Positions 1 to 56,850 of a DNA stretch of 56,850 nucleotides are shown piece by piece (the stretch's first letter is position 1; each line of letters begins with the position of its first letter). A model generated the notes under the pieces. It made no database searches and was not told the origin of the DNA. It saw nothing but the letters and a program-made list of their open reading frames with translations. The position numbers and the translations under genes are program-made. Source of the DNA: a virus; IMG/VR virus record IMGVR_UViG_3300046171_000223, positions 1 to 56,850 of that record; one strand, written 5' to 3'.

Positions 1-1
1 A

Positions 2-151
2 AATGCAAATAGGTTTTACCCTATTCGCAGACTTGCACCAATTGATTTCTATGATCCTTGTAGTGCTAAAATTACTAAACTAAACAAGGAGGTAGAACTA
101 GCGTTATACGAAAGCCTAATGTGGCGACGATTAGAAGAACAGTCTAAATAA
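2..151 (+). CDS. Small unknown protein, 3' part (continues from 56819)
   Basis: The frame is open from base 2 to the TAA at 149-151. It encodes a peptide ending in WRRLEEQSK. It has no start here. The ORF that opens at ATG 56819 and runs off the right end enters this same frame if the contig is circular, giving one 60-residue protein (11 residues from the right end, 49 here). Its function is unknown. It has a mixed, slightly basic composition and no membrane segment. It is followed closely by the small membrane protein at 169. Confidence 0.75.
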   Translation, partial: NANRFYPIRRLAPIDFYDPCSAKITKLNKEVELALYESLMWRRLEEQSK

Positions 152-168
152 TTAAACACTCAAGAAGA

Positions 169-330
169 ATGAATCTTTTAGTCTTTATCCTACTATCTGT
201 GACGTTCACACTAGCTGGTTCTTTAGTTTGTTTCTATCTGTTCTGTCGAGTCTTGAATGCACCCTACAAACAGACAAGTTATGAACTAAATGCAGCACTA
301 AGTCACGGCAACCAAGAACCGCATATCTAA
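169..330 (+). CDS. Small membrane protein, unknown
   Basis: A 53-residue ORF starting at ATG 169 behind AAGAAG. The N-terminal half (about residues 2-27) is a single strongly hydrophobic segment with two cysteines, followed by a short polar tail. This is a one-pass inner-membrane peptide of the kind phages place in early regions, sometimes to block superinfection or alter host envelope proteins. That role is only a possibility. It lies 17 bp after the preceding gene and just before an early promoter. Confidence 0.6.
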   Translation: MNLLVFILLSVTFTLAGSLVCFYLFCRVLNAPYKQTSYELNAALSHGNQEPHI

Positions 331-349
331 AAAAGGAGCAAAAAATATC

Positions 350-378
350 TTGACCATCTCACGAGATCTCAATACAAT
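350..378 (+). promoter_or_regulatory. Early sigma70-like promoter with operator-like spacer
   Basis: TTGACC (350-355), a 17-bp spacer and TACAAT (373-378). The spacer contains CTCACGAGATC, the element repeated in the other early promoters of this phage. It probably drives the genes from 445 onwards. Confidence 0.75.
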
Positions 379-380
379 TA

Positions 381-425
381 GGATACTTTGAGAGTTTAAC
401 AATCCAGCTAGACTCTCAAATATCC
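381..425 (+). promoter_or_regulatory. Leader stem-loop
   Basis: GGATACTTTGAGAGT (381-395) pairs with ACTCTCAAATATCC (412-425), about 14 bp with one bulged C and a 16-nt loop. It lies between the promoter at 350 and the ribosome binding site AACGGAG before ATG 445. It belongs to a recurring set of structured early leaders. Confidence 0.65.
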
Positions 426-444
426 ACCTTTAACGGAGTGACTA

Positions 445-639
445 ATGCCGCTACAAATGATAGAAACAGACACTACCTACGATGTTGTAAACCGTGTAAA
501 GAACGGTAACAATGGGTACGCTATAACCTATGACTCGAATGCAGCAGAAGGTGCAATTAGATTCTCAAAAGATCGCTATATCAAGCGAGAATTAAAAGAC
601 CGTGACGGAGATACTTACTTCATCATTCAACCACGATAA
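445..639 (+). CDS. Small unknown early protein
   Basis: 64 residues, starting at ATG 445 behind AACGGAGTGACTA. It is soluble and polar, with a short N-terminal acidic stretch and a basic KDRYIKRELKDRDGD segment near the C-terminus. I recognise no family. It is the first gene of a short early transcript from the promoter at 350, and the next gene starts 14 bp beyond its stop. Confidence 0.6.
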   Translation: MPLQMIETDTTYDVVNRVKNGNNGYAITYDSNAAEGAIRFSKDRYIKRELKDRDGDTYFIIQPR

Positions 640-652
640 TCTGAGCAATATA

Positions 653-958
653 ATGAGAAAAACTATCAATATTAAAGAAACAGTAGAGTACTTCAATAAG
701 TTATTGTTACTTAGTGATTTTAAGGCAAAAGATCGCACTGAAGGTAAGCAATTTAGGATGGGTTTGATTTCAGCAGTGGAGCATATTCTCCATACTACTG
801 GAAACTATAAAGGTTATCGGTACGTTGACAAAAAAGAAGCAATCAAACCGTATGCTTTTGGTTGTGATTATTCCAAAATCAGTAAAGATCCAGACTCAAC
901 TGAGTTATCTTTAGCTGGTGGAGATGAGTCTAGAAGACAGTATGTCATTCAATTATAG
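653..958 (+). CDS. Small unknown early protein
   Basis: I take ATG 653 as the start, giving 101 residues. A GTG at 602 in the same frame would overlap the upstream gene by 38 bp and is less likely. The protein is soluble and begins MRKTINIKETVEYFNK. No motif is recognised. It is followed after 13 bp by the gene at 972 in the same operon. Confidence 0.6.
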   Translation: MRKTINIKETVEYFNKLLLLSDFKAKDRTEGKQFRMGLISAVEHILHTTGNYKGYRYVDKKEAIKPYAFGCDYSKISKDPDSTELSLAGGDESRRQYVIQL

Positions 959-971
959 TCGGAGATAGAAA

Positions 972-1403
972 ATGTTCGAATATCTTATTAATATATACCG
1001 TAAAGAAGCACCTTATTATGCATCCAACAACAAGGTGATGCAACAGTATCAATTTAAAAAGAGTGGAACCCTACTAAGTACTAAACGAAATGCATCCAAA
1101 CACGTTCAGGAAATCTTAAGTGCTATCCATCTTTTAGAATCTACACTCAACGGAGGGATATCTTATAATGTTCACCTAGATGTAAACATTTGCATGATAG
1201 ACTCGGACGTATCAGATAAAGATATATGGTTAGCTAGTCAGCATTTAAGCTTTAACCCTAAAAAAGAGAGGTGCTGTAATACGCAAGACTCTAAGTGGTA
1301 TACTACTCATCGTGGTGAGCTTCAATCCTTTAGAGAAAAACATTTCCCTGAACTTGCGCTTGATTCGGGGGATCTACTTAAAAAGTTTATTAGCTTAAGT
1401 TAA
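972..1403 (+). CDS. Unknown early protein
   Basis: 143 residues, with CGGAG nine bases before ATG 972, a good start. It is soluble, with a basic N-terminal third and several scattered cysteines that do not form a clear zinc site. No family is recognised. It is the last gene of the first early operon; a new promoter follows at 1411. Confidence 0.6.
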   Translation: MFEYLINIYRKEAPYYASNNKVMQQYQFKKSGTLLSTKRNASKHVQEILSAIHLLESTLNGGISYNVHLDVNICMIDSDVSDKDIWLASQHLSFNPKKERCCNTQDSKWYTTHRGELQSFREKHFPELALDSGDLLKKFISLS

Positions 1404-1410
1404 ATTTATC

Positions 1411-1439
1411 TTGACACTCTAACTAGATCCCGAGATAAT
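1411..1439 (+). promoter_or_regulatory. Early sigma70-like promoter
   Basis: TTGACA (1411-1416), 17-bp spacer, GATAAT (1434-1439). The -10 box is the loop of a hairpin, GATCCCGA/TCGGGATC, so promoter and palindrome are superimposed. The spacer has a diverged operator-like element (CTAACTAGATC). Confidence 0.75.
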
Positions 1440-1499
1440 CGGGATCATTGACGATAACTGCAAGACAGTCTCTTGAATGCAGCACTTCTAGTAGTTATC
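1424..1499 (+). promoter_or_regulatory. Structured early leader
   Basis: Three hairpins in a row. GATCCCGA/TCGGGATC overlaps the -10 box. GATAACT (1453-1459) pairs with AGTTATC (1493-1499). Inside that lies TGCAAGA against TCTTG-aa-TGCA (1459-1481). The ribosome binding site TTAATCGGAGC for the gene at 1526 follows. Confidence 0.55.
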
Positions 1500-1525
1500 T
1501 CAAATAACTTAATCGGAGCAGACAA

Positions 1526-1825
1526 ATGAAGTTCACAGTAACAGGAACCACAGAATTTATAGTAACCGTCAACTGGCAACGCAAAGTCGATGTCACTAAA
1601 GCGCAGGTAGTCGAAGCTTTAGACTTAGAAGGTGAAGATAAGCGAGAGTGGAGAGACTCTGTTCAAGACTTTTTGGATTCAGAACAGCATCGAGATTGGG
1701 CCAATGAATTAGAAATGTGCTTATCTGTTCAATGGGATTCATCGAATGGAGATATCGAAGCGATGGATATTCAAGAAGTGGAAGTAATCCAAGATCGATC
1801 AGATATCGAAGAAGTAGAACAGTAA
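1526..1825 (+). CDS. Acidic unknown early protein
   Basis: 99 residues, starting behind AATCGGAGCAGACAA, the ribosome binding site pattern repeated through the early region. The protein is strongly acidic, especially the last 25 residues (DIQEVEVIQDRSDIEEVEQ), which is compatible with a DNA mimic or a protein-binding role, but this is speculation. No family is recognised. Confidence 0.65.
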   Translation: MKFTVTGTTEFIVTVNWQRKVDVTKAQVVEALDLEGEDKREWRDSVQDFLDSEQHRDWANELEMCLSVQWDSSNGDIEAMDIQEVEVIQDRSDIEEVEQ

Positions 1826-1833
1826 CCAACATG

Positions 1834-1850
1834 CCCCGAGATAATCGGGG
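1834..1850 (+). promoter_or_regulatory. Leader hairpin
   Basis: CCCCGA-GATAA-TCGGGG, a perfect 6-bp stem with a 5-nt loop, followed by TTTCAC. It lies in the 55-bp gap between the acidic gene and the DUF932 gene. Sister hairpins occur at 1424, 2998, about 3770 and 56494. It could act as a weak terminator or as an RNA stability element. Confidence 0.5.
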
Positions 1851-1880
1851 TTTCACAACATCCTATAAACGAGACATACA

Positions 1881-2985
1881 ATGCCAGCATTACGAGACTC
1901 AAAAGGTAGATTCATCAAAAAGTCAGATCTCCTCAAGCAGGGAGATATAATGGAGACAAGTTACAGTCTTCAAGCAGCCGATAACTCGCCCATCGGTGAC
2001 GAGAATATGTGTGCGGTTCAGGCTGGAGCAAGTCTCGACGCTATTCTTGAAGATCCAAATATGAATTGGAGAGTTTCAAAACTCCCCATCTATGACGGTA
2101 ACGGTAACGAGATCAAGAATCGTAAAGTGATTACTCGTGATGATACTGCTCAACATTTTGAGGTAGTCTCTGATCGTTACACTATTGTTCAAAACTCAGA
2201 AAACATTGAGTTCCTCCGCCCATTGTTCGAAACAGGCAGGTTTTCTTTAGACTGTGCAGGGACTTACCGTGACGGTTCAAGGGCTTTCCTAGTTGCTAAA
2301 CGCAATGACGCTAGGCCCATTGAACCTGTCAAGGGTGATGAGATCCACCCCTTCTTTGGAATTCGTTGGGGCCACGATGGAGATACTCCAATCAAGATTC
2401 AAGCTTTTGCGACACGAGTGTTTTGCTCAAATGTTTTTCCAGCTATCGACAGAGAAGCAAAAGAATCAGAGATCACGATCAAGCACCGTCGAGGTGTGCA
2501 TGATGCGCTTGATGTCTTGTCTGATCTGACTGCTAAATCTGTCCAGAAATATGCTGACACTGAAACTGCTCTCAAAAAGCTAGCGAATGCACCGATCTCT
2601 AAGGGTAAACTGGAGACTTACTTCCGTAACGTGCTCCATCTGCCCTACAGAGATCCTGATGCTATCGTCAAGGACGATATGATTGCTGTCATCCTTGCCG
2701 AACCGTCAACGTATGACGGTATCGCAAGAAGAGTTCGACCGTCTAATGGATCTTGGTAAACGCAAGCTTGGCTGGTTGATGAAAGCCTATGAGGAAGAGG
2801 CAGACACAATGCCCTCATCCGCCCAAGAAACGTACTACCATGCTTGGAATGCAGTAACTCGACACGTTACGCATGATGCACCTACGGTCGCTAGTCAGTC
2901 TCGCTTTGAGAAAGCCATAGCTGGGCTAGGTGCAAACCTTTCAACTCGTGCATATTCGCAAGCAATTGAGCTTGCAGTTGCATAA
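1881..2985 (+). CDS. DUF932-like protein, interrupted by a +1 frameshift near 2720
   Basis: The first frame (1881-2759, 292 residues) matches the DUF932 family of phage and plasmid proteins: an N-terminal domain with VVSDRYTIVQN, then FALVAKR-like, RVFCSN and KHRRG segments. The C-terminal helical part (EEFDRLMDLGKRK to SQAIELAVA) continues in the +1 frame to the TAA at 2983-2985. Removing one base around 2710-2725 joins them into about 367 residues, a normal DUF932 length. DUF932 function is unsettled; it is common on mobile elements. A downstream ATG at 1950 behind GGGAGATATA is an alternative start. The break may be a sequencing insertion. Confidence 0.75.
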
Positions 2986-2997
2986 GTTGTTTACTAA

Positions 2998-3018
2998 GAT
3001 CCCGAGAACATCGGGGTC
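2998..3018 (+). promoter_or_regulatory. Leader hairpin
   Basis: GATCCCGA-GAACA-TCGGGGTC, a near-perfect 8-bp stem followed by TTACC and four T. It separates the DUF932 gene from the gene at 3049 and is one of the recurring TCGGG hairpins. Confidence 0.5.
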
Positions 3019-3048
3019 TTACCTTTTAATCCCTATCGGAGACAATCG

Positions 3049-3762
3049 ATGTCTATCTCATTAGCCAAAAACACAACACTGTTTTCTTCAAAGCAGGTAC
3101 TAACGCATAAAGAAGCAACCGAGTATATCCACAAACATTTTGGGTATACACCAAAGACTGCTAACCAGACACTCTACAATTGGACAACTACCGGAGCAAT
3201 CCCTTGTCAACTGGTCAGAGGAAAAAGGCATTATGCACTTAGCGATATCCTAAAGTTTTCTACTCCTAAAGATCGAAGGCGGATGATACTGGTTGCTAAG
3301 TGGAAACGAGCAAGAGGTCTTTACGCTGAGTTTGATCAGTACGCTAAATCCAAGTACGACACTGTAGGAGAAAAACAAAGAAAAGAAGCTATGTTTGCTG
3401 AAGCACTTAAACCTGTTCCAGCTATTCAAGAGGATCTGATGCTGCAACAGATGGAGACCTATACGGAACAGCCTGAGTTGCCGCTTGATCCTGTAGACCG
3501 TCTAAACAGTTTACCTATAGAAGAACGGAGAAAAGTTTTTGCTGAAGAATATATCAGTGCAAAGGACATCCTCAGAAATTATAGGACTGATGCAAAGCAG
3601 TTAGCAAGATTAGCCAGAGACAAGAAGCTAGACCGTATCACGGTAAGATGTACCAAGACCAATCAAGCTAGGTATGCTTACCCCAGAGAGCAGATAACTA
3701 AACTGTTTAAAGATCGAAACTCAGTGTTGCATTCATCAACAGGGTCAGAGGTCTTTATCTAA
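3049..3762 (+). CDS. Putative DNA-binding regulator with two helix-turn-helix domains
   Basis: 237 residues behind CTATCGGAGACAATCG. Residues about 17-70 look like a MerR/excisionase-type winged helix (HKEATEYIHKHFGYTPKT, then NWTTTGAIPC and a GKRHYALSDI wing). A second similar module lies at about residues 165-225 (ISAKDILRNYRTDAKQL, then a YAYPREQITKLF wing). The linker is charged. Such proteins act as early regulators or directionality factors. It sits in the early arm, remote from the integrase. The assignment is from pattern only. Confidence 0.6.
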   Translation: MSISLAKNTTLFSSKQVLTHKEATEYIHKHFGYTPKTANQTLYNWTTTGAIPCQLVRGKRHYALSDILKFSTPKDRRRMILVAKWKRARGLYAEFDQYAKSKYDTVGEKQRKEAMFAEALKPVPAIQEDLMLQQMETYTEQPELPLDPVDRLNSLPIEERRKVFAEEYISAKDILRNYRTDAKQLARLARDKKLDRITVRCTKTNQARYAYPREQITKLFKDRNSVLHSSTGSEVFI

Positions 3763-3886
3763 CATCCAGACCTCGACATCATCGGGGTCTCACAGAACTG
3801 GACATCTGAGTGTCTATGGGGTTCGACCATTATCTGACAATTCAGCCAGATAACGGATGTCCAGCACACTCTAATCGGAGAACACA
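3763..3886 (+). promoter_or_regulatory. Structured leader between early genes
   Basis: After the GACCTCGA-CATCA-TCGGGGTC hairpin (about 3768-3788), TGGACATC (3799-3806) pairs with GATGTCCA (3856-3863). TTATCTG (3830-3836) pairs with CAGATAA (3847-3853) inside it. The ribosome binding site TAATCGGAG follows. The design matches the leaders at 1424 and 56718. Confidence 0.55.
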
Positions 3887-4096
3887 ATGCGACTTACACA
3901 CCGTCAAGCTTGGAGTCTGGGGCGTTTCGACAATGCTAAACGATGGTATCCAGATAAGAAGATCGCTGAGTATTTTGAGAATTATCGATCCCCATCCAAT
4001 GCGTGGCCCTACTCTTATCTTCATGCTGCGACAACCAAGAAATTCTACAATTGGATGCGGGAGAATCATCCAACCTTACTAAACTCAATTAAATAA
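3887..4096 (+). CDS. Small basic unknown early protein
   Basis: 69 residues, starting behind TAATCGGAGAACACA. It is basic and rich in aromatic residues (WSLGRFDNAKRWYPD, FYNWMRE). No family is recognised. The richness in Trp, Tyr and Arg would suit nucleic-acid or host-protein binding, which is inference. Confidence 0.65.
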   Translation: MRLTHRQAWSLGRFDNAKRWYPDKKIAEYFENYRSPSNAWPYSYLHAATTKKFYNWMRENHPTLLNSIK

Positions 4097-4118
4097 ACCA
4101 TCTAATCGGAGACAATCA

Positions 4119-4580
4119 ATGATCTATTCTGTCAACGGTTCACCAGCCTTTGAACAGTACAAAGGTTGTGGCAAAGCTTGGGTAGCTACAAACAAGAATG
4201 CAGAGATCGTAGGCATTCGCTACATGCATGACTTTGAGCCTGACTTCACGAAACTCCCCAAATGGGTGCAAGCTATACGAGAATCTTACCCAACAATTCG
4301 ACAGTGGGATGGTAACTATTCTCGACGATATTGCCCTGATGCTGCTCGTTTGGGGAAACTTAAAAAGATAGCAATCGCTAACGGACATCCTGCAACAGGG
4401 CTGAATGGTGGCTACATTAAAGCCTCAAAGATTGTCCAAGATGCTAAGACACAACTCTCAAAGACTGAGACTGATCAGTTCAGTCAATATCGTCTTAACT
4501 GCAGGAAAGAACTAGCTGAACTTGGTGAGGTCAGTAGCGGAATGCTTTCCTGCTACGAGTTTATTCCTAAATACTGGTAA
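4119..4580 (+). CDS. Unknown early protein
   Basis: 153 residues behind TAATCGGAGACAATCA. It is soluble, basic in the middle, with several Trp and Cys residues. No domain is recognised. It is followed after 12 bp by a small membrane protein with an equally typical ribosome binding site. Confidence 0.65.
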   Translation: MIYSVNGSPAFEQYKGCGKAWVATNKNAEIVGIRYMHDFEPDFTKLPKWVQAIRESYPTIRQWDGNYSRRYCPDAARLGKLKKIAIANGHPATGLNGGYIKASKIVQDAKTQLSKTETDQFSQYRLNCRKELAELGEVSSGMLSCYEFIPKYW

Positions 4581-4592
4581 GGGAGACAATCA

Positions 4593-4742
4593 ATGGAATG
4601 GATACCAATGATCTTAATTTTTCTCGTAGGTGTTGCAGCAGGTATCGGGATCTGGTGGGTTACCGATCTGGTAACAAACACTGAAGATTGGCCCTTCGAC
4701 GATTGGCCTTTTGACAAACCTAACAACGGAGACAACCGATGA
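4593..4742 (+). CDS. Small membrane protein
   Basis: 49 residues starting at ATG 4593 behind GGGAGACAATCA. One transmembrane segment covers about residues 5-25 and is Gly/Ala/Ile rich. It is followed by an acidic, Trp-rich tail containing an internal repeat (DWPFDDWPFD). The stop overlaps the next start (ATGA at 4739-4742), implying translational coupling. The role is unknown. Confidence 0.65.
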   Translation: MEWIPMILIFLVGVAAGIGIWWVTDLVTNTEDWPFDDWPFDKPNNGDNR

Positions 4743-5149
4743 CTAAGTTAAATAAATCCTCTATCGATTTTCCAAATCCACAACCGTGTCCGTTCGCTAA
4801 GAAAGCGATCAACACGAGGTGCGATGCTTTCCTTACTGCAGATCTGGAGATCCCTTACGAACAGCAGGATCAAGTCACACTACCTGAACTGCAGATCTAT
4901 CACTCTCGACGCACTGATGGTGTGATTGATTACTATACACAAGGACAGTATCACTATGTGGATCATATTGTCGCAAATCTAAAGCTAGTCTGTGACGATT
5001 ATGATCGCAGAGGAATTGAGTACTACCTATTCTGTGATGCTAATTATTGCGATCCAGATTGCGAGTTCGACTATGTGCTCTGGTTGCCCAATGAACCTCA
5101 TATGAATTCACTGGTCAAAGGATCTCCGAAAGTAGAGGAGGTCGCATGA
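4739..5149 (+). CDS. Unknown early protein
   Basis: 136 residues, coupled to the upstream membrane protein by an ATGA overlap and to the next gene by another (5146-5149). It is an acidic, aromatic-rich soluble protein with Cys at both ends (QPCPFAKKAINTRC; CDANYCDPDCEFDY). The cysteines could bind a metal, but no known family is recognised. Confidence 0.65.
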   Translation: MTKLNKSSIDFPNPQPCPFAKKAINTRCDAFLTADLEIPYEQQDQVTLPELQIYHSRRTDGVIDYYTQGQYHYVDHIVANLKLVCDDYDRRGIEYYLFCDANYCDPDCEFDYVLWLPNEPHMNSLVKGSPKVEEVA

Positions 5150-5481
5150 TACAGACAAAAGAAGTATATCTCGTTACAGTTGAATTTCAACCTATGACAG
5201 ACGGGGTGTGGGACGGAAAATTCCCAAGTCATTGGATTGTTAAAAAGTTTTACACGTTGAGTAGTGCGATTATTTTCTATCGCAAATACGCTTATCATGA
5301 AAACACTGTTTCTTGTTTTGTAAGTGCTCCAATTCAATCATTAAATACAGTGGCTTTGACGAAATGGGAGTTTGAATCCGTTGACTCTATAGTAGATAGA
5401 GAACTGGCTTTCCAATCTGGATTACCTCACGAACAGTTCGATGAGGACGATCCTCAATATGATCCCGAGGAGGTCGCGTGA
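5146..5481 (+). CDS. Unknown early protein
   Basis: 111 residues, starting in an ATGA overlap with GGAGG upstream. It is an acidic soluble protein ending in an Asp/Glu-rich tail (DEDDPQYDPEEVA). It sits in a tightly coupled four-gene run (4593-5609). No family is recognised. Confidence 0.65.
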   Translation: MIQTKEVYLVTVEFQPMTDGVWDGKFPSHWIVKKFYTLSSAIIFYRKYAYHENTVSCFVSAPIQSLNTVALTKWEFESVDSIVDRELAFQSGLPHEQFDEDDPQYDPEEVA

Positions 5482-5609
5482 TGGTCTTCGACTATGTCCT
5501 ACGCTTTTGTGTGTTTGTTCTACTATCATCAATTAGTTTTTTGTTGATCACACCTTTGATCCTTGACGCTTTGTCATTCTGGTCAAAAGTGTTCAAGCTA
5601 ACCTTTTAA
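5481..5609 (+). CDS. Small membrane protein
   Basis: 42 residues, ATG 5481 overlapping the upstream TGA by one base, with a strong GAGGAGG ribosome binding site. Almost the whole peptide is hydrophobic (about residues 5-32), so it is a one-pass membrane peptide. Its function is unknown. Confidence 0.65.
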   Translation: MVFDYVLRFCVFVLLSSISFLLITPLILDALSFWSKVFKLTF

Positions 5610-5624
5610 ACAGAGGATCTAACA

Positions 5625-5969
5625 ATGACAGGTAGACCTATCGAACATGATCTGACAGACGAGCAATTTGGATATCTGATTGCCAAACGAGTTGCGTACA
5701 CGAAACCTGTTAAAGGCGCATACTGGTTATGCCACTGCACCAACTGTAAAGGAGAGACAGTCAAGTCCAGAAGTAGCTTATTAAACTGTTCAATCAACTA
5801 TTCGTGCGGTTGCCTTTACGGTTTCCGTACCCGAGTAGCCAAGTTATCAGGTTATGCACTACCAGTAGTTTCTCAAGCACTCAATAACAAAGGGTTGATT
5901 TCTGTTAAGATCAGAGACCATATCAAGCGAGTGGCTAAAGAACTCAAATCTAGAAAAGGATGGAAATAA
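5625..5969 (+). CDS. Zinc-ribbon protein with a LacI-like helix-turn-helix
   Basis: 114 residues behind CAGAGGATCTAACA. Residues about 36-66 hold a zinc ribbon (CHCTNC ... SCGC), the type found in phage proteins next to HNH or regulator genes. Residues about 72-110 read like a LacI-family DNA-binding head: AKLSGYALPVVSQALNNKG, then a VKIRDHIKRVAKEL helix. This suggests a compact sequence-specific regulator. The fusion is unusual because LacI heads normally sit at the N-terminus before a sugar-binding domain. The stop overlaps the next start (TAATG). Confidence 0.6.
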   Translation: MTGRPIEHDLTDEQFGYLIAKRVAYTKPVKGAYWLCHCTNCKGETVKSRSSLLNCSINYSCGCLYGFRTRVAKLSGYALPVVSQALNNKGLISVKIRDHIKRVAKELKSRKGWK

Positions 5970-6220
5970 TGGAAACACTGCATTTCGTCGAAAAGAACTC
6001 TACTCTCTGGCATACCCTCTGGGCTAAGTTGTGGGAGCAAAACGGCAAACCCCTTGACGAGTATGGAGTACCTGATTTCTCGGAGTACAACCCTCAGTAC
6101 AATGAAATGTGGCAATATATGGGTACAGTAGATAAAGGGTCTAATCAACAGGAGCACCAGTTCCGCCACAGAGCACACCCTTCAAACAATGAAAGAAAAT
6201 ATATTTCAATCATCATCTGA
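5969..6220 (+). CDS. Small unknown early protein
   Basis: 83 residues from ATG 5969, behind AAAGGATGGAAATA and overlapping the upstream stop by one base. ATG 5960 in the same frame is less well placed. It is a Trp-rich, acidic N-terminal half with a basic C-terminal tail. No family is recognised. It is the last gene before a large structured intergenic region. Confidence 0.55.
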   Translation: METLHFVEKNSTLWHTLWAKLWEQNGKPLDEYGVPDFSEYNPQYNEMWQYMGTVDKGSNQQEHQFRHRAHPSNNERKYISIII

Positions 6221-6226
6221 ATTTAC

Positions 6227-6255
6227 TTGACTGCTCACGAGATCCCGAGTATCTT
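6227..6255 (+). promoter_or_regulatory. Early sigma70-like promoter with operator
   Basis: TTGACT (6227-6232), 17-bp spacer containing CTCACGAGATCCC, TATCTT (6250-6255). It drives the structured leader at 6256-6515 and the zinc-ribbon gene at 6516. Confidence 0.75.
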
Positions 6256-6515
6256 GTGATCTTACCAGATCTGGTAAGGGGTTGTCCCTGTTAGTTGTCT
6301 TGTAGCTTGGACAACTAAACCAGATCTGGATGTCTGCTGAGTGGGCAATCCCGAATTATCAAGTTTGGTAGACCTAGTATTCGGGAGTGCCTTGTATGGA
6401 CTCTCATCTTTAAATTGCAAGGCTGTTTCATCGTCAACTGCTGTTCAGTAGTCAGACGGTACAAGTCCCTTGCGAGATGAGAGTCACCCTCACCTCACCT
6501 AACTATCGGAGTGAC
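6256..6515 (+). ncRNA. Large structured leader or small RNA
   Basis: A 260-base gene-free stretch packed with stems. TTACCAGATCTGGTAA (6262-6277) is a perfect palindrome, and CCAGATCTGG recurs at 6320-6329. AGTTGTC/GACAACT is at 6293-6316. GGCAATCCCGAAT (6344-6356) pairs with ATTCGGGAGTGCC (6379-6391), 12 of 13. GACTCTCATCT (6400-6410) pairs with AGATGAGAGTC (about 6474-6484). Inside that, GCAAGG pairs with CCTTGC, then CGTC/GACG, then ACTGCT-GTTC-AGTAGT. The last strand runs into the region before the ribosome binding site CTATCGGAG. I match it to no known riboswitch or group I intron. Confidence 0.5.
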
Positions 6516-6920
6516 ATGTTATCCAAAACTTTTAATTACTGGACAGTACTTAGTGAGTCTCCTCCAGATATTGGAGATCCCAACAAAAAGTACTTGTACT
6601 GTCAGTGTGTCTGTTGCCGCAAACGACATGTACGAGAAGACGATTTAAAAAGTGGGAAGTCAAAGTCCTGCGGTTGTTCTCGTTCTGCAGGGTTGCTGAA
6701 CGTTGTTGGTCAGAAGTTCAACTATTGGACAATTCTGTCTATCGGTAAAATTATCAACACTCATCGGTATGTTAAGAGTCAGTGCGACTGTGGCTATATT
6801 GCCAATTTAAGACTTTCAGCAATTAAACAAAATCAATCTAAATCCTGCGGTTGTACTCGTGCAAAGAAAACCAGACATCCTAGTGATAGGCAAACGCAAA
6901 GCGAGAGAGTTGCTAGCTAA
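6516..6920 (+). CDS. Double zinc-ribbon protein
   Basis: 134 residues from ATG 6516, which has the phage's standard ribosome binding site CTATCGGAGTGAC. The in-frame ATG 6477 lies inside the leader stem. There are two repeats of about 60 residues, each beginning FNYWTVLS or FNYWTILS and ending in a Cys4 ribbon with a final SCGC (CQCVCC ... SCGC; CDCG ... SCGC). Such ribbons accompany phage HNH and AP2-type DNA-binding proteins, so DNA binding is likely. It is preceded by the large structured leader, which may control it. Confidence 0.65.
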   Translation: MLSKTFNYWTVLSESPPDIGDPNKKYLYCQCVCCRKRHVREDDLKSGKSKSCGCSRSAGLLNVVGQKFNYWTILSIGKIINTHRYVKSQCDCGYIANLRLSAIKQNQSKSCGCTRAKKTRHPSDRQTQSERVAS

Positions 6921-7128
6921 TGGGGAAGCAGAAAAGCTAAACCCTGTTCGTGATGAATTCACTGGCATCGTCTTTCAGACCATCTATTGGAAACGCAAAG
7001 ACTTACACCTTCACTACCTACTGAGATTACCCGATGATTCATATCGTCAAGCACCTGAAAAACAAAACAGAACTGTTGGTGACCGAAGACTTTCAAGAAG
7101 CAGTCAACGCCAACGTCAACCAGCCTGA
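6859..7128 (+). CDS. Possible small basic protein, start uncertain
   Basis: The open frame has GTG starts only (6859 or 6883) and overlaps the zinc-ribbon gene by up to 62 bp and the ORF at 7034 by 95 bp. The middle part (GKRKARELLANGEAEKLNP to YWKRKDLHLHYLLRLPDD) looks like real protein. The last 25 residues are Arg/Gln-rich and look like a shadow. The upstream gene, this frame and the next ORF are each related by +1, so one or two inserted bases could have split a longer protein. Nothing more can be said. Confidence 0.35.
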   Translation: MQRKPDILVIGKRKARELLANGEAEKLNPVRDEFTGIVFQTIYWKRKDLHLHYLLRLPDDSYRQAPEKQNRTVGDRRLSRSSQRQRQPA

Positions 7129-7207
7129 TACTTGGGTTGATACTATCGATGCAGACATAGAAGACATAGAAAAATATCCTGACTACCCTGATGTATTAAC
7201 CTTTTAA
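7034..7207 (+). CDS. Small acidic unknown protein
   Basis: 57 residues starting at ATG 7034, with a weak ribosome binding site. The C-terminal half is very acidic (DTIDADIEDIEKYPDYPD). It may be a free gene translated by coupling or the continuation of the frame that starts at 6859, if a base has been inserted near 7030. Confidence 0.4.
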   Translation: MIHIVKHLKNKTELLVTEDFQEAVNANVNQPDTWVDTIDADIEDIEKYPDYPDVLTF

Positions 7208-7219
7208 AGAGTCTAACAA

Positions 7220-7453
7220 ATGAATCGCATGTTTATGATTAGCAGACCTCGCAATCTTCCAGATGTACCTCGTGAGATCGTAGAAGCAGCCACTGCTAAC
7301 TATCTAAAAAAGGGAGGAGTGATCAAGAAGCTACCCCCTTCTCCTGCATTTGAAGTCAACTGGAAGACCATTCAGGCTGGAGCATTTTCAAGCCTAGACG
7401 CATTCGACAATGTACCTCTGTCAGAACTGGGAGATGATTCTTATGGAGTTTAG
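7220..7453 (+). CDS. Small unknown protein
   Basis: 77 residues from ATG 7220 behind TAAAGAGTCTAACAA. It is soluble, with a basic KKGGVIKKLPPSP segment. No family is recognised. It overlaps the next gene by 11 bp. Confidence 0.55.
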   Translation: MNRMFMISRPRNLPDVPREIVEAATANYLKKGGVIKKLPPSPAFEVNWKTIQAGAFSSLDAFDNVPLSELGDDSYGV

Positions 7454-7784
7454 ATTCATGATGACAGTCCGCAAACAGATCGAATGCCATAAGCATGTAA
7501 AGATTAAGATTGCTCATCGGGATGTTATCAGTCGTTTGAACCTAAACGAAACCGATGCAAAGAATTGGAAAGATTTTGTTCCTGACTATCTTGAACAGTT
7601 TAAAGAACCTTTCGATCCTGAAGCAGAGTTAGCTAAGTATCGGAATGAAATTGAGAATATGTCCTTGATTGAGATGGTAGAAGCTCATCCAAGCAAAACA
7701 TCGCTGATGCATTTTGAACACAACACCCCTTCATCCGATTGGGATATCAGGGAACTGGATGCTGGTCGCTTGTCGCATAGCTAA
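7443..7784 (+). CDS. Unknown protein before the RNR gene
   Basis: 113 residues from ATG 7443, which has GGGAGATGATTCTT upstream. An earlier in-frame start at 7410 would overlap the preceding gene more. It is a charged helical protein (DAKNWKDFVPDYLEQF, PEAELAKYRNEIENM). No family is recognised. It lies directly before the RNR promoter. Confidence 0.6.
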   Translation: MEFRFMMTVRKQIECHKHVKIKIAHRDVISRLNLNETDAKNWKDFVPDYLEQFKEPFDPEAELAKYRNEIENMSLIEMVEAHPSKTSLMHFEHNTPSSDWDIRELDAGRLSHS

Positions 7785-7786
7785 TC

Positions 7787-7815
7787 TTGAGAGTATCGGG
7801 AGTCTGTGGTATACT
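7787..7815 (+). promoter_or_regulatory. Promoter for the ribonucleotide reductase gene
   Basis: TTGAGA (7787-7792), a 17-bp spacer and TATACT (7810-7815), about 50 bp upstream of ATG 7866. Unlike the other early promoters its spacer (GTATCGGGAGTC...) lacks the CTCACGAGATC element, so it may escape the repressor. Confidence 0.65.
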
Positions 7816-7865
7816 ACAAGGTTCCCTTTCACCCTGTTTTCTTAGACCCTCTGAGCTAAAATGCT

Positions 7866-9782
7866 ATGCAATTCCCCAATGAATTATCTGAAAACATCTT
7901 TGTCCGTACCTACGCCAGATTCCTCCCAGATGAAATGCGAAGAGAAACCTACCCTGAAATGGTGGATAGGGTAGTTAGCTTTTACAAAGAAAGCTTCCCT
8001 GCTCTGTCTGAGCACGATGAAGGGATGATCCGTAAGTACATGTTGAATTTTGATGTCATGCCATCAATGCGACTAGCTTGGACTGCAGGGCCACCTGCTC
8101 GACAGTGTTCCATTGGAACCTATAACTGTTCAGCGATTGCAATTGAAAACATTCACTCCTTTGCAGAAGTGCTGTATCTCCTCCTTCATGGCACAGGTGT
8201 CGGATTTAATGCCCAGAAGAACGTAGTCTCCAAGCTACCTGTCATTGGTAAACCCCAGAATGTTCCTTCAAAAACAGTAGTCTTTGAAGACTCTAAAGAA
8301 GGTTGGGCTAGAGGTTTGTTAGAGTATCTAACGTATCTCTGGGATGGGTATGATGTTGAATACGATGTCAGTAAAATCAGACCGGAAGGCGCACCTCTGA
8401 AAACATTTGGAGGTAGAGCCAGTGGCCCACAACCTTTGATTGACACTCTAGTTTTCTGTAAGAAAATCATTCAAGGTGCAGCAGGAACACAATTAAGACC
8501 TATCGAAGTTCACGATATCATTTGTAAAATCGCTCAAAGTGTTGTGGTTGGTGGAGTTAGACGATCTGCTTTAATTTCCCTGTCAGATCTTGACGATAAA
8601 GAAATGGCTGTTGCCAAGGCTGGAGAGTTCTGGAACCACAATCCGCAACGTTCTTTAGCGAACAATTCAGTAGCTTACAACGGTAGACCGTCTGAGTCTC
8701 AGTTTTGGCAGGAGTGGGTCAATCTGGTAGCATCAGGCTCTGGAGAACGAGGCATCTTCAATCGGGAAGCAGCACTCAAAACTAGTCCTGCTCGTAGACA
8801 ATTTTCCGAGTACGACAAAGAGACTCTCTCTACGAATCCTTGTGCAGAGATCCTCCTCAAAGCATCAGGAGAGTTCTGTAACCTAACCAGTGTAGTAGTT
8901 AGACCCTCTGATGAGAAATGGGATCTAGCTTCCAAAGTCAGGGTCGCTACGATTATGGGTACGATCCAATCCAGCTTGGATAACTTTGGCTTTTTGGAAA
9001 AGCTCAATCCTGCGTGGCGAGAGAACTGTGATGAGGAGAGGTTGCTTGGATGTTCACTTTCAGGAGTAATGGATCACCCCACTCTCAGCAAAGATAAGCA
9101 GTTACTTAGAGACTTAAAAGAAGTAGCTATTCAAACCAACTGGGAGTACGCCAAGAAAATGGGAATTCGTCAAGCTGCAGCAATCACTACCGTAAAACCG
9201 GAAGGGACTGCTTCTACCTTGAATAATTCCTCATCAGGTTTTCACGCCAGATATGCCCCCTACTACATCCGCCACGTTCGCATCAACGCAACAGACCCTC
9301 TATACAAGATGATGCGAGATCAGGGTGTGCCGTTTCATCCTGAAGTAGGTCAGGAAAATCTAGAACCTGACCAAGTAAAAACTTGGGTGGCTGCTTTCCC
9401 TGTCAAATCACCAGATGGTGCAGTGACGATTGATCAGCTATCAGCTATCGACCAGTTAGAGATCTGGAAGACTCTTAAAGAGAGTTGGGCCGAGCATTCT
9501 GTTTCTGCGACCATCAACGTAGGACAGACAGAATGGGCTGAAGTAGGTCAGTGGGTCTGGGACAACTTTGACTTAATTACAGGTTTGTCCTTCCTCCCTC
9601 GGACAGATCATGTCTATAAACTGGCTCCGTTTGTTCCAGTGTCTAAAGAAGACTACGAAGAAGCGAAGGCTAAGTTTCCTACCCTTGATTACTCCCTCCT
9701 GTCTCGCTACGAATATGAAGATCACAACAACGGCACTCAGCAGGAGTGGGCTTGTGCTGGCAACAACTGTGAGTTGATCTAA
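7866..9782 (+). CDS. Class II (B12-dependent) ribonucleoside-triphosphate reductase
   Basis: 638 residues. It reduces ribonucleotides to deoxyribonucleotides with adenosylcobalamin, supplying the phage with dNTPs. The order of motifs fits the monomeric class II type: N-terminal redox Cys in RQCSIGTYNCS; HGTGVGFN; ERGIFNRE; the thiyl Cys in NPCAEILL and the second redox Cys in EFCNLTSVV; VKPEGTASTLNNSSSGFH; and a C-terminal CAGNNC pair (CX4C) like that of the Lactobacillus enzyme. It is shorter than that enzyme (about 740 residues), as in many marine phages. Its use implies a host that makes or imports B12. No strong ribosome binding site is seen. It works with ThyX and MazG in the late arm. 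Confidence 0.93.
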   Translation: MQFPNELSENIFVRTYARFLPDEMRRETYPEMVDRVVSFYKESFPALSEHDEGMIRKYMLNFDVMPSMRLAWTAGPPARQCSIGTYNCSAIAIENIHSFAEVLYLLLHGTGVGFNAQKNVVSKLPVIGKPQNVPSKTVVFEDSKEGWARGLLEYLTYLWDGYDVEYDVSKIRPEGAPLKTFGGRASGPQPLIDTLVFCKKIIQGAAGTQLRPIEVHDIICKIAQSVVVGGVRRSALISLSDLDDKEMAVAKAGEFWNHNPQRSLANNSVAYNGRPSESQFWQEWVNLVASGSGERGIFNREAALKTSPARRQFSEYDKETLSTNPCAEILLKASGEFCNLTSVVVRPSDEKWDLASKVRVATIMGTIQSSLDNFGFLEKLNPAWRENCDEERLLGCSLSGVMDHPTLSKDKQLLRDLKEVAIQTNWEYAKKMGIRQAAAITTVKPEGTASTLNNSSSGFHARYAPYYIRHVRINATDPLYKMMRDQGVPFHPEVGQENLEPDQVKTWVAAFPVKSPDGAVTIDQLSAIDQLEIWKTLKESWAEHSVSATINVGQTEWAEVGQWVWDNFDLITGLSFLPRTDHVYKLAPFVPVSKEDYEEAKAKFPTLDYSLLSRYEYEDHNNGTQQEWACAGNNCELI

Positions 9783-9787
9783 AATCC

Positions 9788-9816
9788 TTGACATACCCGA
9801 CATCTTACAAGATACT
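9788..9816 (+). promoter_or_regulatory. Possible rightward promoter facing the integrase
   Basis: TTGACA (9788-9793), 17-bp spacer, GATACT (9811-9816). Transcription would run against the integrase gene. CCGACATC (9797-9804) and GATGTCGG (9833-9840) form an inverted repeat across the -10 region, as in other early promoters here. It could make a small or antisense RNA. Confidence 0.5.
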
Positions 9817-9885
9817 ATCATTATCAACAGTCGATGTCGGCAAATCAAGAAAAGGCGAGTCCCTCTTGATCAGATCGTGAGTGAA

Positions 9886-9904
9886 GTGCAAGCATTGCTT
9901 GCAC
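9886..9904. promoter_or_regulatory. Strong hairpin or operator palindrome
   Basis: GTGCAAGC-ATT-GCTTGCAC, a perfect 8-bp stem with 3-base loop, in the gap between the RNR and integrase genes. It could be a protein-binding site or part of a small RNA. Confidence 0.5.
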
Positions 9905-9933
9905 AATCTCTGCTGGAAAGCTGGCCCTCCGAG

Positions 9934-9968
9934 ACTCGGGAGATGTTTGTTTATTTCTGCTCCCGAGT
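9934..9968 (-). terminator. Hairpin just after the integrase gene
   Basis: ACTCGGGAG (9934-9942) pairs perfectly with CTCCCGAGT (9960-9968) around a 17-base loop, starting 9 bases past the integrase stop on the minus strand. There is no U-tract, so it may be a weak or Rho-assisted terminator, or an RNA end-protecting hairpin. Confidence 0.45.
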
Positions 9969-9976
9969 TCCCTCCC

Positions 9977-11110
9977 CTATCTTTGCAGTGTCTCCAATGC
10001 TTTGCTGCTTGCTCCCTTTTTGTTAAGGTAGCCCATCGTAGTTTCGATGTTGCAGTGACGAGCAATCTGTTGTACGTCTGAAACAGGCACTCCAGCTTCC
10101 AGCATATGCGTAATTGCACTGGCCCGAAAACCATGCAAAGTTTTAGCAGCATCTTGCAACCCGACTTCTTTTAACACTTTATAGATAGTCTTGTTCAGCG
10201 AGTTCGGAGTAGCAGTCGCTGGAGTCCCATCTCCTTTGTCGAGAAAGTATTTCTCATCCGCCTTTCTGTTATTTAGATCCTCTAAGAGAAACTCTCGGAT
10301 CTTACCAACAATTGGTAGTTTTGCTTCTTTGTCTTTTTTTGGTTTCCAATCCAGTTCAGGAACAGCAGCAATCGTGATACTCATCTCCGACAAATCAATA
10401 TGTCGTAAAGGCAGTGACCACACTTCCCCTGCTCGGAGTCCGAAATAGCGTAACATCATCAAGGCTCTGTAGTTATTCATTGGACGATTCGGTGACCATC
10501 GTTGAACCCAAGCATCTCCTGAAGTGTCCTTTTGACTCTCTAAGTATTGCTCAAGTCTGTCGAGATCTGCTTCACTATAGGTTCTGACATTTTTGATGGC
10601 AGCATTTGGCTTTTCCAACTGTGGTGCTTTTGCAAGTAAACCTTCAGCAACCGCATAGTTGAGCATCATCTGGACAGGTTTAATATATGACCGAATTGTG
10701 TTTGCAGAACGTCCTGATTCTTTTAACTCTTTAATCATCAGACGAGTACTGACGTTTGTGATTTCTCCGATTTGTTTGTCTGAATTTTGTTTTTCAAAAA
10801 AAGCTAACCCCATTTCGTAGATCTTGATCGTCTTTGGATTCACCGACAAGTTAGCTAACCAATGTTCTTTGTACTCTTTAACGGTTGGGGTCTTTTGTCT
10901 ACTCGGTTGTCTTGGGGTTTTTAGACCGTCAAACTGTCGCAGCATTGCTTCGACAATTTTCTTATGTAGATAGTCTTCAGGATCTTTAGCGTTCTCCACT
11001 TCTTTGACGTTACAAAGAACCGTCATTCTCTCTTTGTTTTGAGTGGAGAACCGCAAGTAGTATTGTGGCTCAGATCCTTTATGCCACTTTTTGATTACGG
11101 TTCTCTTCAT
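9977..11110 (-). CDS. int: Tyrosine recombinase (integrase)
   Basis: 377 residues. The N-terminal 150 form SAM-like arm and core-binding domains (VKEYKEHWLANLSVNPKTIKIYE; RLMIKELKESGRSANTIRSYI). The catalytic domain has the Arg in YFGLRAGEVWSL, HGFRAS (H-x-x-R), the second His in ARHCNIETT and the nucleophile Tyr in MGYLNKKG. All five expected residues are visible, so it should be active for site-specific integration and make this phage temperate. It lies 7 bp downstream of the regulator gene, same strand, probably one transcript. The likely attP is nearly 9 kb away at 20.0 kb, which is unusual. Confidence 0.93.
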   Translation of the reverse strand: MKRTVIKKWHKGSEPQYYLRFSTQNKERMTVLCNVKEVENAKDPEDYLHKKIVEAMLRQFDGLKTPRQPSRQKTPTVKEYKEHWLANLSVNPKTIKIYEMGLAFFEKQNSDKQIGEITNVSTRLMIKELKESGRSANTIRSYIKPVQMMLNYAVAEGLLAKAPQLEKPNAAIKNVRTYSEADLDRLEQYLESQKDTSGDAWVQRWSPNRPMNNYRALMMLRYFGLRAGEVWSLPLRHIDLSEMSITIAAVPELDWKPKKDKEAKLPIVGKIREFLLEDLNNRKADEKYFLDKGDGTPATATPNSLNKTIYKVLKEVGLQDAAKTLHGFRASAITHMLEAGVPVSDVQQIARHCNIETTMGYLNKKGASSKALETLQR

Positions 11111-11117
11111 AAATCCT

Positions 11118-11531
11118 TTAGCGTTTAGCGATTGGTGCGAGTGCCGCTTTCAGCAAATCTGATTCACCCTCTTCATTATCCATTCGTTTAATAATATCTC
11201 TCAACATTAGATTATTTCTCGCTACGATTTCCCGAATCATACGGACATCTTCAGAGATCATTTCCGTATTTACGGATTGGGCAGATCGCTTAACGATAGT
11301 TGTATGTCGAGCATCATCGGTTGCTTGACGTATTTTAACGGCAAGATCGTCAGGTAGTCCCAGTAGCTCAACAGCATCAAAGTAGGTATCGTCAGGGTAC
11401 TGATACCCACACTCTAACCTACTGATTTTCTTGATGTCCATCCCTGTTCTTTCCATAAACTGGAGTTGAGTCATCCTCAAATCTTTCTTTCTCACTGATT
11501 TGATTAGGTTTCCCAGTTCTATGTTATCCAT
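11118..11531 (-). CDS. XRE-type helix-turn-helix regulator, candidate lysogeny repressor
   Basis: 137 residues with AAAGGACGC before ATG. Residues about 4-60 form a Cro/CI-type helix-turn-helix (LIKSVRKKDLRMTQLQFMERT, then DIKKISRLECGYQYP). The rest is a charged helical region, perhaps for oligomerisation. It is divergent from the replication operon and shares the intergenic region that carries paired CTCGTGAG/CTCAC elements at 11574-11589. It is therefore the best candidate for the protein that binds the CTCACGAGATC-like elements in the early promoters. That link is inference. Confidence 0.75.
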   Translation of the reverse strand: MDNIELGNLIKSVRKKDLRMTQLQFMERTGMDIKKISRLECGYQYPDDTYFDAVELLGLPDDLAVKIRQATDDARHTTIVKRSAQSVNTEMISEDVRMIREIVARNNLMLRDIIKRMDNEEGESDLLKAALAPIAKR

Positions 11532-11568
11532 GCGTCCTTTGTTTTTAGAATTAATATGAAAAAAATGC

Positions 11569-11597
11569 TTGACTCTCGTGAGTGCTCACTTTAATCT
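11569..11597 (+). promoter_or_regulatory. Promoter of the replication operon with repressor-like sites
   Basis: TTGACT (11569-11574), 17-bp spacer, TAATCT (11592-11597). The spacer holds CTCGTGAG and GCTCAC, forming an inverted version of the shared operator element. The leader that follows has GGATC/GATCC and TTGAGA/TCTCAA stems before the ribosome binding site TTCGGAG at 11700. The leftward regulator promoter must lie in the same 100 bp, which allows mutual control. Confidence 0.7.
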
Positions 11598-11710
11598 CAT
11601 ACTTCATCGGGATCAACAACGATCCTGACTTGAGATAAGTGTCATATTTGTCTCAATATAAGTCAAGGAAAACTTTGACATTATTTAAAAAACTTTATTT
11701 TCGGAGTGTC

Positions 11711-13030
11711 ATGAAATTCAAAGGGAAACTGATAGGGGGTAGGCACAAACCCTATCCCTATCAGCGTAAGATCATCCGTCAGATGGCGAGAATGCCAGTG
11801 GCAATTCTCGGTGCAGAGATGGGAACTGGAAAGACTCTTATGTCTTTGATGTCAATGGAAGCCAGTGGTATCCAGAGACTTCTCGTGCTCTGTCCAGCAA
11901 TTGCAGTTAGAAACTGGTACAGGGAAGCCAAGCTTTGTGGATTTACAGGTGAAATCAGAGTGATGTCTTATGACATGGCAAGAGTTCCTAAACGGTCTAA
12001 AGAACTAAAAGCTTGGGGGTTTGATGGGATCATTCTTGATGAGGCACACTATTTAAAGAATTCTCAGGCTAAACGTACTCGTGCTGTTTACGGTGTAGCC
12101 TGTGATGGCAAAAGAGGTTTAGTCGAAGGGTGTGACAGGATATATGCACTGAGTGGCACGATAGCACCGAATAACGTGACCGAGTTGTATCCTCACTTAC
12201 GGTTTATGACTCCGACAAGGATCAAGTCTACCTTTTGGGGTTTTCGTACTCGCTACTGCTCTCTTAGAGAAACTCGCTACGGTGTCGAAATAACAGGCGC
12301 AAGGAATGTAGCCGAGTTGAAAGAGATCATGCGAGACATCTACATCCCACTACGACAGAAGGATGTCCTACCTGATCTACCTCCGCTAGTGATTAATGAT
12401 CGTGAGGTTGATCCAATCGACGCAAAAGAAGCGTTGCTGGAAATCAAGGAGTTGGAGAAACTGCCAGAGATCCAAGCAATGGTTGAGCATTTGGAAAATG
12501 CCGCAAGACCATCACCGTTGAATATGGGCGAGCATGTTGCTACACTCAGACGGTTGATTGGATCAGCCAAAGTCGGTGCAGCTTGCGAATATATACTCGA
12601 CATAGTCGAGAACTCACCAGAAAAGCTGATTGTTTTTTGCTACCATAAGCATGTCATGCAAGCTTTACTGGAGATTCTGCAGAAGAAGAAAGTCGATACT
12701 GTACTGGTGGATGGTAGTTGTAGCCAGAAACAACGTGCAGTAGCGATTGAAAGATTCCGTACCAAACCAGAGTGTAAGGTTTTTATCGGACAACTCAATG
12801 CTTGCGGTACGGCAATCACATTGACAGAAGCAAACCAAGTATTGTTTATTGAGCAGGATTGGACTCCAGCTAATAATCTGCAAGCAGCCAAAAGAGCGCA
12901 CAGAATTGGGCAGGATCGTCCGGTCTATGTAAACAACCTAATGTTGCACAATTCAATCGATGAGAGAATCAGTGCAGCTTTGACTGCTAAAACCCTACAC
13001 CTGATGGAGATCGGATTATGTGCAGCATAA
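11711..13030 (+). CDS. SNF2-like DEAD/DEAH helicase
   Basis: 439 residues from ATG 11711, behind TTCGGAGTGTC. An open GTG at 11639 is inside the leader and is rejected. Superfamily 2 motifs in order: Q-like YPYQRKIIRQM, Walker A GAEMGTGKT, CPAIAVRNW (Ia), Walker B LDEAHYLKN, ALSGTIAPNN (III), VFCYHKHVMQALL and LVDGSCSQKQR (IV-V), and QAAKRAHRIGQDRPV (VI). The GxGQ-type motif VI is typical of SNF2. It is likely a DNA translocase used in replication or recombination, and is the first gene of the replication operon. Confidence 0.88.
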   Translation: MKFKGKLIGGRHKPYPYQRKIIRQMARMPVAILGAEMGTGKTLMSLMSMEASGIQRLLVLCPAIAVRNWYREAKLCGFTGEIRVMSYDMARVPKRSKELKAWGFDGIILDEAHYLKNSQAKRTRAVYGVACDGKRGLVEGCDRIYALSGTIAPNNVTELYPHLRFMTPTRIKSTFWGFRTRYCSLRETRYGVEITGARNVAELKEIMRDIYIPLRQKDVLPDLPPLVINDREVDPIDAKEALLEIKELEKLPEIQAMVEHLENAARPSPLNMGEHVATLRRLIGSAKVGAACEYILDIVENSPEKLIVFCYHKHVMQALLEILQKKKVDTVLVDGSCSQKQRAVAIERFRTKPECKVFIGQLNACGTAITLTEANQVLFIEQDWTPANNLQAAKRAHRIGQDRPVYVNNLMLHNSIDERISAALTAKTLHLMEIGLCAA

Positions 13031-13482
13031 CAAGTTTAACTATCGACACCTCAAATTTCTCAACTCAGCAGGTTGATCACTTGATGGCTTGTATTGCGGA
13101 GATTGAGACTGAAGTTCGTTATAAAAGTCTCAAGAATACCGACACCTCACCAAAGCTCACAACGGATCAAGCTCACGATGACATGGTCAGAGCAGTGCTT
13201 GATGCACCGTTACCCTTCTGGGAAGACGAGGATGGTATTGAGAAAATAGAACACAGTGAGCTATTCGCTAAACACGAAGCTTTGGTTGATAAGTTTAAAG
13301 AAGATTGGTTCAAGCAGTTTCGCATAACTGCCCAAGTCATTCGGGAGAAACAAGGTTGTGATCGATTCCAAGAACTCGTTCAAGATCTGAAATCTCTTGC
13401 TAACGGTGTCTCGTATGACGAGATACACAACTATCCAGAACAACAAGAGAAAATGATCTTCAGAATCCTGAGTGAACTATGA
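13018..13482 (+). CDS. Unknown replication-operon protein
   Basis: 154 residues, overlapping the helicase by 13 bp and the DUF2800 gene by 4 bp (ATGA), so it is translated with them. It is soluble, helical and acidic. No motif is recognised. Its position between a helicase and a RecB-like nuclease suggests an accessory role in DNA processing. Confidence 0.7.
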   Translation: MCSITSLTIDTSNFSTQQVDHLMACIAEIETEVRYKSLKNTDTSPKLTTDQAHDDMVRAVLDAPLPFWEDEDGIEKIEHSELFAKHEALVDKFKEDWFKQFRITAQVIREKQGCDRFQELVQDLKSLANGVSYDEIHNYPEQQEKMIFRILSEL

Positions 13483-14642
13483 GAGCACATTCTAGATTTT
13501 CCGCATCAGCCTCTCATCGATGGCTGGAGTGTCCGGGTACAATTAAACTCTGTGAGCAGATTCCCAGAAAGACTAGCTTCTTCTCACAGGAAGGAACAGT
13601 AGCGCACACTCTCGCAGAACAGTGTTTCACTGGTGACATTCTCTTCCCTGAAGAAATGCTTGACCAAGAAATTGACGGTATAAAGATCACTCAGGAGATG
13701 GTCGATGCAGTCAACCTCTTTATCAATACAGTAGATTTATTTGGTGAGGGAAAAACAGAGTACGAAGTCCGACTCTCACTGGATTTGAAAGTTGGTAGAG
13801 ATGCAGGAGACCTGTTCGGAACAGCCGATGTCCTGCATGTCCTCAAGCAAGCAGGTAAGTTGCTGATCACTGTCTGTGACTACAAACATGGCAAGAACGT
13901 AGCTGTCGAAGTAGAGCATAACCCTCAGTTGATTTACTACGGATTAGGTGCAATTTTCCGAGAGATGAAGGCTCAAAAAAAGAAGGATCTCAACAAGTTT
14001 ATTCAGGATAACAATGTTCATGTCCGCCTGATGATCGTGCAACCCAGAGCAGAACACGAAAGTGGGCCAGTGAGAGAGTGGGTTGCTCTACCTGAAGATA
14101 TGATGGCCTATGCCAAGGTATTTGCTGAAGCAATCAATTTTGCACTGAAAAACCCAGATAAATACAATGTGGGAGATCAGTGTCGCTTTTGTGATGGCAA
14201 AGGGATTTGTCCTGAATACAACAAGGATGAACAAGACGAGATTGCTGAAATCAATCCTGAGATTTTATCTAAGTCTCCCAATGAATTGACACCTGAAGAA
14301 TTGGCTGATGCGTTGGATCAGTGCCAACTCTTAGAGGGTGCAATCAAACGGTTCCGTTCCTACGCACTTGCTGTGATGGGAGAAGGAACCGTCCTCCCGA
14401 GTTGGACTCTGGAACCAACTCGCCCGACTCGACGATGGACTGATGAGTCGGCTGTTCGTGAGAAACTTCTGAAGATGGGGGTCACCCCAGATCTTTTCAG
14501 TAGTGAACAACTCCGGTCTCCAGCACAGATTCGTTCTGTCTTGGAGACTGAGCAGTATGATGCGTTGTCTGAATTTATAGAGTCTAAATCTTCTGGACTC
14601 AAACTATCTAAGTCCGACTCGGACGGTTTACACTTATTATAG
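13479..14642 (+). CDS. DUF2800 family, RecB/Cas4-like PD-(D/E)XK exonuclease
   Basis: 387 residues. It opens with SASASHRWLECPGTIKLCEQ and EGTVAHTLAEQCF, the family's N-terminal signature. The nuclease core is seen as DLFGTADVLHV, then LLITVCDYKHGKN (the D ... DYK of PD-(D/E)XK) and the following NPQLIYYGLGA helix. CRFCDGKGICPEY (about residues 246-258), together with the N-terminal Cys, could hold an Fe-S cluster as in Cas4/AddB. It probably resects DNA ends for recombination with the DUF2815 protein, whose gene follows after 11 bp. This gene pair is common in phages. Confidence 0.85.
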   Translation: MRAHSRFSASASHRWLECPGTIKLCEQIPRKTSFFSQEGTVAHTLAEQCFTGDILFPEEMLDQEIDGIKITQEMVDAVNLFINTVDLFGEGKTEYEVRLSLDLKVGRDAGDLFGTADVLHVLKQAGKLLITVCDYKHGKNVAVEVEHNPQLIYYGLGAIFREMKAQKKKDLNKFIQDNNVHVRLMIVQPRAEHESGPVREWVALPEDMMAYAKVFAEAINFALKNPDKYNVGDQCRFCDGKGICPEYNKDEQDEIAEINPEILSKSPNELTPEELADALDQCQLLEGAIKRFRSYALAVMGEGTVLPSWTLEPTRPTRRWTDESAVREKLLKMGVTPDLFSSEQLRSPAQIRSVLETEQYDALSEFIESKSSGLKLSKSDSDGLHLL

Positions 14643-14653
14643 ATAAGGTCGAT

Positions 14654-15250
14654 ATGGCTAAAGCAAATGATACATTCAAACCAGTACTGGTCGCTACTCC
14701 AAAAACAGAGATGATCTTTGTGAAACTCCTGCAGGAAGCTACCTACGAAGGTGACAAGCAGGGCCACTACGAAGCAACAATGCTGATGAATCCTAAAGAT
14801 AATTGGGATGATGTCCGCAATGCAGTAGCCGAAGCTGGTGCAGGATTTAAGGGGAAGTGGCATAACCCGATTCGAAGTGATGCCAAGGATTGGCTTCCTG
14901 ACGGATGGGAGTATATCAAGATTAAGAAGACCATTCAGAAACGTGATGATCGTGGCGAACCGTTGACCAATGTCAATATCGTTGATGGGCAGAAGCGTAA
15001 GCTCACCGACGATGCTGCTGCGGATCAAGTCTTCAATGGTATGCATGGTCGTGCTGCTCTTTACATTATGCCCTATTCTAAGGGAGGTAATGGCGTGACT
15101 GCGAGAATCGATACGATTCAAGCATTGGGTGGCGAACGTCGAGCATCTGGTTTGGGACTTCTAGATGTCGAGGATACTGACATCTCAGAAGACTCAGATC
15201 ATCTAACGGATGATGCACTTGATGAAATCTTCAAGGGCAAAGCCGCATAA
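14654..15250 (+). CDS. DUF2815 family ssDNA-binding protein
   Basis: 198 residues. It is typical of the family found next to DUF2800 and PolA in phages. A beta-rich body (FKPVLVATPKTEMIFVKLLQEA, split here by position: residues 8-29; NPKDNWDDVRNAV) is followed by a very acidic tail (DVEDTDISEDSDHLTDD), as in single-strand-binding proteins, whose acidic tail recruits partners. The proposed role is protection of ssDNA during replication and recombination. Confidence 0.82.
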   Translation: MAKANDTFKPVLVATPKTEMIFVKLLQEATYEGDKQGHYEATMLMNPKDNWDDVRNAVAEAGAGFKGKWHNPIRSDAKDWLPDGWEYIKIKKTIQKRDDRGEPLTNVNIVDGQKRKLTDDAAADQVFNGMHGRAALYIMPYSKGGNGVTARIDTIQALGGERRASGLGLLDVEDTDISEDSDHLTDDALDEIFKGKAA

Positions 15251-15261
15251 CTAGTAACGAT

Positions 15262-15279
15262 CTCGGGCGAAAGCCCGAG
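15262..15279 (+). promoter_or_regulatory. GNRA-capped hairpin in front of the polymerase gene
   Basis: CTCGGGC-GAAA-GCCCGAG, a perfect 7-bp stem closed by a GAAA tetraloop, ending 7 bases before the GGAGG (15286-15290) that serves ATG 15293. It could set polymerase expression or be a processing or attenuation site. There is no T-tract, so it is not a classical terminator. Confidence 0.6.
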
Positions 15280-15292
15280 TTCTCGGAGGACT

Positions 15293-17230
15293 ATGATTCA
15301 TTTGGATTTTGAGACCAAGTCTTTAGAAGATCTAAAGAAAACAGGAAGCTATCGCTATTCGGAAGGGGATACCGATGTTTGGTGCATGGCGTACAAAGAT
15401 GACGAGTCAGAAGAAGAAGGGGTTTGGCAACCCGGAGATCCGATTCCAGAGTTCTTCTCTGATCCGTTCCAAACATACTGTGCATGGAACGCTCGTTTCG
15501 AACGTGACATATACGATAACATCCTCATTCCTACATATGGGTTTCCTGAACTTGTCGTGGAGCAGTGGCGAGATCCGTCTGCCGTTTCTAGGTATCAAGG
15601 ACTCCCGGGTTCCCTTGCTAATGCCGGGAAACATCTTGGTTTATCGACAGATGAACAGAAGGATGCTGAAGGCCGCAAGATCATGCTTCAAATGTCTAAA
15701 CCTCGTAAGAATGAAGACGGTCAAGTTATCTGGTGGGACGCACAAGAAAAGCTAGACCGTTTAATTGCGTATTGTGAACGTGATGTACAATCTCAGATCG
15801 CTATACATCGTCTGCTAGGCGGACTTCCTTTCAATGAACTGGAAGTATTCTGGTTAGATCAAAAAATCAATGACAGGGGTGTACGGATTGATATAGAGGC
15901 TGTTTACGGTCTGATCGAAATTCTTGCGATCCTTGATGAGAAGAGCGACATCGAATGTCGTAGTCTGACAGGGGGAGCAGTTGATTCTGTCAGCAAACTG
16001 CAACAGGTTAAGAACTGGATGCTGCAACGTACAGGAGTTGCGGTTGACGATTTCTCACAGGGTAACCTCACTCTGTTAATTGAAGAGTTTAAGGATGACC
16101 AGACACTGCAAGCCTTGCTAAAACTCAGAAAGGATTCAGCAAAAACATCGACTGCTAAGATTCGGGCAATGGCTGAGTCTGTTGCCAAGGACGGAAGAAT
16201 CCACGGTATGATGATGTACTACGGTGCTCATACAGGTCGTTGGACTTCTCGACTCGTGCAACTCCAAAATCTACCGCAAGGGATTGGGCTATCCGAAGCA
16301 GAGTCTGATGACTATTTATCGAAAGTAAAGAGTCTATCTAGCAAAGCTTGGATTGACGAGGTCTCACAGAAAGCACCTCCGATGGAAGTCATCTCCTCAT
16401 TGATTAGACCCTTAATCATTCCAGCAGAAGGTCACACTTTTTATGTCTACGACTACAAAGCGATTGAGCCGAGGGTACTAAGCTGGATTGCCAAGGAAGA
16501 CAAACTCTTATCTGCCTACGCAGAAGGTCGAGATGTCTATTGTGAAATAGCATCGGTTCTTTACAACATTCCAATTCAGGAGGTCACCAAACAGCAAAGA
16601 CAGTTCGGTAAAATTATCATTATTGCTTGTGGGTATCAGATGGGTGTCAAACGATTCGCTCAGACTTGTGCGAGTTGGGGTATCCCTGTTTCCGACAAGG
16701 ATGCTGATCAAGCAGTTAACACCTATCGTGAGCATTACGAGAACATTCCAAGGTTTTGGTATGCTCTGCAAAACTGTGCCAACGATAGTTACAACAATCC
16801 GGGTAGTTTCAAGATCGCCTGTGGTCTGCGTAAGATGCTCAAGTTCTTTAGACGGTCTGCGGAAGGTGCGATCCAGATTAGGCTACCATCTAATAGGGTG
16901 CTACACTATCAGCAACCTACCAACAATCCTTCTCTCAGTTACTACACTGACCGCTTTGGCAAGTGGCAACTCAAGTCCCTGTATGGTGGCTTGCTGGCTG
17001 AGAATATTGTCCAAGCTATTTCCCGAGACCTAATGGCTGATGCAATGCTTCGACTAGAAGCAGCAGGGTATCCTGTAGTTTTCAGCGTACACGATGAGAT
17101 CGTATGCGAGGTTCCAGATGGTTTCGGTTCAACAACGGAGTTTGAAAATATCATGACCCAGACACCAGAGTGGGCCACTGGCTTACCTGTCGAGGTGGAG
17201 GGTTACACATCTAAAAGGTATCGCAAATGA
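15293..17230 (+). CDS. Family A DNA polymerase with 3'-5' exonuclease domain
   Basis: 645 residues. The exonuclease domain (residues 1-185) keeps all three motifs: HLDFET (I), AWNARFERD (II) and YCERDVQSQ (III). The polymerase domain has YDYKAIEPRV (motif A), RQFGKIIIIACGYQMG (motif B) and VHDEIVCEV (motif C). In motif B, the position equivalent to E. coli Phe762 is Ile; phage enzymes usually have Phe, Tyr or Leu. It replicates the phage genome. The start has a strong GGAGG site and follows the GAAA hairpin. The stop overlaps the primase gene by 4 bp. Confidence 0.93.
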   Translation: MIHLDFETKSLEDLKKTGSYRYSEGDTDVWCMAYKDDESEEEGVWQPGDPIPEFFSDPFQTYCAWNARFERDIYDNILIPTYGFPELVVEQWRDPSAVSRYQGLPGSLANAGKHLGLSTDEQKDAEGRKIMLQMSKPRKNEDGQVIWWDAQEKLDRLIAYCERDVQSQIAIHRLLGGLPFNELEVFWLDQKINDRGVRIDIEAVYGLIEILAILDEKSDIECRSLTGGAVDSVSKLQQVKNWMLQRTGVAVDDFSQGNLTLLIEEFKDDQTLQALLKLRKDSAKTSTAKIRAMAESVAKDGRIHGMMMYYGAHTGRWTSRLVQLQNLPQGIGLSEAESDDYLSKVKSLSSKAWIDEVSQKAPPMEVISSLIRPLIIPAEGHTFYVYDYKAIEPRVLSWIAKEDKLLSAYAEGRDVYCEIASVLYNIPIQEVTKQQRQFGKIIIIACGYQMGVKRFAQTCASWGIPVSDKDADQAVNTYREHYENIPRFWYALQNCANDSYNNPGSFKIACGLRKMLKFFRRSAEGAIQIRLPSNRVLHYQQPTNNPSLSYYTDRFGKWQLKSLYGGLLAENIVQAISRDLMADAMLRLEAAGYPVVFSVHDEIVCEVPDGFGSTTEFENIMTQTPEWATGLPVEVEGYTSKRYRK

Positions 17231-19641
17231 CTATGTTATCGTGGTTTGAAGCAGGGTTTGAAGACATCATCCCTAATGTTCCTCCTACTGCTCGGCTAGC
17301 TGACGGAGTGACTCTACCAAAAGGGAAATGTCCCGGCAGACCAAACCCAAACGGAGATTGGGTAGGATTTAGTAATTGGCAGAACCATAAGACTACCATT
17401 GCAGAATGTACACACTGGGACAGTTATGAGTGTTCTGTAGGTTTACGGTCTAAGTACTATCCTGCCATTGACATCGACATTCGTGATGAAGAGAAAGCGT
17501 TAGAGTTTGAGGAATTAGCTTTTAATATTTTTGGAAAAACGATGGTTCGTATTGGGAATGAACCAAAGCGACTGTTGATGTACAGGACAGATGAACCGTT
17601 TTCTAAAATGCAACTCTCTTTTGATATTGAGGATGATACTCATAAAATAGAGGTTCTAGGAGATGGTCAGCAGTATGTCATTGAAGGCATTCATCCGGTG
17701 ACGATGAAACCTTATTGGTTTGTAGAGGAGACCCTCCAGTACATAGACCTTCCGAAGATTACTGCCGAGCAAGTCAGAGTTTTCCTTGAACGAGTACAGG
17801 AACGCCTAAAGCTATACGGTTTGTATATCCGTGATGTATCTACAGGGACGGTTGGATTTTCAGGACGAACAACCATTAATCAGGATTCTTTGGTTGCCAC
17901 CAATCTTGTACATGTCGCAGAAGCTTTAGACTATCTACCTAATCACGAACCAAATGCTTATCGTTTTGATGATATGGTTAAGATCTGTGCTGCAGTCAAA
18001 GCTGCATGTTTGAGAGATCCCGATCAAGGATTTAACCTGTTTTCAAAATGGGCTGAACGCTACCCCGGCAGAGAAGGACAAGGGAGTAATCGTTCTATTT
18101 ATAAAGGGGTCTGGGATCGAATGGAACCTCCTTATGCTGTGGGTGCTCAGTACCTCTATGAGCTTGCATCTGAGTTCGGATTCAACGTAGCAGATACTTA
18201 TGCTGATGATCTGCTACCTGTAGTCCCTAATACAGCAGAGTTAGACGGTTCACGTTGGACACCGTACAGTCATGCGTGGATGGCAGAGGAGTTTATTAAA
18301 GACTACAAGAATGTGATCCGAGCAATCGGGGAGTTTGATCGTTTTATTATTCGCAATGGCCCGATCTGGAAATTGGATGATGTCGGTAATCCTTTTGTCG
18401 GTGATTTGCTCAGACGATATACAGAGTCCAAGTTCTCCGACATTCGCAACATTGTCGGTGAGGAAGAGGCTGCTCAACTGGAGAAGACTGTTGGTACTTA
18501 CGGATGGCAACACTCGGTAATGCGGTTTTTATTATATAAACATTTGGAGTTGCGAGTAACAGCCAACGATTTGGATAGCAATCCTGATATCCTCAATACG
18601 GACAAAGGAGTTTATTGTCTAAAAACTGGAGATCTAATTCCTAGTACTGCTGGGCTACCACAAGATATTTGTTTGAAAGTAGCTGGTGTTGTGCCTGACT
18701 TTGAAATGGAGACTCCGACTTGGGACAAGTTCCTTTATGACATCACTCTCGGTGATAAGCAGATTCTTGAATATTTAAATATTTACTTTGGATATGCAAC
18801 TACAGGTCATACCTTAGAGCATGTATTTTTTGTAATCACTGGAAAAGGTGGTAATGGGAAATCAACAATGCTCAAAGTATTGGCAGATGTTTTAGGCGAT
18901 TATGCGGTGACGGTTCCCGGCAATGTTTTCCTACAGACCCCCGGTAGAGAACATCCTACCGAGTTGATGACTTTTCAAGGCAGACGATTGGTGGTAGCTA
19001 GTGAGTTTTCTCAACGAGCAGTTTGGGATTTAGGTCGAATCAAAACTCTGACAGGTGGAGATAAAATCTCAGCAAGGCGGATGCATAAGGACTTTGTCGA
19101 GTTTGATCCCACTCATACCATTGTCATTGCGGCTAACCACAAGCCGAAGGTCGAGTATGTCGATGATGCGATTCGTAGAAGAACTCGTCTGATTCCTTTT
19201 GATCTGGAGTTAAAAGAATCGGAGAAAGATCCCGATCTACCAAACAAACTCCGTAAAGAATATCCCGGTATTCTTGCATGGTTAATTAGAGGATCTATTA
19301 AATGGTATGCCAAAAGATTACCTGTAACTCCAGCTAAAGTGAAGGTAGCTACAAATACTTATTTTGGAGATTCAGATATCGTCAAGATGTGGTTGGAAGA
19401 CTGTTGTGTTTTAGACTCTGAGTCTTATGTTCGGGCAGACCCTCTTTATCAGAGTTGGAGATATTATCTGAAGCAGCAAGGGGAATTGGCTGGAAGCAAA
19501 CAGGGTTTTCATGATTTACTTGCTCGATTCGGCATCACTCCGAGTAAGAAGTATATCGACAAGCGTCAGGTAAGGATTTACGAAGGGGTTCGTTTACAGG
19601 AGGAACAGATGCAGGAAGAAGCTGATTCCGTATTTACATAG
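17227..19641 (+). CDS. Primase-polymerase / SF3 (D5-like) helicase
   Basis: 804 residues, start overlapping the polymerase stop (ATGA). The N-terminal 200 look like an archaeo-eukaryotic-type prim-pol: GDWVGFSNWQNH, then the catalytic Asp pair in PAIDIDIRDEEKA. A D5-N-like middle region follows. The C-terminal helicase has Walker A GKGGNGKST (about residue 535), Walker B region RLVVASEF, sensor-type THTIVIAANHKPKV and the RRRTRLIPF arginine cluster, typical of the P4/D5 group. It should unwind DNA and make primers at the fork for PolA. It is the last large gene of the replication operon. Confidence 0.9.
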   Translation: MTMLSWFEAGFEDIIPNVPPTARLADGVTLPKGKCPGRPNPNGDWVGFSNWQNHKTTIAECTHWDSYECSVGLRSKYYPAIDIDIRDEEKALEFEELAFNIFGKTMVRIGNEPKRLLMYRTDEPFSKMQLSFDIEDDTHKIEVLGDGQQYVIEGIHPVTMKPYWFVEETLQYIDLPKITAEQVRVFLERVQERLKLYGLYIRDVSTGTVGFSGRTTINQDSLVATNLVHVAEALDYLPNHEPNAYRFDDMVKICAAVKAACLRDPDQGFNLFSKWAERYPGREGQGSNRSIYKGVWDRMEPPYAVGAQYLYELASEFGFNVADTYADDLLPVVPNTAELDGSRWTPYSHAWMAEEFIKDYKNVIRAIGEFDRFIIRNGPIWKLDDVGNPFVGDLLRRYTESKFSDIRNIVGEEEAAQLEKTVGTYGWQHSVMRFLLYKHLELRVTANDLDSNPDILNTDKGVYCLKTGDLIPSTAGLPQDICLKVAGVVPDFEMETPTWDKFLYDITLGDKQILEYLNIYFGYATTGHTLEHVFFVITGKGGNGKSTMLKVLADVLGDYAVTVPGNVFLQTPGREHPTELMTFQGRRLVVASEFSQRAVWDLGRIKTLTGGDKISARRMHKDFVEFDPTHTIVIAANHKPKVEYVDDAIRRRTRLIPFDLELKESEKDPDLPNKLRKEYPGILAWLIRGSIKWYAKRLPVTPAKVKVATNTYFGDSDIVKMWLEDCCVLDSESYVRADPLYQSWRYYLKQQGELAGSKQGFHDLLARFGITPSKKYIDKRQVRIYEGVRLQEEQMQEEADSVFT

Positions 19642-19663
19642 TATGTAAATTTTAAAATATTTC

Positions 19664-19692
19664 TTGACATCTCACAAGCACTCAAGCACTAT
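19664..19692 (+). promoter_or_regulatory. Early-type promoter before the last rightward gene
   Basis: TTGACA (19664-19669), 17-bp spacer with a diverged operator (CTCACAAGCACTC), CACTAT (19687-19692). It drives the small gene at 19757 and reads toward the attP region. Confidence 0.55.
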
Positions 19693-19756
19693 TACGATTT
19701 GGCGACGCATTAAGATACATTTAGTATACCTATCCCGAGTAATGGAAAGGAAGTAG

Positions 19757-19963
19757 ATGGATGAACGAGTACTAAAATATATCCAAACGCTAGAAGATCG
19801 TTTAAGTGAGTTGGAACAAACTGTGGAGTCTTTGAACGAAGAAATTCATGTGCTTCGTAATGAGTGCTTTGCAGATACCCCTATCTTAGGCGCAAGCATC
19901 GATATTGACGCTTTAAGTAAACACAAAGTGCAGCAGCCAAGTAAACTGCACTCTAAGATCTAG
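19757..19963 (+). CDS. Small coiled-coil protein
   Basis: 68 residues behind GGAAAGGAAGTAG. Residues 5-38 form a clear heptad coiled coil (RVLKYIQTLEDRLSELEQTV ...), followed by a looser polar tail. It is a likely dimer, with function unknown. It is the last gene of the rightward arm, has its own promoter and lies just before the attP-like sequence. A small coiled-coil accessory to integration or replication is possible but unsupported. Confidence 0.65.
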   Translation: MDERVLKYIQTLEDRLSELEQTVESLNEEIHVLRNECFADTPILGASIDIDALSKHKVQQPSKLHSKI

Positions 19964-19989
19964 TGTTTACCTGTTTCGTCTGGGAGATC

Positions 19990-20041
19990 GCATTTGACTT
20001 CGGATCAAAGGGTCGGGGGTTCGAATCCTCCCGGGCGCGCA
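19990..20041 (+). other. Candidate attP core: 3' half of a tRNA-Arg(TCG) gene
   Basis: The sequence reads as the 3' part of a tRNA. The anticodon arm is TTTGA-CTTCGGA-TCAAA with anticodon TCG (20000-20002). Then come a variable region, T arm GGGGG-TTCGAAT-CCTCC (20014-20030), and the 3' acceptor strand CGGGCGC plus discriminator G (20031-20038), followed by CA. No matching 5' acceptor strand (GCGCCCG) or proper D arm lies upstream, so it is not a working tRNA gene. Temperate phages carry such pieces so that integration restores the host tRNA. It sits at the convergence of the two arms, nearly 9 kb from the integrase gene. Confidence 0.8.
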
Positions 20042-20080
20042 TAGAAACTGGGTTCTAGATAGAGCAGTTGACCTTTTTGC

Positions 20081-20158
20081 AGCACAAAAGGCAGCACAAA
20101 ACAAAGCACAATTTATTTTGAGGGTTTATTTAAATTCTCGGGTTATCTTGTGCTTTGT
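20081..20158. repeat. Possible integrase arm sites: AGCACAAA repeats
   Basis: AGCACAAAA occurs at 20081-20089 and 20093-20101 and AGCACAA at 20105-20111. The inverse TTGTGCTTTGT is at 20148-20158, pairing perfectly over 11 bp with ACAAAGCACAA (20101-20111). Short repeats flanking a tRNA-derived core are what arm-binding sites of a tyrosine integrase look like. Alternatively the 11-bp inverted repeat could be a terminator for one of the converging arms. Confidence 0.55.
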
Positions 20159-20164
20159 CAAGTG

Positions 20165-23100
20165 CTATTGAGCTACTGCTTCAACTGAAATTATGCGTAC
20201 AGGTTTTTCAAAATCTGGCAAATTTTTCAGTGCTCTGTTGACTTTCTTTAGACCCTCCATCAATCGCTTACGCTTCTCTAAAAATTCCAGCTTTTTCTGA
20301 CGCTTCCCTTCTGCAGTGGTCTGCTGCTTGATAGCTGTCCGTTCTCGGTATCGATCACTCCTGAGTTCTTCAATAATCCTGCTACGTCTAAACTTTAAGC
20401 TGTCTTCAATGTTTGCTGGTCTGTTTGCAGGGTTAAAGAGTAGTGGCGAGTTCAGTGGTAATGTCAGTACATCAAGCATACTCTGTGGGAACTCCGCTTG
20501 CGACAATCCTGTCAGGTCGGCTTTACCCAAGATTTGAGTTGGAGTTAGTTTTGGCTTTCCTTCTCTGTCGAGAGTAGCAGAGTCTAAACCAAGTCCGCTT
20601 AGAAGATTCGGATCACCAGATACAGTCTCTAACATTTGCTTACCCCAACCACTCGGTGCAATGAGTTGAGGTAGTACCCCATCTGCAAAATGTAAGAGTG
20701 CTTTCTTGGCTTTCTGACCACCAGTGTCGAACTCGCTATACAGTGGTTTGCCCGTATAAAGATTTTTATTGGCAGACTGCTCAATGATCTGTTGCAAGAT
20801 CGGATGATTCGTAAATCCTAGATCAACAAATGCTTCGAAAATGGGATATCGATCATCGAACATCGTATTGAAGAATTGATAGATGAATGCATGTGGTGCA
20901 GCATAACTATAGTCTTTAATCTGTATTCGATCATTCTCATCTTTTTCGGGCATTGGCACAGCAAAGAGTCCTTTCTTGCGATACCAATCGGGTAGCCCTT
21001 CATAGAATGCATCACGTTCGTCATCGTCCAGATCTGCCATCTTCATTGACATTGCTGCGTAGAGAATGCCGTAATAAGCAGCAGCCCGGAGTGATGCTTT
21101 TGGATCTCCCATCATTCTAGTTAGACGATCTACTGTTTTGTATGTCCAAGTTAGGAAGGGAGCACCAAGCAGAGACTTTCTGAGCTTACGAACTTTTGGT
21201 GAGACATCACTATAGTCGTAGAGCCACTTGTTTGCCTCACGCATTGCTTCTTGAGGAGTGAGCTTGTCTTCATTGATAAATGGAATCCCTGCTACGTTAG
21301 CACCTTTATCTTCTAGATACATTGCCAATGCAAGCTTGTCAATAACTTCAAGTGACTGATATATATTACCAAATCCGTTGAAAATCTTACCAAATATATT
21401 GGCTACTTGGGCATAACCGTCTGCTGATTTAAGGTTTGGAAACCAACTATCATCGTACATAATTCGACGATCTTTTGGTGTCAACTGCGTTTTAAAGTTA
21501 GACTGCAATCGACCTAGTTCATCGGCAGCAAAAGTAGACAGTGTAAGTCCCTGATCTTTATAATCTTGATAGCGACTTCCGTTGGTTGCCATCTCTTTGA
21601 TTGCTTTGGCCCGATACTGCAAATTCTGATGAATCGGCAAACCTCCAAAAGCCATCATCGCTGAGTTAGAGACGACGTTGTTGACCCATGCAACAGGGTA
21701 AGCTGCAGTTGCTCCCCATTTAAATAGAGTGTTTATTGTGGCAACCCCTCGTTCAAGCGATTTAAAAGAGGAGTCTTCATTTGTAAAGAACGGATCTCCT
21801 GCCACAACATCAGCAATCTCTTTTAAGACATGTGCCCCTCGTAAGTCTCCATAACGATTTGTATTTGGCAACTGACGATACTTGTCTACAGCATAGTTCG
21901 GTATGTCTGCTCTCGCTTTGTTGGCTAAGTTGCTGTACTCACTAATGATTTCTTGAACCAGTGTGCGTTGAGCAGAACCTAATGGCTTAGACGGTAAAAT
22001 CTGATCCTGTAGTCTTTTTGCTTCAGCCTCTAAAAACTCAGGAGATACATTACGATCAACAGCCTGTCGAGTTGCAGCAGGTAGCCCTTCCTGAATCAGT
22101 TGTGGCCCTAGATTGTTACGCTGAATAATGTCGTTGGTCAGCTTGGCAATGTTGAGTTTGACCTGAGATGAGGGCAGTACCCATTGCTTGTTCTGAGCGA
22201 CTTCTTTCAAGAAATCCATTCGGGCTACATCTTGTCCAGCTTGCATAATGGTTTGACCCACTAAATAACCTGGAGACTTGATTTGGCCTAGATACATTGT
22301 TCGAATCAGCGGATCGATATCTCTCATCATCTTGAGATATCCTTGTGGTGACACTTTTAGAGATCCTCCTGCACCACTGAACAGGTTGTTGTCATCCAGA
22401 TACTTCAGGTAGAGTCTCGGTAAGTATTGTCCGCTTCTCGCTTTAAAAGTTTGAGGGTCTAACAAACCTTGACGTACTAGATCTCGTCCGATTCCTTCGA
22501 TGATTTCTTTTGCTTCAACTGCAGCTTCTCGGAGTGTTGGGTTTTCTCGGTTAAATCGTTTACGAATCTGTTTTCCGATAAACCCTCTAACTTGTCGATC
22601 AGGAATGGTATTCGGATCAGCATCCCGATCTGTCATGTAATCATAGATCAGCTTTTGCTCTGCTTCATTGGCTTCCATCATTACAGAGGCTAACTTTTGT
22701 CCTGCTTCGACATATTCATTCTGGACACCTTTTGCTCGTTGCAGAATTTTCTCAAAGAACTCCCGATCTGGAACCAATGCTCTCGGATCAAAGGCTTTAT
22801 TGAGTCCATCCAGTGCTCTGCGTAGTCCTCGTTCTTGTTGTGTACCTGTTGTATTCGGAGGAGGTGTCTGCTGACGGTTAGAAGAGAATGATGCTTCAGG
22901 GTTCACCTGTCGGGCAACAATCCCTCTTCCTACGGGTGCAGGGTTGTCGTAGCGTACTGGGTTTTCCATCGGATATAGATACTTCTGACCGTTATCTTGA
23001 ATGTCAAAAGTAGATCCTTCAGGAACCAGATGCAGATCCTGCAAGGCTCTGAACTGCTGTTGATTGACTACTTGAGGTTCGCCTACAGTGACCTCACCAA

Positions 23101-26100
23101 TGGCTTGAGCCTGACCTTCTCCAGTACGGACAATTGCCATTCTCTGACCTACATAAGGTCTCAAAGAATCTGTATTTCTAGACTCTAAAAATTTCTCTCC
23201 ATCGACAATTAGGTCAGCATAAGATCGTTGCGCTTGTCGGTCTGTACGAACATTGATGCCCATTTTAGGACTATCAGCCCGATTAGAAGAGAAACTTCCC
23301 ATCGGAGATAAAGTTACAACATCGTCATCCTGATCAGCTTGCTGACTAGTTTCCTGACTAGTCTGGTCTGGTTGACTTGCTGGAGTCTGGCTGGTCTGTT
23401 GAGGTTGCTCACCCTGAATGTTCTTCAGTGCTTGCAGACGAACCTTTAATTTATTTAGATTGTCTAACTGGTTATCTGATGCTCCATCTTTTTGGTTGGC
23501 TTCCTGAATCTTTGCATCCAGAGCAGCAAGTTTCTTTCTAGTATTTTCAATAGCAGTGTCTAGTATTTGAGTGTCTTTGGCAGAATTCGTGTTGAACTTC
23601 TTTGCCAGATTGAACTCTGTTCGGGACACTGCTGCCTCATCTGGTGCAGAATACCCAAGCATATCGTCTTGTTGGGTTTGTTCAGGGACAACAACTTGAC
23701 CACTCATTTCTAGTTCTCGAAGTGCTAGAAATTCAGCTAATTTTGCTCTGACTTTATTAGCTTTAGTATTTGTGGGAAGTTGCAGTTGTTCTGAAGAAAG
23801 TCCCTCAACTAGAGGCTTGACATCTTCTAAGATTTTTTCTCTTGTTGCTAGAAACTCGTCTACATCTTTAATCCCTTTTACTTTCTCTTTAGCTTGGTTA
23901 AGTTGTTTTTCGGTTGGATTCGGTACTGGTTTACCATAAAACCTATGTTCTCCTGAATAGTTTTCGTAAAAAATGTTCTGAGATAAGGTTTCCTCATCAG
24001 GTTCCGGTGCATCTGTGGTTTCTGTAGAGGCTCTACCTGTCGGTCTGATGACGATCTCTGGTTTTCTACCTGCTGCTAAAGTGTTATAGACTTGCTGGTA
24101 CTTACGCTTGATTCCAACATCTGAGGTCTCACCCCGTAGGACAGCAGTCACCGTGTCGAGTATGCCTAACTGCTCCACACCCTGCTCTGTAAAGTTAATT
24201 GCTAGCCATTCGCTTGCTCTGCGTACAGGAGTGTCATCAGGGAGTCCGTTCGGGTATTCATTCTTGATGAAGTTGTCAATTTCCGTTTGTCGATTCTTAT
24301 AGACTTTATTTGCAAAATCATTGTAGCGAGATCCAAGCATCTGCATCAGACCAGCATGTCCAATTGATTCGTGATGGTAGATCTTCACTCCCTTTTCAAT
24401 TGCAGAACGTAAGTCTTTGCCTTTGAGGTTCTCACCAATTAAATAGACAACGTAACCATCACCTTTACGAAAAGTTGCGCCTTCAATACCTGTAACGTCA
24501 GCAGGGATGTTTTCCCGTTGCTTGAGTTCTTCTGTCGTGTCCAGCACGACAACTTCAGATGCTTCAGGAAAATACTGACTCATTACATCTTTTAGAACTT
24601 CTAATTCTCGTTGCTTGAGAATTTCCTGACCTCGTTTGGTGTCTGGATTAACTTTCACACCATTGAGAACTTCCGACTTCTTAGTAGTCTCGGGACTTAA
24701 ATCAAATGTTAAATCAGCAGGTTGATCCATTTCTGCTTCAATGTCTCTTGCATCCTGTAACTCTTGCAGTCCTGCTGCTGGATCTTGAGTGATATCTTCT
24801 TGAAAGGTTTCACTTTCTGCATCTGCAACTGCTTGATCATCTGCTAAGACTGCTTGAGTAGTCTCTTCAGATTCCATCTGATCGATCTGACGAATTATAT
24901 CTTCATCACGTTCAACTCGGTTTCTTATACCCTCTAAGTTGGTAGCAAGAGTTTGAGCTTGTTGTTGGGTCTCATCAAAGATTTGTTGATCTACTGCTTG
25001 GTCTTCTTCAGTTTGCAAATCAAAAGCTACTTCTCGACGTAATTGGTCATCAGCTTGTGAAACATTTTCAATTTGTTGTTGCAGATCTGCCTCTGCTTGG
25101 ATTTCTTGTTCAATCTCCTCATCCACTTGTTGAATCGGTGAGACCTCATCAGATTCTAGATCAAAGCCACGATCTGTAAATGGCATGATCTCGTCCAGTT
25201 CCTGTTCAATTTGTTCCAACTCTGCTCGTGTCAACGGTTGCTGTTCTGCAAGTTGTTGATCTAGTTCGGCAAATGCTTGTTCTTCTTCTGTTTGGACAGG
25301 TTGAATAGATCGTGTACCTTCTTGATTAAATGTTGGAAGGTCTAACTGTTGACCGACACTTGGTTCTGGTCGTGCAGCTTGTCGATAGAAATCGATCAAT
25401 CTTTGTTCTTCTTGAGCCTGTCTAGCAGTTTCTTCATCAACCTCAGTTTCCTGTAAGGGTTCAAAACCGGGACTTTGTCGTAGAGGAGGAATGCCGGGTA
25501 GGTCTACTTGGACGGTTACTGCTGAACATAGCAAAACGGGGAGTCTGTACTCGTCGGTTCTGTCTTGGCAGTAGCACGTTTTTGCTTGGTTCTCTAGATT
25601 TGTGAAATAATTGAAACTCATCACCTACTCCCTCTGCTAGCTGTCTTTCTGGTTCAGCTAAAACATCAGATTCTGGTTGAGTTGTAGACTCTAAGAATTG
25701 TTGACTGCGTTCTAAAGACTTACCTACATACTCCTGATACCATTTACTAATTTTCCGTTCTTTTGGTTGCAGTTCTCGTCCGTTATCTACTTTATTGTTG
25801 ATCCCTCGGATAGTGTCCTGAAACTCAGGTTGAGTGACGAGGTCTTCTGCTAGCGCATCATTGTTGCCGGAAGAGTCTGGATATTTTCAAAAATCTTGTT
25901 GGTCATTCTGCTGAATCTCTTCAGGATTTCCAACAGGTCGATTGATGGATGGAGATGCTACCTGCTCAACAAGACCAACGCTACCAGAGACAGGGAGTGA
26001 AGCAACAGCACCCATTGCAGCACCTTCTAGCACTGCTTCAGGGATTTGCCTTGATCCAATCCCAAACGGTTGGTGATTAGAGTCGGATCATTTTGCAGGG

Positions 26101-27134
26101 GGTTGTTTGTATTCCTTAAATAGTTTTGTAAATTCTGATTAACAACTGTTGCCAAACTATTGGTTGATCGTCAAAACCTTCTTCTGCAGCTTCTGCTAAA
26201 ACATCTGCAGTTAGACGGGCAAAGAAAGATCCTTGTGGTAAAGCAGTACCAGCTTGGATCAACTGCATTGTATTTAAAAACTTCTCATCAAAAATAGCAC
26301 TGTTGTTGGCACTTCTCAGTTTCTGACGCAAATTGTTTTTCTCAAACGTCAGGCATATTCTTAGTCAGTTCTTGCCAAACCGGATGAGCATCGATAGACC
26401 TGTTTGCTTCTGAGGCTAGCAAAAGCTGGAGCACTACTGAGCGCAGCACCAGTACCTGCTACTCTTGCTGTGACATCTGCCGCTTTTCTACTGACAACCT
26501 CTACCAATTCCTCCTCCAACTACACCTGTCCCGATTCCAATTGCTGTCGGAGCAATGGATTCAGGAATTGAACGTGCTGCTTGACCAAGAAAAGTCCTTT
26601 GCATTGGGATCTGACCATAGTCCTCTGCATTTTCGGTGATCATTTCCTGTCCGGTCTGATACATTCGTGGCTTTACTTCTTCACGATAGAGATCCATCAA
26701 ACCCTGTCGGCTCTAGAACGTAATCTCTAAACCCTCGTGCTGCCATACCGGGGAGTTCAAAACACATCTGGAATTCTAAGAGGCTGATCTACTTCCTCAA
26801 TTGTTTTGACTCTCAAAGAGTTTCTGATCTTCCGGTGGACAGATCAGGTCTGCCAAACTCTGTCAGTGTATTAGCAAAACTTTGTTTGGCGAGTGGAACT
26901 AGATTAGACCCTACATCACTGAGTTCTTGACCTGTTTGTTTGAGATAGCCACTAACGGTTCCAGTGTCCTCTCCGAGCAGTTGTTGTTTAACAAAAGAAT
27001 CGCTCAGTGTCTGTCGGATTCAACTCACTCAATATATTGTCAATTTCTCTAGAAGCTTGAGCGTAGTCTCCACCAGCATAGTATTGTTGTGAGATGTTCG
27101 CTAATTTCTGAGCAATCGATTGCGGAGTTGCCAT
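20165..27134 (-). CDS. Giant polyvalent internal virion protein (frame broken upstream of 25.5 kb)
   Basis: The reconstructed gene starts at ATG 27134 (MATPQSIAQKLANISQQYY, ribosome binding site GGTGGGAG) and ends at 20165, about 2,300 residues. The part from about 25,500 down is one intact frame. Upstream, at least eight single-base steps are needed. The upstream ORF end FAMFSSNRPS shares the FSSNR motif found twice later in the protein, showing it is one gene. Visible parts: a long Gln/Glu-rich region (24.7-25.4 kb); a zincin-like HESIGH (HExxGH, 24356-24373); an ASCH/PUA-like domain (about 22.95-23.2 kb); and a long C-terminal helical region like the LPD38 domain of polyvalent proteins. 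It is probably carried in the head and injected with the DNA. Confidence 0.7.
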
Positions 27135-28651
27135 TAGTTTCTCCCACCTAAAGCTTTGATTTTACTGGCAAGCATTTGGAAGTCAGTCTCTAGTCCTCTT
27201 CTAATAAAATTAATTTGATTAGCTTCTTCTTGCGTTGTTGGGTTTTGAGGTAAGTTCTCTGCTCTCTTCATAGTACTAATCATAATGTCTATATCCGCAA
27301 CAAGGTTTTGAACATTTAAATTATTCCTGTTGCGTGATAGATCTTGTTCAAGATTACCTTTTACTTTTGTTAAATAGTCTAAATAACGACCGTAAGATCC
27401 TGTGTTTTGAGCATTTGCTGGAGGTCTTGTGTTTGATTGAGGTTGGGGCACATTTTGAACAGGAGTCTCTGCTTTTGGTGTTTGCTCTGCTTGTCGGAGA
27501 CTCAAGGCATTAGAAGTTGCGTCAGCTATTGAAACTACTAATATCGGAATTTTCAGAAAACTGGTTGCGTTGGTTGTTGAGCAGTTTCAAGATCAGATCG
27601 GGTGTTGGCTTCTTTCTATTTGAGTACCTGTTGGCATCAGGAATTCTTCAAGTGCAGCCTGTAAGCTAATAGACCGTTTAGATGCAGGGATAGATAAAAT
27701 CATATCCCGAATCTGTTGATCAGTCTTTGGTGCTCGACCTTCAAGATATCCATCTACGCCTATAAACTCACTCCGCACACCTTTCCGATGGAACTTGATG
27801 AAATCCTCTGCACTGGTCCTATCTGGTTCTTTGGTATATTTTCCTGTGACTCCTGTTACTTTACTGCTACTGGGTTTCGGCCCTAACATTCTGTAACAAC
27901 AACCTCATATCTTCATTAGTTGTTGCATTATTAATTAATTTATTGCGTAACTCACCCTGCTCAAACGGAATCTTTTCCATTACAGATAGAGTTTGATTAA
28001 ACAGTCTATCTTGAGCTTTTCTGAGCTTCTGCTTGTGTCTTTGCTTGTTGTTGTGCCGTATATGCAGTGGCTTGAGCAGAAGCTAGACCGTCCACCGCTG
28101 TAAGCAATCTCAGGTGTCATTTCTCCGATAGATTTAAAGGCGTTCGCATCATACGGAGCACCAGTTTGGATCGCTTTTAAATTAATTTCAGCAAGCTGCA
28201 AATAAAGCGCATTTTGCTTCATCCTGTGGTGCTTTAGCAATTTTGCGTTTCAGTTCTGCAGTTCTTGCTTTTTAACTGATCTAAGTTTAACCCTGCTGTT
28301 TCAGAAGCAATAGCAGAAGCTTCCATCCCCACTCTGAACACTCTGTTGCATTGATTCCAAACCCATACTTCGGAATCAGATCTGCTCTAGATTGTCCGTA
28401 GGTATTCTGCCAGTTTTGCAGTGCTTGTTGCTTTGCTTGATTATTATCTAGACCGTTTATGAATTGCAGACCAGCCATTGCACTTTGACTGATCTGGTCC
28501 GTAGGTGTTTGTTGGCAATCGACAGAGCAGCAGAGTCGTTGACTAGTTTCTCACCGAACAGACCTGTCGCATTCTGCCAACTAGGAAGAGATTTGATCCG
28601 GTCTGAAATTTGTGAGGCTGTTGCGTTTTTTATAGTCAAAGTAATTTTCAT
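27134..28651 (-). CDS. Putative internal virion protein, frame broken
   Basis: The start is ATG 28651 (MKITLTIKNATASQISDRIK), overlapping the upstream stop, and the end is the TAA at 27134-27136, which overlaps the giant gene's start. The true length is about 500 residues. At least nine frame steps are needed. Most are one extra base, often in a run such as GGGG or AAAAA; at about 28,505 the change is either two insertions or one deletion. The content is helical and Gln-rich. The C-terminal segment from 27505 (SLRQAEQTPKAETPVQNVPQ to GGRN) is intact. It is probably an ejected core protein, by position between the tail gene and the giant protein. Confidence 0.5.
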
Positions 28652-29191
28652 TCTTTTGGTTTAAAGTCTCCCATTGAGTCTTTAAGATATGTCTTCTGTT
28701 GCATATCCGCTTTGATTTCATCCATCAAATCTTGTTTTGCCTGTGCTGCGGCTGCTTGTGAGTACATCCCATACGCCTGAAGGGCCCGTATTTGATCGTA
28801 GACCCCAACCGTGCCATGTCAGACGGTTTGTTGTAGTACGGGTTACTGCCAGACGGTTCGGTTCCCCCCAATATTCGGGAACAGGTTCATCAATGTGGAC
28901 GCACCAGCAGAACCTAGTTGTGAAACCTGCGATTGCACCTTGCGGTGTCCCTGTAGAAATACCCCCGGCAATTGCACCCACCGATTTGTCCGATTGTTTG
29001 TAGGGTCCTGACCAAACGCACCGTGCTGAGAAGCTTTGCGCCTTTGCTCTTCCTGTCTGCGCCTTTCCGCTTCTCTTCGTTGACGTTCTTCTTCTAGTGC
29101 TTTTTCTTGAAAATACCTGTTGGTTCTTATCTCTTTGATACTGAGAATAAAGCTGCATCCCCAGTGTTCCTGAGTTTCCGTATCGTGCCAT
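28648..29191 (-). CDS. Small virion protein, frame broken
   Basis: It begins MARYGNSGTLGMQLYSQYQR at ATG 29191 and ends with MGDFKPKE at 28648-28650, about 178 residues after correction. A very charged helix (EKALEEERQRREAERRR...) is followed by a Gly/Ala-rich hydrophobic part (GAIAGGISTGTPQGAIAGF). This order, charged helix then membrane-active stretch, recalls small podovirus core proteins such as T7 gp14. The relation is inferred from layout, not from sequence identity. At least four single-base steps are needed. Confidence 0.5.
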
Positions 29192-31726
29192 TAGTCTATC
29201 CCATAATTAGAGAGTTCATCCTTCAACCAATCTGGTACGTCTTCGTTCCTATCTTTAAACATATTCTCTAGTGTTATGTAATTAAACTTGTCAGAATTTA
29301 GATCCTGATTGAAATCAAGAATCGATTCGGTCGCATCTTTGCCCTTCCTGATTTGCAGTATTTCGGAGGTTACCAAAGGCATCAAACTCATAACCTAAAT
29401 TCTGGAATTTTTGACGATAGAAATCATTATTCAACCCTAGTTTAGTGTTGAACTGAGTTTGATCTGCTCCAATACCTGTCAGGTTTGTATCCAAAACGGT
29501 ATTTAAACCAGACACACCTAAGTCCGCTTGATTCTTGTTTGCATTATAGATCTGACCGATCATATCTCGTCTAGTATTTAGCCCCCTCTAGTTTTACTCC
29601 ATACAGTGAATCCAGAGCATTCATCTGCTGGCCCCCATCGAATTCATGACTTGCCTGATAGGCGTTACCTGCAGAATTCAGAGCAGTGGTTCGGGTTGCC
29701 CCAGCATCTGCTGGCCCAATCCGTAGGAGTCCAGAATCGCTTGACGGTTTGCAGAGCGTTGAGCGTCAGATCTAGATTTCGCCAAGTCCATCATTGCAGA
29801 CGTATAAGCTGGTGAAGAGGTGTCCATTCCAGCGTTGGCGTACATCTCCTGCAAAGAAATCTCTTGCAGATCGTGAGGATCTATCTATCTGATCTGTAGC
29901 ATCCGCATAGAGTAGGTTCTTTAATTTGGTATAGTAATTTTGATCTCCTGCATCTGCGGCAACATCCATTGCTGCATCGGCTACTGTCCCAAGTTTCCCT
30001 CTAGTGGTTGCCATTTCACCACCTGAACTAACTTGAACTCCATCTTTTTCTAATGCGCCTGTATCCTCATTGACCCGTAAACTCTTCACCATTTGGCCCT
30101 GTAAACGTCCCATCTTCATTTTTCCGGTAACCGAATTGGGACGCATTTGCTGAGTTTAATGGTACTCCCCCCCGATTAGTGGAGACAGCGCAGTTTCATA
30201 GTCTCTGTACGCCTGATCATACAGACCACCCTCACCCCCTAATGCTGTGATGTCCTTTGTAAAAGTCTCAGCAGCAAGTCTCAAGATCACTTTGATAGTC
30301 TAAAAAGCCTTTGATGGGGTTACCGTCAGGATCAAGAATGTCGTTTCCTTCAGCATCCTTTCCGGTAAGAAATTGAGTTAGTTGAGCGTTGATTTGTCCT
30401 GCAAAATCTTGCTCATCGAATTCGGCTAAAGTGTCGGTTGCGAATTGATCATAGTCATCTCGTAAGCCCACCTATCTCATCAGCGAGTCCTTGCTGATCC
30501 TGAAAGAGTTGATCTTCCGTATCCTGCATCTGGTCGGCACGTTCGCGGCAATCCCACCTACGCCTAAAACGCTCCCCGTCTTTCTCTCCTCCAACATAAA
30601 TGACCTGATTATTATCCGCATCAACTGCGAATTCTTGCGAGGTAGTGTTCCCTGCTTCGTCTGTAGTAAGTAAGTAATATTTTTTAGAACCATCTTGCTG
30701 GACTTGTTCTTCGTATTCAACATTGTCGTTTTCATCTGCATAATCTCTTAGACTTTCTAAATCACTACTACCTAAAACCGTGTCACTTGCAGCATCTTGT
30801 GCAGATTGCTGGGGTGTGTCTGCAGTGGGCAACGGAAAACAGTGGTTTGGTCAGTGGGAGTTATCCCCGTATTGCTGTTTATTAGGGATTAAAACCTGTG
30901 CCAGTTCCATCTCCAGTTCCATCTCCAGTTCCATCTCCAGTTCCATCTCCAGTTCCATCGCCAGTTCCATCTCCAGTTCCATCTCCAGTTCCATCTCCAG
31001 TTCCAGTATTATCGTCATTAGAAGGAGTGTTGTTAATTAGTATATCCCCTAATTCTTTTGTGTCAGAGTCTTGTGCATCGCTCTGGGCTTGAGTTAAAAG
31101 TACTTGAAATTGCTGACGATCTTCTCCAGATTGTTTCCAAGTATCTGCTAAATTAGTAATGGTATTAGAAACAGCAGTAGCATCTCCCCAATTTTTATTT
31201 TCTAAATAAGTTTGAATTTCTGCTGGCGTTGCCCCGTAAGACTCAAGGTTTGTAACTAAAGTGTCTAAGTTAGTGGTGTAATCTCGTACAGACGAAAGAT
31301 TTCGGTATTTAGAAACATACTTACTTTGGCTACTATTAGGATCGACGTTTCCACGACCATATGCCCCTAGAATAGCATAAATTTGTTCTTTACTTGCATT
31401 CTCAAATTCTTCCCAAGAATCAGCTATCCCTGTTGACTTTAGTTGGTCTAAAGTTAGTATCGAACTAGATTTAATAAACTTTTTTAAATAGTCTAAATCT
31501 TGAATTTGCTCCTTGGAAAAAGTACCCGTAAAGTTTCGATTTCCGTCAATAACAGGAGTTACGAAAACTACGCTCAAATCGAATACCTAACGCATCAATT
31601 CTATTATTAAGGTACTGAGGGTCATATGGCCCCTGACCCGACCATTTTTTTTTGCATGTTGTTCCAATCAACACTATTGGAACCTACATCCAGTGATTTG
31701 TAATATTTTGAATAATCGACTGCCAT
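29191..31726 (-). CDS. Large virion protein with GDGT repeats, frame broken
   Basis: The start at ATG 31726 has an excellent GGAGGAAAGTTAAA ribosome binding site (MAVDYSKYYKSLDVGSNSVD). The stop overlaps the next start (TAATG at 29189-29193). The corrected length is about 830 residues. The longest clean piece (30882-31577) is helical and ends in a Gly-Asp-Gly-Thr tandem repeat of about nine units, probably a flexible linker. Later pieces are helical and acidic. It is a likely internal virion or tail-associated protein. Many +1 breaks occur, for example in a run of nine A near 31,665. Confidence 0.5.
30900..31008 (-). repeat. 12-bp tandem repeat
   Basis: About nine copies of CCAGTTCCATCT on the plus strand, with one CCATCG variant. 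On the coding strand they give (GDGT)n, a four-residue repeat. The length is a multiple of 3, so copy-number change would keep the frame. Confidence 0.9.
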
Positions 31727-31727
31727 T

Positions 31728-34700
31728 TTAACTTTCCTCCGCTTGAGGTCGCATTGCTTGTTGTTCCCAGATCCCCTAACGTGACATCTGTTTCTACAAT
31801 ATAAACTTTACCACCATCCTCTGGATTTACATGTGTGTACTGAAGCACATGACCGATTGTTACCAGAAGGAAAAATAGGCTTTTTCAGTAACAGTGTTGG
31901 TCGTGCTAAAGTTGTAGGTTCCGATACTTGTACCATCTAAAAACCACTCAAGATCAACATCACCTTTATACGTTATCTGAAACTCAGCGTGAGTCCCGAA
32001 TCCCCCGATAAAATCGTGGTGGTAACGCTACAAACCTAGTCCAAAGCAACTCGACATCATCTGTTGATGTGCCATTATTGTAGATATGGGGGATGTAAAC
32101 CGTATGATAGCGGGTTAAAATAGATTCGGGCTACATCTACATTTTGCTGAGTAGTAATAGTGTAGGTTTGTGTCTGGGGAGATCCGTCTAGAAAAATCTT
32201 GGGAACTAGACTTCCACTACCCCGAAAGCCGTACTCCGCATAATGAAACAGTTGCTGCTGGGGCAAAGCTTTCAATCGGAACAGCCTCAAAGTTTTCATT
32301 CTGTAGATTGATCGCAGACGCAGTTTCCATATGCGAAATATAACCGGATACCGATGCTGGTAGCGTCATCCGTCTGCCACGAAACGTGTTATGAAACGGA
32401 AGGGCTATCGTGCTAATCAGACTCCCCATCAACGCTAATAATGACGGTGGGTTGCCCGCTATATTCCAATCGGGAATGCGGAGTATACGCTACGTTGCAT
32501 CGGGGGAAAATTACTTTGTATGGCTGTTTGCAGTGCTGCTAAGTCGGCAGCATTTAGGACAAGGCTCAGAAGTAGATCGAATTGAGCCTGAATGTTGGAA
32601 GTGTTATCGAAAACTTGTTGAAAAGACTCTCTGACTTTTTGATCGTCCTAAAAGAAAATAAGTTTCAAAATCTGCATTTCTGGAAACTGTCATGTTGCCA
32701 CTATCTCATAATCAGTGTCGATCCAATCTATGATTCCGTTCCAATCACGCACTTCAACCCACCAAGTATCTGCCATCGGCAGTCCATAAGCATTTGTGCG
32801 GCTTGCTGGCAGAAAAACACGTTTTGGTTCAGATTCTAAACCGGACGTAATCGTTACCGGAAAATCATAGGAAATCGTTTTATAACTGTAATAACTAAAC
32901 ACCGTTATAAGTAGATCTTGGTACAGAGTTAAATTCGTAAATTGTACCTGTGGTTGACTGCTCCCAAACACACCACCCGGAATGATTTCACTTTGTGCGT
33001 TTGGCGCAGTATATTGAGTGATTGAATTGATTACGAAAGAGGTGGTTGTGGACGAAAACCGTCATCCCAGATTGTAAACTAGTGTTTTGCCAATATCCGC
33101 TTTCTCCCGTGTAGATATAGACCGGCCCACCGGAAATAAAATATTCAGACAAATTTCTTGAAATTGCTCTTCCATCTAAATAAATACGAATATTACCATT
33201 GCCGTTACCATTAATAGTCACACTGCGAATCAGTTTTAGCGTACCAAATGCACCCCCAATCAAAACCCCGTGTTGTGTAGTTTAGCGGCAACCGTTGACC
33301 TGTATTCCCTTCAATAAATTCCTCTACGAGAATACAGTTTGTTTTCAGAGGGTTTATAGACTAGTACACTTGGGAGGGGTGTAGGTTGTACCGGAGAGGC
33401 TATTTGTCGGTTTTGCGGGTCCCATCTTCGTTCAAGTCAATTCCAATAATCGGAAACCCCGTTAGCGAGAAATCAACGATATAGCCTTTTTTCTGTAACC
33501 CCGTTGATGACGTAATACTTATCATTAAACTGACTAGCATTGATATTTGCACCAGCATTTTAAAATATCTAAATCCTCAAAACGTCCCTCTTGTCAGGTT
33601 GGTTACTTTTGACCCATCGTAAAAACAAATACCAGATTGTGATACCCCAAACTAGATAGCTTCCGACCAGTGCGATGCTTCGTTCTTCGTTTGCCAATAA
33701 ACCTTCCGTGGTGGCTAACTTGATCTTTCGCATTTCATTAGGTCGTGATCCAAAAACCCGGTAGGTTGCATTCTTTGTCCAAACGATCAATTCACCGGGG
33801 TACGAATGAATGCCAGTGATCTCCTCATCGAACTGGACATAACTACCCGTATCCCAGTTACGAGGGTTGTTGTAATCACTGACGAAAAGGAAACTTCCAG
33901 CTTTATTATCCCCTCCTCCGTAGTAACTAGTATTTGTTCTATCTGTACCAACTCCGAAGAAGAAATTGTTAGACTCTTCAAGAAACTTTAAATAGTCAGG
34001 AACACCTGTCAATGTGCCACTGGAATCCAACCCTCCACATCCTAGTCCATTGGGCCACCCTTCCAGAAAATCACACTCCCCACTCAAATAGGTTCCATTC
34101 CCATCATCTAAATCAAACACGTCAAAGCAACGAGTCAGGGCAAAAGTTCCAGTAATGGCGATATTTGTGGGATGAGGTTCGATCACTCGGACAGATAGTC
34201 GAAAATCTGCAGCTTGATACCGTTGGTCAGCACCATCAACTAACGTAAAATAAGGAGCAGGACTTGCGTTTCCAGCAAATTCATATGACCCGGAAACGCT
34301 AGAACTCGTTGAACCGTTGACGCTAACTTTTGTATCCTGATAGGCCACCCAACTGACAGTGTAGGTTTTTGTAGAGTCTAAGTTACTGAGTGAAATCTGT
34401 TTTGAGGTTGCATTGTAGCTAAAGAAATTCGGCACTCCCGTAGTCGGGTCATAGCTAGTCGGTACGAAATAACATAGATCAACACTTGATCTGGAGTCTC
34501 TACGTTCCAGCCGATAGCAGACTAATGGGTCAGAGCCAGAATAGGATGACGGTGCAGTGACATTAAATGTCAGACGTTGGGGTGTGTGAACGTAGTCACC
34601 ACCGGAATGATTGCCTCCGAAAATATACGAATTATTGGTAGCTAATGAAGCTAATCGATAGGTCTGCGATAAACTGGGAATATATTGATTCGACACTTCT

Positions 34701-36595
34701 CGCACAGTGCGAAAATAATAACCACTTCCGCTAACCGATAAATCTCGGCCCTGTTCTAACCATCCATTTGAAAATGCAGGACTACTATCTCCAACATCTG
34801 CATCGGTTACTTTGATGATATAAAGTTTACTCCGGGCATCATCGTAATAGTAGGCTGGAGTTGCTGGAACGTAGGCAACCTGTCTCTGCTCGGTTTTTGG
34901 CCCGGAATAGGAATAGTAGTAGTAGTTGTCAGTGTGATTCTGGTACGAATAATTATGATAAGTGTTTGTATGATCTGTAAGAGCGTTGGCAGTATAAGTA
35001 TTGGTATGATTTGAAAAGGTGTAAGAGGTCGTAGTAACGCTTCCAGAGACATAGTATCTGTCAGAGTTTGAACTGTTTTGACTTGCTGTAGATATTAGGG
35101 AACCTCGGTTTAGGGTAAAAGAATTACCCTGAGACGTTCCAGTGCGTGAAGTGACTGCGTCTGCAGCAGACTTGGTACTGAATGATATAATGCCCGGATT
35201 ATACCCACCATACTGTGCTTGAACTTCATAACCAGAAATCTGACCATTTATGACGACAGCAGTAACTCTCCAAAATATAGTGCTATCATTAGAAGCAGAG
35301 GGTAACTGGCTGGTGCTTGAAGTTCCTGATGACCTTTCCAGCAGGTTTCCAGAGTTTCCTAATGCCCAGAGTTCTTGCGTGTTACTGGTACTTCCTGCAA
35401 TATTCCGAAACCATTTGTAGTAGGTGTTGCCACCGTAAGCAAAAGTTGCGCTTGCAGGATCTTGATTGTAGGTATCTCCGTTACTCCAACTATAGGATTG
35501 GTAGTTTGTGGTAGTAACATTGATGGCAGAAGCAGTAGACGAACTGAGTGATTTGAGGTTACCAGAAGAAGCGTTATTTACTTTAGCGGCATATAATGTA
35601 ACGTTAGCACTATTTGGAACGCTTTTTGTCCACTCATAATAATCTGTAGAATTGATCGTAGTAACCGTTGTGGTCTCCGAATACGTTGCTGAATCATACC
35701 ACGAATACGAATTGTAATTGGTAGCAGTAACTGTAATCGGGGAAGACTGCGATGAGGTTCGGGTTGTTAAGGGAGTTGTAGGCGCTGTACTTAAAGTTCC
35801 GTTAGCCCAGTATTCATCTAATGACCCGTTCTGATACCAACGATAACGTCCGTCTTCCTGATGGTTACCTGAATCTTGATAGTAGTAGGGGTTGAATTTT
35901 GTTGCATCCCCAATCGTAACGGTTATGTTTCCGGTGTTGAGGGTAGATCTTGTATAAAGATTGTCCCCGGAATAACGGTAATAAACCGTAGTGTCACCGG
36001 TTTTCTGCCACGTTTCATAGGTGTTGGTCAAATACGGCTGTTGATTAGCAGTACCTGTTTGTGAGTAATTGAATTCAGCCGCATTGGAATTGACCCCGGC
36101 TACATCAACTGTCACGGTCTGTGTGGTTGCTGATTGAGATGGGATGGCAGCAATCAGTGCGGTGTTATTGTTGTTTTCAATGTCTACTTCTACTGTGACT
36201 GCGTCCGGTGGGTCAAACGCAAGAGGTGCAGGAGTAGAAGAACCATCACGGAAAATCTGAAGATCCCCTGTGCTTCCTGCTCCTGCTAATGAAACGTACA
36301 GATCCCGATTCCAGACTGCAAAATCTGTCGCATACTGAATATAGGGTTCGTTTGGCGTACCAGAATCGTCTTCCTGATATTTACTGACCCAACGTCCGGT
36401 AGAGACACCGGAGTCATACCAGAAACTGCCATAAGCGCGATTTGCAGATAAACGGTCTGTTTCAAACCGTCCTTGCAGTCGAACAGCCGACAGGTCAAGA
36501 TCTGTTCCGTCTTGTCCTTGAGAATCCCCAATCATATGCGGAGAGATCTTTGTATTGATCCCCCCTCTAAAATCGACTAAGCGTTGTTTAGCCAT
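31728..36595 (-). CDS. Large tail protein, frame broken in its last third
   Basis: It starts at ATG 36595 (MAKQRLVDFRGGINTKISPH) and ends at 31728-31730, about 1,600 residues. The first 980 residues are clean. They are beta-rich with extraordinary Ser, Thr, Asn and Tyr content (for example HTNTYHNYSYQNHTDNYYYY) and few Lys, typical of tail tubular or spike proteins. From about 33,655 down the frame steps +1 repeatedly. Removing one base at each of GGGG, TTTT, AAAA and AAAAAA restores a readable continuation (SQSGICFYDGSKVTNLTRGT, then DKYYVINGVTEKGYIVDF). N-terminus and position suggest a T7 gp12-like tail role, by inference. Confidence 0.6.
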
Positions 36596-36730
36596 TTACT
36601 TTTTCTTTTTGCCTTTCATTTTAGCGGCAGTAATAACGTCACCTCTGGTAATCTTATTTTTTGGTGCTTTCATTGCTGCTAATTTTTTCTGTCGTGGTGT
36701 CATTGCTTTTTTCTTTTGACCGTACATCAT
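36596..36730 (-). CDS. Tiny Lys-rich protein
   Basis: 44 residues (MMYGQKKKAMTPRQKKLAAM ... KGKKKK), starting at ATG 36730 or 36727 and ending one base before the tail gene start. About a third of residues are Lys or Arg. It is probably a small DNA-binding or packaged basic peptide. It is one of five adjacent tiny genes of this sort. Confidence 0.6.
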   Translation of the reverse strand: MMYGQKKKAMTPRQKKLAAMKAPKNKITRGDVITAAKMKGKKKK

Positions 36731-36948
36731 TTACCTTTCTTCCAACTGATTCGTTTAGAACTGGTTTTGGTTTTTGCCTTGGAATTACACTGGGCTTTAG
36801 TAGGTCGGCAGGCTGGGTAGGGTCGCTTTGACTTACCTTTCACAGACTTACGTCCGCACGGTTTTCCTGTCTTGCAGTCTATCCAGCCTCGACCATTATT
36901 TTGAGAGAACCAAGTGCGTAAAGAATTACTTTTACTTTTTAGTGCCAC
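36727..36948 (-). CDS. Small basic Cys-containing protein (DUF5872-like)
   Basis: 73 residues from GTG 36948, overlapping the upstream gene. The core SLRTWFSQNNGRGWIDCKTG and GRKSVKGKSKRPYPACRPT resembles the small DUF5872-type proteins common in marine phages and large viruses. Three to four Cys residues could bind zinc. An upstream ATG at 37002 exists in this frame but would lie deep in the neighbouring gene. Confidence 0.6.
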   Translation of the reverse strand: MALKSKSNSLRTWFSQNNGRGWIDCKTGKPCGRKSVKGKSKRPYPACRPTKAQCNSKAKTKTSSKRISWKKGK

Positions 36949-37090
36949 TTTTGTTTCCCCAGTTTTTAGCGCCAACCTTACGGCACGTTGAAAGTGCGCC
37001 ACTAGCGTAAGCTGAAGGCCAAACCTTGTAGCGACTTTTAACTTTGTGGTAGCAAGCGTCTTTGGGTTTGCTCTTTTTCTTAACAGCCAT
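36932..37090 (-). CDS. Small basic conserved phage protein
   Basis: 52 residues (MAVKKKSKPKDACYHKVKSR, then YKVWPSAYASGALSTCRKVG). This CYHKVKxRYKVWPSAYASGAL pattern recurs in many environmental phage genomes as a short unknown protein, from my memory of such sequences. Two Cys and a His are present. Its stop overlaps the next gene. Confidence 0.75.
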   Translation of the reverse strand: MAVKKKSKPKDACYHKVKSRYKVWPSAYASGALSTCRKVGAKNWGNKSGTKK

Positions 37091-37117
37091 AATTACAACC
37101 TGTAATCAGTTTTAATT

Positions 37118-37276
37118 TCATTTGCCCTTCATCTTAGGTTTCATTTTAGGCTTCATTCGATTCGGGGTAGGAATCACACCGGCTTTTCCCTTCATCATTG
37201 TCTTCTTCTTTGCTTTCATTGCTGCAGCTTTCCCGGCTTTTGTGTAGGGGAACTTTTTTCCGTTGACCATTGGCAT
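37118..37276 (-). CDS. Tiny Lys/Met-rich protein
   Basis: 52 residues (MPMVNGKKFPYTKAGKAAAM ... KMKPKMKGK). It is extremely basic with a repetitive KPKMKPKMKGK tail. The N-terminal VNGKKFPYTKAGK motif is typical of small phage peptides next to tail and lysis genes. Function is unknown; DNA condensation is possible. Confidence 0.65.
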   Translation of the reverse strand: MPMVNGKKFPYTKAGKAAAMKAKKKTMMKGKAGVIPTPNRMKPKMKPKMKGK

Positions 37277-37287
37277 GTTTAGACCCT

Positions 37288-37359
37288 TTATTTACGTTTA
37301 TGAGAACACTTCATTTTGCCACACTTTGAACATTTCTTACCTTTCTTTGCACCGTACAT
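37288..37359 (-). CDS. 23-residue zinc-knuckle-like peptide
   Basis: MYGAKKGKKCSKCGKMKCSH followed by KRK. It starts at ATG 37359 with GGAG seven bases upstream, immediately after the endolysin stop. The CxxCxxxxCxH pattern could bind one zinc ion. MYGAKKGKKC-type peptides occur in many phage tail/lysis regions, from memory. Confidence 0.6.
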   Translation of the reverse strand: MYGAKKGKKCSKCGKMKCSHKRK

Positions 37360-37740
37360 TTAATAACTCCAGATAGTTGGGTTTTGGCGTAGGTCGGCAT
37401 GAAGGAAGCGATTTTCAAACTGACCTTTTTGGGAAACTCCGATTCCAGTGAAACCATGTTTGATCAATAATTTTAGAAGCTTAACTGCTTCCTCCCCAAA
37501 ACATAGAATGTCCACAGCATTTCCTCGTCCATGTTCTCCCGGTTTCATTTTCTTATTTTCAATAGGATGAAGTTCTGGATCACGATATGCAGATGATATA
37601 TTCATTGGGTGACCGTACTCCTCACGCACTAACTCAAGCCGATCCAACAGTTCAACTTGCATCTCACAATGGCCTGATGCCGAACATTGAAGTTCTTGAC
37701 GAGAGAAATGCTTAGAAGAATCAGTTGTTTGCATTGGCAT
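37360..37740 (-). CDS. Endolysin, M15-family peptidase
   Basis: 126 residues from ATG 37740 (MPMQTTDSSKHFSRQELQC), which has GGAGTA in front and overlaps the holin by 20 bp. A longer frame up to 37797 lies inside the holin and is rejected. Zinc-binding and catalytic residues are visible: SSAYRDPELHP, HGRGNAVDI (HxxGxAxD) and HADLRQ (HxD). It matches the peptidase M15_3 group, which cuts L-Ala-D-Glu or D-Ala bonds in peptidoglycan. It acts in the periplasm after holin action. No signal peptide is seen. Confidence 0.88.
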   Translation of the reverse strand: MPMQTTDSSKHFSRQELQCSASGHCEMQVELLDRLELVREEYGHPMNISSAYRDPELHPIENKKMKPGEHGRGNAVDILCFGEEAVKLLKLLIKHGFTGIGVSQKGQFENRFLHADLRQNPTIWSY

Positions 37741-38125
37741 TACTCCATTTATTTTTGAATAGCTTGGTAACACTGCGAATTCCAAAACTAGCAGCAATGA
37801 TTACGGAAAGAGAAACCTGATACCACTTTGGCATTGAATCTAATTGGGCAAAGCCTTGCTGAACCACACCGTCCATACCCGGAATAAACGCTAGTATCAT
37901 TGGAATTGAAAAAAGTATTGTTAACCACTCATCTTTCCAAGAATTTTGAGAACCCTTAATGGCTTCCAAATCCCAATCTATTTCTGCAGTGGCCTTTTTC
38001 TCATAAACTATTGCCTCTGCATTCTTCAATGCTACTTCGGCTGCTGTCTTTGCTCTAGATTTTTCGACAGTCCCTTCTAGCCATGTAGTCGCTAGTGACG
38101 CAAGAGGTGCAAGGAGTTGAATCAT
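37721..38125 (-). CDS. Holin, 3TM/GTA type
   Basis: 134 residues. An amphipathic N-terminal helix (LLAPLASLATTWLEGTVEKS), a charged Ala/Glu/Lys helix, SWKDEWLTILFSIPMILAFI and MDGVVQQGF, then a last hydrophobic segment (WYQVSLSVIIAASFGI). The SWKDEW...IPGM pattern is that of the 3TM holin family known from alphaproteobacterial gene-transfer agents (PF11351). It permeabilises the inner membrane for the endolysin, whose gene overlaps it. Confidence 0.85.
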   Translation of the reverse strand: MIQLLAPLASLATTWLEGTVEKSRAKTAAEVALKNAEAIVYEKKATAEIDWDLEAIKGSQNSWKDEWLTILFSIPMILAFIPGMDGVVQQGFAQLDSMPKWYQVSLSVIIAASFGIRSVTKLFKNKWSNANANN

Positions 38126-38126
38126 G

Positions 38127-38468
38127 TCAGCTAGACTTTATAACGTTTAAACAGATCTTTGCGTACTCCTCCCCAAAAGCAGTTCTGTCTTCATAGGACA
38201 TATTCATCACCTCTGGTTGCGAGAAATTGCTGCGGTAGTTGTCGATCATGCAGCTACAGTTTTGAATAGACATTTGCAGTGCGAACTGATGAGGAGCACC
38301 GTTTCCCATATATTTCAGCTTTAACTGTTCAGAACACTGATAGACCCACTGCAGTAAGAATATCGTCTGATATTCGTTAGACCCTTCATGGGCTGGCGCA
38401 ATTGGGGGCATTGCACAGATAGATAATGATAGTACGAGAACAAGTATAAGATTTTTCATGATCACCAT
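38127..38468 (-). CDS. Secreted small protein, unknown
   Basis: 113 residues (or 110 from the second ATG at 38459). The N-terminus is a clear Sec signal peptide (MKNLILVLVLSLSICAMPPI, cut near APA-H). The mature part is about 90 residues with several Cys (CSEQ, NCSCMID, ICLN), likely disulphide-bonded in the periplasm. It lies between lysis genes, so a role in envelope disruption is possible. No family is recognised. Confidence 0.7.
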   Translation of the reverse strand: MVIMKNLILVLVLSLSICAMPPIAPAHEGSNEYQTIFLLQWVYQCSEQLKLKYMGNGAPHQFALQMSIQNCSCMIDNYRSNFSQPEVMNMSYEDRTAFGEEYAKICLNVIKSS

Positions 38469-38710
38469 TTTGACTTATTAGCCCAGTAAGCTGCAGACAT
38501 TTTGCCTTTAGCAATGTTTTTCGCGTGTCTAGCTTTGAAGGACTTTCGTTTCGCTTTCATTCGTGCAGATTCACCAGCTTTGGGTTTTCCTGCGGTTTTA
38601 GAACCCTGCTCACCAAATCGAATCACCTTTTCTTTACCACCAGAACAGGCTTTGACAACGTGCGATTTCTTGGGATGAGAGGGAGTACGCTTTGGACTGT
38701 TGCACTTCAT
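38462..38710 (-). CDS. DUF6321-like small basic protein
   Basis: 82 residues from ATG 38710. The pattern KSHVVKACSGGKEKVIRFG, then KSFKARHAKNIAKGKMSAAY and ANKSKW, is a widespread phage family (DUF6321) of unknown function, very rich in Lys/Arg. A longer open frame up to 38785 would overlap the neighbouring gene. It overlaps the next gene by 7 bp. Confidence 0.8.
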   Translation of the reverse strand: MKCNSPKRTPSHPKKSHVVKACSGGKEKVIRFGEQGSKTAGKPKAGESARMKAKRKSFKARHAKNIAKGKMSAAYWANKSKW

Positions 38711-38729
38711 TTCCGATTTATTGACTCTG

Positions 38730-39017
38730 CTAGCCACGGTTCTTCTCCATGTGCATAATTGATTCATGGAGACTTGTAATAGCAACTCTCATCTCACTTA
38801 GCGTAATGTTTGTCTGCTCCATCGTTTTAATCAAAGCTGCATTAGACTCCCTCATAAGTGATCTCAATTCGTCATCATTGCGGCTATCTTTGTCAAGATG
38901 GATTTTTCTCTCTTCTGCAAACCCTCTAAGCAAGTAAACAATAAGGTATCCTGCGAATGCCAGAGATGCCATTGTTCCGCCAAGATCTCCCAATATTTGA
39001 ACAAAATCTTCTGGCAT
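38730..39017 (-). CDS. Membrane-anchored coiled-coil protein (spanin- or holin-accessory-like)
   Basis: 95 residues. One transmembrane segment at about residues 12-32 (GGTMASLAFAGYLIVYLLRG) is followed by a charged helix and a coiled coil (LIKTMEQTNITLSEMRVAIT...). One membrane helix followed by a coiled coil, next to holin and endolysin, fits an i-spanin-like role, but no partner o-spanin is recognised. Confidence 0.65.
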   Translation of the reverse strand: MPEDFVQILGDLGGTMASLAFAGYLIVYLLRGFAEERKIHLDKDSRNDDELRSLMRESNAALIKTMEQTNITLSEMRVAITSLHESIMHMEKNRG

Positions 39018-39087
39018 AGTTGTACTCGGTGTAAGTTAGTGAAATTCTTATAGGTTGACAGTTTACTAGCGTATGCTAGTGATTTTG

Positions 39088-39549
39088 TTAGCGGACGATT
39101 GCAACAGTAACTAGCTCTGAATCAAACGGATTATCAGATTCACTCCCACCAAGATTCCGAGTAACTAATATTCGTACTGATCCACTTAGTATGTCTGACG
39201 GTGATCTCACATTTACTAAACCAGGAAAATCAAAGTAATCTGTTGAATAATCGCCGATTGCATTTGAAACTACAGAATAGTTAGAATCTGGCAAAGCTGT
39301 TGCAAAGGTGATAGTATAATCCCCCCCAGACCCTCCGTTATCGGTTACGCCACTTACATTTCCGTTTGCTCGTCCTGTCCCAATACTGGCAGAACTACCG
39401 TCAAAATTTATCCACGCGCGACAAGCGTAAATGGGCGCAGAGCCTGTAGCGTTTAGACATCCTTTAATGTCAGTGCTTGAATTAAGCGTCACCGTGCCAC
39501 TGGATTCAGTCGCCAAACTGACACTGTTCAGTTGTATTTCACCTGCCAT
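39088..39549 (-). CDS. Tail fibre/spike tip-like protein
   Basis: 153 residues (MAGEIQLNSVSLATESSGTV ... SELVTVAIVR). It is Ser/Thr/Asn/Gly rich and beta-predicted, with ACRAWINFDGSSASI and GDYTITFATALPDSNYSVV, a signature of the C-terminal domain shared by many phage tail fibre proteins. It is encoded as a separate gene just after the collagen-like fibre and is possibly the host-binding tip. Confidence 0.75.
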   Translation of the reverse strand: MAGEIQLNSVSLATESSGTVTLNSSTDIKGCLNATGSAPIYACRAWINFDGSSASIGTGRANGNVSGVTDNGGSGGDYTITFATALPDSNYSVVSNAIGDYSTDYFDFPGLVNVRSPSDILSGSVRILVTRNLGGSESDNPFDSELVTVAIVR

Positions 39550-39550
39550 T

Positions 39551-39772
39551 TTAAGCCTTTAGATTTTTTAGTTCAGTCAGTGTTATGCAGGTTTCTACCT
39601 GTGCGGGTAAATCTCTAAGCACCTGTTTTTGTGCTACGATGACTGCCGTGTTTGCACCTGTTTCTAAAGCCCGTTGATACTGCACATCTAAGTCTTGAAG
39701 TTTTGGTAATCGTTCCTGTCGCAGACGGTCTGCGGTTACTATTTTCGCTTTGTCAAAATTTACCGTTATCAT
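39551..39772 (-). CDS. Small protein in the fibre cluster
   Basis: 73 residues, ending one base before the fibre-tip gene start. It begins MITVNFDKAKIVTADRLRQE and contains ALETGANTAVIVAQKQVLRD. This pattern resembles short tail fibre assembly or phage XkdW-like proteins found beside fibres. The assignment is tentative. Confidence 0.6.
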   Translation of the reverse strand: MITVNFDKAKIVTADRLRQERLPKLQDLDVQYQRALETGANTAVIVAQKQVLRDLPAQVETCITLTELKNLKA

Positions 39773-40009
39773 TTACGCACCATATCCATCGGGTGAACTA
39801 AAATCGGCTTCCCAAGCTGATCGAAACGATCTGTCGTAATTGCCATCATCATCTGTTGGTAAATCATCTGTGGTGATGTATTTAAATGGTTTCCCACTTG
39901 GTACGTCCTTGACTGCAATTTCTTCAACAGTCAGCCCACAATTTAAAACTGGGTGCAGTACCGAAATACCACCTTCATCGTTTGGGAAAATTACTATTCT
40001 GTTTGCCAT
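39773..40009 (-). CDS. Small protein in the fibre cluster
   Basis: 78 residues (MANRIVIFPNDEGGISVLHP ... FSSPDGYGA). The pattern IVIFPNDEGGxxVLxP and PFKYITTDDLP recurs in phage tail-fibre gene clusters, usually together with the preceding-type protein, as an unknown or chaperone-like protein. The start follows the fibre gene stop by 3 bp. Confidence 0.6.
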   Translation of the reverse strand: MANRIVIFPNDEGGISVLHPVLNCGLTVEEIAVKDVPSGKPFKYITTDDLPTDDDGNYDRSFRSAWEADFSSPDGYGA

Positions 40010-40012
40010 ACT

Positions 40013-41992
40013 TTAAATCACGTTTAGGGTTCCGGTTATATTTAACGCACTCGCTGAAGTAAAATTTGCAAAACCGTGACTGATGACCAAATAACCAGCC
40101 ATCGTTCCACTACCACTAAAACTTGTGTTGCCAACATACATTCTGTTGGTCCCTGCGCTAATCGCTAGCGAGTCCGATACGGTTGAAGAGTGTTCGATGT
40201 AAGAACTACCAGAGCCACTACCACCGGTAGCTGATAAAACTCCTGTACTTGCATCAATACTTAAATTCGTTCCAACTTTGAAGCCACCTAATGCTGAAGC
40301 GGAAGCAATCGGAAGGCTATAATTGTTTGCGTTCGCAGCTATCCCGTCTAATTTCGTTTTATCTGTACTAGACATCAACCCGGTAGCAGAAGTTGTAGCT
40401 ACCGAATAAGTAGTATCGGTATCCGTTGCGTCAAGAACACCATTGGTAATTGTAAGGTTTGCACCGACTTTTATCCCACCGAGAACAGATGAAGATGCAG
40501 TAGGAAGCGAATAGTTGTTTGCGCTTGTTGCAACACTGTCCAATTTCGTCTTGTCTGAAGAAGACATTAAACCGTCGGCAGAAGTAGTCGCTACTGAATA
40601 CGTTGTATCTGTGTCGGTGGCATCGAGAACTCCGGTAGTGCTATTAATTGTCAGATTTGTGCCAACTTTAAAACCTCCTAGATCGTTTGCTGTAGCAATT
40701 GGTAAGGCATAATTATTAGCGTTTGTTGCTATCCCATCTAATTTCGTTTTGTCTGTACTAGACATCAGCCCATCAGCAGATGTAGTTGCTGCTGAATAAG
40801 TAGTGTCAGTGTCTGTTGCGTCTAATACACCCGTTGAATTATTAATTGTTAAATTAGCACCAACTTTGATACCACCTAAACTGTTTGTTGCTGCAATGGG
40901 TAAGGCGTAGTTGTTAGCACTTACTGCTATTCCATCTAATTTTGACTTATCTGTAGAAGACAGTAATCCATCAGCAGATGTAGTCGCTACTGAATAAGTA
41001 GTATCGGTATCCGTTGCGTCTAATACACCAGTTGAATTATTAATTGTTAAATTAGCACCAACTTTGATACCGCCTAAACTGTTTGCTGCTGCAATGGGTA
41101 AGGCATAATTATTAGCGTTTGTTGCTACCCCATCTAGCTTTGATTTGTCTGCAGAAGACAGTAATCCATCAGCAGATGTAGTCGCTACTGAATACGTTGT
41201 ATCTGTGTCAGTGGCATCAATCTGTTGGGTGCTGGTGTTGTAGGTCAGGTTTGCACCGAGACTCAGACTGACACCGATACTCCCACTTGTGGTAACAGGT
41301 GATCCTGTGACGCTAATTCCGTTTGATCCTGTGATGCCGACAGAAGTAACTGTGCCTGTTCCAGCAGCAACCCATTCAATATCATTCGTTGTGCTATTTA
41401 CTGCTAAAACTTTTCCTGCGTTGTTCGTGTAGCTTGGGAGAATGCCTGAAGCAGTCTGGGTTGGGAGAGTGACGTTGGAAGTAGTGGTTCCGTTGGAGAG
41501 ATCAAAGTTAATCGTGGTTGAGTTGACTTGATTGACATCTGTGACGCTTACTCCGTCACTTCCGTCTTGCCCATCTACTCCGTTGGTTCCGTTTGTGCCG
41601 GGATTCCCTTGATCTCCCTTTTGTCCTGTCGGGCCAGCAGGGATCGTAAAAGTAGGAGTGGTGCTGATACTGTAAGTTTGCCCGTCTTTTTGATAAGTAA
41701 AACTCATCGTGACTGTTGAAAGGTCAACAGACTGAGACAAGCTTACTGTATCGATTGCTGGGCCTTGCGGCCCTTCCGGGCCTTGGATATTTGCATTCGT
41801 CGGAATATCAGCATAGAAGGCAGAAAAATTAGCGTAAGTAGCATTGTTAGAATCTTGCACACCGGATGGCATGGGAATGTCATCAAGATCCAATAAAATC
41901 GGGTTAGTTTCTAGATCAGACCCTTTAACTTTTCTAGTTTGGAAGACAACGGTTTGACCTGCTGATCCTTGGACTGATACCGTCATACCCAC
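40013..41992 (-). CDS. Collagen-like tail fibre with long internal repeats
   Basis: 659 residues. The N-terminal 100 probably attach to the tail. Gly-X-Y collagen-like stretches follow (GPEGPQGPA; GPTGQKGDQGNPGTNGTNG). The main body is five to six repeats of about 67 residues (each with TYSVATTSADGL, SSTDKTKLDGIA, NNYALPIA, GGIKVGANLTI and VLDATDTD). A short C-terminal domain ends in LNITGTLNVI. Collagen-like helices and such repeats form trimeric fibres. It overlaps the adaptor gene by 10 bp. Confidence 0.85.
   Translation of the reverse strand: MGMTVSVQGSAGQTVVFQTRKVKGSDLETNPILLDLDDIPMPSGVQDSNNATYANFSAFYADIPTNANIQGPEGPQGPAIDTVSLSQSVDLSTVTMSFTYQKDGQTYSISTTPTFTIPAGPTGQKGDQGNPGTNGTNGVDGQDGSDGVSVTDVNQVNSTTINFDLSNGTTTSNVTLPTQTASGILPSYTNNAGKVLAVNSTTNDIEWVAAGTGTVTSVGITGSNGISVTGSPVTTSGSIGVSLSLGANLTYNTSTQQIDATDTDTTYSVATTSADGLLSSADKSKLDGVATNANNYALPIAAANSLGGIKVGANLTINNSTGVLDATDTDTTYSVATTSADGLLSSTDKSKLDGIAVSANNYALPIAATNSLGGIKVGANLTINNSTGVLDATDTDTTYSAATTSADGLMSSTDKTKLDGIATNANNYALPIATANDLGGFKVGTNLTINSTTGVLDATDTDTTYSVATTSADGLMSSSDKTKLDSVATSANNYSLPTASSSVLGGIKVGANLTITNGVLDATDTDTTYSVATTSATGLMSSTDKTKLDGIAANANNYSLPIASASALGGFKVGTNLSIDASTGVLSATGGSGSGSSYIEHSSTVSDSLAISAGTNRMYVGNTSFSGSGTMAGYLVISHGFANFTSASALNITGTLNVI
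40235..41230 (-). repeat. 201-bp repeats in the fibre gene
   Basis: Copies begin near 40396, 40588, 40789, 40990 and 41191 as judged from the TAGCTACTGAATA-like stretch. The last three intervals are exactly 201 bp; the first is about 192. Copies differ at third positions but are close enough for slippage or recombination to change fibre length. Confidence 0.8.
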
Positions 41993-43023
41993 CTCCTGCT
42001 AACTTTCATCCGTACTCGGTTTGCTCCTCCTACTCGTCGGATTCTATTTTCATGTTCTTCTCGTCGGGCTTCAGCAACAAACTGCAGGAATCTCTCTCGG
42101 AAAGTACCACTTTTCTGGACGTTGCGGAGTTCGTTTTCTTTTAAGTACGCCCGTTCGACTGCCCCAAATACAAGTGCCTCGTGGAATCTAGACCCTATGA
42201 TAGGAACGTCTGTCCCTCCTCCTACATTCGCTAAAGTCTGCAGGGCATCTCGTGGTGGGTTCCTTGTTCCTTGCAGTTCTATAGACGGTAAAACTACGAT
42301 AGTACCCTGAAAGAACCCACCAGAATCATATAAGATGTCGGTTCCACTAATCGCGTCCACATCGGTAGTTGGAACCTGCAGTAAGTAATTACTGAATACA
42401 TTAGACGATACAAACGTGATGGATGCATTCGATACCGCACCAGTGTTGGTTGTGGTTTTTGTCAGGGTGATTGTTGTGCCACTGATCGAAGCAATTGCTG
42501 TCTTCTCGGGAATGTCGGAGTTCCCTCCGACATACATCCCAACCGTCAGGTCAGAAGCATCGGATACAATAATGTCGGTAGTTGTAGCGTCAAAGGAAGC
42601 GGTGACCGTACTGACAATGTTGCCAGCAGGAATAGGAAACAGACGAAACTTAGAAGCAGACTGATGATCCAAGACAACAGCCCGAATTGGCCCTGTCTGG
42701 GAACGCCAATCGGCATCAACCGATTCGTTTAGGAAGGTAGAGGATTCGTCAAGAACGGTAGGCGAGATAATAGGAATTTCAACGGCACGGTTGCGTACTC
42801 GTGCTCGTTGAATATCCATCAGGTCGGTTGGTACGTCATACTCCGCAACCAGACCCTGTAAATCTACGTTGGTAGTTAAAAGGGGGTAACCTGTGAGGCG
42901 GACGAATTCGTGTTGAGCATCAAAGAGGTAGTCATTGATTTCAGCGTCAGACCACCTTCGATTATCGGTATCTTGTAATAGTCGCTCAACTCTCGTTCGT
43001 AGTTGACCCAGATTGAGACTCAT
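41983..43023 (-). CDS. Head-tail adaptor-like protein
   Basis: 346 residues. The N-terminal helical part (LNLGQLRTRVERLLQDTDNR, WSDAEINDYLFDAQHEFV) is typical of phage adaptor or tail tubular A-like proteins that close the portal. The middle is beta-rich (TITLTKTTTNTGAVSNASI) and the C-terminus is basic. It lies between capsid and fibre genes, as expected for a connector protein. It overlaps both neighbours. Confidence 0.7.
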   Translation of the reverse strand: MSLNLGQLRTRVERLLQDTDNRRWSDAEINDYLFDAQHEFVRLTGYPLLTTNVDLQGLVAEYDVPTDLMDIQRARVRNRAVEIPIISPTVLDESSTFLNESVDADWRSQTGPIRAVVLDHQSASKFRLFPIPAGNIVSTVTASFDATTTDIIVSDASDLTVGMYVGGNSDIPEKTAIASISGTTITLTKTTTNTGAVSNASITFVSSNVFSNYLLQVPTTDVDAISGTDILYDSGGFFQGTIVVLPSIELQGTRNPPRDALQTLANVGGGTDVPIIGSRFHEALVFGAVERAYLKENELRNVQKSGTFRERFLQFVAEARREEHENRIRRVGGANRVRMKVSRRWV

Positions 43024-43504
43024 CTTCTCCTACAGTGTAGTTGTGCTTCCGTTTTGGAGGTGCTTTTACCGTTTTTGCTTCTGATTTGGCAGCATTCCCA
43101 GAGTCGGGGTCGATCAACACAGGAGAATTCTTAGGGGGTACAATCAGGGTAACCGGAAATCGTGGTCTACGATATCCTTCGGGAGGTCGAGAGTATTGAG
43201 TCTGAGTGTATTCAGTCTCGTAACACTCATTCATTAGACGGTTTATGTGGATGGCAGAGACTACTCTTGCGCTTCCTCTCGGAATCACTACTCGGAAACC
43301 GTTAATTGACGAAGCTACTTCATTCGTGTCATGAACATCTCGACCCATTTCAATACGGATTACACCGTATCCATCAGGGACACTGGCAGGATCTCCGTCC
43401 CACTCTTTCGCTAGATTAGCGTGAGCAGATACTTGAGAAAACCGTCCAATACCGGGGTTGTAGTAAGATTGGGAAAGAGATGGTTCGTAGTATTGTTGAG
43501 CCAT
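42986..43504 (-). CDS. Unknown structural-region protein
   Basis: 172 residues (MAQQYYEPSLSQSYYNPGIG ...). Middle segments VPDGYGVIRIEMGRDVHDTN and GFRVVIPRGSARVVSAIHIN look beta-rich. The C-terminal 40 residues are basic and low-complexity (PPKRKHNYTVG). It is the first gene after an internal terminator/promoter and overlaps the adaptor gene by 38 bp. A minor head or connector role is likely from position. Confidence 0.6.
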   Translation of the reverse strand: MAQQYYEPSLSQSYYNPGIGRFSQVSAHANLAKEWDGDPASVPDGYGVIRIEMGRDVHDTNEVASSINGFRVVIPRGSARVVSAIHINRLMNECYETEYTQTQYSRPPEGYRRPRFPVTLIVPPKNSPVLIDPDSGNAAKSEAKTVKAPPKRKHNYTVGEDESQSGSTTNES

Positions 43505-43515
43505 TTAAACTTCTA

Positions 43516-43544
43516 ATTATACGGTAAAAAGAAGAAAGTCGCAA
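43516..43544 (-). promoter_or_regulatory. Late-arm internal promoter
   Basis: On the minus strand TTGCGA (43544-43539), a 17-bp spacer and a perfect TATAAT (43521-43516), about 12 bp before ATG 43504. It should drive the connector and fibre genes. The -35 box overlaps the 3' arm of the terminator stem. Confidence 0.6.
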
Positions 43545-43573
43545 GACAACCAACCGGAGTCAATTGCCTTGCG
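43525..43573 (-). terminator. Intrinsic terminator after the capsid genes
   Basis: On the minus strand CGCAAGGCAA pairs with TTGTCTTGCG (stem arms 43564-43573 and 43540-43549; one G-T pair), followed by CTTTCTTCTTTTT. It lies 7 bp past the stop of the gene at 43581. It would separate high-level capsid expression from the downstream connector genes. Confidence 0.7.
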
Positions 43574-43580
43574 AGAGAGG

Positions 43581-43988
43581 TTATACCAACTGGGTTGGGT
43601 AAGAATTGGAGTCGAAGCGATAGTTCACCCAGACGTATACTACTCCTGCAGTATTTGCTGCGGTTCCAGTTACGCTTACTCGTACAATCTGGTCAGCAGG
43701 TACAGAGGTCATTCGATCCCCTGCATCTACACCAGCTACTCCAGCAGACCCACCCGATCCAGCATCGATTGCTGTGCCAGTATAGTCATTTGCTGTGGTA
43801 GTGTTCCCTAGATTGATGTCTGCGTTTGCCACCCCGAAAAGGGTTTTCTTGACAACAACAATGTCATCAATGATTGCCCCAATTGGAAGCTTGATGTCAT
43901 AGACATCTGTTCCGTTTTTGACAGATGTGATCTTAATGTGCTCCGACGTTTGTGGCACATAAGACATCTGCATTTTATCACTCTTCAT
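43581..43988 (-). CDS. Head decoration-like or minor capsid protein
   Basis: 135 residues, starting behind AAGGAGATATT. It is beta-rich with Gly/Ala/Thr repeats (GSGGSAGVAGVDAGDRM; VSVTGTAANTAGVVYVWVNY) and is placed directly after the major capsid gene. Position, size and composition fit a decoration protein. No motif proves it. Confidence 0.6.
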   Translation of the reverse strand: MKSDKMQMSYVPQTSEHIKITSVKNGTDVYDIKLPIGAIIDDIVVVKKTLFGVANADINLGNTTTANDYTGTAIDAGSGGSAGVAGVDAGDRMTSVPADQIVRVSVTGTAANTAGVVYVWVNYRFDSNSYPTQLV

Positions 43989-44011
43989 AATATCTCCTTA
44001 TAGATGAGAGT

Positions 44012-44038
44012 GTCTCGGGGTCTTAACAGTCCCGAGAC
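44012..44038 (-). promoter_or_regulatory. Hairpin between capsid and decoration genes
   Basis: GTCTCGGG (44012-44019) and CCCGAGAC (44031-44038) form a perfect 8-bp stem with an 11-base loop. It begins just after the capsid stop on the minus strand, with no U-tract. It probably protects the capsid mRNA end or attenuates read-through. Confidence 0.55.
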
Positions 44039-44048
44039 TTATTGGTTA

Positions 44049-45150
44049 TCAGCTATTCGCACCGTAGAGAGTTCCGGCAGTTGGTTCGGTCAGAGCAGTT
44101 ACACCTGTTTCAATTGTAATGATCCAATCCTCGTTGAGAATTAACTGACCATGCATGAATGTGTATCCTACTGTACCACGTTGACCCAAGGGATCGGTTC
44201 CGCTAGGTGTCGGGCGTACAACTTTAGGAACGATGCTGTCCATCCCTCCGATAGTTGCAGTGCCTACAGCATCTTTTGCGAAAATCACAATCGGGTAAAC
44301 TTCTGCCCGAGTACCACTAGCATCTTCTACTAGAGAAGTTCCTGTAGCACCTGCACCGATTGAGTTATCACCGTTATAATCAAAAGCAACTGCTTGAGTG
44401 GTTACGAGGAAGCGTACTCCCTTGTAAGAGCCGATCTCATAGTCCATTGCTTGTGAGCTATTGGCGTACTGCTCGACAGGTACGAAACCAGCTAGATTCT
44501 CTAGGTCGTAGCGTAGAATCGGGTGGCAGATCGCAACATAGCTAGGTCGCAAAGGTTGCGTTGAAACGTCAGGAGTTGCGGCTAGCATCTCGGTCAGTTT
44601 CTCTGCATCCAAACCCTCTAAGTGTCGAATTGCAGCATCAAGGTCAGCAGTAGTTACTACCGCATTCACTTGATCTCGTTGAGTATTCTTTGTACCACCT
44701 GTTGAGCCAGCATAGATCGTATTCGCAGGATTGCGGAACGTCTTGTAGCAGAGTAGGTCGATTACTTCTGCAGCTTGCTGCGCTTGTCTCTCTGTAATGA
44801 TACTGACGTATGGGTCTTGACCAAGGAGTTCCATCAGATCCGGTCACAGGCACATATCTACCGTACTGGCGGATGGTTGTGCTAATGACTTCGCTTTCTA
44901 GCTGGTCAAAATCGGGAGTCACACCCTCACCCAACGGGGTGTCATTCAGAGGAAATTTCTTATACCGTCTATGTCGCATGACGTTGCCATCATTACGACC
45001 TTTGGTATCTTTTTGAGCAAACCGTGCAAAGGTTAAGTTCTTTTTCGCAACGGGCAGCATCTTTGACTGAATAGTGAGTGCGTCTTCCGTACTCAGGTCT
45101 CCGTAAAGATTACCGCTAGTCGTTGCGAATGCGGTAGTTGTAATAGCCAT
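44049..45150 (-). CDS. Major capsid protein, N4-gp56 family, frame broken near 44.86 kb
   Basis: Two frames make one protein. 45150 down to about 44,860 encodes the N-terminus (MAITTTAFATTSGNLYGDLS; FARFAQKDTKGRNDGNVMRH; YKKFPLNDTPLGEGVTPD; RQYGRYVPVT). The +1 frame continues DLMELLGQDPYVSIITERQA to the stop at 44049. Removing one G from CCGGATC at about 44,858 gives VTDLMELLGQ and a 366-residue protein typical of the HK97-fold N4-gp56 family. No slippery sequence is obvious and the protein is essential, so a single inserted base in the sequence is the simplest reading. Confidence 0.85.
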
Positions 45151-45163
45151 TTTAATCTCCTAG

Positions 45164-46111
45164 TTATCCTGTATTCATTAGTTGTGACCAGAACTTACTT
45201 TTATCGTCTGGTGTACTGATCGGTGCTGGGGGTTTTCTTTGAACAGGCTTTCGGGAAACCACTGTCGATGCTGTCTTTCTTCTCTCTCCCCTCTTAGTGG
45301 TGTCTACTTCCACTTCCGGTTTTGTTTCAGCTTCTGGTCGGATAGCTTCGGATGGGTACTCATAAAGAAAAGATCGCATCAGATCTACAAACCCGGACGA
45401 ATCCGAAAAGTCTGTGACCACTGATTTCCGCCACTTGTTCGATAAAACCCACTGAGCGAAAGTCGGATTGTTGAAATCCAGATCTCTCGCATTAGTAATC
45501 CCAAGTTGTTCATTGGCTTCCCGGTGTCGTTGGGCAAGCGCATTCTCAACCTGTCGGGCTTGTCGTTCTTTCCGGGCTACTTCTAAGTCCGGTTCAACCG
45601 ACTGTCTCACTGAGTTGATCCGTTCTTCAATCAAGTGATTGATTCCTCGGAACAAATCAGGAAACGCTTCGATTTCATCCCTCACATCTGCTGGCATTGA
45701 CGCTAGCAACTCCTTCAGATCCTGTTTAGAAACTGTCGGTGTTGGTTCGGGATTCGGTTGAGATTGAACGTCCCTCACAGATTGCAACTGTCCTTGCAAC
45801 TGCTGAAGGGTGTCCTTCATCTCCTTGTTTTCAGCCTTTAATTGCTGAATGAAAGCCTGTGAATCTCGGAACCGTTTGACCAGCTTCGGGTCATTGAGAA
45901 GCTCATCTTTCGGTGCTTCCGGTTCAGGCTCTGGTTCAATTTGAGGTTCCGGTTCAGGCTCTGGTTCCGGTTCCTCGGCTTTGGGTTCTGGTTTTGGCTT
46001 TTCCTGAACAATTGATGACCACAGTTCTGCAGGACTTATTTCAGCAGGGGTCTCTTCTACTGAAACGTCTTCCTCTACTTCCACAACCTCTGTGGTTTCC
46101 TGTTCTGCCAT
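45164..46111 (-). CDS. Scaffold protein
   Basis: 315 residues, placed between portal-region and capsid genes as scaffolds are. The N-terminal 90 are Glu/Pro rich with a PEPEPEPQIEPEPE repeat. Then comes a coiled coil (RDSQAFIQQLKAENKEMKD ...), and the C-terminal third is more basic and Pro-rich, ending near KFWSQLMNTG, as capsid-binding tails do. It would guide head assembly and leave or be cut before DNA packaging. Confidence 0.82.
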   Translation of the reverse strand: MAEQETTEVVEVEEDVSVEETPAEISPAELWSSIVQEKPKPEPKAEEPEPEPEPEPQIEPEPEPEAPKDELLNDPKLVKRFRDSQAFIQQLKAENKEMKDTLQQLQGQLQSVRDVQSQPNPEPTPTVSKQDLKELLASMPADVRDEIEAFPDLFRGINHLIEERINSVRQSVEPDLEVARKERQARQVENALAQRHREANEQLGITNARDLDFNNPTFAQWVLSNKWRKSVVTDFSDSSGFVDLMRSFLYEYPSEAIRPEAETKPEVEVDTTKRGERRKTASTVVSRKPVQRKPPAPISTPDDKSKFWSQLMNTG

Positions 46112-46123
46112 AAAAAGTCTTCC

Positions 46124-46384
46124 TTAGAGTTGAAGTTTGTCCGGGTACGCTAGAATTTCTTTAAAGGCTTGAACTCTACCTACCCGGACATTGTGACTGT
46201 GAAGATCGTCATTACTGACTGACTGTGAAAGCCTCTCTTGCTCCGCTAGGATTTTGGTTCTGATCCACTCCTCTATATGTTGCCATATCTTGCTCTGTCG
46301 TAAGACCCCGATTTCCTCGGGAGTTAGAGGGTACTGCTGGGGGTTGTTGGCTTGCCATTTGTTCACGAGAAAGTTCCTCGGCAA
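46124..46384 (-). CDS. Small protein overlapping the portal 3' end
   Basis: 86 residues. The first 170 bp overlap the portal gene in another frame. The sequence (VNKWQANNPQQYPLTPEEIG; WIRTKILAEQERLSQ; RVGRVQAFKEILAYPDKL) is well formed and helical, and similar short proteins follow the portal in many marine podoviruses, from memory. Function is unknown, probably head assembly. Confidence 0.65.
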   Translation of the reverse strand: MPRNFLVNKWQANNPQQYPLTPEEIGVLRQSKIWQHIEEWIRTKILAEQERLSQSVSNDDLHSHNVRVGRVQAFKEILAYPDKLQL

Positions 46385-48506
46385 TCATTTGACGTTCTAA
46401 TTCTTGTTGTTGTTGGGCTTGAGCTTGTTGCATCTGCTGCTGCTCCAACTTCCTCAACTCTTCTTTTATCAACACGGAAAGATCAGAAAAATCAGTAGGT
46501 TGTACTGGTTGTCCCTGATCCATCATCTTGAGAATCCGTTGAATCTCTAAATCTCTACGTTGTTGTCCGATGCTCTGGCGTTCATCTAGTGCAGCTTTCA
46601 GTCGAGTTAACTGTTCTTCAATCTGCCCTTCCTGCAGTTTCTGTTGCGCTTCCATTTGCATTTTCATCTGGATCGCTTGCTCTTGCTGCTGCTGATCTCT
46701 CTGTTTTTCTTCAGGAGATTTGAGCAGAGCATCAGGTTCTAACTGGAAAGCATCCAGTATTGGCTTTGCTAATCGCTCAATCCGCATTTCCTGCGCTAGT
46801 TGCGGTAGTTGCTGAAGAACCTGCATAAATTGCAAGAGTTGCTGATTATGCACCTCCTCTGCGACATATCTCTCATAACCTGTGCAGAGTGCTTCCGCAT
46901 CACAGTGCAGATCAGGATCGTCGGTATCAACTAGAATCCACCGATAGATTCCGTTCAGCGCACCTCTCAACATGTCGGAAATAGACTGTACAACAGCAGC
47001 AGTTTGACGTTGCTGATTGCTGTTGAGAATACTCATTCCGGTGGCAGTACGGGTCTGGTAGCTTGCTGTCTGACCCATCCCAATCGGAGATTGTCCTGAT
47101 GAAAGATTCGCTTCTCTCTGCAGGAACTGCATGAACTCCATCAGACCGTGTGTCACATCAGGAATTACAATCGGCCTGAAAGCACTGGAAACGTCTGCGC
47201 CCGGAGCAAATTGCCATACCTTGCCGGGGTATAAGTCTGTTGGGTCTTCGTTAGCCGCAAGCTGACTTGCGTCCATCCCAACCATTGGTACGGAAGATAA
47301 CTCCTTCCCTTCGACATACATTGACATCGTAAAGTTGATTAGAGACTGTAAGTCCCGAATCGACCAGTAGATCCCATCACCCCAGATAGAGTGCGTATTC
47401 TGTTGCCAATAGGCGAAATGATAAGGAAGAGTACTATCGTAGGGATTGATCACAGACTTGATGACACGGTCTCCCAGTACTGTAATACAGACAGGGAGTA
47501 CCAACATCTCTTCCATATCCTGAATATCCAGATACCCTTCTAGATCTTCTTTGTCTAAGGTTCCCCAGAATTCAAGTAATTCATACTCTTTCTCTTCTTC
47601 CTGAAAGGACTCCTGATGAGGATTTAGTGGTTCCTCATAATGATATGCACCGATGTTTGTTTTGCGTTGTAAGACATCGGCAATCGCTTCTGCATCATAG
47701 CCAGTTTCCGTAGTCAACAATTGTCTGGCTTGCACACTGGAAATGCTGGTGCGCTCAACGATGTAACTTACATCGTCTAAAGAAGTTGCTTCAGGAGAAG
47801 GGTAAAGGTTAAAGCAAGAAACAAATTTTACTGTCGGGGTAAGTTCTGCCTCAACCGCACTTTCTATATTCTCTAACCGTCCTGAAAACTTCCCTGAATA
47901 TACCGGATAGTTCCTTCGCATCAGCACTGGAGACTTGAGAACTCCTGTGCCGTGTAGACACATTTCGTGTAGTGCTTTGCCGATTTCCTTAATGAAATGC
48001 GTCTGATCAAGGATGTCTCGGATTCTCTGCTCCATATTCCTTGCACGATCCTCTAAGATCTCATGCAACGGAAGATGCTTGGCTAACTCCTTGATATATT
48101 GCGTTCTCTCCTTATCTGACATATCTGGCATACCTTCAGCCATCTGATGGATGTCAGCAGGAATAAAACGAGGTTGTCTTGAGGGTTTGATCGTGAAAGG
48201 GATCTTGTTGTTCTGAAACAACATCGCATTGATCTTGATATGCGCTGAATTAACTTCCCTTCTCGTCAGGTTCATAAAGGGAGGGTTTTTGCCACTCTCT
48301 TTATGCAGATCATTTACATAAACTCCGTTGTACGCATCATCTCCGGGTAGCCACCTTTCACTGTCGAGAGTCCTCCGAAAATCACGGGCTGTTTCAAACT
48401 TTTCTCGGACTAAAGTAGCTAGCTCATCTTTATCTAAAGGCTCTGTTTCTCGTAAGTCCTCAATACTATCGGGATCTGTTGGTACTGCTGGATCAATCAA
48501 GGTCAC
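46212..48506 (-). CDS. Portal protein
   Basis: 764 residues, from GTG 48506 with GGAG nearby, overlapping the upstream small gene by 14 bp. It has the alpha-rich podovirus portal pattern: FPFMNLTRREVNSAHIKINA-like start (residues about 78-98), MYVEGKELSSVPMVGMDAS, WQFAPGADVSSAFRP, and GMGQTASYQTRTATGMSIL (crown/wing). The last 200 residues are a long Gln-rich coiled coil (the barrel). It forms the dodecameric DNA channel at one vertex and binds the large terminase encoded upstream. Confidence 0.88.
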   Translation of the reverse strand: MTLIDPAVPTDPDSIEDLRETEPLDKDELATLVREKFETARDFRRTLDSERWLPGDDAYNGVYVNDLHKESGKNPPFMNLTRREVNSAHIKINAMLFQNNKIPFTIKPSRQPRFIPADIHQMAEGMPDMSDKERTQYIKELAKHLPLHEILEDRARNMEQRIRDILDQTHFIKEIGKALHEMCLHGTGVLKSPVLMRRNYPVYSGKFSGRLENIESAVEAELTPTVKFVSCFNLYPSPEATSLDDVSYIVERTSISSVQARQLLTTETGYDAEAIADVLQRKTNIGAYHYEEPLNPHQESFQEEEKEYELLEFWGTLDKEDLEGYLDIQDMEEMLVLPVCITVLGDRVIKSVINPYDSTLPYHFAYWQQNTHSIWGDGIYWSIRDLQSLINFTMSMYVEGKELSSVPMVGMDASQLAANEDPTDLYPGKVWQFAPGADVSSAFRPIVIPDVTHGLMEFMQFLQREANLSSGQSPIGMGQTASYQTRTATGMSILNSNQQRQTAAVVQSISDMLRGALNGIYRWILVDTDDPDLHCDAEALCTGYERYVAEEVHNQQLLQFMQVLQQLPQLAQEMRIERLAKPILDAFQLEPDALLKSPEEKQRDQQQQEQAIQMKMQMEAQQKLQEGQIEEQLTRLKAALDERQSIGQQRRDLEIQRILKMMDQGQPVQPTDFSDLSVLIKEELRKLEQQQMQQAQAQQQQELERQMIAEELSREQMASQQPPAVPSNSRGNRGLTTEQDMATYRGVDQNQNPSGAREAFTVSQ

Positions 48507-48648
48507 TCTCCACTTCTTTTAGGGTGTCCAGCAAAGCCTCTGATATACGTTCATTGATATCAATTAATTCAAAAGACGAGAACGCATCATTTCGCTTTTC
48601 TTCAATAAGATATTTCCACTCTTTAAGTAATTCCGTGACCTCAGACAT
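48493..48648 (-). CDS. Small helical protein between terminase and portal
   Basis: 51 residues from ATG 48648, which overlaps the terminase stop (ATGTCTGA). A longer frame to 48729 uses GTG inside the terminase gene. It is a charged helical protein (SEVTELLKEWKYLIEEKRND), with a last 14-bp overlap with the portal. Function is unknown. Confidence 0.55.
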   Translation of the reverse strand: MSEVTELLKEWKYLIEEKRNDAFSSFELIDINERISEALLDTLKEVESDLD

Positions 48649-50389
48649 GACTGAAATGCCTGTAGGAGTTTCGTGGTATATTTGGTTGCTCATTAAGAAA
48701 TATGCGGTTCGCAGGATGTCGGGTAGCACCCCAGCAAGCTAATGCAGCAGACATTACACAGTCATCATGAGCACCTGTGTTGGCTGCTTCTTTTCCATTT
48801 GGTAAGGTTACAAAAGTCATTAGCTCATCTACTAAAACCGGAGACCGAATCAAAAAAGACTCATCTCGGAGTAATTCTCTTAGAGTGTCTATTAACTGAG
48901 GACGAGACTTGATCGTTGTTAGAAAGCCTACTCGCTTTGTTCTTTTCTGCCCTCTCTCGTCCAGCCGAATCTCGTTGTACAAGTGCGTATAATTATGTTT
49001 GTCCAACAGAGATCTGAGAGTCACCAAACCGTGATTGTTTCGCTCAACGACCACTAAAGCTTCGTTAAAATACTGAGCAAGCGTAACAACCTTCCAAGCA
49101 AGCTGATCAGGATCTACTTTTGTCCGTAGATGGGCTACCTGCTCCATCGTAAATCCGTCAATGACTACTGCTACCGACCAATCCGTATCACGATCATTGA
49201 CCTCTATTCCTTCGGCAACGTCTACCCCAATCCGATACTCACGATTGGGTATTGGTTCTGCGTAGAGTTCCAACTCTCCTGTCGGATCTGGTTCCATCAA
49301 GTACTTCAAGATACCGTTGGTTGCGTCAGATCGATTTGTTGGAAGCGTATACTTTTCTGGTTTCTTTTGAGACTCTACTCTAGATCGTATTCTCTCCAGT
49401 GCATCTCGGTTGAAGACCATCCGTCCGGTTGCCAGAAAGGCTTCCCGACTACTTGTTGGATAATCCTGATGCATTTGGTCTAGTGAACCTTGACAGTTCA
49501 CATCAATACTCAACCTACGCCACTTCAGATTTTCTAGTGAGACCTCAAAGGTCTCGGGGTCTTTATTTCCTAAGTCATAAGAGATAGACTCTTCAAGTAA
49601 CCGTAGTTCTTCTTCACCCCCGTATCGGGGATCTTTACCAACGGATGCTTCGAACTCTTCCCTCTCTGCTTCCGAAGAAAAAGGAAGGGTGTAATCGTCA
49701 AAGACATACCAAGGAAAAAATGTCGCTTCCCACCCACCTCGGGATTCTTCCTTATATGCTGACCAGTAGCTGTCATAGAAGTAACCACCCATTCCACGGG
49801 CAGTACTTTCTAGGATTACCTCTGTACCCTCGGCAATCGCTACGTTTCGGAGAAGAGCACCAGCATAATCAAAGGCTTTATCTCCCCAACGAGACACTTC
49901 TGAACAGTGTAGATGCTTAATTTGATCACCGACAATGTCAGATCCTCCTGCTGTACCTAAACGGAAGCGCACGTTTAAGTCAGAGAAAGAAAGTTCCCGT
50001 TTACCCGAATACCCTTCTTTTGGTTTTAAAGGTGTCGGGTAGTGCTTGAGCATCAACCTCACCATATTGAACAAGGTGATGGTTGTCGGTTCATCGTGAG
50101 CTATAATTGCTACCCTCATGTTTTGTCCGAGCAGGGCAGCACGAAAGAACCTAGCCAAGCAGTATGTCGAGAGTCCAGATCTTCTGGGTTTTAAAACAAC
50201 TTGTCTAACAAACCCTGTCTTCTTTTTCTGTCTCTCACATCGATAATGAAGAATTCTCTGAACATTGTTAAGTTCAAAGGGTATCAACTCTCCTGTACCG
50301 AATTTTTCAATCTGGAACTTTGAAAAGTGCCAAAGCGGATCGTCTTTTAGCTGAGATAAGACTTTTAGAAATGCCTCTGAGTTTCTCAT
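48641..50389 (-). CDS. Large terminase subunit
   Basis: 582 residues from ATG 50389 (a TTG at 50404 is also open). ATPase motifs: Walker A-like LKPRRSGLSTYCLARFF, RVAIIAHDEPTTITLF, SDIVGDQIKHLHCSEVSRWG (Walker B region), and VILESTARGMGGYFYD. The nuclease domain is RIGVDVAEGI, then DWSVAVVI, VVVERNNHG and NTGAHDDCVMSAALA, with conserved Asp/Glu. It cuts and packages phage DNA. It overlaps the PD-(D/E)XK nuclease gene by 83 bp. Confidence 0.9.
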   Translation of the reverse strand: MRNSEAFLKVLSQLKDDPLWHFSKFQIEKFGTGELIPFELNNVQRILHYRCERQKKKTGFVRQVVLKPRRSGLSTYCLARFFRAALLGQNMRVAIIAHDEPTTITLFNMVRLMLKHYPTPLKPKEGYSGKRELSFSDLNVRFRLGTAGGSDIVGDQIKHLHCSEVSRWGDKAFDYAGALLRNVAIAEGTEVILESTARGMGGYFYDSYWSAYKEESRGGWEATFFPWYVFDDYTLPFSSEAEREEFEASVGKDPRYGGEEELRLLEESISYDLGNKDPETFEVSLENLKWRRLSIDVNCQGSLDQMHQDYPTSSREAFLATGRMVFNRDALERIRSRVESQKKPEKYTLPTNRSDATNGILKYLMEPDPTGELELYAEPIPNREYRIGVDVAEGIEVNDRDTDWSVAVVIDGFTMEQVAHLRTKVDPDQLAWKVVTLAQYFNEALVVVERNNHGLVTLRSLLDKHNYTHLYNEIRLDERGQKRTKRVGFLTTIKSRPQLIDTLRELLRDESFLIRSPVLVDELMTFVTLPNGKEAANTGAHDDCVMSAALACWGATRHPANRIFLNEQPNIPRNSYRHFSHV

Positions 50390-50693
50390 CACCAACCAAG
50401 ACAATTAACTGAATGTTGTAGGATTTAAAAATGTCCTTGATCTCCGAGATGTTGTCGGGTTCCTTGTAGTGATAAGTGACTCCGACAAAGCGTTTTTTCG
50501 GCAAACACTTCTGGTTGATCAGTAACTGTCCTAGCAACTCCTTCCAGTTCTCATACTTCTTACACTCAATGATCGTGTCTCCAACCACGAGATCTACTCG
50601 TCCTAGCCGAGTTTGTACCTCACGGTCACCACCTAAGTTCATCTGAAGATACTGAACGATTTCAGATTCTTTGATGTCGGGTCTACGATTCAT
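50307..50693 (-). CDS. Small PD-(D/E)XK nuclease-like protein
   Basis: 128 residues. The sequence GRVDLVVGDTIIECKKYENW carries the D...E-x-K core of restriction-like nucleases, followed by WKELLGQLLINQK, the usual helix. Then come beta segments (RFVGVTYHYKEP; YNIQLIVLVGDE). It may be a repair, resolving or anti-host nuclease. It sits between ThyX and the large terminase, and its last 83 bp overlap the terminase start, so the two are translated together. An involvement in packaging is possible. Confidence 0.75.
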   Translation of the reverse strand: MNRRPDIKESEIVQYLQMNLGGDREVQTRLGRVDLVVGDTIIECKKYENWKELLGQLLINQKCLPKKRFVGVTYHYKEPDNISEIKDIFKSYNIQLIVLVGDEKLRGISKSLISAKRRSALALFKVPD

Positions 50694-50739
50694 CTAAAAC
50701 GTTGATTATACAGTATAACTAATAAAGTTACAAGATAGG

Positions 50740-51363
50740 TCAGTAGCCAAACGCTTTTAGGGAATCTTGAAAGCGATCCTCTATTTTCACGAGTCGGAGC
50801 ATCTCTTCTGCAATGTCACAGATCTCTCGTTGAGCATGATCACTCATGCGTAATTTTAAAAAGCTCATAAAGCTTCTAAAGTTAAAGGTCACCACAAAGC
50901 GGATCTGGTTCGCATATGGTAGTAGAAACCGAGCAGATTCTTTTGCTCTAGAACGAGAAATTCCTGCTTCTTCCAGTTCCTTGATTGTCAAATGGTACTC
51001 CTTCTGTGCCTGTCGGATGACCTGTTCTGTCCGGGCCACTAGATCTTCAGGCCAATCTTCCGGTAAATAATAAGAATCTCGTTTCAGTTCTTTGTACCGT
51101 GCGGACTCACTATTGATGCTCACCCCGATCCGATGCTTGAGGAATTGAATGTGCGTTGCCATTTCAGATTGAACTCTAAAAGAAATCAGACTGTGCTCAA
51201 AAGGAGTCTCATGTTGATTCTCTGCTAAAAACTTCAATAACTTAGGAACCCTATCTAAATTGTCTTCGGTTAGTTCCTGATTGGTGCTGGCCCAAGCAGC
51301 ACGAGCATGAGATAAATCAGACCCTGCAATTTCTAAAAGAGTAACTGTATTTGTACTAAGCAT
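50740..51363 (-). CDS. thyX: Flavin-dependent thymidylate synthase ThyX
   Basis: 207 residues. It makes dTMP from dUMP with FAD, NADPH and methylene-tetrahydrofolate. The ThyX signature appears as KHRIGVSINSESARY, where the family usually has RHRxxSxNxxSxRY, so the first Arg is Lys and the first Ser is displaced by one residue. Other expected parts: THIQFLKHR, ETPFEHSLISFRV near the N-terminus, and NFRSFMSFLKLRMSDHAQREI near the C-terminus (substrate-binding Arg/His). It overlaps MazG by 8 bp and complements the RNR of the early arm in dNTP supply. Confidence 0.92.
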   Translation of the reverse strand: MLSTNTVTLLEIAGSDLSHARAAWASTNQELTEDNLDRVPKLLKFLAENQHETPFEHSLISFRVQSEMATHIQFLKHRIGVSINSESARYKELKRDSYYLPEDWPEDLVARTEQVIRQAQKEYHLTIKELEEAGISRSRAKESARFLLPYANQIRFVVTFNFRSFMSFLKLRMSDHAQREICDIAEEMLRLVKIEDRFQDSLKAFGY

Positions 51364-51718
51364 TATCCTTCACAAACTTACCGTTGATCATCTTCCCTGT
51401 CCGCTTGCTGATGATGTTGTACACACTCTGTACACACTCTTCCATCGTCAGACCCCACTTCACTGACTGCATGACCAGAGTCACATAGATATCCCCGATA
51501 GCATCCTTGATCTCGTCTTGGTTATTCTCTTGGATCGCTATCTCCAACTCCTTTACTTCTTCTAAGGTCTTTTCAAACTGCGATCTCGGTGTCGAATGGT
51601 AACGGATACCTGTAGTTTCACCCCACTCTTCAATCTTTCTTGTTAGTTGATCTAGGTTTGACCAACTTGTCGAAGTTGTGTCGGGCTGAGAGTTGTCGTT
51701 GTAGTCTTCGTTTGGCAT
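51356..51718 (-). CDS. MazG-type nucleotide pyrophosphohydrolase
   Basis: 120 residues. Helices with the metal-binding acidic motifs EEVKELE (ExxE-type) and DAIGDIYVTL (DxxxD) match the MazG/all-alpha NTP-PPase fold. Phage MazG enzymes hydrolyse dNTPs such as dGTP/dCTP or alter host nucleotide pools. It is encoded with ThyX (8-bp overlap) and overlaps the HTH gene upstream by 89 bp. No fused partner domain is seen. Confidence 0.85.
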   Translation of the reverse strand: MPNEDYNDNSQPDTTSTSWSNLDQLTRKIEEWGETTGIRYHSTPRSQFEKTLEEVKELEIAIQENNQDEIKDAIGDIYVTLVMQSVKWGLTMEECVQSVYNIISKRTGKMINGKFVKDNA

Positions 51719-51977
51719 CTCGCTTTGCGGTATAGCGTTTAAATTTACCAGCTTCCATCTGCTTAACTTGCATGTAGATGTCTTTATTGGGCATACCCTC
51801 GTAGATAATCTGCTCCATATCGACTAAGCGAATAAAGTTCTTACCCTCAATAACTCTTACCTTCAACTTCCCATGCTCTACCCAACTTTGTAGTTTTTCT
51901 CGTCTGCACCCGAGTAGTTCTGCTGCTTCTGTCAGGGAGAAGTAAGGCTCTACACAATGTTCCATCATGAAGACCAT
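51630..51977 (-). CDS. Excisionase/MerR-like DNA-binding protein
   Basis: 115 residues from ATG 51977. Residues about 12-60 form a helix-turn-helix with a small wing (FSLTEAAELLGCRREKLQSW, then KLKVRVIEGKNFIRLVDMEQ), the pattern of excisionase/AlpA-like proteins. The C-terminal 50 residues are very basic. It could be the late-arm regulator or the directionality factor for the integrase. It lies far from int, so this is uncertain. Confidence 0.7.
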   Translation of the reverse strand: MVFMMEHCVEPYFSLTEAAELLGCRREKLQSWVEHGKLKVRVIEGKNFIRLVDMEQIIYEGMPNKDIYMQVKQMEAGKFKRYTAKRDAKRRLQRQLSARHNFDKLVKPRSTNKKD

Positions 51978-52009
51978 CCTATCCCAGTTCTTCTGCAGTA
52001 CTCGGGGAT

Positions 52010-52228
52010 CTATTTTCCCGACTTGTCTCCGGCTAAAAAAGACTCTGCGGTGTGCTTGATCATTAGCACCTCGTCATCTGTCAACAGATAGCTATCCTTA
52101 TTGGTCGGGTCTTTGAGTACTCTCTCCCACATACGCAGCATAGGAACCATCAAAGTTGTTGTGCGTGTCATGTATTCCTGAAAATCAGGAGTCATATCTT
52201 TCACCTTGTCGAAGTTAGGAGTTTTCAT
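52010..52228 (-). CDS. Small unknown protein
   Basis: 72 residues (MKTPNFDKVKDMTPDFQEYM ... AESFLAGDKSGK). It is helical and soluble. The start overlaps the upstream stop by 4 bp. No family is recognised; it is part of the metabolic operon. Confidence 0.6.
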   Translation of the reverse strand: MKTPNFDKVKDMTPDFQEYMTRTTTLMVPMLRMWERVLKDPTNKDSYLLTDDEVLMIKHTAESFLAGDKSGK

Positions 52229-52479
52229 ACTATCCTTTCGGTTTTCCCGGTTTGTACGTTGTAGACTCGTGTTTTGAGTTTTGATTTCAGCTTCTGCAGA
52301 TAAAGCGTTGCATCCATCAACTCTTCCATTAGATGATCAACCCATTGATCAAAGTCTAAATCTTCACGATCCATAGTATGTCCGTACTTTGCCTGTCCCA
52401 CTTGAGCACGTTCACAGTATTTCTCGACTACGGATTTTAAAACAGAGTCCGTTTCTAGGACTGTCGATACATCCATCAA
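52225..52479 (-). CDS. MazG-like small NTP pyrophosphohydrolase-type protein
   Basis: 84 residues. The segment KYCERAQVGQAKYGHTMDRE, then DFDQWVDHLMEELMDATLYL, matches the short MazG-like proteins common in phages, with the E-E-x-x-D metal site in EELMDA. It is shorter than full MazG and likely dimeric. It overlaps RusA and the next gene by 4 bp each. The phage thus has two such proteins (see 51356). Confidence 0.7.
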   Translation of the reverse strand: MMDVSTVLETDSVLKSVVEKYCERAQVGQAKYGHTMDREDLDFDQWVDHLMEELMDATLYLQKLKSKLKTRVYNVQTGKTERIV

Positions 52480-53144
52480 TTAATTTGCTCAGAAATATCT
52501 AGTTTTTTCAGCACCCTAACTGCTTCTTCAACCCCAATTTCGTGAGGATTCATTTGATCAGACATCAAAGCAGGTTGAAATTTATCAAGTAATTCCAGCA
52601 ACATATGAAATTCGTAGTGTGGAAACTCCGTGTCTTCTTCAATAGCCACCATTTGTGAGTCTTTATCATCAGGTAAGTGCTCACTCATGTACTCAGAGAG
52701 AAATCTGATCAATAAAAAGATCAAATTCTGGTCTATTTCAAAGACATCTCCTTCTGAATCTGGCTCAATTTCAGCTTCTAACTCCTCAATTCTGTCCAGA
52801 ACGATCTCGACTCTAGGCCATTCACGGTCAACAGCCATTCGATTGTAGGTTACAGAGTCTAATTGACTATCGTCCGGGTAGATCCCGGCATGTTGGAGTG
52901 CGTCCTGTAGTGCTTTTCCACAGAAATTGTCCAGATCTCGCCTTCTATTGTCGGGGGGATAGAAACTTACATCCAATGAAAGTCGATCATCCTTAGAAAA
53001 CCTCTCAATATCGGCAATCGTGTCTACTAAAGCGATGACGTTTTTGCGGAACTCCATACCTGCAGGACTGATAATCAGCTTGTTGCGGTATTTCTTGTAA
53101 TAAGTGTTGACCGAAGGGGGTAGCGGAAGAGTCAATTCAAGCAT
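52476..53144 (-). CDS. rusA: RusA-like Holliday junction resolvase with C-terminal extension
   Basis: 222 residues. The first 120 are RusA: PLPPSVNTYYKKYRNK, DRLSLDVSFYPPDNRRRDLD (catalytic Asp pair in RRRDLDN), CGKALQDALQHAGIYPDDSQ and DREWPRVEIVL. It cuts branched DNA before packaging. The last 100 residues (very acidic, EELEAEIEPDSEGDVFEID, then helical) are not part of normal RusA, about 120 residues long, and are unrecognised. Confidence 0.87.
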   Translation of the reverse strand: MLELTLPLPPSVNTYYKKYRNKLIISPAGMEFRKNVIALVDTIADIERFSKDDRLSLDVSFYPPDNRRRDLDNFCGKALQDALQHAGIYPDDSQLDSVTYNRMAVDREWPRVEIVLDRIEELEAEIEPDSEGDVFEIDQNLIFLLIRFLSEYMSEHLPDDKDSQMVAIEEDTEFPHYEFHMLLELLDKFQPALMSDQMNPHEIGVEEAVRVLKKLDISEQIN

Positions 53145-53155
53145 TGAACGCCTTG

Positions 53156-53413
53156 TTACTTCTTAGATCGTCCGGGTTGATTCCTAGCACGGTTTTTACT
53201 GGCCTTCTCGTTGACTAGCGTACCGTTTTTCGTGTGGGACTTGTCATACCCCTTTGGACTAGGCTTAGTCCGGTTAGCTTGGTTTAGTTTAGCCCGATAC
53301 TTCTTACGTTCGGGTGTTGAATGGTACTCTGAATCGTACTTTTTCTTGTTTTCAGAGGCTTTCTGTTTGCCCTGTCCAGCTAACTTGTTTCTTCGTTGGG
53401 GTACTTTCTTCAT
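53156..53413 (-). CDS. Basic protein resembling a degenerate HNH endonuclease
   Basis: 85 residues, very basic. KKYDSEYHSTPERKKYRAKL, then GYDKSHTKNGTLVNEKASKN and RARNQPGRSKK. The layout follows small phage HNH proteins, in which KxxDHxNGxxxDN...NLRxxSxxxNRxxN appears. Here the DH is replaced by KSHTKNGT, so the metal site is doubtful. It may be a DNA-binding remnant, or a cos/packaging-linked HNH-like protein. Confidence 0.6.
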   Translation of the reverse strand: MKKVPQRRNKLAGQGKQKASENKKKYDSEYHSTPERKKYRAKLNQANRTKPSPKGYDKSHTKNGTLVNEKASKNRARNQPGRSKK

Positions 53414-53416
53414 ATT

Positions 53417-53614
53417 TCACTTTACAGATAATTTTCGTTCTAAAATCAGGTAGTTGTCTGAATCGTTATTGTCGGGGTGCTCCTCTCGGAATCTCTCAAT
53501 GGCGTTCTTTTCGGCAGAAATCAACCCGATAGTGCTCCCTAGAACGGGTCGGGTCTCTTCGTAGTCAGTGACTTGCGTTTGGTTGTAGTTGGTCACCCTA
53601 AATCGGAAGCGCAC
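53417..53614 (-). CDS. Small unknown protein
   Basis: 65 residues (MRFRFRVTNYNQTQVTDYEE ... LILERKLSVK). It ends 3 bp before the HNH-like gene. It is mixed charged and soluble. No family is recognised. It is the second gene of the leftward arm after a hairpin-containing gap. Confidence 0.55.
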   Translation of the reverse strand: MRFRFRVTNYNQTQVTDYEETRPVLGSTIGLISAEKNAIERFREEHPDNNDSDNYLILERKLSVK

Positions 53615-53847
53615 TTGCTATTTAAAAAATTGCATCGGTGTAAAAATGGCTGGAGTCCCATAATAATAAGATACGAGGGGGTCGGAGACCCCCTCCCCCC
53701 CCTCTTCTGATTTTCCTTTTTTCTGCTGTCGATTGGATATCTTGAGATGTCGATTGTCTTGACTTTAAAACGTCAAAAGAATGAACAATCTTAGACAGTT
53801 AACAGGTAATCAAGTGCTCTATCTTTGTAAGTCACTAAAATCATTTG
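53615..53847. other. Gene-free gap with G/C-rich hairpin
   Basis: 233 bp with no credible gene. It holds the hairpin GGGGGTC-GGA-GACCCCC (53677-53693), directly followed on the plus strand by an almost pure C tract (53691-53701). The rest is AT-rich. On the minus strand the hairpin would be read between the first and second late genes. It may be a transcription control or packaging-related element; nothing decides which. Confidence 0.6.
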
Positions 53848-54333
53848 CTATTTTTTCTTATCATCTAATAACTGTTGGAGTTGTGCTTCATAATTAATCT
53901 CAATGTCTGTTTTATCTCTGCCTTTTTTCATCGTCTCAAGTACTCGTGCCGCTAGTTGAACTTGTCCTGTCTCAATGCAATACTTAACAAGATCCATCTG
54001 AACCTGTTCGATGTTAGCAGAGTTCCAAGTCTCTGATTTTACTTGTAATTTTGAGGCTTCGGCACGTTCAAAAAGTCTGAGTTTGTCTGCTAACAAGTTT
54101 AGTGCGGCTAAACTACCTCGAACGTCTTTCTTTTTGCTAGCTACTTGATATTGCTCGTGAATTTGCTCCGCTAACCAGAGAACATCAAGTTCACTTAACA
54201 ATTTCAACCGTTTTTCTTTGACTTCGTTTATCAAGTTTCGTTTAGCAGTATGAAATTGATCTAAATCTTTTGGTATGCCTAATTTCTTCGTATCTAATTG
54301 ATATCTAACGCTTTTTTCATTTTCTTTGATCAT
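53848..54333 (-). CDS. Unknown helical protein, possible small terminase
   Basis: 161 residues from ATG 54333 (a TTG at 54351 is also open). It is almost entirely helical and charged: LDQFHTAKRNLINEVKEKRL, LSELDVLWLAEQIHEQYQVA, ADKLRLFERAEASKLQV, QLAARVLETMKKGRDKTDIE. It is the first gene of the late arm, and size and helix-rich content fit a small terminase, which is otherwise missing. No helix-turn-helix is clear, so this is a guess from position. Confidence 0.5.
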   Translation of the reverse strand: MIKENEKSVRYQLDTKKLGIPKDLDQFHTAKRNLINEVKEKRLKLLSELDVLWLAEQIHEQYQVASKKKDVRGSLAALNLLADKLRLFERAEASKLQVKSETWNSANIEQVQMDLVKYCIETGQVQLAARVLETMKKGRDKTDIEINYEAQLQQLLDDKKK

Positions 54334-54442
54334 AAGGCAAAAACCATGCAAATTTTCTGATCATCTTACTACAAAACGAAAAAAAAGCCAAGACTAGCTA
54401 TCAAATAGAAAAAAATAGATAAACGATCAAAAGACCATTAAA

Positions 54443-54851
54443 CAAGACAGACAAGACAGGCAAAAAATCAGACTGTTTTTCTCTATGTCGCTGATATCAT
54501 AGTTTTTTCTGTCCTATAACTACAAGACAGGCAAAATATAAAACTTTTCAGCAGGGGGAAATATCACTATTTTCGTTACATAATTGTAAGATATGTAACT
54601 ATTATCTTATATTTTACCTTATACTTTTTATATTTATTATTTGCCTGTCTTGCTGTCTTAAATATAAAAAAAGTAATAATAATAGAAAGTTATAAGAAAA
54701 TCTTACTGTCTTGTTTCTGTCTTTTTACTGTCTTGTCTGTCTTATTTTTGGCTATTATTCAAATACTTAAATATTATGGTATTTTAATTATGTTTGGATC
54801 GTGTAACCAAAAACCAGAAATTAGGACAGGACAGAAAAAAGTACTGTCTTA
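54443..54851. repeat. Iteron-like CAAGACAG / CTGTCTTR cluster, possible origin
   Basis: CAAGACAG occurs at 54443, 54452 and 54523. The opposite orientation CTGTCTTG/A/T occurs at 54645, 54653, 54706, 54717, 54728, 54737 and 54844. The flanks GGCAAAATATAAA and TTTGCC also mirror each other. The stretch between is extremely AT-rich. The left part has one orientation and the right part the other. It lies where the two transcription arms diverge, has no gene, and is what an origin or a cluster of protein-binding sites would look like. Confidence 0.6.
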
Positions 54852-54943
54852 TTTTTGACAGAGATCTCACAAGTATTTTGAATTTTTATTTTCAATTATT
54901 TCAACTACTTACAGTTTTTCATACAGTTTAAAGAAAAAAATGC

Positions 54944-54972
54944 TTGACCATGACAAGGCAGTCTCATAATAT
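54944..54972 (+). promoter_or_regulatory. First rightward early promoter
   Basis: TTGACC (54944-54949), 17-bp spacer, TAATAT (54967-54972). ATCAAACA (54980-54987) pairs with TGTTTGAT (55008-55015) in the leader, then comes the ribosome binding site TTATCGGAG. The spacer lacks a full CTCACGAGATC but ends in GTCTCA. Confidence 0.65.
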
Positions 54973-55058
54973 CTCACTCATCAAACAAAACGATTGACTT
55001 CGATTTCTGTTTGATACTAGTAACATTTAATTTTTCCCTAATTTATCGGAGATCTGAC

Positions 55059-55259
55059 ATGTCAAATCATTATTATTTCGAAGACAAGCTAGGTAGTCGA
55101 GAAATTTCTCTAGTTCAATTTAGAGATCTATTGAAAAAATATAAACCGTCAATGGTTTCTTCTCTTCATTGCTCTTGTGTAGATGCTTATTCGTTTGTGT
55201 ATCGTTCAAAACGGTCTAAATACTCATTTGAAATTTCTGCTTTTTATCCAAACAGATAA
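55059..55259 (+). CDS. Small unknown early protein
   Basis: 66 residues from ATG 55059, behind TTATCGGAGATCTGAC. A longer frame from 55011 lies inside the leader stem. It is basic and aromatic (SNHYYFEDKLGSREISLVQF; FVYRSKRSKYSFEISAFYP). No family is recognised. It is the first gene of the early arm, so it is probably expressed immediately. Confidence 0.6.
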   Translation: MSNHYYFEDKLGSREISLVQFRDLLKKYKPSMVSSLHCSCVDAYSFVYRSKRSKYSFEISAFYPNR

Positions 55260-55267
55260 ATAATATC

Positions 55268-55296
55268 TTGACACTCTCACGAGATCTCGACATCCT
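55268..55296 (+). promoter_or_regulatory. Early promoter inside an operator palindrome
   Basis: TTGACA (55268-55273), 17-bp spacer, CATCCT (55291-55296). CTCACGAGATC (55276-55286) and GATCTCGTGAG (55300-55310) are perfect inverted 11-mers on either side of the -10 box, a good picture of a two-site operator. Confidence 0.75.
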
Positions 55297-55353
55297 TTTG
55301 ATCTCGTGAGTATTTAGACCGTTTATTTTTTCCTAATTTATCGGAGATCGACA

Positions 55354-55641
55354 ATGGAAACGCAAAAACATTTTGGATATTTTGGAGATTGTTTTGAGAT
55401 TGAATTGACTACAGAACAAATCAATCTTGCATCCCATCAAGGTAATTGCGAACAAGATGCACAAACCGTCGTGAAACAATCAAACGGTTTAAATATTCCA
55501 AGACAAGCAATGATTGACGGTTTGTCAGAGTATGGTGCGTGGGGTCGAGATGAATTAGCGGAAAAGTCAGATTTTGACTTGGAAACGTTAATTGTTTGGG
55601 TTGTAGCAGCTGATATAAAAGAAACACTAGTTTTTGAATAA
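55354..55641 (+). CDS. Small acidic unknown early protein
   Basis: 95 residues behind TTATCGGAGATCGACA. It is acidic, with FGYFGDCFEIELTTEQINLA and YGAWGRDELAEKSDFDLE. Similar short acidic proteins with a GAWxxxEL segment occur in phage early regions, from memory. Function is unknown. It is flanked by two nearly identical promoter-leader units. Confidence 0.65.
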   Translation: METQKHFGYFGDCFEIELTTEQINLASHQGNCEQDAQTVVKQSNGLNIPRQAMIDGLSEYGAWGRDELAEKSDFDLETLIVWVVAADIKETLVFE

Positions 55642-55649
55642 TTTATATC

Positions 55650-55678
55650 TTGACAGTCTCACGAGATCTCGACATCCT
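55650..55678 (+). promoter_or_regulatory. Early promoter, near-copy of the one at 55268
   Basis: TTGACA (55650-55655), 17-bp spacer, CATCCT (55673-55678). CTCACGAGATC (55658-55668) and GATCTCGTGAG (55682-55692) flank the -10 box. About 85 bp, from promoter to ribosome binding site, are nearly identical to the unit at 55266-55351. Confidence 0.75.
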
Positions 55679-55733
55679 TTTGATCTCGTGAGTACTTAGA
55701 CCCTCTATTTTTCTAATTTATCGGAGATCTGAC

Positions 55734-56489
55734 ATGTCAAAGCAATTGACCACACCCAAAAGACTAACAGCGAAACACAATGGCGTTGTTTTGCACGAAG
55801 ATCAACATCGTGTTGTAATTATGACGGGGTTCAAACCCTCATCAAACCGTAAAACTGGTGAAATGTTGCAGGTTTGGATACTTGTAAAAGATCTTGATCC
55901 TATACAAGCATACAAGACAAAACAGGATCAATTGATTTGTGGGGATTGTCCGCACAGATGGGCTAGCGATGGCGCATGTTATGTCAACATCGGACAGGCT
56001 CCGCTATCCATCTATCGTGCATGGAAACGGGACAGATATGCATCGGGTGATGAATGGATAGAGTATTATCAAAATTTTGTCCTGCAAAATAATCTGCAAA
56101 TTAGATGGGGTGCATATGGTGATCCTGTCCATATTCCGCTTGCAAAAGTAGTTGCATGGAATTCGTTTGCTTATAGCTGGACAGGTTACACTCATCAATG
56201 GCGTATTAATCCCGAGTATATCGGTATCTATCAAGCATCTTGTGACAGTCTACAAGACAAACATGATGCTGAAAAACTAGGCTGGAAAACTTTCAGGGTC
56301 TTATATATTCCACACAATGCAGCGACCAATGCAGTTATACATCGTAAACAACTAGAACGTGATGAAATGATCTGTCCGGCTACAGTATCAGATATTACTT
56401 GTTCAAAATGCAATAAGTGCAACGGACGTTCTAAGAATGTAGTTGTGCAAGTGCATGGTGCAAGAAAATCTAAGTTTGCTCACGCTTAA
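55734..56489 (+). CDS. Conserved phage protein with two Cys clusters, unknown
   Basis: 251 residues behind TTATCGGAGATCTGAC. Conserved-looking blocks: GFKPSSNRKTGEMLQVWIL, LICGDCPHRWASDGACYVNI (CxxC...C), QAPLSIYRAWKRDRY, RWGAYGDPVHIP, SWTGYTHQWR and a C-terminal ribbon CSKCNKCNG. From memory, similar proteins are frequent in marine cyanophages and podoviruses without a known function (DUF7227-like). Two possible metal or Fe-S sites suggest an enzyme or nucleic-acid-binding role. Confidence 0.75.
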   Translation: MSKQLTTPKRLTAKHNGVVLHEDQHRVVIMTGFKPSSNRKTGEMLQVWILVKDLDPIQAYKTKQDQLICGDCPHRWASDGACYVNIGQAPLSIYRAWKRDRYASGDEWIEYYQNFVLQNNLQIRWGAYGDPVHIPLAKVVAWNSFAYSWTGYTHQWRINPEYIGIYQASCDSLQDKHDAEKLGWKTFRVLYIPHNAATNAVIHRKQLERDEMICPATVSDITCSKCNKCNGRSKNVVVQVHGARKSKFAHA

Positions 56490-56558
56490 CTAATCTCGAC
56501 ATCATCGGGGTCTTACTTGATCCCGATATACTTAAACACTCTAAACAGAGTAAAGACC
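56490..56558 (+). promoter_or_regulatory. Short intergenic leader with TCGGG hairpin
   Basis: CTCGA-CATCA-TCGGGG (about 56494-56509, imperfect) is followed by TCTTACTTGATCCCGATATAC. It has the same form as the leaders at 1834 and 2998. No clear -35 box is seen, so it may only be an RNA element. Confidence 0.4.
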
Positions 56559-56684
56559 ATGCAAAATCAAACAGCACTAGAGAGACTAGATCAGATAATT
56601 GCTACAAGAAAACCGAAAACAAATGCAGAGATCAGAAGACTAAAACAGGTGCGTGAACTTTTAATTAAAACCTACAAAAAATAA
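56559..56684 (+). CDS. Small basic helical peptide
   Basis: 41 residues (MQNQTALERLDQIIATRKPK ... LLIKTYKK) from ATG 56559, with AGAGTAAAGACC upstream. It is basic, one or two helices. No family is recognised. It lies between two leader elements. Confidence 0.5.
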   Translation: MQNQTALERLDQIIATRKPKTNAEIRRLKQVRELLIKTYKK

Positions 56685-56685
56685 C

Positions 56686-56714
56686 TTGAAATACTCACAA
56701 GATCCCAATACAAT
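56686..56714 (+). promoter_or_regulatory. Early promoter before the junction gene
   Basis: TTGAAA (56686-56691), 17-bp spacer with CTCACAAGATCCC, TACAAT (56709-56714). The -10 box lies in the palindrome GATCCCAAT-ACA-ATTGGGATC. Confidence 0.7.
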
Positions 56715-56717
56715 TGG

Positions 56718-56785
56718 GATCATCAATTGAGTTTGTTTAGACTGTCCATTGAATTGCGAACATCAGACAAACTCACTTGATGATC
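56718..56785 (+). promoter_or_regulatory. Long leader stem-loop
   Basis: GATCATCAA (56718-56726) pairs with TTGATGATC (56777-56785), and GAGTTTGT (56729-56736) with ACAAACTC (56767-56774): 17 bp with a small internal loop. The ribosome binding site GCTATCGGAG follows. It is the clearest long-range stem among the early leaders. Confidence 0.65.
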
Positions 56786-56818
56786 AACTAATTACTAACA
56801 GCTATCGGAGCACAGACA

Positions 56819-56850
56819 ATGGAAACAAGAGAAGAAATACTGCAACGATT
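56819..56850 (+). CDS. Small unknown protein, 5' part (continues at base 1)
   Basis: ATG 56819 behind CTATCGGAGCACAGACA. It encodes METREEILQR and two bases of the next codon when the sequence ends. Adding base 1 completes a Leu codon and the frame runs to the stop at 149-151. This supports circularity. Confidence 0.7.
   Translation, partial: METREEILQR

Follow-up and report, generated by a model that had tools for sequence, protein, structure and literature searches.

In E. coli, a hairpin at the 5′ end of an mRNA stabilises the message and impedes RppH (reviewed in PMC3997798); stabilisers of the papA/ompA type described there consist of one or two hairpins, with pairing within a few bases of the 5′ end and a normal ribosome site behind. 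Leader stem-loops also follow directly behind early promoters in phage HK022, whose put RNA, about 70 nt long with two stem-loops, binds RNA polymerase as it emerges, so that downstream terminators are ignored; putL lies just after PL, and putL and putR share sequence (PMC9378689). In T4-like phages, the PeSL (promoter early stem-loops) cassettes, as cited in PMC4503421, join a phage promoter to stem-loops at several intergenic places of one genome; promoter and terminator form a conserved composite sequence there, through which genes are shuffled.

The locus described here lies in a virus record, IMGVR_UViG_3300046171_000223, all 56,850 bases of which were analysed as one stretch (hereafter the window). 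The phage is a distant relative of HMO-2011-like marine podoviruses (portal protein, 26–28% identity). The region of interest comprises the 295 bases at 6221–6515, bounded by the stop of an ORF at 5960–6220 and by the ATG at 6516, which opens a plus-strand gene (6516–6920). Its 134-aa product is a double zinc-ribbon protein and is related to that portion of HNH endonucleases which carries the zinc ribbon (phrog_374). A second ATG, in frame at 6477, lacks homologue support, and since the zinc-ribbon homologues align from the methionine at ATG 6516, the longer frame is probably not used. ORF and homologue alignment thus agree with the boundaries given by a first-pass annotation of the sequence, and folding agrees with its main stems. 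The ribosome-binding site, TATCGGAG (6504–6511), is present in eight copies in the window, against 1.1 expected; it is repeated ahead of other genes of the phage, and precedes several genes driven by members of the promoter family described below.

The first-pass annotation had held that the pairing in this region exceeds chance, and proposed shuffled controls as the check. The plus-strand MFE of the 295 bases is −108.7 kcal/mol, against a shuffle mean of −82.4 (sd 4.9), a gap of 26 kcal/mol (z −5.4), and none of 200 shuffles folded as well, which confirms the claim. In a tiling scan of the whole window (295-base tiles, both strands, ten shuffles per tile), the tile at the leader has the largest gap between MFE and shuffles, −31 kcal/mol; its z is not the lowest in the window, a few other tiles being lower on their ten shuffles each. 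The complement of the 295 bases also folds well (z −4.4), and G-U pairs, six on the plus strand and four on the minus, give a weak strand preference; the strand assignment therefore rests on the promoter and the direction of the gene. We conclude that the folding of this region is real.

A sigma-70-type promoter lies at the start of the region (6227–6255, plus strand), with a −35 hexamer TTGACT at 6227–6232, a 17-nt spacer and a −10 hexamer TATCTT at 6250–6255. The spacer contains an 11-mer, CTCACGAGATC (6234–6244), a putative repressor operator whose exact copies are confined to promoter regions: they lie at 358, 6234, 55276/55300 and 55658/55682 and nowhere else in the window, for which about 0.03 copies would be expected from length alone by an arithmetic estimate. 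The copies at 55300 and 55682 are on the minus strand, as inverted arms; each of the four on the plus strand begins 2–3 nt after TTGAC, with a −10-like box 17 bases after the −35 hexamer. About eight promoters share this layout (350, 1411, 6227, 11569, 54944, 55268, 55650 and 56686), a set collected by motif that includes members more divergent than the carriers of the exact 11-mer. The claim that the region has its own promoter is upheld by this family, though the 6227 promoter scores no better than chance in a simple promoter scan. With a PWM built from the other seven members, its left-out score of 10.2 is within the random Markov range because of a one-base indel between the −35 hexamer and the operator, and its membership is therefore based mainly on the exact 11-mer, together with the hexamers. 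The syntenic kin phage L007 has TTGACATCTCACGAGATGTCGATAC ahead of its DUF932 gene, with CTCACGAGAT behind TTGAC. A scan of viral contigs for the promoter-operator pattern returned one match, in an unrelated contig, that we take as chance. We infer that the phage's own repressor probably binds CTCACGAGATC; from its sequence and position, we take the small protein encoded at 11118–11531, beside promoter 11569, to be this repressor.

The family evidence changes the reading of one feature. What had been noted as the first hairpin of the RNA (6235–6259) is promoter DNA, its arms TCACGAGAT (6235–6243) and ATCTTGTGA (6251–6259) flanking the −10 box, and would lie outside the transcript. Inverted repeats around the −10 box, without clear U-runs, are seen in several copies of the family. 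Promoters 55268 and 55650 lie in nearly identical cassettes, each with such a repeat made up of CTCACGAGATC and its complement. Because the first hairpin belongs to the promoter, and from the layout of the family, with the start site taken as 7 nt after the −10 box, the RNA is predicted to be a 5′ leader that spans roughly 254 nt (about 6262–6515). This leader proper, without the promoter hairpin, has an MFE of −98.2 kcal/mol and a z of −5.97, and none of 300 shuffles was as stable.

In the centroid fold of 6262–6500, the leader consists of three domains. Its predicted 5′ end coincides with a perfect palindrome of 18 bp, CTTACCAGATCTGGTAAG (6261–6278), the longest in the window, whose 10-base core, CCAGATCTGG, recurs 55 bp downstream at 6320–6329; the first-pass annotation had seen this palindrome, as one of 16 bp with a half repeated at 54 bp. 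The two core copies pair with each other in the predicted fold, within the 11-bp stem (6265–6275/6319–6329) of domain A (6265–6329), which encloses two inner hairpins (6277–6280/6286–6289 and 6291–6300/6309–6318) and whose helices have lowest pair probabilities of 0.65–0.93. Domain B is a long hairpin at 6343–6392, with a stem of 5+8 bp (6343–6347/6388–6392 and 6349–6356/6379–6386) around one mismatch, in place of the 12/13-bp stem at 6344–6391 noted earlier. Domain C (6399–6485) is closed by a 12-bp stem (6399–6410/6474–6485) and nests three 6-bp helices inside it (6417–6422/6468–6473, 6430–6435/6455–6460 and 6437–6442/6447–6452), under the cap ACTGCT-GTTC-AGTAGT; domain and cap stand as annotated, with limits that had been set at 6400–6484 and a closing stem at 11 bp. 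Domain C ends 18 nt ahead of the ribosome site, where pairing of the Shine-Dalgarno bases is partial (probability of being unpaired, about 0.1–0.5).

A scan for intrinsic terminators gave no convincing one that would separate the domains from the ribosome site or gene; of its two hits, near the chance number, one is a weak terminator-like site (6277–6289) inside domain A. The annotation had left open a leader RNA or a small RNA. The folding, the promoter family and the Rfam search described below support a structured phage leader that matches no Rfam family, whereas the lack of a convincing terminator before the ribosome site leaves a stand-alone small RNA unsupported.

Hairpins at the transcript start recur across the promoter family. 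With all eight start sites placed by the same 7-nt rule, a hairpin begins 1–4 nt past the predicted start in six of the eight leaders (350, 1411, 6227, 11569, 54944 and 56686); those of 55268 and 55650 have no stable hairpin near it. Against shuffles, promoters 350, 1411, 6227 and 11569 gave p values of 0.006, 0.014, 0.006 and 0.138, and promoters 54944, 55268, 55650 and 56686 gave 0.084, 0.31, 0.33 and 0.004. The eight combined give a Fisher p of 6e-6, a somewhat flattering value, as it was folding that first drew attention to the 55 kb cluster behind the motif. In the zinc-ribbon leader, the predicted transcript is paired from its fourth base onward (−34 kcal/mol), and this leader is the longest and most structured of the set, the others spanning 49–108 nt. 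Its sequence similarity to the other seven does not exceed that of shuffles. The leaders thus have a common layout without a common sequence, as expected if structure alone matters.

We consider it about an even chance that this region is the 5′ leader of the zinc-ribbon mRNA, serving to protect and insulate the message. RNA polymerase would start at about 6262, from a phage-wide promoter family with an operator-like 11-mer in the spacer, and the resulting mRNA would carry the double zinc-ribbon gene together with the small genes that follow. Because the phage's own repressor probably binds CTCACGAGATC, this RNA would be made on infection or on exit from lysogeny. Domain A would pair from the fourth base, followed by domains B and C and then by the ribosome site and gene; the 5′-terminal pairing would most likely hide the RNA 5′ end and slow 5′-end-dependent decay, and the stacked domains would most likely hold the ribosome site apart from that end. 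The predicted position of the 5′ end, a layout repeated without sequence conservation and the lack of a convincing terminator all fit such a leader. Stable pairing within a few nucleotides of the predicted start, with a normal ribosome site after it, is also what is seen in the papA/ompA-type stabilisers. However, with three domains over 254 nt, this leader goes well beyond those one or two hairpins and far exceeds the needs of a stabiliser. Further points against a stabilising role are the two family members lacking a start hairpin and the hairpins of 11569 and 54944, which are not significant individually (p 0.14 and 0.08).

The PeSL cassettes offer another likeness, since a promoter with stem-loops is repeated in intergenic regions by the family described here, and since the small genes around the leader vary between kin phages. 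They differ in that here the promoter and operator are common and the hairpins behind them vary, and the phage is not of the T4 type.

The leader matches no known Rfam riboswitch, ribozyme or sRNA family, as the first-pass annotation had suspected: there was no match at the gathering score, and the best permissive match (E 0.79) was on the other strand. In collections that may omit the nearest records, blastn of the RNA against phage and plasmid records gave no relative, and against the whole records of six relatives gave short matches only (best 80% over 35 nt). Scans of viral contigs with patterns for the repeated palindrome and for part of domain C yielded only matches judged unrelated by eye, and a pattern scan of genome contigs yielded none; a covariance model of domain C, searched against 193 sources (2 Mb), found itself and its own complement only. 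The best 35-nt match and the lone domain C pattern match were dropped as relatives because they look like coding sequence. A group I intron, to which the annotation could not match the region either, was dropped: there is no Intron_gpI match, the predicted stems are nested, and on inspection the sole P7-like strands are unpaired with each other, leaving no P3/P7 core. Readings as an omega-RNA/HEARO, retron, pRNA or tRNA-like element were likewise set aside, because a matching model, a partner gene or the core pairing was lacking. Among kin phages, nrdJ as bait found none closer than L007 and L008, and the upstream gene (5960–6220) and the DUF932 gene, used in the same way, gave nothing.

The large domain ending 18 nt before a partly paired Shine-Dalgarno sequence, which is less paired when the full leader is folded than when its 3′ part is folded alone, would suit feedback control, in which domain C or the ribosome-site stretch is bound by the zinc-ribbon protein, or by some other factor of phage or host, and translation stops; the excess of structure leaves room for it. 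However, all 12 close relatives of the zinc-ribbon gene, including those of the two syntenic kin phages, lie 3–53 nt from the upstream ORF (in L007, the leader's place is taken by a gap of 52 nt that includes a short GC hairpin), and because none has a comparable leader, the comparison speaks against leader and protein being a conserved pair, as the annotation's suggestion that the RNA binds the product of the next gene would have it. Moreover, the HNH endonucleases that the protein resembles in part are enzymes acting on DNA, and we regard feedback control as unlikely, although it is the strongest of the rivals. The same excess leaves room for nascent hairpins that bind RNA polymerase and cause downstream terminators to be ignored, in the manner of HK022 put RNA. 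Two features would suit this: the stem-loops come right behind a promoter of early type, as with putL, and several promoters of the phage have this layout. But the eight leaders share no common sequence, unlike the put sites, the leader is 254 nt long, and there is no convincing terminator to read through within the following 3.4 kb; we consider such action improbable. That the leader is a new class of phage cis-acting RNA, sensing a factor or acting on RNA polymerase (by feedback or antitermination) beyond any role as a 5′ stabiliser, seems to us unlikely.

The palindromes leave room for a role as DNA. The 18-bp perfect palindrome at the predicted start and the second CCAGATCTGG core 55 bp away could be operators for a dimeric DNA-binding protein, with the fold of domain A as a by-product. 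A candidate binder is encoded nearby, a zinc-ribbon protein with a LacI-type HTH (5625–5969; a weak match, E 2.6e-4, below the Pfam cut-off), and both strands fold well. Such operators would leave domains B and C, with arms 22 and 63 bases apart, unexplained, and the other family promoters lack these palindromes; we consider this reading, too, unlikely. As improbable as the put-like action is a small RNA, processed or independent, that targets host or phage messages in trans: compact independent domains, an own promoter and the lack of an Rfam match would suit it, but the RNA runs straight on into the ribosome site and gene, and the terminator-like site within domain A is weak. A message-protecting 5′ leader remains our preferred reading. 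The leader is real and strongly structured and stands in an ordinary kind of place; what is unusual is its extent, with no known relatives. In this temperate phage, one promoter/operator family whose transcripts are mostly fronted by hairpins provides a concrete, testable set of leaders, of which the longest is a candidate regulatory RNA, at present a single example.

Several observations concern the surrounding genes. In a comparison that covered L001 and L010, a single protein of L001 corresponds in its front part to the double zinc-ribbon gene and in its back part to the zinc-ribbon-HTH gene (5625–5969); in the window the two parts are split, their order is swapped, and a small ORF and the leader lie in between. 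Relatives of the zinc-ribbon gene (L001–L012 and the window) adjoin ribonucleotide reductase genes in different phages, either directly after an ORF of about 600 aa, nrdA-like where read (L001 and L010), or upstream of nrdJ. The DUF932-like gene (1881–2759 and 2683–2985) has a hairpin-rich insertion of 49 nt at 2676–2724 relative to L007 and L008, which shifts the frame mid-gene; it may be an element for translational bypass or frameshifting, or else the mark of a broken gene or of an indel from assembly. Lastly, a promoter-like site followed by hairpins lies right after nrdJ at 9788–9976, as it does in L007, with a counterpart in L226 around 6961 on the minus strand; this element may encode a small RNA, placed between nrdJ and the integrase gene.
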